44,709 bases of DNA, taken from an uncultured Opitutia bacterium. GTDB taxonomy: Bacteria > Verrucomicrobiota > Verrucomicrobiia > Opitutales > Opitutaceae. A program made the position numbers and the translations under genes. The notes beneath the pieces are model-generated. The model did not search any database, had not been told where the DNA came from, and was given only the letters and a program-made list of their open reading frames with translations. Of the stretch, positions 1-44,709 are shown piece by piece (the stretch's first letter is position 1; each line of letters starts with the position of its first letter). The stretch lies in the NCBI GenBank assembly GCA_903830425.1, contig CAIKTR010000193.1, forward strand, positions 1 to 44,709, given 5' to 3'.

Positions 1-602
1 CACAGCGTGTATTCCCGGAGCTGCGTCGGGAGCACCAGCCAGGAGTGCCCGGGGACGATCCGGCAATGCACCAGCCCGCGGTTCTCCGCGCCACCTCCGA
101 CCGGAATCAGCACCTCGCCGTCCGCCGGCGCGTCGAGCCGGTGCGGCCAGGCGCCCAGGGCCACGCCGCGGACCGCGACGGCCAGCGGACCGGGCTCGTC
201 CGCCGGCTGGCGGAAGACCTCGGGGGTCATGCCGTTGTACGTCGGCCACATCGAGTTCGTCGGGATCTTGAACGGCTGGACGAAATAGGTGCGGATGCCG
301 ATGATCACGATCGCCGCCACGAGGAAGAACTCGATGTTCTCCACCAGCGCGCTCTTGGGGTAGATCGCCCCGCCCGTGCGCCGGAGCACGTCCTCCAGCG
401 ACTCGATGGCGAGCTTGAGCGGGCCGGCCTCCGCCTTCGCCTTGAGCCGCTGGCGCAGCGTCTCGGTCGACTGGCGCAGTTCGGCCGCCTCGGCGCTGGC
501 CAGCAGGTCGCGGCGGAAGTGCCAGACCTTGTCTGCCATTTCCAGCCAGTGAGCCGCGCTTTCGCGCAGCTTCGAATCTTGCGAGGCGAACAGGCCGAAC
601 AT
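1..602 (-). CDS. lepB: Signal peptidase I, N-terminal part (runs off the left edge)
   Basis: Membrane serine protease that removes signal peptides from exported proteins. Reading from the ATG at 602 gives about 200 residues before the edge. The first 85 or so are charged and probably cytoplasmic, followed by one membrane segment at about residues 91-104. Then comes PTNSMWP, the family signature with the nucleophile Ser117. The catalytic Lys region and the C-terminus lie outside the window. The long charged N-terminal extension before the membrane segment is larger than in the compact E. coli enzyme. It starts 9 bases after the lepA stop and belongs to the same minus-strand run. The lepA-lepB pairing is common in bacteria. 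There is no Shine-Dalgarno sequence before the start. Confidence 0.9.
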   Translation of the reverse strand, partial: MFGLFASQDSKLRESAAHWLEMADKVWHFRRDLLASAEAAELRQSTETLRQRLKAKAEAGPLKLAIESLEDVLRRTGGAIYPKSALVENIEFFLVAAIVIIGIRTYFVQPFKIPTNSMWPTYNGMTPEVFRQPADEPGPLAVAVRGVALGAWPHRLDAPADGEVLIPVGGGAENRGLVHCRIVPGHSWLVLPTQLREYTL

Positions 603-611
603 GGCAGGAGG

Positions 612-2411
<1,800 letters not shown>

Positions 2412-2413
2412 CG

Positions 2414-3325
2414 TCAGGCGGTCAGATCCGAAAATTCAGCCAGACTCTTCACCGGCCACGTGGGTTCCGTCCGCCGGGCCAGGCCGGCCAGCACGCCCCC
2501 GGGCCCGAGTTCCCAGAATTCCGTCGCCCCGGCGGCCGCCGCGGCGCGCATGCAATCCTCCCAGAGCACGGAGGCCACAACCTGGCGGACCAACGCGGCC
2601 CGGATGGCTGCCGGCTCCGCCACGGCCTGGCCGGTGGTGTTGGTGAACACGGCAAAGCGGGGGGCGGCAAACGGCACCTGCTCGAGGAAGGCGGCGAAGG
2701 CGGCGCGCGCCGGCTCCATCAGGCGGGAGTGATAGGCCCCGGCGACCTTCAGCGGCATGACCTTCTTGATGCCCCGCGCCTTGGCGGCCGTCACCGCGGC
2801 GTCCACCTTGGACTTCTCACCGGTGACGATGATCTGGCCCGGCGCGTTGAAATTGGCGGCCTCGATGTCGAATTCGCGGCACAGTTCCTGAACCTTGGCG
2901 CGCTCCTCGCCCATGATGGCAGCCATGCCGCCGGTGGTCTGCTCGCAGGCCAGCTGCATGAGCCGGCCGCGCTCGGCCACGACCCGCAGGCCGGTCGCAA
3001 AGTCAAACACGCCCGCGGCGCAGTACGCCGTCACTTCGCCGAGGCTCAGGCCCAGCGCATACCGGGGTTCGCCGGCAGGCAGGCGGCCCTGCTCCTGCAG
3101 CGCGGCCAGCAGGGCGAGTCCGTGCACGAACAGCGCCGGCTGGCAGACCTTGGTCTGCGTCAGCTCCGACTCCGGCCCGGCGAAACAGACCTGTGCCAAG
3201 TCCCAGCCTAGCACGGCCTTTGCCTCGTCATACCGAGCCCGGGCGGCCGGCGAGTGCTCGTACAGCGACTGCCCCATGCCGATTTTTTGGGCTCCCTGAC
3301 CGGAAAAAATGAGTGCCAATGCCAT
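2414..3325 (-). CDS. fabD: Malonyl-CoA:ACP transacylase
   Basis: Loads malonyl groups onto acyl carrier protein for fatty-acid synthesis in the cytoplasm. 303 residues from the ATG at 3325, where the protein opens with the family-typical FSGQGAQ. An in-frame ATG at 3367 would add 14 residues without family support. The nucleophile sits in GLSLGE (Ser94), where most FabD proteins have GHSLGE; the catalytic His is in AYHS (about residue 199). The change of the residue before Ser from His to Leu is worth noting but, to my recollection, occurs in some other FabD proteins. Usual partners fabH/fabG/acpP are not next to it; instead it lies between a Pro-rich secreted protein gene (45 bases upstream) and lepA (2 bases downstream). 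Confidence 0.93.
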   Translation of the reverse strand: MALALIFSGQGAQKIGMGQSLYEHSPAARARYDEAKAVLGWDLAQVCFAGPESELTQTKVCQPALFVHGLALLAALQEQGRLPAGEPRYALGLSLGEVTAYCAAGVFDFATGLRVVAERGRLMQLACEQTTGGMAAIMGEERAKVQELCREFDIEAANFNAPGQIIVTGEKSKVDAAVTAAKARGIKKVMPLKVAGAYHSRLMEPARAAFAAFLEQVPFAAPRFAVFTNTTGQAVAEPAAIRAALVRQVVASVLWEDCMRAAAAAGATEFWELGPGGVLAGLARRTEPTWPVKSLAEFSDLTA

Positions 3326-3370
3326 GGTTGAACCGGCTAGAAAATCGCCCGCCCCCGGAAAAACCAAGCC

Positions 3371-4300
3371 CTAAAAACGCTTCAGCTGCCGGAAATACTT
3401 CGCGTCATCCGTCGGTTTGAGCCGGTCGTCGGGCGGCGGATCGGTTTTCACCGGGGCCGTTTCGACTTTCGGCGTCGGAGCCAGCAGCGGCGCCGGCCCG
3501 TCCGCGGGCCCTCCGGCCACCAGCAGGCCCGTTCGTTCATTCGGCCCAGCCGGGCCTCCCATCGACCCCAGGTCAGCGAGATAGGGATTGGTGGCGCGGG
3601 TCGCGACCGGCGGCACGGCTGTTCCGGCCCGCCCGCCCCCGCCCATCGAGGCCTCCCCGCGCAGCAGACCTTCCAGGCCGGCGGGGTCCGACGCCCGCTC
3701 GGCCTCCCGATCCGGCGCGGCGTTGAAATTGGTCTCCGCCGTCCTGACCTTGAGCAGTTCAAAATCCTTCGGGGTCATCCAGCCCGCCATGTACGACGTG
3801 AGCGGATTGTCCGCACTCACCGATGGCTTGGGCCCGAGTGGCTCCTTTTTACTTTCCACGGCGGGCGCCTCGAGCGGGTCGGTTTCCGTCTCGGGCTCCG
3901 TGGCCGTGGTTTCACGCCCCCCTTCGCCCGCCCGACGCTCGTTCCGGGCATCGGGCCGCTTTTCGGTCATGGCGTCGACCAGCCAGTTGGCGGATTTGGC
4001 CCCCTTGGCGGCCGCGGAACCCTTGGACCGCGGGTCCGCGCGCGGATCCGCCGTGGGCGGCAGGAACAGCGCGGACTCCTCGCTGGACAGGTGCAGGGGC
4101 GGCGGCGTGGCCATGGGCAGGCTGAGGCGCGGCGATTCCGCCGGACCGCGCGTCCCCTTGATGGTGTCGAAGTCCCGCCGGGCGGCGGCGATCGCATCGG
4201 GCGGGGCCGGGCGGACCGGCGGGCGGGGCGGATCCTCCGCCCGAGTCCCGACCGCCAGGGCAGCCAGCAGCAGGCAGGTGCGTCGGCGCGGGAGGACCAT
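3371..4300 (-). CDS. Proline-rich, probably secreted protein of unknown function
   Basis: 309 residues with no family I recognise. The N-terminus (MVLPRRR followed by a short hydrophobic run LLLAALAVG, then TRAED) resembles a signal peptide of about 21 residues. The remainder is rich in Pro, Ala, Gly, Glu and Lys and looks mostly disordered. A slightly more ordered patch lies in the middle (NPLTSYMAGWMTPKDFELL), and the tail (AKYFRQLKRF) is basic. It starts 8 bases after the pilT stop and is followed by fabD after 45 bases, so it should be made with them. A GAGG sequence 6 bases before the ATG may be a ribosome-binding site. Link to the pilus or the cell wall is only suggested by position. 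Confidence 0.7.
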   Translation of the reverse strand: MVLPRRRTCLLLAALAVGTRAEDPPRPPVRPAPPDAIAAARRDFDTIKGTRGPAESPRLSLPMATPPPLHLSSEESALFLPPTADPRADPRSKGSAAAKGAKSANWLVDAMTEKRPDARNERRAGEGGRETTATEPETETDPLEAPAVESKKEPLGPKPSVSADNPLTSYMAGWMTPKDFELLKVRTAETNFNAAPDREAERASDPAGLEGLLRGEASMGGGGRAGTAVPPVATRATNPYLADLGSMGGPAGPNERTGLLVAGGPADGPAPLLAPTPKVETAPVKTDPPPDDRLKPTDDAKYFRQLKRF

Positions 4301-4308
4301 GGACCGCC

Positions 4309-5400
4309 TCAGCTCCGCATGAAGATGCCCTTGAGGTTCATCTCCAGCGCCTGGGGATTCGGGGAGAACCGGAGGGCCTCCGCCTTGCTGATCTTGCCGG
4401 CCTTGATCAGCCGGTAGAGGTCCTTGTTGAAGGAGAAGCTGTTCGAGTCGGTGTTGCCGTCGAGGATGCCCTGGATCTTCTCGAACTGGCCCTCGAGAAT
4501 GAGGTTCTTCACCACCGTGTCGGCGTTGAGGATCTCGTTGCTCGGCACCCGGCCGCCGCCCTCGAGGGCGGGAATGAGTTTCTGGCAGATGAAGCCGCGC
4601 AGGGAGCCGGACACCGCCCGCCGGGCCTGAATCTGCTCCTCGGGCGGGAAAAACTCGAAGAGGCGCGTCAGCGACTGCGCCACGGTGGAGGCGTGCATCG
4701 TGGAGAACACGAGGTGGCCGGTCTCGGCGGCGGAGATCGCGGTCTCGAACGTCACGCGGTCGCGCATTTCGCCGATGAGGATGATGTCGGGGTTCTGGCG
4801 CAGCACGGACTTGATCGCCAGTTCGAAGCTGGGCACGTCGAGGCCGATCTCGCGCTGCTGGAACAGCGACTTCTCGTCCTGGAAGGTGTACTCGATCGGG
4901 TCCTCGATGGTGATGATGTGCTTGTCCATCGTCTGGTTGATCCAGTTGAGCATGGCGGCCATCGTGGAACTCTTGCCGGAACCGGTGGCGCCGCAGACCA
5001 GCAGGATGCCGTCCTTCGCCTGGGCGAGCTTCAGCATGGGCTCGGCCTGCACGCCGAGGTCCTCAAAGGACGGCACGCGGCTCTTGATGTGGCGCAGCAC
5101 GAGGCTGACGAGGCCCCGCTGATGGAAGGCGTTGACGCGGAAGCGACCCACGCCCTCGGCGGAATAGGCGAAGTCCACCTGCCCGTCGTCGTCCCATTGT
5201 TTCTTAAAGACCTTCGGCACATGCTCATCCACGAAGGCCTGGGCCTCGGGGCAGGAAATCGGGTCCATGTCGACCGGCTTGAGGCGGCCCGAGAGTCGCA
5301 CGTAGCCGGGTTTGTTGGATTTCACGACGATGTCGCTCGCGCCACTTTCCACGGCGAGTCGAAGCAGGTCGTTGAGCATTTCCGTGTGGGGAGTGGCCAT
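4309..5400 (-). CDS. pilT: Type IV pilus retraction ATPase, PilT family
   Basis: Hexameric ATPase that powers retraction of type IV pili at the inner face of the cytoplasmic membrane. 363 residues, normal for PilT. Visible motifs are Walker A GATGSGKSS (residues 137-145), the Asp box region IITIEDPIEY, Walker B IILIGEMRD and the His box STMHA. The C-terminal helix VVKNLILEGQ corresponds to the AIRNLIRE motif of PilT. No pilin, PilB or PilC genes are in the window, so the gene stands apart from the pilus machinery. It is first in the run pilT - Pro-rich protein - fabD - lepA - lepB and is divergent from dapA, with 67 bases between the two start codons. PilU-like function cannot be excluded. 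Confidence 0.92.
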   Translation of the reverse strand: MATPHTEMLNDLLRLAVESGASDIVVKSNKPGYVRLSGRLKPVDMDPISCPEAQAFVDEHVPKVFKKQWDDDGQVDFAYSAEGVGRFRVNAFHQRGLVSLVLRHIKSRVPSFEDLGVQAEPMLKLAQAKDGILLVCGATGSGKSSTMAAMLNWINQTMDKHIITIEDPIEYTFQDEKSLFQQREIGLDVPSFELAIKSVLRQNPDIILIGEMRDRVTFETAISAAETGHLVFSTMHASTVAQSLTRLFEFFPPEEQIQARRAVSGSLRGFICQKLIPALEGGGRVPSNEILNADTVVKNLILEGQFEKIQGILDGNTDSNSFSFNKDLYRLIKAGKISKAEALRFSPNPQALEMNLKGIFMRS

Positions 5401-5419
5401 GGGTAAAAAAGCGTTGCGG

Positions 5420-5450
5420 ATTATCTATTTCACCATGCCTTCTTCCGCAA
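5420..5450 (-). promoter_or_regulatory. Possible promoter for the pilT-fabD-lepA-lepB run
   Basis: On the minus strand, TTGCGG (5445-5450) is followed after 17 bases by TAGATA (5422-5427, in TAGATAAT). This is a weak sigma-70-like pair about 20-50 bases before the pilT start at 5400. The -35 box matches the consensus at only three positions, so this is a suggestion. Confidence 0.3.
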
Positions 5451-5467
5451 GGAACTTTGCCTGCCCC

Positions 5468-6355
5468 ATGAAACTCCGCCCGCTCACTGGAACCATCACG
5501 GCGCTCGTCACGCCTTTCAGCCAACAAGCCGTCGCCTACCGCGACCTCGCGAAACTGGTCGAGCACCAGATCAAGGGCGGCGTCAACGGCCTCGTCCCCG
5601 TCGGCACCACCGGCGAGTCCCCCACGCTCAGCCACGAGGAGCACATGGACGTCATTCGCGCCGTGGTCACCGCCGCCCGCGGCCGCGTGCCGGTGATCGC
5701 CGGGACCGGCTCCAACTCGACCCACGAGGCCGTCGAGCTGACCGAGCACGCCCACGCCGCCGGCGCCGACGGCATGCTCGTGGTCACGCCCTACTACAAC
5801 AAGCCGAACCAGGAGGGCCTGTTCCGCCATTACTGCGCCGTGGCCGACGCCACCGACCGCCCGATCATTCTCTACTCCATCCCCGGTCGCTGCGGCATTG
5901 AGATCAGCGTGCCCGTCGTGGAGCGGCTCCGCGCCCGGTATCCCCACGTCCGCTGGATCAAGGAGGCGGGCGGCAACGTCGACCGGGTCGATCAGCTCAA
6001 GCAGGCCCTGGGCGCCGACATCACGGTGCTCAGCGGCGACGACTCCCTGACCCTGCCCTTCATGGCCGTCGGGGCGGAGGGCGTCATCAGCGTCGCCTCC
6101 AACCTCGCGATTCGGGAGGTCGGCCAGATGGTCCGCCTGGCCCTCGCCAACGATTTCACCCAGGCCGCCCGGCTGCACCGCCGGCTCTATCCCCTGTTCA
6201 AGGCGCTGTTCCTTGATCCCAATCCCGTGCCGATCAAGGTCGCCCTGGCCCGCGCCGGACTCATCACGTCCGCCGCGGTGCGCCCGCCGCTGTGCGACCT
6301 GACTCCGGCTCACCTGCCCCCGCTGGTCAAGGCCCTCGCCGCCCTGCGCAAATAA
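5468..6355 (+). CDS. dapA: 4-hydroxy-tetrahydrodipicolinate synthase
   Basis: First committed step of lysine and diaminopimelate synthesis: condenses pyruvate with aspartate semialdehyde. 295 residues from the ATG at 5468, matching the family length. Visible residues are GTTGES (about 46-51), YY at 109-110, Tyr136 in YSIPGR and the Schiff-base Lys165 in IKEAGG. An in-frame ATG at 5435 would add 11 residues; it lies 6 bases after an AT-rich TTATCTATT element, so a leaderless longer form is possible. AAGGAA at about 5449-5454 precedes the chosen start at a rather long distance. It is followed 4 bases later by dapB, giving a dapA-dapB-ruvA unit. No lysine riboswitch fits in the 67-base upstream gap. 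Confidence 0.96.
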   Translation: MKLRPLTGTITALVTPFSQQAVAYRDLAKLVEHQIKGGVNGLVPVGTTGESPTLSHEEHMDVIRAVVTAARGRVPVIAGTGSNSTHEAVELTEHAHAAGADGMLVVTPYYNKPNQEGLFRHYCAVADATDRPIILYSIPGRCGIEISVPVVERLRARYPHVRWIKEAGGNVDRVDQLKQALGADITVLSGDDSLTLPFMAVGAEGVISVASNLAIREVGQMVRLALANDFTQAARLHRRLYPLFKALFLDPNPVPIKVALARAGLITSAAVRPPLCDLTPAHLPPLVKALAALRK

Positions 6356-6359
6356 TCCC

Positions 6360-7091
6360 ATGCCCCCCCGCATCCTCATTCATGGCGCCAAGGGCCGCAT
6401 GGGCCAGACGCTCGTCACCGCCGCCCAGGAACTGGGCCTGGTGGTCGGCGCGGCGGTCGACGCCGGCGACGACCTCGCCGCCGGCCTCGCGCAGGCGGAC
6501 GTGGCCGTCGATTTCAGCTCGCCCCACGCCACCCGGGCGCTGCTCGAGCTCGCGATCGCCCAGCGCAAGCCCGTTGTCATCGGCACCACCGGACACCCCG
6601 CCGCCGTCAAGGCCGAGTTGCGCGCGCTGGCGGCCCGGGTGCCGTGTGTCTGGGCCGGAAATTTCTCGGTCGGCGTGAACCTGCTGTTCGCTCTCACCCG
6701 CCGCGCGGCCGCCGTCCTCGGCTCCGACTATGACGCCGAGGTGGTGGAGATGCACCATCGCTTCAAGCAGGACGCCCCCAGCGGCACCGCCGCTCGCCTG
6801 CTCGAGATCATCCTCGAGGAGCGCAAACTCACCGCCCAGGCGCTGCGCCACGGCCGCCACGGCCTCACCGGCGAGCGCTCCCCCTCCGAGGTGGGCGTCC
6901 ACGCCCTCCGGGGCGGCGATGTCGTCGGCGACCATACCGTCCTCTTCGCCGCGCTCGGCGAGCGCCTGGAGCTGACGCACAAGGCCAGCGACCGGGGGAT
7001 TTTCGCCCGCGGCGCGCTGCGGGCCGCGCAATGGGTCCTCACCCAGCCGGCCGGGGTCTACGACATGCAGGATGTCCTTGGCCTGAAGTAA
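6360..7091 (+). CDS. dapB: 4-hydroxy-tetrahydrodipicolinate reductase
   Basis: NAD(P)H-dependent reduction of the DapA product, the next step towards meso-diaminopimelate for lysine and peptidoglycan. 243 residues. The Rossmann glycine-rich motif is HGAKGRMGQ near the N-terminus. GTTGHP is a nucleotide-contact loop, and the substrate motif EMHHRFKQDAPSGTA carries the catalytic His pair and Lys. The C-terminus (YDMQDVLGL) is typical. It starts 4 bases after the dapA stop without a Shine-Dalgarno sequence, suggesting translational coupling. ruvA follows after 8 bases. Confidence 0.96.
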   Translation: MPPRILIHGAKGRMGQTLVTAAQELGLVVGAAVDAGDDLAAGLAQADVAVDFSSPHATRALLELAIAQRKPVVIGTTGHPAAVKAELRALAARVPCVWAGNFSVGVNLLFALTRRAAAVLGSDYDAEVVEMHHRFKQDAPSGTAARLLEIILEERKLTAQALRHGRHGLTGERSPSEVGVHALRGGDVVGDHTVLFAALGERLELTHKASDRGIFARGALRAAQWVLTQPAGVYDMQDVLGLK

Positions 7092-7099
7092 GTGATCCC

Positions 7100-7702
7100 A
7101 TGATCACCTCCATCCAGGGTACGCTGGTCTCGGCCACGCCGCTGCAGGCCATCATCGAGCTCAACGGCTTCACCTACGAGGTCCATCTCCCCGTCACCAC
7201 CGCCGAGCGGCTGCCCGCCCCGGGCGCCCAGGTGAAGCTGCACACGCTCGTGATCTACCGCGAGGATTCCCAGACGCTCTACGGCTTCGCCGCGCCGGCG
7301 GACCGGGATTTTTTCCGGCTGATGATCGAGCATGTGACCGGCGTGGGGCCCAAGGTCGCGCTCAGCATCATGAGCCGCCTGTCGCTGCCCCTGCTGGAGG
7401 ACGCCATCCGGGTCGGCGACATCGCCACCCTCGCGAAATGCCCGGGCATCGGCAAGAAAACCGCCGAGCGCCTAGTGGTTGAATTAAAGTCCAAGGTCGG
7501 CACGGGGCAAGCCGGTCGCGCGGGCGCCGAGCCCGCCGGCTCGCCCGGGGCCACGGGGGCCGGACTGCATCGTGATGCCGTCGCGGCGCTCACGGCCCTG
7601 GGCTACAAGGCCGCGGACGCGGACCAGGCCGTGCGGCGCGCCGCGCTGGTGCTCGGCCCCCAGGCGACGACCGAGGCGCTGATCAAGAAGGCGCTGAGCT
7701 GA
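7100..7702 (+). CDS. ruvA: Holliday junction branch migration protein RuvA
   Basis: Tetrameric protein that binds four-way DNA junctions and loads the RuvB motor during recombination repair. 200 residues from the ATG at 7100. The N-terminal OB-fold begins MITSIQGTLV. Two helix-hairpin-helix motifs are visible (VTGVGPKVALS and CPGIGKKTAERLV), then a linker rich in Gly/Ala and the C-terminal RuvB-binding domain (VAALTALGYKAADA). A longer reading from 7031 overlaps dapB and lacks family support. It lies 8 bases after dapB; ruvB and ruvC are not in the window. It converges on the anti-sigma gene, whose end is 20 bases away, with no clear terminator. Confidence 0.95.
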   Translation: MITSIQGTLVSATPLQAIIELNGFTYEVHLPVTTAERLPAPGAQVKLHTLVIYREDSQTLYGFAAPADRDFFRLMIEHVTGVGPKVALSIMSRLSLPLLEDAIRVGDIATLAKCPGIGKKTAERLVVELKSKVGTGQAGRAGAEPAGSPGATGAGLHRDAVAALTALGYKAADADQAVRRAALVLGPQATTEALIKKALS

Positions 7703-7722
7703 GTCTCGGCCCTGGCGGCGGC

Positions 7723-8376
7723 CTACTTCTGAAAGCGCAGCGCGGCCATCTCGACCTTGCCCTGAAACGGGCGGACGGCCCGGCTGGCCCGGTTTTCGGC
7801 GGGACGCGGGTCGCGACCGTCGAAGCGGAGATCCTCGAGCGAGACGTTCTCCATCGAGGAAAGACGGACGTCGTTCATCCAGTCGCCCCAGCCCGCCGGA
7901 TAGCCGGCGGTGGCGTCGGCGAGGTCCGCGTTCTGATCGCCGAGCTTGAGTGAGCGCGGGCCCAGCACGGGATGGAGGACCGGGCGCGCCGGGGTGACGG
8001 CGGCCACGGCGGCGAGTGACGGCGCGGCAGCGGGACCCTGGGCGACCGTGTCCGCCACGGGGGTGACGGGGTGCGGGCGCATGATGAAGGCCACGGCGAT
8101 GGCGGCGGCGACGGCGCCCAGCGAGGCGGCATATGCGGCGAAGCGGAACGGCGCCGGGCGCGGCGCGAGCCGGGGACGCGCGGCCGGCGCGGGGGCGGCG
8201 GTGCGGAAGGTTTCGCCGAGCTGGGCGCAGGCCTGCTGCATCTGGCAATACTGCCGGTAAACGCGGCGCCGCTCCGGGCTGCTGCGGACCTCTTCCTCCA
8301 GCAGCGCGGCGTCCGCCGGGCTGATTTGGTGGTCAACGTACAGGTTCAGCAGTTCGATGAACTTGGTTTCTTTCAT
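7723..8376 (-). CDS. Probable membrane-bound anti-sigma factor
   Basis: 217 residues. The N-terminal part (about 1-55) is helical, resembling the sigma-binding domain of zf-HC2/RseA-type anti-sigma factors (ELLNLYVDHQISPADAALLEEEV, shortened here). It lacks the usual zinc motif H-x3-C-x2-C; only Cys44 and Cys50 are seen. A Pro/Ala linker leads to a single membrane segment at about residues 78-98. The remaining ~120 residues would be outside the membrane and are not recognisable. The gene follows the ECF sigma factor gene with a 43-base gap, which is the main reason for the assignment. Expected role: hold the sigma factor inactive at the membrane until an envelope signal arrives. Confidence 0.72.
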   Translation of the reverse strand: MKETKFIELLNLYVDHQISPADAALLEEEVRSSPERRRVYRQYCQMQQACAQLGETFRTAAPAPAARPRLAPRPAPFRFAAYAASLGAVAAAIAVAFIMRPHPVTPVADTVAQGPAAAPSLAAVAAVTPARPVLHPVLGPRSLKLGDQNADLADATAGYPAGWGDWMNDVRLSSMENVSLEDLRFDGRDPRPAENRASRAVRPFQGKVEMAALRFQK

Positions 8377-8419
8377 GGTGGTGTCGGGTCGGTGGTTCGC
8401 AGGGTCAAGCTGCGGGTAG

Positions 8420-9025
8420 TCAGGTCTTGAAATCTTCGCCGAGTTTGGACCGCAGGCTCTCGCGGGCCCGGGCGATGCGGCTCTTCACGGTGCCCACGGA
8501 GATGCCGAGGATGTCCGCGATCTCCTCGTAGGAGAGGTTCTTGATGTTGCGCAGGGTCAGGATCTCCCGGTGCTTCGCACTGAGCTTTTCCATGCCCTGC
8601 GCAATCCGGTCGATGAACTCCTGCGTCACCGTGATGTCGTCCGGGGTCTCCACCTCGGCCGGGATCAGATCCGCCAGAGTGGTCGAATTGTCCGCACTGA
8701 CCGGGGCATCGAAGGAGACCGACTTGTCCCGCTTGCGCCGCCACCAGTACCAGTAGCGGTTGCGGGCGAGGTTGGTGGCAATCTGGTAGAGCCAGGTGGA
8801 GAAAGCGGAGTCGCCGCGGAAGTTCACCAGCCCGCGATGGGCCCGGATGAAGGCGTCCTGGGTGACCTCCTCGGCGTCCTGCGAGTTTCGCAGGAGCTGG
8901 TTGACCATCGCATAGATGCGGTCCCAGTAGCGCGAGACCATCTCGTCAAAGGCGGACTGGTCGCCGTTTTTGAACCGGTCCACGAGCACCTGGTCGAAGG
9001 CTACTTCCTGAGCTTTAGTTGACAT
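8420..9025 (-). CDS. ECF (sigma-E type) RNA polymerase sigma factor
   Basis: 201 residues from the ATG at 9025. Region 2 is clear: AFDEMVSRYWDRIY, then DAEEVTQDAFIRAHRGL and FSTWLYQIATNLARNRYW. After a short linker, region 4 has the helix-turn-helix EILTLRNIKNLSYEEIADIL followed by GTVKSRIARAR. The size and lack of regions 1 and 3 mark it as an extracytoplasmic-function sigma factor that redirects RNA polymerase to stress or envelope genes. A TTG at 9070 could extend it by 15 residues, but those would cover the predicted promoter. The next gene downstream is the probable anti-sigma factor. The promoter in front matches sigma-E targets, so it probably transcribes its own gene. Confidence 0.93.
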   Translation of the reverse strand: MSTKAQEVAFDQVLVDRFKNGDQSAFDEMVSRYWDRIYAMVNQLLRNSQDAEEVTQDAFIRAHRGLVNFRGDSAFSTWLYQIATNLARNRYWYWWRRKRDKSVSFDAPVSADNSTTLADLIPAEVETPDDITVTQEFIDRIAQGMEKLSAKHREILTLRNIKNLSYEEIADILGISVGTVKSRIARARESLRSKLGEDFKT

Positions 9026-9039
9026 GCGTTCAACTTCGC

Positions 9040-9067
9040 TCTGACGGGTATATTGCTGGATAGTTCC
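9040..9067 (-). promoter_or_regulatory. Sigma-E-type promoter in front of the ECF sigma gene
   Basis: On the minus strand, GGAACTA (9061-9067) is separated by exactly 16 bases from TCAGA (9040-9044). The E. coli sigma-E consensus is close to GGAACTT, 16 bases, TCnnA, so both boxes and the spacing fit. Transcription would start around 9033-9036, leaving only 8-11 bases before the ATG at 9025. This points to autoregulation by the gene's own product. Confidence 0.65.
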
Positions 9068-9070
9068 CAA

Positions 9071-9305
9071 ATTAGTAAAAGGATGAGGGCTGGCTTAAGC
9101 GGGTGGCCCGGTGCGGTCAATGCCCGCCGGCAACCCGGCCCGTCCACCGGCCCTGGCGGTCGCTGGCAAACGACCGGCCGGCTGGTTCACCCGACGCGGC
9201 GCGGCTTTTGGTGGCTATATTCGCGATTACCAAGCTAGATTTTTCACGCCGCCAGCAATCCACCCCAGCGCGTGACCGCCGTACCCGTATACCCAAGGCC
9301 AGCTG
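9071..9305. other. Intergenic stretch between the sigma factor and methyltransferase genes
   Basis: About 235 bases upstream of two divergent genes. It holds a GC-rich part (9100-9200) and an AT-richer part with TATATT at 9216-9221 that could be a -10 box for the methyltransferase gene; no convincing -35 box lies at the right distance. I see no ORF with coding character and no RNA gene. Confidence 0.4.
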
Positions 9306-10082
9306 ATGAAAACACCGCCCAAAATTGAGGCGAAGATCGAGGACGAGTTCGCCGCGTCTGCCCGGGCCTGGTCCCCGGAAGCCGTTTATTATTGGGACAG
9401 CCACCTTCCGCGCTACCGTTATTTCGCCGGCCTGCTGGGCGACTTGGGGGCGCGGCAAGCCTTTGACCGGGTGCTGGATATAGGCATGGGGTTTCAAACA
9501 CTTTTGCTGAGGAAGTTGCTGCCCGAGAGCCAAATCGACTGCCTGGGCGTCTACCACGACCCCCGGTTCAGCCCCGAGGGAAAGTCTGCCTTCCTCCCCG
9601 GGGACTTGAACAAACTCGCGCACGAATCCGGCCCGGGTAATTTGGCGGGCGGCTACGATCTGATCGTGTTCATGGAGGTGCTGGAGCATCTCTACACTCC
9701 CCCGGATCTCGTCCTCAGGTACCTCTCCTCGCTCCTGAGCGCAGGCGGCGTGATCGTGGTGACGACGCCGAACGCGGCCTGGTTGAAGAACCGATTGAAG
9801 ATGCTGCGCGGCAGGAATCCCTTCGAGACCCTCCGGGCCAATCCGAGTGACATGGGGCATATCCGGGAATACACGGCGGCGGAGTTGGAGGCGGCCTTTG
9901 CCGGCACCGGCCTGCGCAAGGTGCGCGCCGAACGACGGGGATTGTATCGCTTCAACAATCCCAAGGACAAATTTTACAGCTGGATCGCTGATATCACCCA
10001 CCCATCCCTGCGCCGCACCCTGGTCGCGGTGTACCGCAAGGAGGGTCTAGTGCCCGGGCAAACCGGTCCGGTCCGACCCTGA
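9306..10082 (+). CDS. Class I SAM-dependent methyltransferase
   Basis: 258 residues. SAM-binding motif I is VLDIGMGFQ (about residues 56-64), with Met where most relatives have Cys. Further on are YDLIVFMEVLEHL (motif II, with the typical EVLEH) and GGVIVVTTPN (motif III). This pattern is typical of the Methyltransf_11/23 type acting on small molecules, lipids or glycans; the substrate is unknown. AAGG lies 8 bases before the ATG. Base composition is visibly less GC-rich than in flanking genes, and the gene is followed by an AT-richer gap and a tRNA gene, which is compatible with acquisition by transfer. No functional partner is adjacent. Confidence 0.8.
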   Translation: MKTPPKIEAKIEDEFAASARAWSPEAVYYWDSHLPRYRYFAGLLGDLGARQAFDRVLDIGMGFQTLLLRKLLPESQIDCLGVYHDPRFSPEGKSAFLPGDLNKLAHESGPGNLAGGYDLIVFMEVLEHLYTPPDLVLRYLSSLLSAGGVIVVTTPNAAWLKNRLKMLRGRNPFETLRANPSDMGHIREYTAAELEAAFAGTGLRKVRAERRGLYRFNNPKDKFYSWIADITHPSLRRTLVAVYRKEGLVPGQTGPVRP

Positions 10083-10376
10083 CGACCGGTCGTCTGCCCC
10101 TCTGGACCCGCCACAACCGCCCGGGACGAGACTGTTTTTTCCACTCAAATGCGTTGGTGCGTAACGAGTGCCAGATTTGCTTGCCTGATAGCGTCCAGCG
10201 ACCGTAATCTGGGCCACTGGCAGAGTTTTAAGCAGGTGTTGAATTAGAGTTTCTGCCATGTATTGGTGCTCATGTTTCGTTAGGATTCAGCAGTAAAGGC
10301 AAGCTAGGCAAGAGGTAGTAATACCAGCAGAAAGCATACAGTAATAAATACGCAAGTAGCAGTTAACCAACACAAA
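10083..10376. other. AT-richer gap between the methyltransferase gene and tRNA-Lys
   Basis: 294 bases, clearly lower in GC than the rest of the window from about 10130 on. No ORF here looks coding. The tRNA promoter should lie near the right end. TTGAAT (10239 region) and several TA-rich tracts are present, but I cannot pick a reliable -35/-10 pair. I found no integrase remnant and no repeat of the tRNA 3' end. Confidence 0.45.
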
Positions 10377-10451
10377 GGGCTGGTAGCTCAATGGTAGAGC
10401 AGTTGCCTTTTAAGCAATTGGTTCTGGGTTCGAATCCCAGCCGGCCCACCA
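10377..10451 (+). tRNA. tRNA-Lys (anticodon TTT)
   Basis: A complete cloverleaf can be folded. The acceptor stem is GGGCTGG (10377-10383) with CCGGCCC (10441-10447), one T-G pair. The D stem is GCTC/GAGC. The anticodon stem GTTGC/GCAAT has loop CTTTTAA with anticodon TTT at 10409-10411. The T arm is CTGGG-TTCGAAT-CCCAG. The discriminator base is A10448 and the CCA end is encoded (10449-10451). It reads AAA and AAG lysine codons. A response regulator gene starts 50 bases downstream with no terminator between. Confidence 0.96.
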
Positions 10452-10501
10452 CTTTCATCAATGACCAAACCCCACCTCGCGCCATCCTCGCGTGCGCCCT
10501 C

Positions 10502-11149
10502 ATGAAGCGTCTTATCATAGTCGAAGACCAAACCGCAGTCCGCGAGATGCTGGTCGAGATCCTGCGGTTGGATCCCAACTATCAACTGGTGGGCGAGTGT
10601 GGCGACGGACAGAGTGCCGTGGCGCTCTGCCTCGAGGCGAAGCCGGACCTGCTGGTTCTGGATGCCAAGCTGCCGGGCCTGAACGGGGTCGATATCCTCC
10701 GCCGGATCACCAAGAAGCTACCGGAGATGCGCGTCCTGATTTTCTCGGGCCATGAGAACCCGATGCTGGTCCGCGAGATGCTGGAGGCGGGCGCCCATGG
10801 ATTTGTCGAGAAGACCGCCGGCCTGATCGAGCTGAAAAAGGGCCTGGAAGCCATCGCGAACGGCGGCACCTACTTCGGTCCAGCCGTGGCCGCCCTGCTC
10901 CGCGACGTGGTGGCCAATCCCGAGGCGAGCAGCGCCGCCGACTTCCTGACCGACCGGGAGCGCGAGATTCTGCAGCTGGTCGCCGAGAGCCACAGCACGC
11001 GGGGAATCGCGACCAAGTTGGATATCAGCATCAAGACGGTGGACAACCACCGGACCAACCTGATGCGCAAATTGAACCTCCACGACGTCGCCAGCCTCAC
11101 CCGCTATGCCATGGAGGTCGGGTTGATCGCGCAGAAGAAAGCGCAGTAA
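10502..11149 (+). CDS. NarL/FixJ-family response regulator (receiver plus LuxR-type HTH)
   Basis: 215 residues from the ATG at 10502 (MKRLIIVED). The receiver domain has the acidic pair Glu8/Asp9, phosphoacceptor Asp54 in LVLDAKLPG, the Ser of IFSG and the Lys of VEKTAG. The C-terminal LuxR-type DNA-binding domain begins [14 protein letters not shown] and has the recognition region [16 protein letters not shown]. It should bind DNA as a dimer after phosphorylation. No histidine kinase is in the window, so it is an orphan here. The reading frame extends back through the tRNA, but that part is not coding. With no terminator after tRNA-Lys, read-through from the tRNA promoter may express it. The Pal gene follows after 61 bases. 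Confidence 0.93.
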
Positions 11150-11210
11150 AGCCTTGCCGCAGCAACAAGGTTGCCCATTAGATTTTAGCACGACCCACCT
11201 CGACCACTCC

Positions 11211-11768
11211 ATGAATATCGCCTCGAAGAAACTTTGCCTCGTCATCGCCAGCGCCGTTTTCATCCTTGCGGGCTGCAAAAAGAAGCCGGCCCGCCCCGAT
11301 CCGAGCGCCACCGTCCTCGGGCCCAACGGCGGCGGCAACATCTCCCCGGAACAGGTGAATCCCGCCCTCGACCCGAACGCGGCCGGGCTGACGCAGCGCG
11401 ACCCGAACGTCATCGAGACCGATGACATGATCAAGGGCCTGCTTGGCGCCGTTTACTTCGACTTCGACAAGTCCAACGTCAAGGAGAGCGAGCGCGCCAA
11501 GGTTCAGGCCGCCAAGGACTACCTGGCGAAGAACCCCAAGCACCGCATCCTCTTCGAGGGGCACTGCGACTGGCGGGGCACGGATGAGTACAACCTGAGC
11601 CTGGGTGACCGTCGCGCCACCGCGGCGAAGAATTACCTCCTGTCGCTCGGCCTCGCCGCCGACAAGGTCGAGGCCAACTCCAAGGGCAGCCTGGAGTCCT
11701 CCAAGAATGCGGATGACGCCACCATGGCGAAGGACCGCCGGGCGGAGATCATTGTGCTGAAGAAGTAA
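11211..11768 (+). CDS. pal: Peptidoglycan-associated OmpA-family lipoprotein (Pal-like)
   Basis: 185 residues from the ATG at 11211. A lipoprotein signal peptide ends in the lipobox ILAGC, so the mature protein is lipid-anchored, probably in the outer membrane. A low-complexity linker (about 50 residues) leads to the OmpA-like domain, which starts at VYFDFDKSNVKESE and contains the peptidoglycan-binding signature ILFEGHCDWRGTDEYN, then LGDRRATAAKNYL. It should tie the outer membrane to peptidoglycan. The usual tolB/tolA/ybgF neighbours are absent, so the Pal name is by domain layout and not by context. A strong terminator follows at 11787. Confidence 0.88.
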   Translation: MNIASKKLCLVIASAVFILAGCKKKPARPDPSATVLGPNGGGNISPEQVNPALDPNAAGLTQRDPNVIETDDMIKGLLGAVYFDFDKSNVKESERAKVQAAKDYLAKNPKHRILFEGHCDWRGTDEYNLSLGDRRATAAKNYLLSLGLAADKVEANSKGSLESSKNADDATMAKDRRAEIIVLKK

Positions 11769-11786
11769 TTCTTCCCCTTCCCTTCC

Positions 11787-11814
11787 AAGCCCCGGTTTTC
11801 ACCGGGGCTTTTTT
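11787..11814 (+). terminator. Rho-independent terminator after the Pal-like gene
   Basis: Perfect 10-base-pair stem AAGCCCCGGT (11787-11796) and ACCGGGGCTT (11801-11810) with loop TTTC, continuing into a T run to 11814. It closes the response regulator - Pal region and faces the end of the convergent dipeptidase gene. Confidence 0.92.
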
Positions 11815-11857
11815 ATGGCCGGCGCTCCCGGCCGCCGGCCGGACCTCGCCCCCGATC

Positions 11858-13231
11858 CTACGGCTGGGCGATCGCCAGCAGGATCCGCCGCGAGGTCTCG
11901 ATGCCCTTTTTCATGATCTCCAGGTCGAAGCTTTCGTTGGGCGCGTGCAGGTTGTCCTGCGGCAGGAACAGCCCCATCATCACGGAATCGAGGCCCAGCA
12001 CCCGCTTGATCTCGCCGATGATCGGCACGCTGCCGCCTTCCCGCAGGTACAGCGGCGCCTTGCCCCAGACCTCCGCGACTGCGGCGTCGGTGGCGCGGAA
12101 CATCCGCGCCAGCACCGGCGACTGATCCGGCGGGGTGTTGGTCCGCCCGGGCGGCACCACCACATAGGGCCGGCCGGTGTGCCCGGCGATGATCCGCAGC
12201 TGCACGCCGCGCGGCGCCCGCGCCGCAATGGTCTGCTCAAGCAGCACCTTCATTTTTTCCGGGCTCTGGTTGGCCACCAGCCGGCAGCTGATCTTCACAA
12301 AGGCCCGGCTGGGGATCACGGTCTTGCCGCCCTCCCCCTGGTACCCGCCCCCGATGCCGTTGAACTCCAGCGTCGGGTAAAACCGGACCGCCTCAAACGG
12401 CGTCACCCCCGGCGGGGTGTGAAACGCGTCGATGCCGAGAAATTTAAGGTAGTCCTCCTCCCGGCCGCCGAGCTTCGCCAGCTCTGCGCGCTCCCACGGC
12501 TCCACCTCCAGCACGTCGTCGTAGAAGCCCGGGATGTTCACCCGCCCGTCGGGCGTGTGCAGCGAGGCGCAGAGATCCACCAGGGCCTGGATCGGATTCA
12601 GCAGCACCCCGCCGTGCAGGCCGGAGTGCAGGTCGCTGGTCGGCCCGATCGCCTCGACTTCCAGCGTGACCAGCCCGCGCAGGCCGGCCGTGATCACCAT
12701 CTGCTGCTCGTGGGGAATGCCGGTGTCCGAGAGGAAGACGAAATCCGCATCCTGCAGGGTCTGCTGGTAGCGCTGCAGGAACGGCAGGAAGCTCGGGCTG
12801 CCCATCTCCTCCTCGCCCTCGACCAGGAACGTGATCCGCAACGGGAGCGCCGGATGCTGCTCCAGCAGCTGCGCCACCGCCGCCAGGTGCGTCAGCAGCG
12901 GACCCTTGTTGTCCGCCGCGCCCCGGCCGTACATCCGGTGGCCGCGGATCGTCGGCTCGAACGCGGGGGACTGCCAGAGATGCAGCGGGTCCGCCGGCTG
13001 GACGTCGTAGTGGCCGTAGATGATGACATGCGGCCAGGAGGCGTCGCCGCCGCGGTGGCCGAGGATGATCGGGTGCAGGTCGGTCTTCACCACCTCCACC
13101 GCAAAGCCCATCGAGCTCAGGAGGCCCGAGACAAATTCCTGCGCGCCGCGCATGCCCGCCGCGAACTTCGGGTCGGCCGAGACGCTGGGGCAGCGGATGA
13201 ATTCCTTCAGTTTTTCAACAGGATCGAACAT
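11858..13231 (-). CDS. M20-family dipeptidase/metallopeptidase
   Basis: 457 residues from the ATG at 13231 (MFDPVEKLKEFIR); a longer reading from 13273 has no family support. It is a co-catalytic zinc peptidase of the M20 family, in the group of cytosolic dipeptidases that includes eukaryotic carnosinase-like enzymes. Visible metal and catalytic residues are His74 and Asp76 in YGHYDVQP, Asp107 in RGAADNKGP, and the acidic run EGEEEMGSP (about 138-145). An Asp lies in FLSDTG, and a His near the C-terminus in LHAPNESFD. The lid/dimerisation domain sits between the two catalytic halves. It probably cleaves small peptides for nutrition; the exact substrate is unknown. It lies 72 bases downstream of purH on the same strand. 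Confidence 0.88.
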   Translation of the reverse strand: MFDPVEKLKEFIRCPSVSADPKFAAGMRGAQEFVSGLLSSMGFAVEVVKTDLHPIILGHRGGDASWPHVIIYGHYDVQPADPLHLWQSPAFEPTIRGHRMYGRGAADNKGPLLTHLAAVAQLLEQHPALPLRITFLVEGEEEMGSPSFLPFLQRYQQTLQDADFVFLSDTGIPHEQQMVITAGLRGLVTLEVEAIGPTSDLHSGLHGGVLLNPIQALVDLCASLHTPDGRVNIPGFYDDVLEVEPWERAELAKLGGREEDYLKFLGIDAFHTPPGVTPFEAVRFYPTLEFNGIGGGYQGEGGKTVIPSRAFVKISCRLVANQSPEKMKVLLEQTIAARAPRGVQLRIIAGHTGRPYVVVPPGRTNTPPDQSPVLARMFRATDAAVAEVWGKAPLYLREGGSVPIIGEIKRVLGLDSVMMGLFLPQDNLHAPNESFDLEIMKKGIETSRRILLAIAQP

Positions 13232-13303
13232 GCCGCCAGCCTGGCGGCAAAGCCCGGCCCACGCCAACCGCAAAACGAGCGAACTTCACCCGCCCGCCGC
13301 CGC

Positions 13304-14851
13304 TCAGTGTTTGAAATGCCGGCTGCCGGTGAAGACCATCGCCAGGCCGCGCGCATCGGCCGCCGCGATGACCTCCGCGTCGCGCAGCGAGCCGCCCGGC
13401 TGGATGGCCGCCGTGGCCCCCGCGTCGGCCGCGGCGATGAGGCCGTCGGCAAAGGGAAAGAGGGCCTCGCTGGCCACCACCGAGCCCCGCAGGTCGAGCC
13501 CCGCCTCGCCGGCCTTCCAGACCGCGATGCGGGAACTGTCCACGCGGGCCATCTGCCCCGCCCCCACCCCCAGGGTCTGCTCGCCCCGGCAGTACACGAT
13601 CGCATTTGACTTCACGTGCTTGCCGACGATCCAGCCGAACCGCAGCCCCGCCCACTCCTCCGCCGTGGGCGCACGCCGGGTGACCACCTTGACGTCCGCG
13701 GCCGGCCCCAGCGTCCGGTCCCGGTCCTGCACCAGCACGCCCCCGACGACGCTCCGGACCTCGCGGAGCGAATCCGCCCCGAGGCCTTCCTGCGCGATCA
13801 TGAGCCGCAGGTTCTTCTTCTGGGCAAAAATCGCCCGCGCCTCGTCGCTGAACCGCGGCGCGATGATCACTTCGGTGAAAATCTCCGCGATCGTCCGGGC
13901 CAGCGCGGCCTCGACCGTGCGATTCACCACGATGACCCCGCCGAACGGGGCCTGCCGGTCGGTCGCATACGCCCGCTCCCAGGCGGCCTCCAGCGTCTCG
14001 GCGCTGGCCACGCCGCAGGGATTCGTGTGCTTCAGGATCGCCAGCGTCGGGCGCTCAAACTCGCCGATGAGATAAGTGGCCGAGGTGATATCCAGGATAT
14101 TGTTGTAGCTGAGCTCCTTGCCCTGCAGCTGCCGGTAGTGCTCATGAAACCGCCCGTACAGCGCGGCCTGCTGGTGCGGGTTCTCGCCATAGCGGAGGCT
14201 CTGCGCCTTCGGGTACGTCAGCGTCAGCGTCGCGGGAAACCCGGCCAGCGCGGCCAGGTCCGGTTCCGCGGCCTGCGTCTCCAGATACTGCGCGATCGCG
14301 GTGTCATAGCGGCCGGTGCGCTGAAAGACCTTCAGCGCCAGCCGGGGCCGCAGCGCGGCCAGGTCGGCCGGTACCGCCAGCGCGGTCAGCACCGCCGGAT
14401 AGTCGGCCGGGTCGCAAACCACGGTCACGCTGGTGTGGTTCTTGGCCGCGCTCCGCAGCATGGAGGGGCCGCCGATGTCGATGTTCTCGATCGCCTCCTC
14501 GAGGGTGACGTGCGGCTTGGCCACGGTTTCCTCGAAGGGATAGAGGTTCACCACCACGAGGTCGATCAGGTCGATGCCGGCCTGCGCGGCCTGCGCGAGA
14601 TGCTCGGCCTTGTCCCGCCGGCACAGCAGCCCGCCGTGGATCTTCGGGTGCAGCGTCTTCACGCGCCCTTCCATCATCTCCGGGAAGCCCGTGTGCTGGC
14701 TCACCTCGGTGACCGGCAGGCCGGCCGCGGCGAGCAGGCGGGCGGTGCCCCCGGTGGACAGGAGCGTGTAGCCGTGCTGCCGGACCAGCGCCGTGGCGAA
14801 TTCGGCGAGCCCGCTTTTGTCGCTGACAGAGAGAAGCGCGAATTTGGCCAT
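13304..14851 (-). CDS. purH: Bifunctional AICAR transformylase / IMP cyclohydrolase
   Basis: Catalyses the last two steps of IMP synthesis in the cytoplasm. 515 residues from the ATG at 14851 (MAKFALLSVSDKSGL), the normal PurH length. The N-terminal MGS-like cyclohydrolase domain has SVSDKSG, STGGTA and the segment EGRVKTLHPKIHGG. The C-terminal transformylase domain has LRYGENPHQ and the catalytic Lys-His of KHTNPCG. The reading continues upstream to 14920 but that part lacks similarity. It is divergent from apaG, with 89 bases between them, and followed by the dipeptidase gene. No PurR-type site is recognisable. Confidence 0.96.
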   Translation of the reverse strand: MAKFALLSVSDKSGLAEFATALVRQHGYTLLSTGGTARLLAAAGLPVTEVSQHTGFPEMMEGRVKTLHPKIHGGLLCRRDKAEHLAQAAQAGIDLIDLVVVNLYPFEETVAKPHVTLEEAIENIDIGGPSMLRSAAKNHTSVTVVCDPADYPAVLTALAVPADLAALRPRLALKVFQRTGRYDTAIAQYLETQAAEPDLAALAGFPATLTLTYPKAQSLRYGENPHQQAALYGRFHEHYRQLQGKELSYNNILDITSATYLIGEFERPTLAILKHTNPCGVASAETLEAAWERAYATDRQAPFGGVIVVNRTVEAALARTIAEIFTEVIIAPRFSDEARAIFAQKKNLRLMIAQEGLGADSLREVRSVVGGVLVQDRDRTLGPAADVKVVTRRAPTAEEWAGLRFGWIVGKHVKSNAIVYCRGEQTLGVGAGQMARVDSSRIAVWKAGEAGLDLRGSVVASEALFPFADGLIAAADAGATAAIQPGGSLRDAEVIAAADARGLAMVFTGSRHFKH

Positions 14852-14940
14852 CGAAGTACGGCATGGTGTGGCGGCGTCCAAATCGGTCGCAAGTCCGAAA
14901 GCCGCTTGCTCAGCGTGCAATCCCGACTCTGTTATGGCCC

Positions 14941-15324
14941 GTGGCCTCCTCCCTCGAACTTCCCGGACTCACCGCCCGCCTCGACCGGCTCCATTACCAC
15001 CATGGGGGCGCCACCCTGCCGCCGGACCAGCCCCACGCGTTCGTCTACTTCATCACCCTGCGCAACGGCTCGGACCACACCGTCACCCTCCTCGGCCGCA
15101 AGTGGGTCGTGGAGCACGCCGATGGCAGCCAGCGGGTCGTCGAGGGGGACAAGATCGTCGGCGAGACCCCGCGGCTCGCGCCCGGGGAGGAGTTCTCCTA
15201 CAACAGTTACCATGTGACCGGGGCCGACGCCACCGCGCGCGGCTCGTTCCATGGCGTCGACGACCAGGGGCGCCAGGTGCATGTGCTGCTGCCCCCCTTT
15301 CGCCTGACAATTCCCGCGGCCTGA
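14941..15324 (+). CDS. apaG: ApaG-domain protein
   Basis: About 127 residues from a proposed GTG start at 14941. No in-frame ATG lies between the upstream non-coding region and the conserved domain, and an ATG at 14934 is out of frame. ApaG is a small immunoglobulin-like beta-sandwich; in enterobacteria it was linked to cobalt/magnesium resistance, and related domains occur in F-box proteins, but its biochemical role is not settled. Typical segments are FVYFITLRN, WVVEHADG, VEGDKIVGETP, LAPGEEFSYNSY and the final FRLTIP. A promoter shared with divergent purH may lie in the 89 bases upstream. The start is uncertain by up to about 25 residues. Confidence 0.85.
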   Translation: MASSLELPGLTARLDRLHYHHGGATLPPDQPHAFVYFITLRNGSDHTVTLLGRKWVVEHADGSQRVVEGDKIVGETPRLAPGEEFSYNSYHVTGADATARGSFHGVDDQGRQVHVLLPPFRLTIPAA

Positions 15325-15373
15325 AAAACAACCTCGTTCTCGCGACCTTTCTCCTCCTGTGTCGCCCCACTAA

Positions 15374-16732
15374 ATGAAGCTCATTGATTTGAATCGCGAC
15401 GGCGGCATCGGCGCCAACTCCAATTTCGTCCAGTTCGGCGACCTCCGCGTCCTGATCGACTGCGGCCTGAATCCCAAGAAAACCGGCCGGGCCGCCACGC
15501 CCGACTTCAGCCTGATCCGCGGCCACCCGCTCGACCTCATCATCATCACGCACTGCCACCTCGACCACATCGGCAGCCTGCTGGTCGCGATGCGCGAGCA
15601 CCCCAGCACCCCCGTGATCATGACCACGTCCAGCCGCATGCTGATCGAGCGCATGCTGCACAACTCGGCCAACGTGATGCTGCGCCAGAAGGAGGAGGAC
15701 AACATCCCCGACTATCCCCTGTTCACCCACGACGAGATCGACCGGGCCGCCGGCCGCATGACGGGCCTGCCCTTCAACCACGCGAAGAAGTTCCGCGGGG
15801 CCAAGGAGGAGATCGAGGTCATCTTCCATCCGGCGGGCCATGTGGCCGGCGCGGCCGCGGTGGAGATCCACCACAAGCACCGCCAGGTCTTCTTCACCGG
15901 CGACGTGCTCTTCGAGAACCAGCGCACCCTGCCGGGCGCGAAGTTCCCTGCCGGCCACTTCGACACCGTGGTCATGGAGACCACCCGCGGCGTCACCGAG
16001 CGCCCCCTCGGCAAGGAGCGGGTCAACGAGGTCGCCCGCCTGATCCAGAGCATCAACGACACGATCAAGCGCGGCGGCTCCTTTCTCCTCCCGGTGTTCG
16101 CCCTCGGCCGCATGCAGGAGATCCTGGCCATCGTCCACGACGCCCGGAAGTTCGGCCGGCTGGTCGAGTGCCCCATCTTCGCCTCCGGGCTCGGGATGGA
16201 CCTCGCCGACTACTTCGACGAGATCAGCCGCAAGACGCGGCATGTGAATTTCAACCGGGGCATCATCAAGGAGCTGAAGATCAAGCCCACGCCCCGCAAG
16301 CTGACCCCCGGGCTGGACCCGCAGCAGAACGCGCTCTACATCATCAGCTCCGGCATGCTGGTCGAGCGGACCCCGAGCTACACCCTCGCCTCCGGCCTGG
16401 TCGGCCACGCCCGCAACACCGTCGGCTTTGTCGGCTACTGCGACCCGGACACCCCCGGCGGCAAGCTGCTCACCGCCAAGACGGGCGACACCTTCCTCTT
16501 CGAGACCGCCCACGTGAAGGCCAAGCTCAAGGCCCGCATCGAGCGCTTCGAGCTCAGCGGCCACGCCGACCGGGAGGAGCTCCTCGAGTTCGCCATCCAG
16601 ACCGAGGCCCGCTGCGTCGTCCTGACGCACGGCGACCCGCCCGCCCGCGCCTGGTTTGCCGCGCAGCTGGCGCAGCAGGCCCCCAAGATCAAGGTCCTCG
16701 ATCCCGTGCCGCTGAAGACGTACCAGGTGTGA
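15374..16732 (+). CDS. Metallo-beta-lactamase / beta-CASP RNA-processing nuclease
   Basis: 452 residues. The metallo-beta-lactamase core has HCHLDH (residues 60-65), HPAGHVAG and TGDVLFEN for the two-zinc centre. The beta-CASP insertion follows (LLPVFALGRMQEIL, then SSGMLVE), and C-terminal His motifs are LSGHAD and LTHGDPPA. This layout matches the YSH1/CPSF73-like bacterial RNases of COG1236, which are predicted to cut or trim RNA. No partner gene indicates its RNA target. It ends inside the convergent inositol-phosphatase gene, sharing 44 bases. No Shine-Dalgarno sequence precedes the ATG. Confidence 0.88.
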   Translation: MKLIDLNRDGGIGANSNFVQFGDLRVLIDCGLNPKKTGRAATPDFSLIRGHPLDLIIITHCHLDHIGSLLVAMREHPSTPVIMTTSSRMLIERMLHNSANVMLRQKEEDNIPDYPLFTHDEIDRAAGRMTGLPFNHAKKFRGAKEEIEVIFHPAGHVAGAAAVEIHHKHRQVFFTGDVLFENQRTLPGAKFPAGHFDTVVMETTRGVTERPLGKERVNEVARLIQSINDTIKRGGSFLLPVFALGRMQEILAIVHDARKFGRLVECPIFASGLGMDLADYFDEISRKTRHVNFNRGIIKELKIKPTPRKLTPGLDPQQNALYIISSGMLVERTPSYTLASGLVGHARNTVGFVGYCDPDTPGGKLLTAKTGDTFLFETAHVKAKLKARIERFELSGHADREELLEFAIQTEARCVVLTHGDPPARAWFAAQLAQQAPKIKVLDPVPLKTYQV

Positions 16733-17519
16733 GCAAGGCCCGCAGCCGCGCGCACATCGCGGCGTTGCCGGCGATGTACCGGATGCGGGCCATGTTGAGG
16801 TCGAACTGGCGCAGGGGGAACTGCTCGCCGTTGAGGAATTCCACCTGCCCGCCGCCGGCGAGGCAGAGCGGCACCGCCGCGGCGATGTCCCAGATCTTGA
16901 CGTTGTGGTCGACCGTGCCGTCGAGGAGCCCGATCGCCACGTAGGCCAGGTGCAGCGTGCTGCTGCCCAGCCCGCGGATCTTGAAGTTCTCCACCAGCAC
17001 CTGCGCATCCGGCGCGAACCGCCGGTCATGGGGGCTGTGAAATCCCACCACGGTCTGCGCCCCGGGCGGCTCCGTCCGCACCCGCGCCGCCCGCTCGCCG
17101 TCAAACAGCCCCAGGCCCGGCCCGCCATGGATCAGGCGGCGGCGCGCCAGGTCGTAGACCACCCCGTAGACCGGCCAGCCGTCCTCCAGCAGGGCGAGCG
17201 AGATGGCGCAGTTGGCGATGCCCAGCGCGTAATTGTTGGTGCCATCAATCGGGTCGAGCACCCACGCGAACCGCCGCGTCAGGCGCCGCGGGGCGTCCGT
17301 CGGCGCCAGTTCCTCGCTGCACGCGTCGTCGTCGGGAAACTGCGCCTGCAGCTCGCCCACGATGCCGGCGGAGATGGCCAGGTCGACCGCCGTCACCCGC
17401 GTGCCGTCGGCTTTCCACTCGCTCTGGGCCCGACCGAACTCCCGGTGCAGCAGGTCGGTCTGCGCGAGGACCGCCCGCTGGGCGGCGGCGATGCGGGCGG
17501 TGAGTTCGGGCGGGGCCAT
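16689..17519 (-). CDS. Inositol monophosphatase-family phosphatase
   Basis: 276 residues. The metal-dependent phosphatase motifs are all visible: EE at about residues 69-70, WVLDPIDGTNNYALG (Asp89 and Asp92), and near the C-terminus VKIWDIAAA. The family includes inositol-1-phosphatase, 3'-phosphoadenosine 5'-phosphate phosphatase (CysQ) and histidinol-phosphate phosphatase; I cannot choose between them from sequence alone. The last ~14 codons overlap the end of the convergent beta-CASP gene. It lies 53 bases downstream of dinB on the same strand, and AGGG directly precedes the ATG. Confidence 0.87.
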   Translation of the reverse strand: MAPPELTARIAAAQRAVLAQTDLLHREFGRAQSEWKADGTRVTAVDLAISAGIVGELQAQFPDDDACSEELAPTDAPRRLTRRFAWVLDPIDGTNNYALGIANCAISLALLEDGWPVYGVVYDLARRRLIHGGPGLGLFDGERAARVRTEPPGAQTVVGFHSPHDRRFAPDAQVLVENFKIRGLGSSTLHLAYVAIGLLDGTVDHNVKIWDIAAAVPLCLAGGGQVEFLNGEQFPLRQFDLNMARIRYIAGNAAMCARLRALLTPGTSSAARDRGP

Positions 17520-17572
17520 CCCCTAGTTGTTCGGGGCAATCGCCGGACTCCTCAAGCGCATAACGCGGCGCG

Positions 17573-18751
17573 TCAGGGGGCCGCGGGCGGGTCGCCCAGC
17601 TGGTGCCCGTGCCGGACCACCGGCGCGCCGCCGCGGCGGTTCAGGGCGTCCCGCACGCCCGCCAGCCGGCGGCGCTTCTCCTCGGCCTGCGCAAACATCT
17701 CCAGCTGGGCCGACCCCGCCTCCACGCCGGAGAACCGGACGCTCACCAGCCGCAGCGGCTGGCGCTTGCTCCAGGCCGCCTGCAGCAGCGGTCCGACCAG
17801 CGGATAAAACGGCGCCTCAAGGTCTGTCGCGGTCTCCAGGCTGCGGCCGTGCGCCTCCTGCGTGAAGTCCGGATAGCGGACCTTCACCGTCAGCGTGCGC
17901 ACCCGCTTCCGGTCCGCCCGGATCTTGGCCAGCAGTTCGTCCACCATGCCCTTCAGCACCCGCTCGATCTCCGCGCGATCCGACCGGTCGTGGCTGAACG
18001 TCTCCTGCTGGGAATAACTCTTCGCGTCCTCCTCCCCCAGTTCCACCGGCCGGTCGTCCTCCCCCCGCGCCATCGCCTGCACCTCCCGCCAGCCCGCCCC
18101 AAAGATCGCCCGCAGCTCCGTCTCCGTCCGGGCCGTCACATCGCCCACCAGCCGGAGGCCGTGGCGCTCCGCGAGCGCCGCCTCGGTTTTGGCCCCCACC
18201 CCGGGAAGCTTGCCCACCGGCAGCGGGGCGAGGAAGGCCTGCTCCGTGCCCGCCGGGACCACGACGAACCCGCGGGGCTTGCGCAGCTTCGAGGCGATCT
18301 GCGCCACCAGCTTGTTGGTCGCGAGCCCGAAGGAGACCGGGAGCTGCAGTTCCAACCAGAGCCGCTGCTGCAGGGCCCGCACCCGCGCCTCGACCTCGGC
18401 CGCGGTCCGCAGGCCGCAGGGGCCCAGGTCGAGGTAGCCCTCGTCGATCGAGTTGCGCTGCACCAGCGGCGTGAGGGTCTCGCAGAGGTCGAACATCTGC
18501 TGCGACACGCGGCCGTACAGCCCCGACGTGTGCGGCAGCAGGATCAGGTCCGGGCACACGTGCAGCGCCCGCGCCGTCGGCATCGGCGTGTAGACCCCGC
18601 ACGCCCGGGCCTCGTAGCTGGCCGAGGAAATGATGCCCCGCTCCCGACCGCCCACCGCGCATTTCGTCCCGCGCAAGGCCGGCTGTTGCGCCAGTTCGCA
18701 GGACACAAAGAACGCGTCGGCGTCGAGGTGGACGATCAGCGGCAGCGTCAT
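17573..18751 (-). CDS. dinB: DNA polymerase IV (Y-family, translesion synthesis)
   Basis: 392 residues. Copies damaged DNA with low fidelity. The catalytic acidic residues are Asp10 in LDADAFF and Asp103/Glu104 in SIDEGYLDL. The Ala usually following Glu is Gly here, as a mild change next to the active site. The steric-gate aromatic pair FF (14-15) is present. Helix-hairpin-helix GKLPGVGAKTEA and the little-finger domain follow (SYSQQETFSHD, TLTVKVRYPDF, RLVSVRFSGVE). A beta-clamp-binding motif is probably QLEMF near the C-terminus. It is 49 bases downstream of uvrA on the same strand, a pairing that suggests joint use in DNA repair. Confidence 0.94.
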   Translation of the reverse strand: MTLPLIVHLDADAFFVSCELAQQPALRGTKCAVGGRERGIISSASYEARACGVYTPMPTARALHVCPDLILLPHTSGLYGRVSQQMFDLCETLTPLVQRNSIDEGYLDLGPCGLRTAAEVEARVRALQQRLWLELQLPVSFGLATNKLVAQIASKLRKPRGFVVVPAGTEQAFLAPLPVGKLPGVGAKTEAALAERHGLRLVGDVTARTETELRAIFGAGWREVQAMARGEDDRPVELGEEDAKSYSQQETFSHDRSDRAEIERVLKGMVDELLAKIRADRKRVRTLTVKVRYPDFTQEAHGRSLETATDLEAPFYPLVGPLLQAAWSKRQPLRLVSVRFSGVEAGSAQLEMFAQAEEKRRRLAGVRDALNRRGGAPVVRHGHQLGDPPAAP

Positions 18752-18800
18752 GGCGGTCCGGGTCCGGAGGCGGTTCCGCTGGTGTGTCCAGTCTGCCCGT

Positions 18801-21671
<2,871 letters not shown>

Positions 21672-21880
21672 GGATGGAACTCGGACCTTACGCAATTTCC
21701 GGCCGCGGCAAAGCGCGAAGCGTCGTTTACCCGCAAATGGACCCAGAATTCGTTCTTGAACTGCGGCAGGCGGTTCCGTTTCGTTCGGGCTGAAACAACC
21801 CCGGCGGATGGCCGCCACTACCCCACCGCTGTCGTGCAGACCCCTGTGCGGCAGGCATTCCGTCCGGTTTCCTACCAACT

Positions 21881-23866
21881 ATGAACGTCATGAAGTCCCC
21901 CCGTGCCTCCAATCTCCTGACCCGTCGGGCGCTCGCCCTTGGGTTGGGATGCCTCCTGCTGACCACCACCAGTCGCGCTGTCCAGTTCACCAACGGTGAC
22001 CTGAGCGGCAGTTTCGATACCACGCTGTCCTTCGGCGCCATGTACCGGCTGGGCGACCCGAGTGCGGACTTCTACGGCACCACCAACAGCTTCAACGGGG
22101 TGGCCGGACGCCAGAACTCGGTCAACAGCGACGAGGGCAACCTCAACTACGGCAAGGGCTGGGTCTCGGAAATTTTCAAGGCCTCGTCGGATTTTGAGCT
22201 CAAGTACCACGACTACGGCCTGTTCGCCCGCGGGTACGTCTTCGGCGACCTGAAGTCGGACCACACCCGCCGCGCCCCGCTCAGCCAGCAGGCGCGCGAC
22301 CGCGTGGTGCGCGGCAGCGAGATCCTGGACCTCTACGTCGTCGGCAAGTTCGAGCTGGGCCAGGATCTCCCGCTCGACCTCCGCTTCGGCCGCCAGGTGC
22401 TGAGCCTCGGCGAGAGCACCTTCATCCCCAACGGCATCAACGTCGTCAACCCGGTGGACCTCTCCAAGCTCCGGGTCCCCGGCGCCGAACTGAAGGAGGC
22501 CTTCCTCCCGGTCAACATGCTCAAGGCCTCCCTCGGCCTGACCAAGAACATCACCTTCGAGCCGTACTGGCTCCTCGAGTTCCGCCGCAACGAGCTGGAA
22601 CCGGCCGGCACCTATTTCTCGACCAACGACTTTGCCAGCCGCGGCGGCGAGAAGGTCTACCTCGGCTTCGGCACCCTGTCCGACAGCGGCACCCTGGGGG
22701 CGATTCCGCGCGCCAAGGACCGCGACGGCAGCAACCTCAACCAGTACGGCGCCTCGCTGCGCGTCATGGTCCCGAGCCTGAATGACACCGAGTTCGGCTT
22801 CTATTACGCCAACTACCACAGCCGCTCGCCCCTGATCAGCGCCCGCACCCCGACCGACCCGATCAGCTCGGCCCTCGTCGTCGCCACCGCCACCAGCCTC
22901 GCCACCACCAACCTGGTGCCGGTCATGCTCTCCTACGGCTATCCGCCGGCCGGGATCTCGTCCGCCCTCACCACCCTGATCGGCGCCGCGCTCACCGGCG
23001 TGCCGATCAGCGCCCTGCCCCCCAGCCTGCAGCCCTTCTACCCGGCCACCCAGACCATCGCCGCCGGCGCCGGCAAGATCGGCCTGCTCACTGCCGCCGC
23101 CACCGGGCGCTATTTCACCGAATATCCCGAGAACATCTCGATGGTGGGCGCCAGCTTCAACACCTCCCTCGGCAACAGCGGCATCTCCTGGCAGGGTGAG
23201 TTCTCCGTCAAGAACGGCGTGCCGCTCCAGGTCGACGACGTCGAACTGCTCTTCGGCACCCTCTCCTCGCTCAACCCGGCCTTCGGCGCCAACAACCAGG
23301 TCGGGAACTATCTCGGCCAGCTGAACAAGGAGATCCCCGGCTTCCGTCGTCACCGCGTCGTGACCACGCAGTCCACCGTGACGAAGGTCTTCGGCCCCAC
23401 CTTCGGCGCCCAGCAGCTGAGCGTCGTCGCCGAGGCCGGCGGCGTCTGGGCCAACCTGCCCGACCAGAGCGTGCTGCGCTACGACGGCCCGGGCTCGTTC
23501 TCCAGCGGCAGCGCGACCACCATGGTCAACACCGGCTTTGCCGCCATCCCGGCCACCAACGAAGCCGCCTTCGCGGACTCCTTCTCCTGGGGCTACCAGA
23601 TCCTCGCCAAGCTCGACTACACCAACGTGTTTGCCGGCGTGAACGTCTCGCCGTCGATCGCCTTCGCCCACGATGTCCGCGGCACCACCCCGCTGCCCCT
23701 CGGCAACTTCATCGAGGGTCGCCGGAGCATCAACCTCGCGGCGGAGTTCACCTACCAGAACGCCTGGGCCCTCGAGATCCGCTACGTGAACTACTCCGGC
23801 GGCGGCCTCTACAACCTCATCGCCGATCGCGACTACGTGGCGACCACCCTGAAATACTCGTTCTAA
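21881..23866 (+). CDS. DUF1302-family outer-membrane protein
   Basis: 661 residues. A basic start and hydrophobic stretch (ALALGLGCLLLTT) form a signal peptide ending near Ala33. The mature part has many alternating polar/hydrophobic strands and ends in Phe (TTLKYSF), typical of an outer-membrane beta-barrel. Family-typical stretches are the early SGSFDTTLSFGAMYRL, then ARGYVFGD, LRFGRQVLSLGES and NVVNPVDLSKLRVPGAEL. Family members occur beside DUF1329 and MMPL transporter genes; the function is not established, though channel or docking roles for hydrophobic compounds are proposed. Here it heads that same set, 23 bases before the DUF1329 gene. It is divergent from uvrA, with 209 bases between them. 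Confidence 0.87.
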   Translation: MNVMKSPRASNLLTRRALALGLGCLLLTTTSRAVQFTNGDLSGSFDTTLSFGAMYRLGDPSADFYGTTNSFNGVAGRQNSVNSDEGNLNYGKGWVSEIFKASSDFELKYHDYGLFARGYVFGDLKSDHTRRAPLSQQARDRVVRGSEILDLYVVGKFELGQDLPLDLRFGRQVLSLGESTFIPNGINVVNPVDLSKLRVPGAELKEAFLPVNMLKASLGLTKNITFEPYWLLEFRRNELEPAGTYFSTNDFASRGGEKVYLGFGTLSDSGTLGAIPRAKDRDGSNLNQYGASLRVMVPSLNDTEFGFYYANYHSRSPLISARTPTDPISSALVVATATSLATTNLVPVMLSYGYPPAGISSALTTLIGAALTGVPISALPPSLQPFYPATQTIAAGAGKIGLLTAAATGRYFTEYPENISMVGASFNTSLGNSGISWQGEFSVKNGVPLQVDDVELLFGTLSSLNPAFGANNQVGNYLGQLNKEIPGFRRHRVVTTQSTVTKVFGPTFGAQQLSVVAEAGGVWANLPDQSVLRYDGPGSFSSGSATTMVNTGFAAIPATNEAAFADSFSWGYQILAKLDYTNVFAGVNVSPSIAFAHDVRGTTPLPLGNFIEGRRSINLAAEFTYQNAWALEIRYVNYSGGGLYNLIADRDYVATTLKYSF

Positions 23867-23889
23867 CCCACCCCCTGATACCCCTCGCC

Positions 23890-25236
23890 ATGAAGAAGCT
23901 CGTCCTTGCCACCGCGTTCGCCCTTGCCGCCGCCGGGCTGCAGGCCGCCATCAGTGAAACCCAGGCGGCCCGCCTCGGCGCCGACCTCACCCCGCTCGGA
24001 GCCGAGAAGGCCGGCAACGCCGACGGCTCCATCCCGGCCTGGGACGGCGGCATCACCACGCCCCCGGCCGGCTACAAGGTCGGTGATCACCATCCCGACC
24101 CGTATGCCGCCGACCGTCCGCTCTACGTGGTCACCGCGTCCAATCTGGCGCAGTACCAGGACAAGCTCACCGCCGGCCAGGTGGCCGTGCTCAAGGCCTA
24201 CCCGGACTACAAGCTGGTCGTTTATCCCACCCACCGCAGCGCCTCCAACCCGCAGCGCATCTACGACGCGACCCGGACGAACGCCACCACCGCCCGTCTG
24301 ACCGAGGGCGGCAACGGCATCACCGGCTCCGTCATCGGTACGCCCTTCCCGATCCCCGCCAGCGGGCTCGAGGTCGTCTGGAACCACCTCACCCGCTACC
24401 GCGGACTCTCGGCCTCGCGCCCCATCGGGCAGGCCGCCCCGCAGCGCAACGGCAGCTACACGATGGTCAGCTTCGAGGATGAGTTTCTCTTCAACTACTG
24501 CCGCGAGGGCATCACCGAGGCCGCCCTCGACAACACCCTCGTCTACTTCAAGCAGTCCGTCGTCGCCCCCGCCCGGCTCGCCGGCACCATCCTCCTCGCC
24601 CATGAGACCATGGACCAGATCAAGGAACCGCGCCGCGCCTGGGTCTACAACGCCGGCCGCCGCCGCGTGACCCGCGCCCCGAACGTCTCCTACGACAATC
24701 CGGGCACCGCCGCCGACGGCCAGCGCACCAGCGACCAGTTCGACATCTTCAACGGCGCCCCCGACCGCTACAATTGGAACCTGGTCGGCAAAAAGGAGAT
24801 GATCGTCCCCTACAACTCGTACCGCCTGCACAGCGGCCAGGTGAAGTATGCCGACATCCTCAAGCCCCTCCATATCAACCAGGAGCTCGCGCGCTACGAA
24901 CTGCACCGCGTCTGGGTCGTCGATGGCACCCTCAAGCCCGGCACGTCGCACCTCTACTCCCGCCGCACCTTCTACGTGGACGAGGACAGCTGGCAGATCC
25001 TCGCCGCCGACCAGTACGACGGCCGCGGCGCGATCTGGCGCGTGTCCGAGGCGCATTGCATCAACTACTACGATGCCCTGGCCTTCTGGAGCACGCTCGA
25101 GGTCCACACCGACCTGCAGAGCGGCCGCTACCTGGCGATCGGGCTCGATAACGAGGGTCCGACCTACAACTTCGGCCTGAAGCGCACCCCGGCCGACTAC
25201 AGCCCTGATTCCCTCCGCCGCGAAGGCATCCGGTAA
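23890..25236 (+). CDS. DUF1329-family exported protein
   Basis: 448 residues with a clear signal peptide (MKKLVLATAFALAAAGLQA). It begins its mature part with the family-typical ETQAARLGADLTPLGAEKAGN and IPAWDGGI. Other typical stretches are YDATRTNA, MVSFEDEFLFNY, EPRRAWVYNAGRRRVTRAPN and RTFYVDEDSWQIL. DUF1329 proteins are predicted to have a LolA/LolB-like half-barrel that could carry a lipid through the periplasm; this comes from family knowledge, not from the sequence itself. It has no lipobox, so it is probably soluble in the periplasm. It lies between the DUF1302 protein and, past two hairpins, the YCF48 and MMPL genes. Confidence 0.87.
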   Translation: MKKLVLATAFALAAAGLQAAISETQAARLGADLTPLGAEKAGNADGSIPAWDGGITTPPAGYKVGDHHPDPYAADRPLYVVTASNLAQYQDKLTAGQVAVLKAYPDYKLVVYPTHRSASNPQRIYDATRTNATTARLTEGGNGITGSVIGTPFPIPASGLEVVWNHLTRYRGLSASRPIGQAAPQRNGSYTMVSFEDEFLFNYCREGITEAALDNTLVYFKQSVVAPARLAGTILLAHETMDQIKEPRRAWVYNAGRRRVTRAPNVSYDNPGTAADGQRTSDQFDIFNGAPDRYNWNLVGKKEMIVPYNSYRLHSGQVKYADILKPLHINQELARYELHRVWVVDGTLKPGTSHLYSRRTFYVDEDSWQILAADQYDGRGAIWRVSEAHCINYYDALAFWSTLEVHTDLQSGRYLAIGLDNEGPTYNFGLKRTPADYSPDSLRREGIR

Positions 25237-25262
25237 TGGCACCGTGCCTCGTCGCACACCCA

Positions 25263-25280
25263 CAGGCGCGACCGCGCCTG
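25263..25280 (+). repeat. Short hairpin in the DUF1329-YCF48 gap
   Basis: CAGGCGC (25263-25269), loop GACC, GCGCCTG (25274-25280): a perfect 7-base-pair stem without a T run. It stands 20 bases before the terminator hairpin and begins with nearly the same bases, so the two may be duplicates. It may protect the 3' end of the upstream mRNA. Confidence 0.5.
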
Positions 25281-25300
25281 AAATCAGGTAGTTAACAAGC

Positions 25301-25325
25301 AGGCGGGCCTTGGCCCGCCTTCTTT
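25301..25325 (+). terminator. Terminator-like hairpin between DUF1329 and YCF48 genes
   Basis: AGGCGGGC (25301-25308), loop of about 4 bases, GCCCGCCT (25313-25320), then TCTTT. The stem is strong and the T run short. It lies 10 bases before the ATG of the YCF48 gene (25331), so it can either end the DUF1302-DUF1329 transcript or act as a partial stop within a longer operon. Confidence 0.7.
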
Positions 25326-25330
25326 ATGCC

Positions 25331-26254
25331 ATGAACCTTCCCCCCCTCCGCCCGCACTGGCTGGTCCTGCTGGCCCTGCTGGCTGCGCCGGCGGGTCGGG
25401 CGACGGAGGTGCGACCCACCATGCTGCTGCTCGACGGCGCCCGCACCGGGCCTGCCGTGGTCGTCGTCGGCGAGCGCGGCACGATCCTCCGCTCGACCGA
25501 CGAGGGCCGCACCTGGGCCGCCACCGGCGGGACGTTTTCCCCCGCCTTCACCGGGGTGGCCTTCGCCGGGGACACCGCGCACGGCTGGGCCGTGGGACAC
25601 GACGCCCTGATCGTGGCCACGACCGACGGCGGACTCACGTGGCGGAAACAGTGGCAGGCGGAAAACCTCTCCGACTCCTTCCTTGATGTGCTCGCCCTGG
25701 ACGCCCAGCGGGTCATCGCGGTCGGGGCCTACGGCCTGTTTGTCACCACCGCGGATGGCGGCCGGACCTGGCAGCGGCGCAAGCTCAGCGAGGATGACTT
25801 TCACTTCAACCGGATCACCCGCGGCCCGACCGGCACGCTCTATCTGGCCGGAGAACGCGGCACCCTGCTGCGCTCCCGGGATCAGGGGCTGAGTTGGAGC
25901 CGGATCGATTCGCCCTACGACGGATCATTCTACGGCATCCTGCCGCTCGAGGAGCGCACGCTCCTCGCCTACGGCCTGCGCGGCCGGATCTACCGCTCGA
26001 CCGACGACGGCGACACCTGGACGGCGGTGCCCAACGAGCGCCGCGTGCTCCTGGCCGCCGCGGTGCGGGCCGCCAACGGCACCCTGGTCCTGGCCGGGCA
26101 GTCGCGGGCGCTGTTCGCCAGCCGCGATGCCGGCGGCTCCGTCGCCGACTGGGCGGTCCCCTTCACCACGGCCGTGGCCGAGTTGCTGGCGCTCCCCGAT
26201 GGTTCCCTGCTGGCGCTGGGCGAGGCCGGCGCCACCCGCCTGCCCGCCCCCTGA
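25331..26254 (+). CDS. YCF48/BNR-repeat periplasmic beta-propeller protein
   Basis: 307 residues from the ATG at 25331. A signal peptide (WLVLLALLAAPAG then RATEV) sends it out of the cytoplasm. It carries about six Asp-box/BNR repeats: ILRSTDEGRTW, IVATTDGGLTW, FVTTADGGRTW, LLRSRDQGLSW, IYRSTDDGDTW and a degenerate LFASRDAGG. This predicts a beta-propeller. The family name comes from the photosystem II assembly factor YCF48, but no photosynthesis genes are here. In this setting it is more likely an accessory part of the adjacent MMPL transporter, whose gene starts 5 bases later. An in-frame upstream ATG (25310) lies inside the terminator and is not a likely start. Confidence 0.82.
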   Translation: MNLPPLRPHWLVLLALLAAPAGRATEVRPTMLLLDGARTGPAVVVVGERGTILRSTDEGRTWAATGGTFSPAFTGVAFAGDTAHGWAVGHDALIVATTDGGLTWRKQWQAENLSDSFLDVLALDAQRVIAVGAYGLFVTTADGGRTWQRRKLSEDDFHFNRITRGPTGTLYLAGERGTLLRSRDQGLSWSRIDSPYDGSFYGILPLEERTLLAYGLRGRIYRSTDDGDTWTAVPNERRVLLAAAVRAANGTLVLAGQSRALFASRDAGGSVADWAVPFTTAVAELLALPDGSLLALGEAGATRLPAP

Positions 26255-26259
26255 CCGCC

Positions 26260-28599
26260 ATGCTCGCGAAATTCTCCACCTGGATGTTTCGGCACCGCTT
26301 CCCGCTGGTGGTCATAATCATCGTGGTCACCGCCATCATGGCGGTCTTCGCCAGCCGCATCCGGGTCGATGCCAGCTTCAACAAGTCGCTGCCGCTCGAC
26401 CACCCCTACATCCGCACCTTCACCAAGTACCAGAGCGAGTTCGGCGGCGCCAACCGCGTCCTGATCGCCCTCATGGTCAAGCAGGGCGACATTTTCACGC
26501 CGGAATACTTCGCCCAGCTGCGCAAGGTCACCGATGAGACCATCTTCCTGCCCGCGGTCGACCGGCCCCAGGTCCAGTCCCTGTTCACGCCGAACGTCCG
26601 CTACATCGAGGTCATCGAGGACGGGTTCGCCGGCGGCAATGTCATCCCGGCGGACTTCACGCCCACGCCGGCCAATTTCGCCAAGGTGCGGGAAAACATC
26701 ATCAAGTCCGGCAAGCTGGGCCAGCTGGTCGCGACCAACTTCACCGGCGCCATCGTCAGCGCCCAATTGCTCGAGGACGACCCCCGCACCGGCCACAAGA
26801 TCGACTACCTGAAGGTGGCCGACGGCCTCGAGGCCATCCGCCGCCGGGTCGAGCGGGAAAGCGGCGGCGCGATCACCGTCCACATCATCGGTTTCGCCAA
26901 GGTGATCGGGGACATCGGCGACGGCGCCCGGGGGGTCTTCCTGCTCTTCGGCATTTCGATCGTGATCACCGCGCTGCTGGTCTGGAACTACGCCGGCCGG
27001 TGGAAACTGGCGGCCGCCCCGATCATCTGCTCGCTCGTCGCGGTCGTGTGGCAGCTCGGCGGTCTCACCCTCCTCGGCTACGGCATCGACCCCTTCTCCA
27101 TCCTCGTCCCCTTCCTCGTCTTTGCCATCGGCGTCAGCCACGGCGTGCAGAAAATCAGCATGTTCCGGAACGAGATGTTCAAGGGCCACGACGGCCCGAC
27201 CGCCGCCCGGCAGGCCTTCATGCAGCTCATCATCCCCGGCGTGGTGGCCCTGATGACCGACACCGTCGGCTTTATCACCATGCTCGTGATCAAGATCCCG
27301 ACCATCCAGGAGCTCGCCATCATCGCCAGCCTCGGGGTCAGCGTGATCGTCATCACCAACTTCTTCCTCCTGCCCATCCTGCTCTCCTACCTCCACCTGC
27401 CCGCCACCTACGGCCAGTGGGTCGCGGCGCGACGCGCCGGGACCGACCGCTTCTGGGTCCGCCTGGCCAACGGCATGAAGCCGCGGCCCTCGATGATCAT
27501 CATCGTCTGCTGCTTCGCCCTGGGCGCCTGGGGCTACTGGAAGGCCGAGCAGGTGCACATCGGCGACACCCAGGCCGGCGTGCCGGAACTGTGGCCCAAA
27601 TCGCGCTACAACCAGGACACCCGCGTCATCACCTCCCAGTTCAGCATCGGCGTCGACATCCTCTCGGTCGTGGTGGAAACCGTGCCGAACGGCTGCGTCG
27701 ACCACGAGGTCGTGACCCTGCTGGACCAGTTCGAGGGACGCATTCGCGCCGTGCCCGGGGTCCAGTCGGTCATCTCGCTGCCCGCCATGGCCAAGCTGGT
27801 GAACGCGGGCTACAGCGAGGGCTCGCTGAAGTGGCGCATCCTGCCCCGCAACCAGCAGACCCTCGCGCAGGCCGTCTCCCCGATCGAGACCTCCACCGGG
27901 CTGCTCAACGCCGACGGCAGCGTGATGCCCATCATGATCTTCCTCGCCGACCACAAGGCCGAGACCCTCCGCGCGGTCACCGACGCCGTCAAGGCCTTCG
28001 CCGCCGCCCATCCGTCGCCCAAGGCCACGTTCCTGCTCGCCAGCGGCAACGCCGGGGTGATGGCCGCCACCAACGAGGTGGTCCAGTCCGCCCAGACCCC
28101 CATCGTGCTCTGGGTGTTCGGGGCCGTCATCGCCCTTTGTCTGATCACCTTCCGCTCGGTCCGCGCCACCCTCTGCATCGTGGTGCCCCTCGCCATCGTC
28201 AGCTGGCTGGCCTACGCCCTCATGGTCTACCTCGGCATCGGCCTCAAGACCTCGACCCTGCCCGTCGTCGCCCTCGGCGTCGGCATCGGCGTCGACTACG
28301 GCATCTACCTGTTCGCCAGCCTGCAGACGGCCCTGAAGAACGGTGCCTACTTTGAGGACGCGATGTTCCAGGCCTTCAAGGACACCGGCGCGGCGATCGT
28401 CTTCACCGGCCTCACGCTCGGGATCGGCGTGAGCACCTGGATCTTCTCCGCGCTGAAGTTTCAGGCCGACATGGGCCTGCTGCTCACCTTCATGTTCCTC
28501 GTCAACATGCTCGGCGCCATCGTGCTGATGCCCGCCATGGCCCGCTGGCTCTGGCGGCACCACCACGGCCCCACCGCCTCCCCCTTCCCCAAGTCGTAA
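26260..28599 (+). CDS. MMPL/RND-superfamily transporter
   Basis: 779 residues from the ATG at 26260, 5 bases after the YCF48 stop. The architecture is two repeats, each with one membrane helix, a large periplasmic loop and a bundle of five helices, giving about 12 helices. The helix-4 signatures are FAIGVSHGVQK in the first half and LGVGIGVDYGIYL in the second; the first lacks the Asp normally used for proton coupling while the second keeps it. The periplasmic loops contain RVDASFNKSLPLDHPY and VQSVISLPAMAKL. Family members export lipids, sterol-like or other hydrophobic molecules using the proton gradient. With DUF1302, DUF1329 and YCF48 it would form a trans-envelope route; substrate and direction are unknown. 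Confidence 0.9.
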   Translation: MLAKFSTWMFRHRFPLVVIIIVVTAIMAVFASRIRVDASFNKSLPLDHPYIRTFTKYQSEFGGANRVLIALMVKQGDIFTPEYFAQLRKVTDETIFLPAVDRPQVQSLFTPNVRYIEVIEDGFAGGNVIPADFTPTPANFAKVRENIIKSGKLGQLVATNFTGAIVSAQLLEDDPRTGHKIDYLKVADGLEAIRRRVERESGGAITVHIIGFAKVIGDIGDGARGVFLLFGISIVITALLVWNYAGRWKLAAAPIICSLVAVVWQLGGLTLLGYGIDPFSILVPFLVFAIGVSHGVQKISMFRNEMFKGHDGPTAARQAFMQLIIPGVVALMTDTVGFITMLVIKIPTIQELAIIASLGVSVIVITNFFLLPILLSYLHLPATYGQWVAARRAGTDRFWVRLANGMKPRPSMIIIVCCFALGAWGYWKAEQVHIGDTQAGVPELWPKSRYNQDTRVITSQFSIGVDILSVVVETVPNGCVDHEVVTLLDQFEGRIRAVPGVQSVISLPAMAKLVNAGYSEGSLKWRILPRNQQTLAQAVSPIETSTGLLNADGSVMPIMIFLADHKAETLRAVTDAVKAFAAAHPSPKATFLLASGNAGVMAATNEVVQSAQTPIVLWVFGAVIALCLITFRSVRATLCIVVPLAIVSWLAYALMVYLGIGLKTSTLPVVALGVGIGVDYGIYLFASLQTALKNGAYFEDAMFQAFKDTGAAIVFTGLTLGIGVSTWIFSALKFQADMGLLLTFMFLVNMLGAIVLMPAMARWLWRHHHGPTASPFPKS

Positions 28600-28625
28600 G
28601 GGCGCCGGAGCCGACGCACCGCGCC

Positions 28626-29609
28626 GTGGCCTGGGACGTACATTACCGCAAGGGGGTCTGGCTGCCCCAGATCGGCTGGTGGCTCGATGCCCAGGCCCGC
28701 ACCCCGCGCTCGTTTGTCTCCCATGCCCACGCCGACCACATGGCCCGGCACCCGGAGGTGCTCTGCACCGCCGCCACCGCCCGGCTGATGCAGGCCCGCC
28801 TGCCCGGCCGCCGGGCCGAGACCGTCCTGCCGTTCGGCCGCGCCCACGCGCTGGATTTCACCACCACCGCCACGCTGCACCCGGCGGGGCACATGCTCGG
28901 TTCCAGCCAGATCCAACTCGACCACGCCGAGCATGGCAGCCTCCTCTACACCGGCGACTTCAAGCTTCGTCCCAGTCACGCGGCCGAGCCCTGCGCCACC
29001 CCCCGCGCCGACGTCCTGGTCATGGAAACCACCTTCGGCCTGCCCCGCTACGTTTTCCCGCCCGAGGCCGAGACCATCGCCCGGATCATCACCTTCTGCC
29101 AGGAAACCCTCGCCGCCGGCGCCACCCCCGTCCTGCTGTGCTACAGCCTCGGCAAGAGCCAGGAGGTCCTGCGCGCCCTCGCCCCGGCGCAACTGCCCGT
29201 GATGCTCCACGCGGAAACGCTCCGCCTGACCCAGGTTTGCCAGCGGCTCGGCATGACGTTTCCGGCCTTCCGCGAATTCGATGCCCAGGCGCTCGCCGGC
29301 CACGTCGTCCTCTGCCCGCCGTTTGCCAACGGACTCCTCAACCGGATCCCGTCCCGCCGCACCGCCGCGCTCACCGGCTGGGCCCTCGATCCCGGCGCCC
29401 TCTACCGCCTGCGGTGCGACGCCGCGTTCCCGCTCTCGGACCACGCCGGCTTCGACGACCTCCTCACGTTCGTGGAGCGCGTCCAGCCCCGGCGGATTCT
29501 CACGCTCCACGGCTTTGCCCGGGAATTCGCCCAGACGCTCCGGACCCGCGGCTGGGACGCAATTGCCATTGGCCAAGGCAACCAACTTGAGTTCAAGCTG
29601 TCGGGGTGA
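28626..29609 (+). CDS. Metallo-beta-lactamase-fold exonuclease-like protein
   Basis: 327 residues from a GTG start at 28626. The metal-binding motifs are SHAHADH (residues 32-38), HPAGHMLGS (His85, His89), YTGDFK (Asp111), then METTFG and SDHAGFDDLL. The overall layout resembles small beta-CASP-like nucleases of COG1236, including the ligase-associated DNA exonuclease group. The usual neighbours of that group (ATP-dependent ligase, Lhr helicase) are absent. It starts 26 bases after the MMPL transporter and its stop overlaps the start of the DUF3108 gene, so it sits in the envelope gene run, where a nuclease is unexpected. Whether it acts on RNA or DNA cannot be told. Confidence 0.8.
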   Translation: MAWDVHYRKGVWLPQIGWWLDAQARTPRSFVSHAHADHMARHPEVLCTAATARLMQARLPGRRAETVLPFGRAHALDFTTTATLHPAGHMLGSSQIQLDHAEHGSLLYTGDFKLRPSHAAEPCATPRADVLVMETTFGLPRYVFPPEAETIARIITFCQETLAAGATPVLLCYSLGKSQEVLRALAPAQLPVMLHAETLRLTQVCQRLGMTFPAFREFDAQALAGHVVLCPPFANGLLNRIPSRRTAALTGWALDPGALYRLRCDAAFPLSDHAGFDDLLTFVERVQPRRILTLHGFAREFAQTLRTRGWDAIAIGQGNQLEFKLSG

Positions 29610-30397
29610 TGTTCCTCCTTATGCGCCGCGCCCTCCTCCTGCTGCTGCTCCTGACCGGTCCCGCGCGAGCCGACCTGCAACTCGCGCTGCGGCCCGGGGA
29701 GGAGCTGACCTATCGGGTCAGCTGGGGCGTGCTGAGCAATGCGGGCGAGATCCGGATCGCCGCCCGCACCGAGACCAACGACCGGCAGCCGTGCACGCTG
29801 GTCGTGACCACCACCTCCACCCGCGGCTTCCTGCGGGGACTGTTCCAGTTCGACGCGCGGGCCGAGTCCGTCTTCAGCGACCGCACCGGCCGGATGCTGG
29901 TGCACACCGAGCGCAGCGCCGCGGGCAAGAAGCCGACCGACACCATGCTGACGTTCGACTACGGCCAGAGCCGCGCGGACTTCCGCGACCTGATCCAGCC
30001 GGCCAAGAACCAGGTGGTCGCCCTGCCGCCGGGCGACCCGCTGGACCTCATCACCTGCCTCGTCCAGACCCGCTCCTGGAACCTGCAGCCCGGCGAGCAG
30101 CGCGACGTCCTCGTCATGTTTGAGGAGGAGCCCTATGTGCTGACCGTCCACGCCCTGCGGTACGAGACCCTCCGCACGTCGCTGGGCACGTTCAACACCC
30201 TCGTGCTCGAGCCCCGCATGGAAAAAACCGCGCCCAAGGGCATGTTTAAGCGCGGCTCCAACGTGCGGGTCTGGATCTCGCAGGATGCCCGCCGCCTGCC
30301 CGTGCGCTTCGAGGTCGAGTTCAGGTTCGGCGCCGGCGTCTCGACCCTTGTCCAGTACACCGCCCCGGCGGTCGCGGATGCACGTCCTAGTTCTTAG
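29609..30397 (+). CDS. DUF3108-family exported protein
   Basis: 262 residues from the ATG at 29609, which overlaps the stop of the preceding gene (TGATG), implying translational coupling. A second ATG at 29621 is an equally good start for the signal peptide (RRALLLLLLLTGPARA). The mature part begins LRPGEELTYRVSWGVLSNAGEI, the typical opening of DUF3108 proteins, and consists of beta strands. The family is periplasmic with unknown function. Its 3' end overlaps the glycosyltransferase gene by 20 bases, so the two are expressed together, suggesting a job in envelope glycolipid handling. Confidence 0.8.
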   Translation: MFLLMRRALLLLLLLTGPARADLQLALRPGEELTYRVSWGVLSNAGEIRIAARTETNDRQPCTLVVTTTSTRGFLRGLFQFDARAESVFSDRTGRMLVHTERSAAGKKPTDTMLTFDYGQSRADFRDLIQPAKNQVVALPPGDPLDLITCLVQTRSWNLQPGEQRDVLVMFEEEPYVLTVHALRYETLRTSLGTFNTLVLEPRMEKTAPKGMFKRGSNVRVWISQDARRLPVRFEVEFRFGAGVSTLVQYTAPAVADARPSS

Positions 30398-31247
30398 GGG
30401 CGGGGCCTTGGGCGACTTCCTCGTCACCCTCCCCGCCCTCGCCCTCCTCCGCCAGCGCTGGCCGGACGCCCGCATCGAATGCGTCGGCAACCGGACGGCC
30501 GCCGCGCTCGCCCTGCACCGCGGACTGATCGACGCGGCGCACTCGCAGCATGACAGCCGCTGGGCCGCCCTGTACGCCCCGGAGCCTTTGCCCCCCGGCC
30601 TCGCGGCCTGGCTGGAACGTTTCGATCTGGTCCTGAACTACTGGCCGGATCCACACCAGGAACTTTCCCGCCATCTGCCCCGGCGTCCCGGCCAGACCCT
30701 GCTGCGCGCCGCGGCGCACCCGGTCGTCGCCCCGGCGGCGGCCCATTTCTGCGCCCCGTTGCTGCTCCCGGGCCAGGCAGTCGGGGACCTGCATTACCGC
30801 CTGCGGACCCCCGCTCCCACGCCGGACCGCGTGGCGCTGCATCCCGGCAGCGGCAGTTCCCGCAAAAACTGGCCCGCGGATCGCTGGCGCGCCCTCGCCC
30901 ACTGGCTCCAGGCGGAACGGCAGTGTGGCGTGCGGGTCATCACCGGCGAGGCCGAGCCCGCGGACCTCCTCGCCGGCCTCGGGATCCACCTGCGCCAGCG
31001 GCCGCTCGACGAGGTCGCCGACGAGCTGGCGCGCTGCCGGCTGTTCATCGGCCATGACTCCGGCATCAGCCATCTCGCCGCCGCCGCCGGGGCGCCCTGT
31101 CTCCTGCTGTTCGGCCCGACGGATCCCGCGATGTGGGCGCCGCCCGCCCCGGGGGTCCGCGTGCTGCAGCGGGGCGCGGACCTCGCGGACCTGTCGCTGG
31201 CCGAGGTCCAGCAGGCGGTGTCCGCCGCGCTGTCGGATCCCCGGTGA
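30378..31247 (+). CDS. Glycosyltransferase family 9 (ADP-heptose:LPS heptosyltransferase-like)
   Basis: 289 residues from the ATG at 30378, giving MHVLVLRGGALGDFLVTLPAL, the classical GT9 N-terminus. The donor-binding domain has ALHPGSGSSRKNWPADRW and FIGHDSGISHLAAAAGAPCLLLFGPTDP, both diagnostic. The family transfers heptose or related sugars to the lipopolysaccharide core at the cytoplasmic face of the inner membrane. With 289 residues it is somewhat shorter than E. coli WaaC/WaaF (about 320-350), lacking part of the middle. It overlaps the DUF3108 gene by 20 bases and ends the gene run. No other LPS gene is in the window, so acceptor and exact sugar are unknown. Confidence 0.85.
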   Translation: MHVLVLRGGALGDFLVTLPALALLRQRWPDARIECVGNRTAAALALHRGLIDAAHSQHDSRWAALYAPEPLPPGLAAWLERFDLVLNYWPDPHQELSRHLPRRPGQTLLRAAAHPVVAPAAAHFCAPLLLPGQAVGDLHYRLRTPAPTPDRVALHPGSGSSRKNWPADRWRALAHWLQAERQCGVRVITGEAEPADLLAGLGIHLRQRPLDEVADELARCRLFIGHDSGISHLAAAAGAPCLLLFGPTDPAMWAPPAPGVRVLQRGADLADLSLAEVQQAVSAALSDPR

Positions 31248-31342
31248 GCCGGCCCGGCCCGGGGTCGCCCGCCGCGGCATGACGCGCTGGGGATGATTTC
31301 GGGCATGACTTTCCCGGACCACGCTGTTTTAGCCTGTAGCCA

Positions 31343-32764
31343 GTGCACGCCACTTCCACGCCCAGCGAAAGAGTCTCGCCCCTGCGCCACAACCTCCGGC
31401 TCGGCCTCTGGGACGGCATCACCGCCATGCCGCTGGTCGCGCTCAGCCAGCCGGGCAACTTCGTGCTGGCCGCCCTCCTCACCACCTCGTTCGGCTTCTC
31501 CACCCGCACCTACGGCCTGATCACGTCGCTGCCGTTCTGGTTCAACTTCCTCCAGGTCCTCCTGACGCCGGTCCTCGCCCAGCACCTGCACTCGCGGTCG
31601 ATGACGATCCTCAGCTCCTGGCTGCATATCGCCGGCTGGGTCGCCCTGCTCGTGGCCCTGCCGTTTCTCGAGCCCGGGGAGAGCGCCCGCACCCTCACCG
31701 TGTTTCTCACGGTGTTTTCCGTGGTCGCGCTGTCGGCCGCGATCAACGGCGTCTCCTGGAACGCCTGGATGCAGGAGTGCATCCCCGTCCGCCTCCGCGG
31801 CAAATACTTCGGGTCCCGCAATCGCCTGCTCTACCTCTCGCTCGTCGGCTTCATGCTCTCCGTCTCGGGCCTGCTGGCCTGGTTCAACGGCACGCTGCGG
31901 GCCTACCAGTGGATCTTTGGCGGCGCGATCGTCCTGCGCATCATCTCCGTGCTGGCCCAGCAGCGCATGCGCAGCACCACCGCGACCCACCTCCCCGTGC
32001 CGCAGCCGCCGTGGCAGGACCAGCTCCGCGTGGTCTGGCGGGACGTCACCCTCAAGCGCTTCATCCTCTTCGCCTCGGTCATGGGCTTCGCGGTCAACTT
32101 GTTCGGCCCCTTCTATCCCGTCTTCATGTACGAGCAGCTGCACCTCACCGCGGCCCACACCAACCTGCTGCTCCTGCTCGGCGTGCTCGGGGCCGCGATC
32201 TCGTTTCCCGCCTGGGGGCGCCTGCTCGACCGCTTCGGCAGCGTCCCCGTCATGATCGTCTCGGTCGGCCTCTGGCAGTCCGCCAACCTGTTCATGAGCA
32301 TCGCCGTGCCCGGCAACATCTGGATCCTCTACCTGATCGTGCCCGCCGGCGGGCTCTTCAGCGCCGGCTACGGCATCGGGCTCTTCGGCCTGCTGCTCAA
32401 GTTCACCCCGGCCGGCGCCCGCACCATGGGCATGGCGCTGTTCGTCTCCCTCTCCTCCCTCGCCGCCGCCTTCGGCCCGATCACCGGCGGCTACCTGCTC
32501 AACGCCGCCAAGGCGCGCGGCCTCTCGCTGATCGACGCCTATCACGCCGCCTTCATCATCAGCCCGCTGATCGTCGCGCTCAGCTGCCTCCTGCTGCGCC
32601 GCGTCCGGGAGGCCAACGCCGCCGGCGTGACCGAGGTGATGGGCGCCATGCGCAATGTGCGCACCGTGGCCTCGCTCTTCGGCCTCACCTTCCTGGTCAA
32701 CCAGGTCTTTTTCCGCACCGCCGAGGGCCGCTTCTCCAACCGCCCGCCGCGGACCGGGTCGTGA
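31343..32764 (+). CDS. Major facilitator superfamily transporter
   Basis: 473 residues from a GTG start at 31343. About 12 hydrophobic helices are visible, in two sets of six. Recognisable parts include LWDGITAMPLVALSQPGNFVL, the intracellular loop IPVRLRGKYFGSRNR between helices, and GRLLDRFGSVPVMIV, a copy of the MFS motif A (G-x-x-x-D-R-x-G). I cannot name the substrate. The next gene, a PfkB-type sugar kinase, starts 2 bases after the stop, which suggests uptake of a sugar or nucleoside that the kinase then phosphorylates. It is preceded by 95 bases with no clear terminator after the glycosyltransferase gene. Confidence 0.86.
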   Translation: MHATSTPSERVSPLRHNLRLGLWDGITAMPLVALSQPGNFVLAALLTTSFGFSTRTYGLITSLPFWFNFLQVLLTPVLAQHLHSRSMTILSSWLHIAGWVALLVALPFLEPGESARTLTVFLTVFSVVALSAAINGVSWNAWMQECIPVRLRGKYFGSRNRLLYLSLVGFMLSVSGLLAWFNGTLRAYQWIFGGAIVLRIISVLAQQRMRSTTATHLPVPQPPWQDQLRVVWRDVTLKRFILFASVMGFAVNLFGPFYPVFMYEQLHLTAAHTNLLLLLGVLGAAISFPAWGRLLDRFGSVPVMIVSVGLWQSANLFMSIAVPGNIWILYLIVPAGGLFSAGYGIGLFGLLLKFTPAGARTMGMALFVSLSSLAAAFGPITGGYLLNAAKARGLSLIDAYHAAFIISPLIVALSCLLLRRVREANAAGVTEVMGAMRNVRTVASLFGLTFLVNQVFFRTAEGRFSNRPPRTGS

Positions 32765-32766
32765 GC

Positions 32767-33666
32767 ATGCCGCCGCCCTGGCTCACGCTGACCGGCAATC
32801 TGCTCAGCGAACGCACGCTGGAGTTCGCCGCCTGGTCGGCCGGCCGAACCCAGCGCGCCAGTCGCGAGACGTTTCAAGTCGGCGGCAAGGGCATCAATGT
32901 CTCCAAGATGCTCCACCGCCTGGGCGTCCCGACCACCGCCCTCTGCTTCACCGGCGGGGCCAGCGGCGCCGAATGCGAGCAGTGGCTCGGCCGGCAGGCC
33001 TTCGGCCACCAAGCCTTCCGCTCGAGCCGTCCCACCCGCTCCGGCGTCGTCATCCGCGGCGGGCCGACGCCCGAGACGACCTTCCTGGGCCCGGATGTCG
33101 CGCCCGATGCCGCCGCCGTGCGGGCCTGCGCCGATTTTCTCGATGCCCAGCCGGCCGGGCTGAACCTGGCCGTCTGCGGCAGCCTGCCGGGCTGGGCGTC
33201 GGCCGACTTTGACCCGCTGCGCGCCGCGCTCGGCCGCTGGCTCCAGCGCGGGCGGCTCGCCGCCGACAGCTACGGCCCGCCGCTCGCCTGGCTCGCCGCC
33301 CAGCCGCTCGACCTGGTCAAGATCAACGACGACGAGCTGCGCACCCTCTTCCCCGGCGAGCCGCCCGGCACCGCGACGCCCGGGCTGCTCGCCGCCGCGG
33401 CGCAGCGCTGGCCCGCCCGCCGCTGGATCGTGACCAACGGCCGCCACCCGGTGTGGTTCTGCGCCGCCCCCGACCAGCCGGCCTCCGCCCAGCCGCCCGC
33501 CGTGACGGAGGTCTCGGCCACCGGTTCGGGCGATGTCTTTTTCGCCAGCGTCCTCGCGACCCTGGGGCGGTCGGGGTCGACGCTCGCCGCCGCCGTGGCG
33601 ACGGCGCTGCCCTACGCCGCGGCCAACGCCGCCCACCCGGGCATTGCGGATTTCCCGGACCCTTAA
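32767..33666 (+). CDS. PfkB-family sugar kinase (hexose-phosphate kinase type)
   Basis: 299 residues. The N-terminal PfkB signature is GGKGINVSKMLHRLG (starts at residue 39), the form found in 1-phosphofructokinase and tagatose-6-phosphate kinase rather than ribokinase. The C-terminal signature ATGSGDVFFASVLA has catalytic Asp256, with ATGSGD in place of the usual xGAGD. The substrate motif KINDDEL is also typical of the 1-phosphofructokinase subgroup. Substrate cannot be fixed. It is probably co-transcribed with the MFS gene 2 bases upstream. A weak hairpin follows. Confidence 0.85.
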   Translation: MPPPWLTLTGNLLSERTLEFAAWSAGRTQRASRETFQVGGKGINVSKMLHRLGVPTTALCFTGGASGAECEQWLGRQAFGHQAFRSSRPTRSGVVIRGGPTPETTFLGPDVAPDAAAVRACADFLDAQPAGLNLAVCGSLPGWASADFDPLRAALGRWLQRGRLAADSYGPPLAWLAAQPLDLVKINDDELRTLFPGEPPGTATPGLLAAAAQRWPARRWIVTNGRHPVWFCAAPDQPASAQPPAVTEVSATGSGDVFFASVLATLGRSGSTLAAAVATALPYAAANAAHPGIADFPDP

Positions 33667-33675
33667 GCGGACTTG

Positions 33676-33700
33676 CGGTGGCGCCGCCGCCGGTCATTTT
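33676..33700 (+). terminator. Weak terminator-like hairpin after the PfkB gene
   Basis: CGGTGGC (33676-33682), three-base loop, GCCGCCG (33686-33692), with one T-G pair, followed by GTCATTTT. The T run is interrupted, so termination is uncertain. Confidence 0.3.
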
Positions 33701-33757
33701 CTTGCGCGACGCCCGAACTTCCCGGCCCGGCCGGGGTCGATGATCGCGCCACTCCCC

Positions 33758-34408
33758 ATGAAACGCACTCTCCTCGCCATTCTCCTCGGCCTCGTCGCCG
33801 TCACCGGGCTCGTCGTCGGCTATCGCGCCTACAAGCAGGCCGCCGACCGCGCCCTCGCCGAACAGCGCGCCGCGGTCCAGCTCGCCCAGATCAAGGAGCA
33901 CGAGGCCGAACTGGCCCGCCGCACCGCCGCCATCCGGGAGGCCCGCCGCATGGCGGAGGCCCGCGCCCTCGAGGAAGTGGCGCGCCAGGAACGCCAACGC
34001 GAGGAGGAACAGGCCGCGCAGGCGGCCCTCGCCGCCGCCCAGGCCGAGCTCGCCCGCCTCGCCGCGGAGTCCGACCGCCTCCTAGCCGAGCGCAACCTCA
34101 CCACCGCCGACGCCGCCCGCCTCGCCGCGGAACGCGCCCGCGCCGCGGCCGACGCCGACGCCGCCCGCCTCGCCGCCTTGCAGCACCTCCGCGACCTGGA
34201 GTCCCGCCGCGCCCAGGCCGACCGCGAGACCGCCCGCCTCGCCGCCCTGCTCCGCCAGCAGGAACTCGAGCTCGAGGCCCAGCGCCTCGCGCTGGAACGG
34301 GAGCGCCAGGCCTACGAAGTCGGCGGCTACCTCGTGCGCGACTTCAGCTCCCTCTACATCCTGAAACCCCTCCCGGCCGGCCCGCCCAAGCCCAACCCGA
34401 CCCCCTGA
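33758..34408 (+). CDS. Membrane-anchored coiled-coil protein of unknown function
   Basis: 216 residues from the ATG at 33758; an in-frame ATG at 33740 adds six. One N-terminal membrane helix (LLAILLGLVAVTGLVVGY) is followed by roughly 160 residues of uninterrupted helix rich in Ala, Glu, Arg and Leu (for example QEQ/RLAAE-type repeats), a long coiled coil or single alpha-helix. A short C-terminal part (VGGYLVRDFSSLYILKPL) and a Pro-rich tail end it. It resembles TolA-like or spacer proteins only in composition. Location would be periplasmic with the N-terminus in the membrane. It lies 91 bases after the PfkB gene and 78 before rplU, with no sign of a functional link to either. Confidence 0.7.
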   Translation: MKRTLLAILLGLVAVTGLVVGYRAYKQAADRALAEQRAAVQLAQIKEHEAELARRTAAIREARRMAEARALEEVARQERQREEEQAAQAALAAAQAELARLAAESDRLLAERNLTTADAARLAAERARAAADADAARLAALQHLRDLESRRAQADRETARLAALLRQQELELEAQRLALERERQAYEVGGYLVRDFSSLYILKPLPAGPPKPNPTP

Positions 34409-34459
34409 CGCCCATCCGCCGCGGTTTTCCGGGAAATTATCCTTGCGTTACCCTCGGCT

Positions 34460-34486
34460 AAACCGCTTTATCCGCGGTTTTATTTT
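34460..34486 (+). promoter_or_regulatory. Hairpin plus T run directly before rplU
   Basis: AAACCGC (34460-34466), loop TTTATCC, GCGGTTT (34474-34480), then TATTTT ending at the base before the ATG (34487). It can be read as a terminator of upstream transcription, as an attenuator or protein-binding leader for rplU, or, if TTTATC is a -10 box, as promoter DNA giving a nearly leaderless mRNA. Confidence 0.5.
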
Positions 34487-34801
34487 ATGAAAGCCACTAT
34501 CAAAACCCAAGGACAGCAGTTCACTGTCACCGAGGGCGACATTCTGATCGTAAACCGCTATCCGAATACGGAAGCCGGTGCCACCGTGGAGATTAAAGAT
34601 GTTCTCGCCACCGGCGAGGGCGAATCCTTCCGGGTCGGCACGCCCACCCTCGCGGGCGCTTCGGTCTCGGCCAAGATTCTCGAGAACAAACGGGGCGACA
34701 AGGTCATCGTTTTTAAGAAGAAAAAGCGCAAGGGCATGGAGCGTAAACGCGGCCATCGCCAGGAGCTTTCCGTCATCAAGATCGAATCCATCAAAGTTTA
34801 A
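34487..34801 (+). CDS. rplU: Large-subunit ribosomal protein bL21
   Basis: 104 residues, normal bL21 length. The sequence opens [20 protein letters not shown] and ends with [23 protein letters not shown], the rRNA-binding family signature (RKGHRQ-type). It binds 23S rRNA domain II in the large subunit. It is followed by rpmA (bL27) after 15 bases, the standard bacterial order. Translation starts right after a hairpin with a T run and without a Shine-Dalgarno sequence, in contrast to rpmA. Confidence 0.97.
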
Positions 34802-34816
34802 GGAGAATTACCCGTC

Positions 34817-35062
34817 ATGGCGCACAAGAAAGGTCAGGGCACATCCAGCAACGGCCGCGATAGTCGCTCCCAGCGGCTCGGCGTTAAGATTTTCGGCGGT
34901 CAGGCCGTCATCGCTGGCACCATCATTGTCCGGCAGCGCGGCAGCAAGCTGCACGCCGGCCGCAACGTCGGCATCGGTCGCGATTGGACGCTCTATGCGC
35001 TCAAGGACGGCACGGTCAAGTACGACAAGGCCCACCGCCGCGTGGCCGTCGTCACGGCCTGA
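34817..35062 (+). CDS. rpmA: Large-subunit ribosomal protein bL27
   Basis: 81 residues. The N-terminus [16 protein letters not shown] is the form that reaches the peptidyl-transferase centre without needing the N-terminal cleavage seen in Firmicutes. Then come [38 protein letters not shown] and the C-terminal VKYDK. AAGGAG lies 10 bases before the ATG and is the clearest Shine-Dalgarno sequence in the window. The gene is co-transcribed with rplU and closed by a strong terminator at 35088. The usual third partner obgE does not follow. Confidence 0.97.
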
Positions 35063-35087
35063 GCCCGCGATTCATTTTAGTCTTTCC

Positions 35088-35118
35088 AACGCAGCCCAGA
35101 ACGGGCTGCGTTTTTTTT
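35088..35118 (+). terminator. Rho-independent terminator after rpmA
   Basis: Perfect 10-base-pair stem AACGCAGCCC (35088-35097) and GGGCTGCGTT (35103-35112) with loop AGAAC and a further run of six T to 35118. A textbook terminator for the rplU-rpmA transcript. Confidence 0.94.
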
Positions 35119-35146
35119 GGGCCTCGCCCCGCCACCCTCACCTGCC

Positions 35147-35536
35147 ATGCCCGACCGTCTCGACGCCCTCCGCCACCAGCGCGCCTTGGTCGCGGAGCAG
35201 TTGGCCTGGATTGACCAGGAGATCGCCGCCCTCAGTCCCCGCGCCCCTGTCCCCCGTCCCGGGGTCGTTGCGCCTCTCGTGTCCGCCGCCGCGCCGCAGT
35301 CGCCAGCGGCCGGCCTCGGAGCAAGCGCGGCCACCCTGCCTGATTTTCCCGACTACCAGGCCGATCCGGCCCGCCTGCAGAGTTCCACCCGCCGCGGATG
35401 CCTGCTCTACACCGCCCTGGGGTTGCTCCTCCTGTTGGTCGCCGCGCTGGCCATTTACTTCCTGGCCTACCGCGACCATCCCCTGCTGTTCATCGGCGAC
35501 TCCGGCGCGCCGGCCGCCCAGGCGCCACGACGGTAG
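35147..35536 (+). CDS. Small single-helix membrane protein of unknown function
   Basis: 129 residues from the ATG at 35147. An N-terminal helix of about 30 residues (LDALRHQRALVAEQLAWIDQEIAAL) looks like a short coiled coil. A Pro/Ala-rich linker follows, then a strong membrane segment at about residues 85-107 (LLYTALGLLLLLVAALAIYFLAY) and a short tail. No known family is recognised. It lies 28 bases after the rpmA terminator, so it needs its own promoter or read-through, and it converges on pheA (12 bases between ends). Confidence 0.65.
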   Translation: MPDRLDALRHQRALVAEQLAWIDQEIAALSPRAPVPRPGVVAPLVSAAAPQSPAAGLGASAATLPDFPDYQADPARLQSSTRRGCLLYTALGLLLLLVAALAIYFLAYRDHPLLFIGDSGAPAAQAPRR

Positions 35537-35548
35537 GACCGGCCGCGC

Positions 35549-36628
35549 TCAGCTCGCCGCCGGATAGCTGCCGAGCCACTTCACCAGCGGACAGGTCTTC
35601 TGCAGTTCCGCCAGCGCCTCCTTCATCGCGGGGTCGTCGTAGTGCCCCGACACATCGATGAAGAAATAGTAGTCCCACGGGCGCTTCTTGCTCGGGCGGG
35701 ACTCGATCTTCGACAGGTTGATGCCGCGCGCCGCCAGCGGCATGAGCATTTTCAGGAGCGAGCCGGAATGGGACGCCGCCGCGTCGCCGAGGGAGATGGC
35801 AAAGCTGGTGATGTCCTTGCCGCCGCCGACCGCGCCGGACGGCTGCTTGCCGAGGACGAAGAAGCGCGTGGTGTTGTCGGCCTTGTCCTGGATGTTTTTC
35901 ACCACGATCGGCACGCCGTGGGTCGTCGCCGCCAGCTCGCTCGCCACCGCCGCCGCCCCGGGCTCGTCCTTGGCGATCTGCACCGCGCGCGCCGTGCTCG
36001 GCGCCTCGACCAGCTGGGCATGGGGCAGGTGCCGCAGGAGCCAGTTCCGGCACTGGGCCAGCGCCTGGTCCTTCGAGTAGACCCGCTCGATTTTTTCCAG
36101 CGGCGAGGTTGAGATTAGGGCGTGGGTGATCTCCCGGTAAATCTGGGCCACGATCTTGAGGTCGGACTCGACAAAGAGGTCGAGCGCATCTCGCACCGAC
36201 CCCTCGGTCGAGTTCTCGATCGGGATCACCGCATAGTCGGCCTCCCCCTTTTCCACCGCGGTGAAGATGTCCCCGATGTTCGCCATCGCATGGTAGTCCA
36301 CGCTCGCCCCGAACTTCTTCATCGCCGCCAGATGCGTGTTCGTCGCCTCCGGCCCGAGGTAGGCGATCAGCAGCGGCTTCTCCAGCGCGATGGCCGCGGA
36401 CATGATCTCCCGGTAGATCGCGCGCAGCGCCTCCGGCTTGATCGGGCCGGCATTCTGGTCCGTGACCTTCCGCAGTACCGCCTCCTCCCGCTCCGCCACG
36501 TAGATCTGGCCGCCTTGGCTCCGCTTGAGCTTGCCGATCTCCGCCGCCAGCTTCAGGCGCTGGTTGAGCACGTCGACCAGTTGCAGGTCGAGCGCGTCAA
36601 TCTGGGCGCGGATTTTCCCGAGGTCCAT
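35549..36628 (-). CDS. pheA: Bifunctional chorismate mutase / prephenate dehydratase (P-protein)
   Basis: 359 residues. Converts chorismate to prephenate and on to phenylpyruvate for phenylalanine synthesis. Residues 1-90 are the chorismate mutase domain (IRAQIDALDLQLVDVLNQR, with the active-site Arg/Lys pattern). The dehydratase domain follows with IAYLGPEATNTH, VIPIENSTEGSV and the catalytic Thr-Arg-Phe in NTTRFFVLG. The C-terminal ACT domain has SHSGSLLKML and KIESRPSKK, the phenylalanine-binding elements for feedback inhibition. The gene begins 1 base after the scpB stop, implying co-translation. No leader peptide or attenuator is seen. Confidence 0.95.
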   Translation of the reverse strand: MDLGKIRAQIDALDLQLVDVLNQRLKLAAEIGKLKRSQGGQIYVAEREEAVLRKVTDQNAGPIKPEALRAIYREIMSAAIALEKPLLIAYLGPEATNTHLAAMKKFGASVDYHAMANIGDIFTAVEKGEADYAVIPIENSTEGSVRDALDLFVESDLKIVAQIYREITHALISTSPLEKIERVYSKDQALAQCRNWLLRHLPHAQLVEAPSTARAVQIAKDEPGAAAVASELAATTHGVPIVVKNIQDKADNTTRFFVLGKQPSGAVGGGKDITSFAISLGDAAASHSGSLLKMLMPLAARGINLSKIESRPSKKRPWDYYFFIDVSGHYDDPAMKEALAELQKTCPLVKWLGSYPAAS

Positions 36629-36629
36629 G

Positions 36630-37493
36630 TCAGGCGGTGGCCGGGGGTTCGCCCACCGGCGCTGCGACTGCGGCGACCACCGGCGCTTCGACCGGCGCGG
36701 CCGTGCCGTCGAGCGGGAGCTCTTCGTTGGACAGGCCCATGTCCGTGTCGCCCAGCTTGGTGGGGTTCATGGCATTGGCCAGCCACTCGTCGATCTGGCG
36801 CGACGACAGCACGTCCGACGCGGGCAGTTCGTCGAGCGACTTGATGCCGACAAACTCGAGAAAGTTGTCCGTCGTGCCGTACTGGATCGGCCGGCCCGGG
36901 AGGTCCGCGCGTCCAACGACGTAGATGAGTTCGCGCTCCAGCAGCTTGTTGACCCCGGCTTCCGCCGACACGCCGCGCACCGTCTCGATCTCGCCGCGCG
37001 TGACCGGCTGGCGGTAGGCGACGATCGCCAGGGTTTCCACCGAGGACTGGCTCAGCTTCAGCGGCGGGGGTTCCGCCCGCAGGATGCGCACCCAGCGGGC
37101 AAACCGGGGCTGGGTGACCAGCCGGTAGCCGTTCGAGCCTTCGATCAGCAGCAGGCCCTGGTCGGCCGCGCGCATCTCCGCCGCAATCTCGTCCATCACC
37201 TCGCGGATCTGCGTCACCGTGACCAGCGTGGGCACGTCCTGGTAAAGTTCGCTGTCCTCCGGCGCCTCGGCGACCGTCTCCGGCACCTCCTCGGGCAGGG
37301 GCACGACCGCCTCAGCCGTGGGCGCCGTCTCCCCGGCCGTCGGCTCCGTGGGCACGGCCCCGCCGTCGACCTGGACCGGGGCGGAGACGGATGCATGGAA
37401 GCGCGTGAAGGCGGCTTGGATGTCCTTGATCGCCAGCGGCTGGCTGGAGGAGAGCAGCAGTGCTTTGAGCACCTTTTTCAGGTTGAAGGCCAT
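36630..37493 (-). CDS. scpB: Segregation and condensation protein ScpB (with an inserted linker)
   Basis: 287 residues from the ATG at 37493 (MAFNLKKVLKALLLSSSQPL). ScpB joins ScpA and SMC in chromosome condensation. The first winged helix is interrupted by about 55 residues rich in Pro, Glu, Val and Thr (around residues 37-95), after which the fold resumes with VTQIREVMDEIAAEM and IEGSNGYRLVTQP. The second winged helix has LSQSSVETLAIVAYRQPVTRGEIE and VSAEAGVNKLLERELI, the strongest family signature, and GRPIQYGTTDNFLEFVGI. A Pro/Ala-rich tail closes it. scpA is not next to it; pheA follows 1 base later. The long upstream extension of the frame (to 37670) is not supported. Confidence 0.92.
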   Translation of the reverse strand: MAFNLKKVLKALLLSSSQPLAIKDIQAAFTRFHASVSAPVQVDGGAVPTEPTAGETAPTAEAVVPLPEEVPETVAEAPEDSELYQDVPTLVTVTQIREVMDEIAAEMRAADQGLLLIEGSNGYRLVTQPRFARWVRILRAEPPPLKLSQSSVETLAIVAYRQPVTRGEIETVRGVSAEAGVNKLLERELIYVVGRADLPGRPIQYGTTDNFLEFVGIKSLDELPASDVLSSRQIDEWLANAMNPTKLGDTDMGLSNEELPLDGTAAPVEAPVVAAVAAPVGEPPATA

Positions 37494-37709
37494 GCAGTAA
37501 GGTTGCCCAGAGTGAATGCGGCGCGCCCGAGGCGAAGCAATCCCGAAACGCAGGCGAAAATCTCTCTGGGGGGCCAGTCGCCGCCTCCGCCCCCGGCCCG
37601 GACTGCTTCCGGCGCGCCCGAACCGCCTACTCCCGGCCAACCCGTGCGCTGACATGCAGCTTGCCCGCACCCCCGCGCTTTGGTTCGCTCCTCACGAAAC
37701 TTTCCCCTC
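37494..37709. other. Divergent intergenic region between scpB and ilvD
   Basis: 216 bases. It should hold promoters for both directions. I find no convincing -35/-10 pair, no leader peptide with repeated Ile/Val/Leu codons and no T-box or riboswitch-like fold for ilvD. Confidence 0.4.
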
Positions 37710-39413
37710 ATGAGTTCCACCCGCCCCGATCCCCTGCGTCCCCATTCTTCCGTTGTCATCGACGGTCCCAGCCGCGCCGGCGCCCGCTCGATGCTGCGGC
37801 CCGTCGGCTTCTCCGACGCGGATTTCAAGAAGCCGATCATCGGCATCGCCTCCACCTGGAGCATGGTCACGCCGTGCAACATGCACATCGACCAGCTCGC
37901 CCGCGAGGCCGAGGCCGGGGCCAACACCGCCGGCGGCAAGGCCATCATCTTCGGCACGATCACCGTCTCCGACGGCATCTCCATGGGCACCCTCGGCATG
38001 CGGTACTCCCTGGTTTCACGCGAGGTCATCGCCGACTCCATCGAGACCGTGGCCGGAGGCGAGGGCTTCGACGCCATCGTCGCCATCGGCGGCTGTGACA
38101 AAAACATGCCCGGCTGCGTGATGGCCCTCGCCCGGCTCAACCGTCCCGGGGTCTTCGTCTACGGCGGCACGATCCTGCCCGGCCTTCATCCCGACTCGCA
38201 CAAGGAGTGCGACGTGGTGTCCGTCTACGAGGCCATCGGCCAGCACGCCGCCGGCAAGATCGACGACGCCGGCCTCCGCAAGATCGAGGCCTGCTCCGTC
38301 CCCGGCCCCGGCGCCTGCGGCGGCATGTACACCGCCAACACCATGGGCTCCGCGATCGAGGCCCTCGGCATGTCCCTGCCCAACTCCTCCGCCCAGATCG
38401 CCATCTCCGACGAGAAGAAACTCGACTGCCGCAACGCCGGCGCCGCCGCCCTCGCCCTGCTCAAGGCCGGCATCCGGCCGCGCGACATCATGACCCGCAA
38501 GGCGTTCGAGAACGCCATCACGGTCGTCATCGCCCTCGGCGGCTCGACCAACGCCGTGCTCCACCTCCTCGCCCTCGCCCACGAGGCCCGCGTCAAGCTC
38601 TCCATCGACGACTTCACCCGCATCGGGAAGAAGGTGCCCGTCCTCGCCGACCTCAAGCCCTCCGGCAAGTACGGCATGGCCCACCTGTCGCGCATCGGCG
38701 GCCTCCCGCCCCTCATGAAGGTGCTGCTCGATGCCGGCCTGCTCCACGGCGACTGCCTCACCGTCACCGGCCGCACCCTCGCGGAAAACCTGCGCGACGT
38801 CGCGCCCTACCCGGTCGACCAGGACGTGGTCCGCCCGCTCTCCCAGCCGATCAAGCCGGACAGCCACCTGCGCATCCTCTACGGTAACCTCGCCCCCGAG
38901 GGCGCCGTCGCCAAGGTCACCGGCAAGGAGGGGCTCACCTTCTCCGGCCAGGCCATCACGTTCGAGTCCGAGGAAACCGCGCTGACGGCCATCCTCGCCG
39001 GCCGCGTGAAGCCCGGCCACGTCATCGTCATCCGCAACGAGGGGCCCCGCGGTGGGCCCGGCATGCGGGAAATGCTCGCGCCCACCAGCGCCGTCATGGG
39101 CCGGGGCCTCGGCAAGACCGTCGCCCTCATCACCGACGGGCGGTTCTCCGGCGGCAGCCACGGCTTCGTCGTCGGCCACATCACCCCCGAGGCCTTCAAC
39201 GGCGGCCCGCTCGCCCTCGTCCAGAACGGCGACCCCATCATCATCGACGCCGTCAAGAACCAGCTCACCCTCGACCTCCCCGCCAAGGTGATCGCCGCCC
39301 GCCGCAAGGCGTGGAAGCAGCGCAAGCCCAAGGAAACCCGCGGCGTCCTGGCCAAGTACGCCCACCTCGTCACCAGCGCCTCCGAGGGCGCCGTCACCGA
39401 CAAGCACCTCTGA
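37710..39413 (+). CDS. ilvD: Dihydroxy-acid dehydratase
   Basis: Iron-sulphur enzyme of isoleucine and valine synthesis. 567 residues from the ATG at 37710. Cluster ligands are Cys56 (TPCNMH), Cys129 in [12 protein letters not shown] and Cys203 in [13 protein letters not shown]; Lys131 follows the second Cys. [21 protein letters not shown] near the C-terminus is diagnostic for IlvD and contains the catalytic Ser. The length and the Cys pattern fit the [2Fe-2S] form found in many non-enteric bacteria. pgi starts 11 bases downstream, so the two are probably co-transcribed although their pathways differ. Confidence 0.96.
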
Positions 39414-39424
39414 ACCGTCCCGCC

Positions 39425-41038
39425 ATGACCTGGTCCCGCTACAAGACGCACTGCTACCACGACGCCGAGCTCGGCGTCTCGCTCGACGTCAGCCGGATGC
39501 CGTTCCCGAGCGAGTTTCTCGCCACGATGGCTCCGCCGCTGGAACAGGCCTTCGCCGCCATGGCCGCCCTCGAGGCCGGCGCCCTCGCCAACCCCGACGA
39601 GCGCCGCATGGTCGGACACTACTGGCTCCGCGCCCCCCAGCTCGCGCCGACCCCGGAGCTGGCCGGCGCCATCACCACCACGCTCGCCGCGATCCAGGCC
39701 TTCGCCGCCCAGGTGCACTCCGGCGCCGTCGCCGGCCCGCGGGGCAAATTCAAGCACCTGCTCGTCATCGGCATCGGCGGCTCCGCCCTCGGCCCGCAGT
39801 TTGTCAGCCACGCCCTGGGCCAGCCGCGCCGGGACCGCCTCGCCGTCTCGTTCTTCGACAACACCGACCCCGACGGCATGGACTACGTCCTCGCGGGCCT
39901 CCGCGGCCGCCTGCCCCGGACCCTCGTCGTCGTCATCTCCAAGTCCGGCGGCACCGCCGAGACGCGCAACGGCATGCTCGAGGCCCGCGCGGCCTTCACC
40001 GCCGCCGGGCTCGACCCGGCGCGGCATTTTGTCGCCGTCACCGGCGAGGGCTCCCAGCTCGACCGCACCGCCGCCCGCGAGGGCTGGCTGGCACGGTTCC
40101 CGATGTGGGACTGGGTCGGCGGCCGCACCTCCGTGCTCTGCGCCGTCGGCCTCCTCCCGGCCGCCCTGCAGGGCCTCGACATCTCGGCCCTGCTTGCCGG
40201 CGCCGCCGCGATGGACGCGGTCACCCGCCGCCCCGTCACCGCCCAGAATCCCGCCGCCCTGCTCGCCCTGATGTGGCACTACGCCACCGGCGGCCGCGGC
40301 GCCAAGGACATGGTGGTGCTGCCCTACAAGGACCGCCTGCTGCTCTTCTCCCGCTACCTCCAGCAGCTGGTGATGGAATCGCTCGGCAAGGAGCACGACC
40401 TGCAGGGCGCCGTCGTGAACCAGGGCCTCGCCGTCTACGGCAACAAGGGCTCCACCGACCAGCACGCCTACGTCCAGCAGCTCCGCGACGGCGTGAATAA
40501 TTTCTTCGTCACCTTCATCGAGGTGCTCCGCGACCGCAGTCCCCGGGCCTCCCTCGAGGTCGAGCCGGGCGTGACCGCCGGCGACTACCTGCAGGGCTTC
40601 TACCTGGGCACCCGCGACGCCCTCAGCGAGAAGGACCGCCATTCCGTCACGCTCACCCTGCCCGACGTCTCCCCGCGCTCCATCGGCATGCTGATCGCCC
40701 TCTACGAGCGGGCCGTCGGCCTCTACGCATCCCTCATCGGCATCAACGCCTACCACCAGCCGGGCGTCGAGGCCGGCAAGCTGGCCGCCGGGGCCGTCAT
40801 CGCGCTCAAGCTCCGGCTGGCCGCCGCGCTGCAGGCCCGGCCCGGCCAGTTCTGCACCGCCGAGGAGTTGGCCGCCGCCCTCGGCGCCGCCGAGCAGACC
40901 GAGCTGGTGTACAAGCTCCTCGAGCATCTCGCCGCCAATCCGGGCAGCGGCGTCCGGAAGCGCGCGCGTACCCCGTGGCACCAGTCACGCTACGCCGCCA
41001 AGCCCCCGCGCCAGGCCGGAGCCGCGCCCCGCGCCTAA
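39425..41038 (+). CDS. pgi: Glucose-6-phosphate isomerase
   Basis: Interconverts glucose-6-phosphate and fructose-6-phosphate. 537 residues from the ATG at 39425. Sugar-phosphate isomerase motifs are [34 protein letters not shown] and [24 protein letters not shown]; the last contains the catalytic His. The C-terminus extends beyond the isomerase core with a helical segment ([26 protein letters not shown]) and a basic tail, which I do not recognise as a separate domain but could be a small winged-helix-like addition. The form with conserved KGSTDQHAY is the one typical of cyanobacteria and chlamydiae. The gene is 11 bases after ilvD. Confidence 0.95.
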
Positions 41039-41140
41039 TCCGGCGGAACCCCGGGCCGCTTTCCCGTTCCCACCAGCAGACCCATCGCCACCCTTGGGCG
41101 CACCCGGTGCGCTTGCTCCTTGCCCCCAACTCCATCCCCC

Positions 41141-41157
41141 TTATCTATTCCTCTCGC
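41141..41157 (+). promoter_or_regulatory. AT-rich TTATCTATT element before the small lipoprotein gene
   Basis: TTATCTATT at 41141-41149 lies 8 bases before the ATG at 41158. The same 9 bases occur at 5421-5429 before dapA. It may be a -10 region; TTGCCC, 16 bases upstream of TATCTA, is a possible -35 box. Confidence 0.3.
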
Positions 41158-41316
41158 ATGAACTCGCTCAAGAAACCCGTCTTTGCCCTGCTTCTGCTCG
41201 CGTTCGGCGCACTCCTCGGCGGCTGCACCAGCAAAACCGAGAAGGACAGCTCCATTCCGTGGAGCCGCCCCGCGGACTGGGAAGGCCAGATCCCCGGCAT
41301 GGGCGGCGGCCGCTAA
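41158..41316 (+). CDS. Small lipoprotein of 52 residues
   Basis: 52 residues from the ATG at 41158. It has a lipoprotein signal peptide: MNSLKKP, a hydrophobic core LLLLAFGALL and the lipobox LLGGC. The mature peptide has only about 30 residues (CTSKTEKDSSIPWSRPADWE, then GQIPGMGGGR) and contains two Trp. Short lipoproteins with a SIPWSRPAxWEGxxPGM-type tail occur in Verrucomicrobia by my recollection, but I cannot verify that here. The coding signal is supported by the clean lipobox and by the strong terminator right after the stop. Function unknown; it should sit on the inner or outer membrane facing the periplasm. Confidence 0.75.
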   Translation: MNSLKKPVFALLLLAFGALLGGCTSKTEKDSSIPWSRPADWEGQIPGMGGGR

Positions 41317-41338
41317 CGCGTCCGGCCTCACCGCGCAA

Positions 41339-41365
41339 AAATCCGGCCTCGCGCCGGATTTTTTT
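41339..41365 (+). terminator. Rho-independent terminator between the lipoprotein gene and rsmI
   Basis: AAATCCGGC (41339-41347), loop CTCGC, GCCGGATTT (41353-41361), then T to 41365. The ATG of rsmI begins at 41366, the very next base. Confidence 0.88.
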
Positions 41366-42091
41366 ATGACCGACACCCCCGCCCCCAACGCCTCCCTCGC
41401 GGCGCTGCCCGGCCACCTCTACGTCGTCGCGACGCCGATCGGGAACCTGGCGGACATCACCGAGCGCGCCCGCGCCATCCTCGGCGCCGTCGACCTCATC
41501 GCCTGCGAGGACACCCGCACCACCGGCGCCCTGCTCACCCGCTTCGGCCTGCGCAAGGACCTCGTCGCCTACCACGAGCACAACGAGACCGAGATGGCCG
41601 AGACGCTCGCCGCGCAGATCGCCGCCGGCCGGTCCGTCGCCGTCGTCAGCGACGCCGGCACCCCCGCCCTGAGCGACCCCGGCTTCCGCCTCGTGCGCGC
41701 CTGCCGGCGCCGCGGCCTGCCCGTCGTCCCCGTCCCCGGCCCCAGCGCCCTCACCGCTGTGCTGTCCGCCGCCGGCCTGCCCACCAACGGGTTCCTCTAC
41801 GTGGGTTTCCTCGCCTCGAAAAGCGCCGCCCGCATCGCCTTTTACTCCCAGCACCGGGACTTCCCCTACACCCTCGCCCTCTACGAGAGCTGCCACCGGA
41901 TCGACAAGGCGGTCGCGGAAATCGTCGCCACGCTCGGCCCCGGGCGCGTGATCTGCGTCGCCAAGGAAGTGACCAAGCTGCACGAGACCTTCTTCGTCGG
42001 CCCGGCCGCCGATGTGCAGGCCCGCCTGGCCCGGGCCAGTCTCCGGGGCGAGTTCGTCCTCCTGATCGCCCCCGCCGACTTCGTCCTGTAG
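41366..42091 (+). CDS. rsmI: 16S rRNA 2'-O-ribose C1402 methyltransferase
   Basis: 241 residues from the ATG at 41366. A tetrapyrrole-methylase-fold enzyme that methylates C1402 in the decoding centre. Family motifs are LYVVATPIGNLADITERA, ACEDTRTTGALL, YHEHNE, VSDAGTPALSDPG and VPGPSALTAVLSAAGL, then the C-terminal CVAKEVTKLHETFFVG. It is shorter than the E. coli protein (286 residues), lacking the extra C-terminal domain. Its start codon touches the T run of the preceding terminator, leaving no room for a normal leader if transcription comes from upstream. Confidence 0.95.
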   Translation: MTDTPAPNASLAALPGHLYVVATPIGNLADITERARAILGAVDLIACEDTRTTGALLTRFGLRKDLVAYHEHNETEMAETLAAQIAAGRSVAVVSDAGTPALSDPGFRLVRACRRRGLPVVPVPGPSALTAVLSAAGLPTNGFLYVGFLASKSAARIAFYSQHRDFPYTLALYESCHRIDKAVAEIVATLGPGRVICVAKEVTKLHETFFVGPAADVQARLARASLRGEFVLLIAPADFVL

Positions 42092-42140
42092 GCCGCGCCT
42101 GCTGCCTTTCCTTTCGCTGATTTTCGGTATTGCGTGAGTC

Positions 42141-43076
42141 ATGTCCTCGGTCGCCGTCATCGATGTCGGGAGCAACTCGATCAAGGTGCTCGTCGCCGCC
42201 GCCGCGGCTGACGGCGGGCTGACGATCCTCCGGACCCGCACACTCGACGCGCGCATCAGCGCCGGGATCAGCCAGGCCGCCCCCCGCCTCAGCGCCGCCG
42301 GCCTGGCCGCCGGCCTGGACGCCATTCGCACCCTCCTGGAGGACGTGGCCCCGCTGGCGCCGGCGGCCACCGTGCTCGTCGCCACCAGCGCGGTGCGCGA
42401 CGCGCTCAATGGCGAGGACTTCCGCGCCAGCGTCCACGCCGCCACCGGGCACCGGCTCCGGATCCTCAGCGGCGACGAGGAGGCCCGCCTGATCGGCCGC
42501 GGCCTGACCAGCGACCCGGCCCTGGCGCGGCTGCAGGATTTCTACGTGTTCGACCTCGGCGGGGGCAGCCTCGAATGCCTCGCTTTCCGCAACCGCCAGA
42601 TCGCCTGCACCGCCAGCCTGCCGCTGGGGTGCGTCCGGCTGACCGAGCAGTTCGTCGCCGATCCGGCGGGACCCCTTGCCCCCGCCGCACGGCAGTCCAT
42701 CCGCCAGCACGTCTCCGACTCCCTTGCCCGCTCCCCCTTCGCTTTCTCCCTGCCTCCCGGGGCCGCGGCCATCGGGACCGGCGGCACCTTCTCGGTCGCC
42801 CGCGCCATCCTCGCGGCCCGTTCCGTTCCGGCAGCGGTGGACGTGCCTCCCTCGGTGACCGCCGCCCAGTTGCGGGCATTGCTCGACTGGCTCGGGGCCC
42901 TGCCCCTCGCGGAGCGCCAGGCCATCCCCGGCCTCCCTGCCGCCCGCGCCGATGTCATGCCGGTGGCGCTCGCGACCCTGGACGCCCTCGCGGGCTTGGG
43001 CGGACTCACCACCTTCCGGCACTCGTTCTACAACCTGCGCTACGGGCTCGCCGCCGAGGCCCTCGCCGCCCTCTAG
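42141..43076 (+). CDS. Ppx/GppA-family phosphatase (catalytic domain only)
   Basis: 311 residues. Acetate/sugar kinase-Hsp70-actin fold enzyme that hydrolyses polyphosphate or guanosine pentaphosphate. Nucleotide-fold motifs are VAVIDVGSNSIKVLVA at the N-terminus, YVFDLGGGSLE in the middle and AIGTGGTFSVAR. SAVRDALNGEDF and SGDEEARLIGRG are also typical. The protein holds only the catalytic module and lacks the C-terminal HD-type domain of E. coli Ppx/GppA (about 500 residues), like the short forms in many bacteria. Which substrate it uses cannot be told; no ppk gene is near. It is 49 bases after rsmI. Confidence 0.88.
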   Translation: MSSVAVIDVGSNSIKVLVAAAAADGGLTILRTRTLDARISAGISQAAPRLSAAGLAAGLDAIRTLLEDVAPLAPAATVLVATSAVRDALNGEDFRASVHAATGHRLRILSGDEEARLIGRGLTSDPALARLQDFYVFDLGGGSLECLAFRNRQIACTASLPLGCVRLTEQFVADPAGPLAPAARQSIRQHVSDSLARSPFAFSLPPGAAAIGTGGTFSVARAILAARSVPAAVDVPPSVTAAQLRALLDWLGALPLAERQAIPGLPAARADVMPVALATLDALAGLGGLTTFRHSFYNLRYGLAAEALAAL

Positions 43077-43087
43077 CGGGCCTCGTC

Positions 43088-44709
43088 CTACCCGATCGTC
43101 ACCACCTGCGCCTCGGTGGTCAGCGGAAAGCTCAGGCGGCCGACGTAATCGGCCGGCGTCGGCAGGCCGTCCTGCGTGTAGGAATTGTGCGGCACGAGGG
43201 GATAATCGATCACCGCGCCCGGCGGCAGCCGCCAGACCAGCCCGCGCCAGGTCATCACCCGCACCGGCCGGACGCCGCCGTTGAGATGGATGAGGGACGC
43301 GGGGTCCAGCGTCAGGGTCTCGTCGTCGAGTTGCACCGTCTCGCCGGGCCGGAAGGCCAGAATTAGCGCCGCCTCGTAATGCGCCGCCGTCCCGGGCGGC
43401 ACGAGCCGGGCGCTGAGCAGGCAGCTTCCGCCCTGGAGCGTCAGCGTCACCACCACGTCATCCGCGCCGAAGCTGAGCCGCGCCTCCGCCTGGGTCGCCG
43501 AGGCCTGCGTCCCGCGGGCGCGGTCCGGCAGGTACGCGCGGCCGGCGTCCGTCCGGCGCACGGTGGAAAAACGCGGCATGTAGCGGCTGCCGCCGGTGCC
43601 GGCGAGATAGCCGCCGGTGCGGTGCCAGAGCTCGACCAGGTTCTGGCTGTCGAGCACGAAGCGACTCGTATGTTCCGGCACGAGCTGCCAGCCGAGGTAG
43701 GCCCGCCAGGCGTCCTGCTCCAGCCGCGCCACCGGCAGCGTGGCCGGGCGCCGCACCTGAATTTCCCGCGGATGGGTGTCCGGCCGAAACACGTACTCGG
43801 CGAACGAGGCGAAAAACGCGAAGCCCTGCGCCGAGTTGTCATGCACCCCCGCCTCGCGCAACTGGGCCCGGCCCGCCTGCAGCCGGGCCTGCACCAGCTC
43901 CCGCCCGGCGGCGCAGCCGAGAAAGCCCGGGGGGAGGAAAAGGAAGGGCGCCCGGGAGTAGCGCATCCGGACATCGCTCACCACCGCGGTCGTCCCGTCG
44001 GGCAGGCTGTAGAAATCGTAGAAGCCGAAGAAGCGGCCGATGCTGGCGTGCGCCGCCTCGTCGCCGGAGAGCTCGGCATACAGCGAGACGGCCTCCGCCG
44101 TGACCAGCGCGTAGCCCACCACGATGCCCTGCCCCTCGGGCCAGTAGCCGTCCGCGTGCTGGAACGGAAGCACGCAGCGGGCGAAGAAATCGCGGGCATA
44201 CGCCATCCACTCCGGCCGCTGGAAATACCGGCCCGCCCGGTAAAACAGCAGGCCGTGCCAGGTGGCGTGGTTGCCCACGAAGTCCGTGGGCGGCGCCGCG
44301 TATTTCTCCACGAACCGGGCGTGCAGGACCCCGACCGCCCCCTGCACCGCCGCGGCCAGCCGGGCGCGGCGCTCCGCCCCGCCCAACTGGTGCCGCTCCA
44401 GCAGCTCGAGCGAGGCCAACAGATAATAATTGAGCCACTCCCCCACATGACGGCCCCACTCGCGGCCGCGGGAAAAATGCGGCGTGTGGAAGTCCGCCGC
44501 CGTGACCCCGAGCACGTAGTCGAGGTTGTGCAGGGCGAGCCGCTGGTAATCCGCCCGCTCCTCGGGCGTGGCCCCGGGCACCTCCCCGGTGGCGAGCTGC
44601 AGCAGCCCAAAGTGGGCGAACTGGTTGTAGTACGTCGGTCCCTGCGCGTGCGGCCAGTCCCGCAGGTCCAGATCCATGCTGCCGCTCGGGCCATAGTGCG
44701 GGGCCAGCA
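43088..44709 (-). CDS. Large protein of unknown function, N-terminus beyond the window
   Basis: At least 540 residues. The first ATG in view is at 44677, but the frame stays open to the edge and the codons before it (LAPHYGPSGS) read like protein, so the true start is probably outside. The first two thirds are helical with repeated aromatic motifs (YYNQFAHFGLLQL, VGEWLNYYLLASLELL, NHATWHGLLFYRAGRYF, DGYWPEGQG), reminiscent of an alpha/alpha-toroid as in polysaccharide lyases or glycoside hydrolases. The last ~200 residues look like beta strands, as in the C-terminal sheet of heparinase-like lyases. I cannot name a family. It converges on the Ppx/GppA gene with 11 bases between ends. Confidence 0.65.
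   Translation of the reverse strand, partial: LAPHYGPSGSMDLDLRDWPHAQGPTYYNQFAHFGLLQLATGEVPGATPEERADYQRLALHNLDYVLGVTAADFHTPHFSRGREWGRHVGEWLNYYLLASLELLERHQLGGAERRARLAAAVQGAVGVLHARFVEKYAAPPTDFVGNHATWHGLLFYRAGRYFQRPEWMAYARDFFARCVLPFQHADGYWPEGQGIVVGYALVTAEAVSLYAELSGDEAAHASIGRFFGFYDFYSLPDGTTAVVSDVRMRYSRAPFLFLPPGFLGCAAGRELVQARLQAGRAQLREAGVHDNSAQGFAFFASFAEYVFRPDTHPREIQVRRPATLPVARLEQDAWRAYLGWQLVPEHTSRFVLDSQNLVELWHRTGGYLAGTGGSRYMPRFSTVRRTDAGRAYLPDRARGTQASATQAEARLSFGADDVVVTLTLQGGSCLLSARLVPPGTAAHYEAALILAFRPGETVQLDDETLTLDPASLIHLNGGVRPVRVMTWRGLVWRLPPGAVIDYPLVPHNSYTQDGLPTPADYVGRLSFPLTTEAQVVTIG

Follow-up and report, generated by a model that had tools for sequence, protein, structure and literature searches.

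An AmeABCD-type transport cassette on the chromosome of Opitutaceae and its apparent layout in two modules

What does a set of four transport genes, known from hydrocarbon-degrading proteobacteria, do among the housekeeping genes of a bacterium of the Verrucomicrobiota? The genes lie in the window (the whole stretch of 44,709 nucleotides that was analysed, from an Opitutaceae (Verrucomicrobiota) genome bin) and follow each other as DUF1302, DUF1329, YCF48/BNR and MMPL/RND, here called A, B, C and D, all on the plus strand at positions 21881-28599 (Table 1). A sequence-only reading of the window had named these consecutive families in this order, which the Pfam matches confirmed, and had presented them as a candidate trans-envelope transport system. 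By family content and by the order A-B-C-D, the four genes are an AmeABCD-type cassette, and the chromosomal Opitutaceae cassette is a Verrucomicrobiota case of a transport cassette already described in hydrocarbon-degrading proteobacteria. Hydrophobic N-termini resembling export signals are present on A, B and C. The start of D is likely the ATG at 26260, 5 bases past the YCF48 stop, the mechanically called open reading frame with its TTG at 25894 being too long.

Table 1. Features of the cassette, in window coordinates.
Feature	Position	Strand	Evidence
A: DUF1302, predicted outer-membrane beta-barrel, AmeA-like, 661 aa	21881..23866	+	PF06980 504 bits, E 9e-151
B: DUF1329, predicted periplasmic LolA-fold carrier, AmeB-like, 448 aa	23890..25236	+	PF07044 517 bits, E 4e-155; PF17131 LolA_like
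Terminator-like hairpin, B-C gap	25301..25320	+	strict hairpin + T-run search
C: YCF48/BNR beta-propeller, export signal, AmeC-like, 307 aa	25331..26254	+	PF14870 83.5 bits
D: MMPL/RND predicted inner-membrane pump, HAE3-affiliated, AmeD-like, 779 aa	26260..28599	+	PF03176 97 bits
D, TM4 Ser-His, residues 293-294	27136..27141	+	conserved motif
D, TM10 Asp, residue 679, GVDY	28294..28296	+	conserved motif

Described relatives of the cassette

The closest precedent is AmeABCD of Castellaniella defragrans 65Phen, which comprises a DUF1302 protein, a LolA-like DUF1329 protein, a COG4447/YCF48-like protein and an HAE3-affiliated RND protein; its deletion lowered monoterpene tolerance and increased the net influx of dye, and its authors already called cassettes of this type conserved (PMC6394551). 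The four families and their order are identical in the window. However, AmeABCD is induced by a monoterpene and belongs to a monoterpene catabolic island, whereas the window's cassette sits among housekeeping genes by uvrA, in a genome without detectable acyl-CoA dehydrogenase or FadL. In P. putida, PP_0765/PP_0766 and PP_2018/PP_2019 are required for growth on Tween 20, and co-folding of these homologues, which gave a strong C-D contact and weak B-D and B-A contacts, led to the proposal that the four proteins constitute a novel transport system (PMC10866462). The same four roles are represented there, and AB and CD act as two modules; judging from the locus numbers, the two pairs occupy two places in P. 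putida, whereas in the window they are contiguous, with a terminator-like hairpin between them. The window's B is nearest to copies that are AB-only or split into modules, for example those of P. aeruginosa CP109682 and Indioceanicola. Finally, the 'Nanopod' cluster of the Desulfobacterota ORM2a, proposed to move benzene, also unites a porin-like protein, DUF1329, YCF48 and MMPL (PMC13101534), and DUF1302/DUF1329 proteins are known from the nanopods of Delftia (PMC3110197). The ORM2a cluster differs from that of the window in its tie to aromatic hydrocarbons and in the genes for a universal stress protein and a hypothetical protein that separate DUF1329 from YCF48. With a deletion phenotype for AmeABCD and co-folded homologues in P. 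putida, the system is not a new candidate, and the central inference of the sequence-only reading is already in print.

Co-occurrence and inheritance in Opitutaceae

Each gene was searched independently in 100 genomes of the family, and strong matches were counted. A was found in 51 genomes, B in 52 and D in 54, the D of one of them (G262) being a broken remnant. At least one of A, B and D occurred in 54 of the 100 genomes and all three in 51 of these 54; the three genes were collinear within 10 kb in 50 of the 51, and the remaining genome had them split over two contigs. These figures rule out a chance neighbourhood and bear out the earlier view of a conserved functional set. Among 80 named loci, which were chosen by B and are thus biased as a test of co-occurrence, all 73 Opitutaceae loci with the four genes had A-B-C-D on one strand. 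The set is found in proteobacterial loci as well as in Opitutaceae, and hence outside the Proteobacteria.

In named genomes, the nearest DUF1329 loci (80 of them) are all labelled Opitutaceae, Opitutae, Opitutia, Verrucomicrobia(iia) or genera of Opitutaceae, and a class sample of 286 genomes had strong DUF1329 matches in 18 Opitutaceae genomes, in one genome from a different family within the order, and in no others. A phylum sample agreed, DUF1329 matches elsewhere being weak (E 1e-4 to 1e-6); those in other verrucomicrobial orders were set aside as LolA-like background. In the lone carrier outside the family, from the same order, a dynamin-like GTPase gene (PF00350) adjoins the cassette and a large sensor kinase gene lies beyond A (L127, G119:C85, 13846-16185).

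Where a locus extends far enough upstream, a divergent uvrA nearly always adjoins A (tblastn positions place it there in about 80 of 83 testable loci and a strict coordinate rule in 71, the difference being due to overlapping start calls); the loci in which it was not found are L088, L110 and L116. The Opitutaceae and the single order-mate form one clade in the maximum-likelihood trees of both B and D. In the midpoint-rooted tree of B, for which the proteobacterial sample consisted of plasmids only, this clade falls inside the sampled proteobacterial diversity, and the nearest sequences, from Indioceanicola and several P. aeruginosa plasmids, are not cleanly resolved from it; these data suggest no more than a single, old transfer into Opitutales. 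Within Opitutaceae, the cassette has been inherited vertically as a stable chromosomal locus, with losses. The single clade, the fixed site at uvrA and the lack of catabolic or mobile genes nearby rule out a recent mobile island in this family, to which the earlier notion that the set travels does not apply.

One loss has left a relic. G262, a genome of the same genus listed as 100% complete, has lost A, B, C and the first half of D, and what persists between uvrA and an AI-2E transporter gene is a 3' piece of D with a frameshift, covering residues 439-768 (L138, G262:C9:1-16000, 5506-6494). In G239, also of the same genus, D is in two frames with a break near residue 193 (L139, G239:C32, 4945-7256) and A has one in-frame TAG stop, and both decay and assembly error are possible for the two genes. 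Of note, the P. aeruginosa plasmid NZ_CP017294.1 carries the cassette at two places (L128 and L134); the YCF48 and MMPL accessions are identical in the two copies, and both are followed by the same acyl-CoA dehydrogenase and CoA-transferase genes.

Protein folds, pump motifs and the B-C boundary

Since PDB sequence searches with A and with B returned no matches, predicted folds were used for both proteins. A models as a porin-like outer-membrane barrel, in keeping with the barrel that had been predicted for DUF1302: its AF2 model (mean pLDDT 82.2) shows many long strands arranged in a barrel, with a helical insert at ~330-406, and its Foldseek matches are outer-membrane porins, e.g., of Occ and OmpF types, at the level of the fold only (TMq about 0.3-0.4). 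The C-terminal residue of A is Phe in 104/104 homologues. B (mean pLDDT 86.5) models as a LolA-type carrier fold; its best PDB matches in Foldseek were P. gingivalis LolA3 9tp6 (TMt 0.80-0.83), the DUF1329 protein 4z48 and 3bk5, followed by LolA proteins including 2w7q. Membership of B in the LolA superfamily is indicated by the half-barrel carrier fold and by a PF17131 score of 31.2, just above the cut-off of 30. Although B and LolA have the carrier fold in common, B is roughly double LolA in size and has an RND pump as its partner, where Lol sorting uses the LolCDE ABC transporter. The proposal that DUF1329 is a lipid shuttle thus gains a modelled carrier fold, the shuttle mode itself being our inference. 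Given the LolA fold of B and the porin-like barrel of A, a shuttle is likelier than a sealed tunnel.

C scored 87 bits against the NCBIfam Ycf48 ortholog model, far under the cut-off of 326, and was therefore rejected as an ortholog of the photosystem II assembly factor Ycf48, with which it shares a fold family. D has hydrophobic segments in the RND pattern, plus two large soluble loops, and its best NCBIfam match is TIGR00921 HAE3, which agrees with the earlier reading of its product as an MMPL/RND pump. Judged by its score of 166 bits, below the curated cut-off of 351.9, D is HAE3-affiliated only and stays outside strict TIGR00921 membership; its score against the NCBIfam HpnN model is lower still (73.7 bits, cut-off 751.9). 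None of A, B, C and D has a Pfam match to an OMF, MFP, TolC-like or adaptor domain, and HAE1 tripartite efflux of the AcrAB-TolC type was rejected on this ground and on the porin-like and LolA-like nature of A and B.

D is akin to the HAE3-type RND lipid pump HpnN (PDB 5khn, 6wu0), and sequence similarity between them is detectable in the first TM half. In HMMER alignments, TM4 of HpnN reads GVDF and the repeat in its second half reads GVAF, so that HpnN has an Asp in TM4 and none at the matching second-half site, whereas D has Ser-His in TM4 and its Asp in TM10. Across 41 aligned D proteins from Opitutaceae and Proteobacteria, Ser-His occupies TM4 and GVDY or GIDY occupies TM10, with the TM10 Asp in 41/41; a strict regular expression run over 98 D homologues found the TM4 motif in 95 and the TM10 motif in 97. 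The TM4 His and the TM10 Asp may be the proton carriers of D. D groups with the MMPL proteins that cassettes of this type encode on proteobacterial plasmids; its identity to them is mostly 38-53%, and the TM4/TM10 motifs are common to both. HpnN also differs in that it is reported to function without the other three proteins (PMC6394551).

The gap between B and C contains the hairpin AGGCGGGCCTTGGCCCGCCT-TCTTT at 25301, which the sequence-only reading had missed. A search under a strict rule (a GC-rich hairpin plus a T-run), with expectations from base shuffles, found terminator-like hairpins in 46/93 B-C gaps of Opitutaceae, as against 1/95 A-B gaps and 3/88 C-D gaps, where 3.2, 0.0 and 0.6, respectively, were expected. 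Median intergenic distances are 20 bases for A-B, 79 for B-C and 6.5 for C-D. A similar B-C hairpin occurs in three of nine proteobacterial loci tested (L125, L128 and L130), and a fourth match, in L133, is doubtful and close to the start of C. The pairs also come apart in proteobacteria: AB is found without CD in the stretches seen on the P. aeruginosa CP109682 and pUM505 plasmids and CD without AB on Azospirillum pAB510c; CD precedes AB in Aromatoleum, the order is B-A-C-D in Vibrio alfacsensis, and AB and CD are on opposite strands in Indioceanicola and in C. necator C39. Because of the B-C hairpin and of these separations, the cassette looks like two modules, AB and CD. P. putida agrees with such a layout, its AB and CD pairs having distant locus numbers and correlated phenotypes (PMC10866462). 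The earlier claim of one machine spanning both membranes is too strong, since neither A nor C is a TolC-like or membrane-fusion protein, a terminator-like hairpin parts AB from CD, and either pair occurs alone in other genomes; a shuttle between half-machines fits better.

Mechanism, direction and substrate

The reading that we favor, and hold to be rather probable, is that of an AmeABCD-type cassette that transports a hydrophobic compound and is built as two half-machines. A and B would form the outer half; B, with its LolA fold, would take the compound from C-D across the periplasm, and the porin-like barrel of A would let it leave (or enter). As B would move between the halves, no sealed tunnel would be needed, and the conserved terminator-like B-C hairpin would allow an excess of A and B over C and D. 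We infer the docking of the window's proteins, the shuttle mode, the direction and the substrate. In favor of the half-machines are the composition, order and deletion phenotype of AmeABCD (PMC6394551), the Tween 20 requirement and co-folding contacts in P. putida (PMC10866462), and, from our own results, the co-occurrence and collinearity, the predicted folds of A and B, the excess of hairpins in B-C gaps and the separate encoding of AB and CD. The protein counts of ORM2a (porin 106 and DUF1329 158 versus YCF48 65 and MMPL 60) also fit an excess of the outer half (PMC13101534). Against the model, the contacts were predicted for homologues, the window's proteins having been modelled as single chains; the strict rules detect the B-C hairpin in only half of the loci, and termination itself is only predicted; D scores under the HAE3 cut-off and the Foldseek matches of A are at fold level. 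Moreover, the lipid catabolism found in the vicinity of homologues is missing from the window's genome, so the cassette could have a different kind of substrate there. An outward direction (efflux or delivery to the outer membrane) is somewhat the likelier one, but the impaired growth on Tween 20 and monoterpenes could reflect uptake just as well as the efflux of toxic intermediates.

Uptake is what an importer would perform, A admitting fatty acids or other hydrophobes, B carrying them inward and C-D delivering them to the inner membrane, or through it, for catabolism; we consider this unlikely. It accords with the Tween 20 requirement in P. putida (PMC10866462) and with the proteobacterial cassettes, which adjoin genes of aromatic, aldehyde or acyl-CoA pathways (the named neighbors being fatty-acid CoA ligase, thiolase, acyl-CoA dehydrogenase, ring-cleavage and aldehyde dehydrogenase genes). 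Strong acyl-CoA dehydrogenase matches are commoner in family genomes with the cassette (24/52) than in those without it (8/48; Fisher p 0.002, uncorrected for kinship), but 28 of the 52 carriers are without such a match. FadL, PF00441 acyl-CoA dehydrogenase and squalene-hopene cyclase had no match in the window's genome, which is 95% complete; therefore the catabolic role of the proteobacterial cassettes does not simply carry over, FadL-linked fatty acid uptake is not supported, and hopanoid transport was set aside for this genome. The surroundings of the cassette also argue against an importer, as the window otherwise consists of housekeeping genes (lepA, fabD-like, dapA, dapB, tRNA-Lys, purH, dinB, uvrA, pheA, scpB, ilvD and pgi) and contains no catabolic island or mobile genes. 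Known RND/MMPL pumps are exporters, which we also counted against the importer.

These surroundings would suit a housekeeping exporter that delivers an endogenous membrane lipid or hydrocarbon, such as the long-chain olefins of the Ole pathway, to the Opitutaceae outer membrane, a reading to which we give a low probability. The window's genome has OleC-like and OleD-like genes side by side (L126, G000:C194:23000-35626, 8195-11508), the OleC-like one exceeding the NF006754 cut-off of 478 with 644 bits, and the pair suggests a putative synthesis of long-chain olefins or beta-lactones; in addition, OleA homologues have been reported from Opitutae (PMC7064751), and the sequence relatives of D, HpnN and MmpL, export lipids or siderophores. 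However, 3Beta_HSD, the OleD marker family, has matches in 100/100 family genomes, not all of which need be OleD, whereas the cassette is present in about half, so the two are unlinked; with a marker that is universal in the family and not specific for OleD, an Ole linkage was rejected for want of correlation. The deletion of the cassette in G262, from the same genus, also speaks against a housekeeping role. It is, at a stretch, conceivable that a cassette which served transport in catabolic islands became, in Opitutaceae, a chromosomal system that sends a hydrophobe of the cell's own making, possibly Ole olefins, to the outer membrane; its RND pump would be coupled to a carrier, and its proton relay would have been relocated (TM4 His, TM10 Asp). 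If true, this carrier-coupled RND design would be distinct from HAE1 tunnels and from stand-alone HpnN-type pumps.

For AmeABCD, the C. defragrans authors proposed tripartite-style efflux through a continuous conduit, in which B and C serve as the membrane-fusion proteins and A is the exit channel (PMC6394551). Such a conduit would explain why all four genes are co-inherited but is improbable, given a modelled A that is porin-like and not of TolC type, a LolA carrier for B, a BNR propeller for C, no MFP/OMF Pfam match in the four genes, and AB and CD that are often encoded apart.

DUF1302 and DUF1329 still bear names that denote an unknown function, even though the literature points towards the transport of hydrophobes. 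In the open-licence papers that were searched, we found no report of the cassette in Opitutaceae, no description of the modular AB/CD layout and no mention of the TM4/TM10 swap in D. Opitutaceae offer a large set of such cassettes, passed on vertically in a phylum distant from Pseudomonadota and marked by natural losses and one relic, which makes a clean comparative system for substrate and direction, and the two-module layout and the TM4/TM10 swap yield testable predictions on the amount of B relative to D and on the proton-carrying residues.

Downstream of the cassette, an AI-2E family transporter gene (PF01594) separates the MMPL gene from the exonuclease-like gene in many relatives (e.g., L024:14695-15861 and L109:4474-5619); PF01594 is missing from the window at 28599-28626 and has no match in the window's genome. 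Window positions 28626-30397 encode a ligase-associated-exonuclease-like protein (TIGR04122 198 bits, cut-off 325) and then a DUF3108 protein, a pair that is kept downstream of the cassette in many Opitutaceae.
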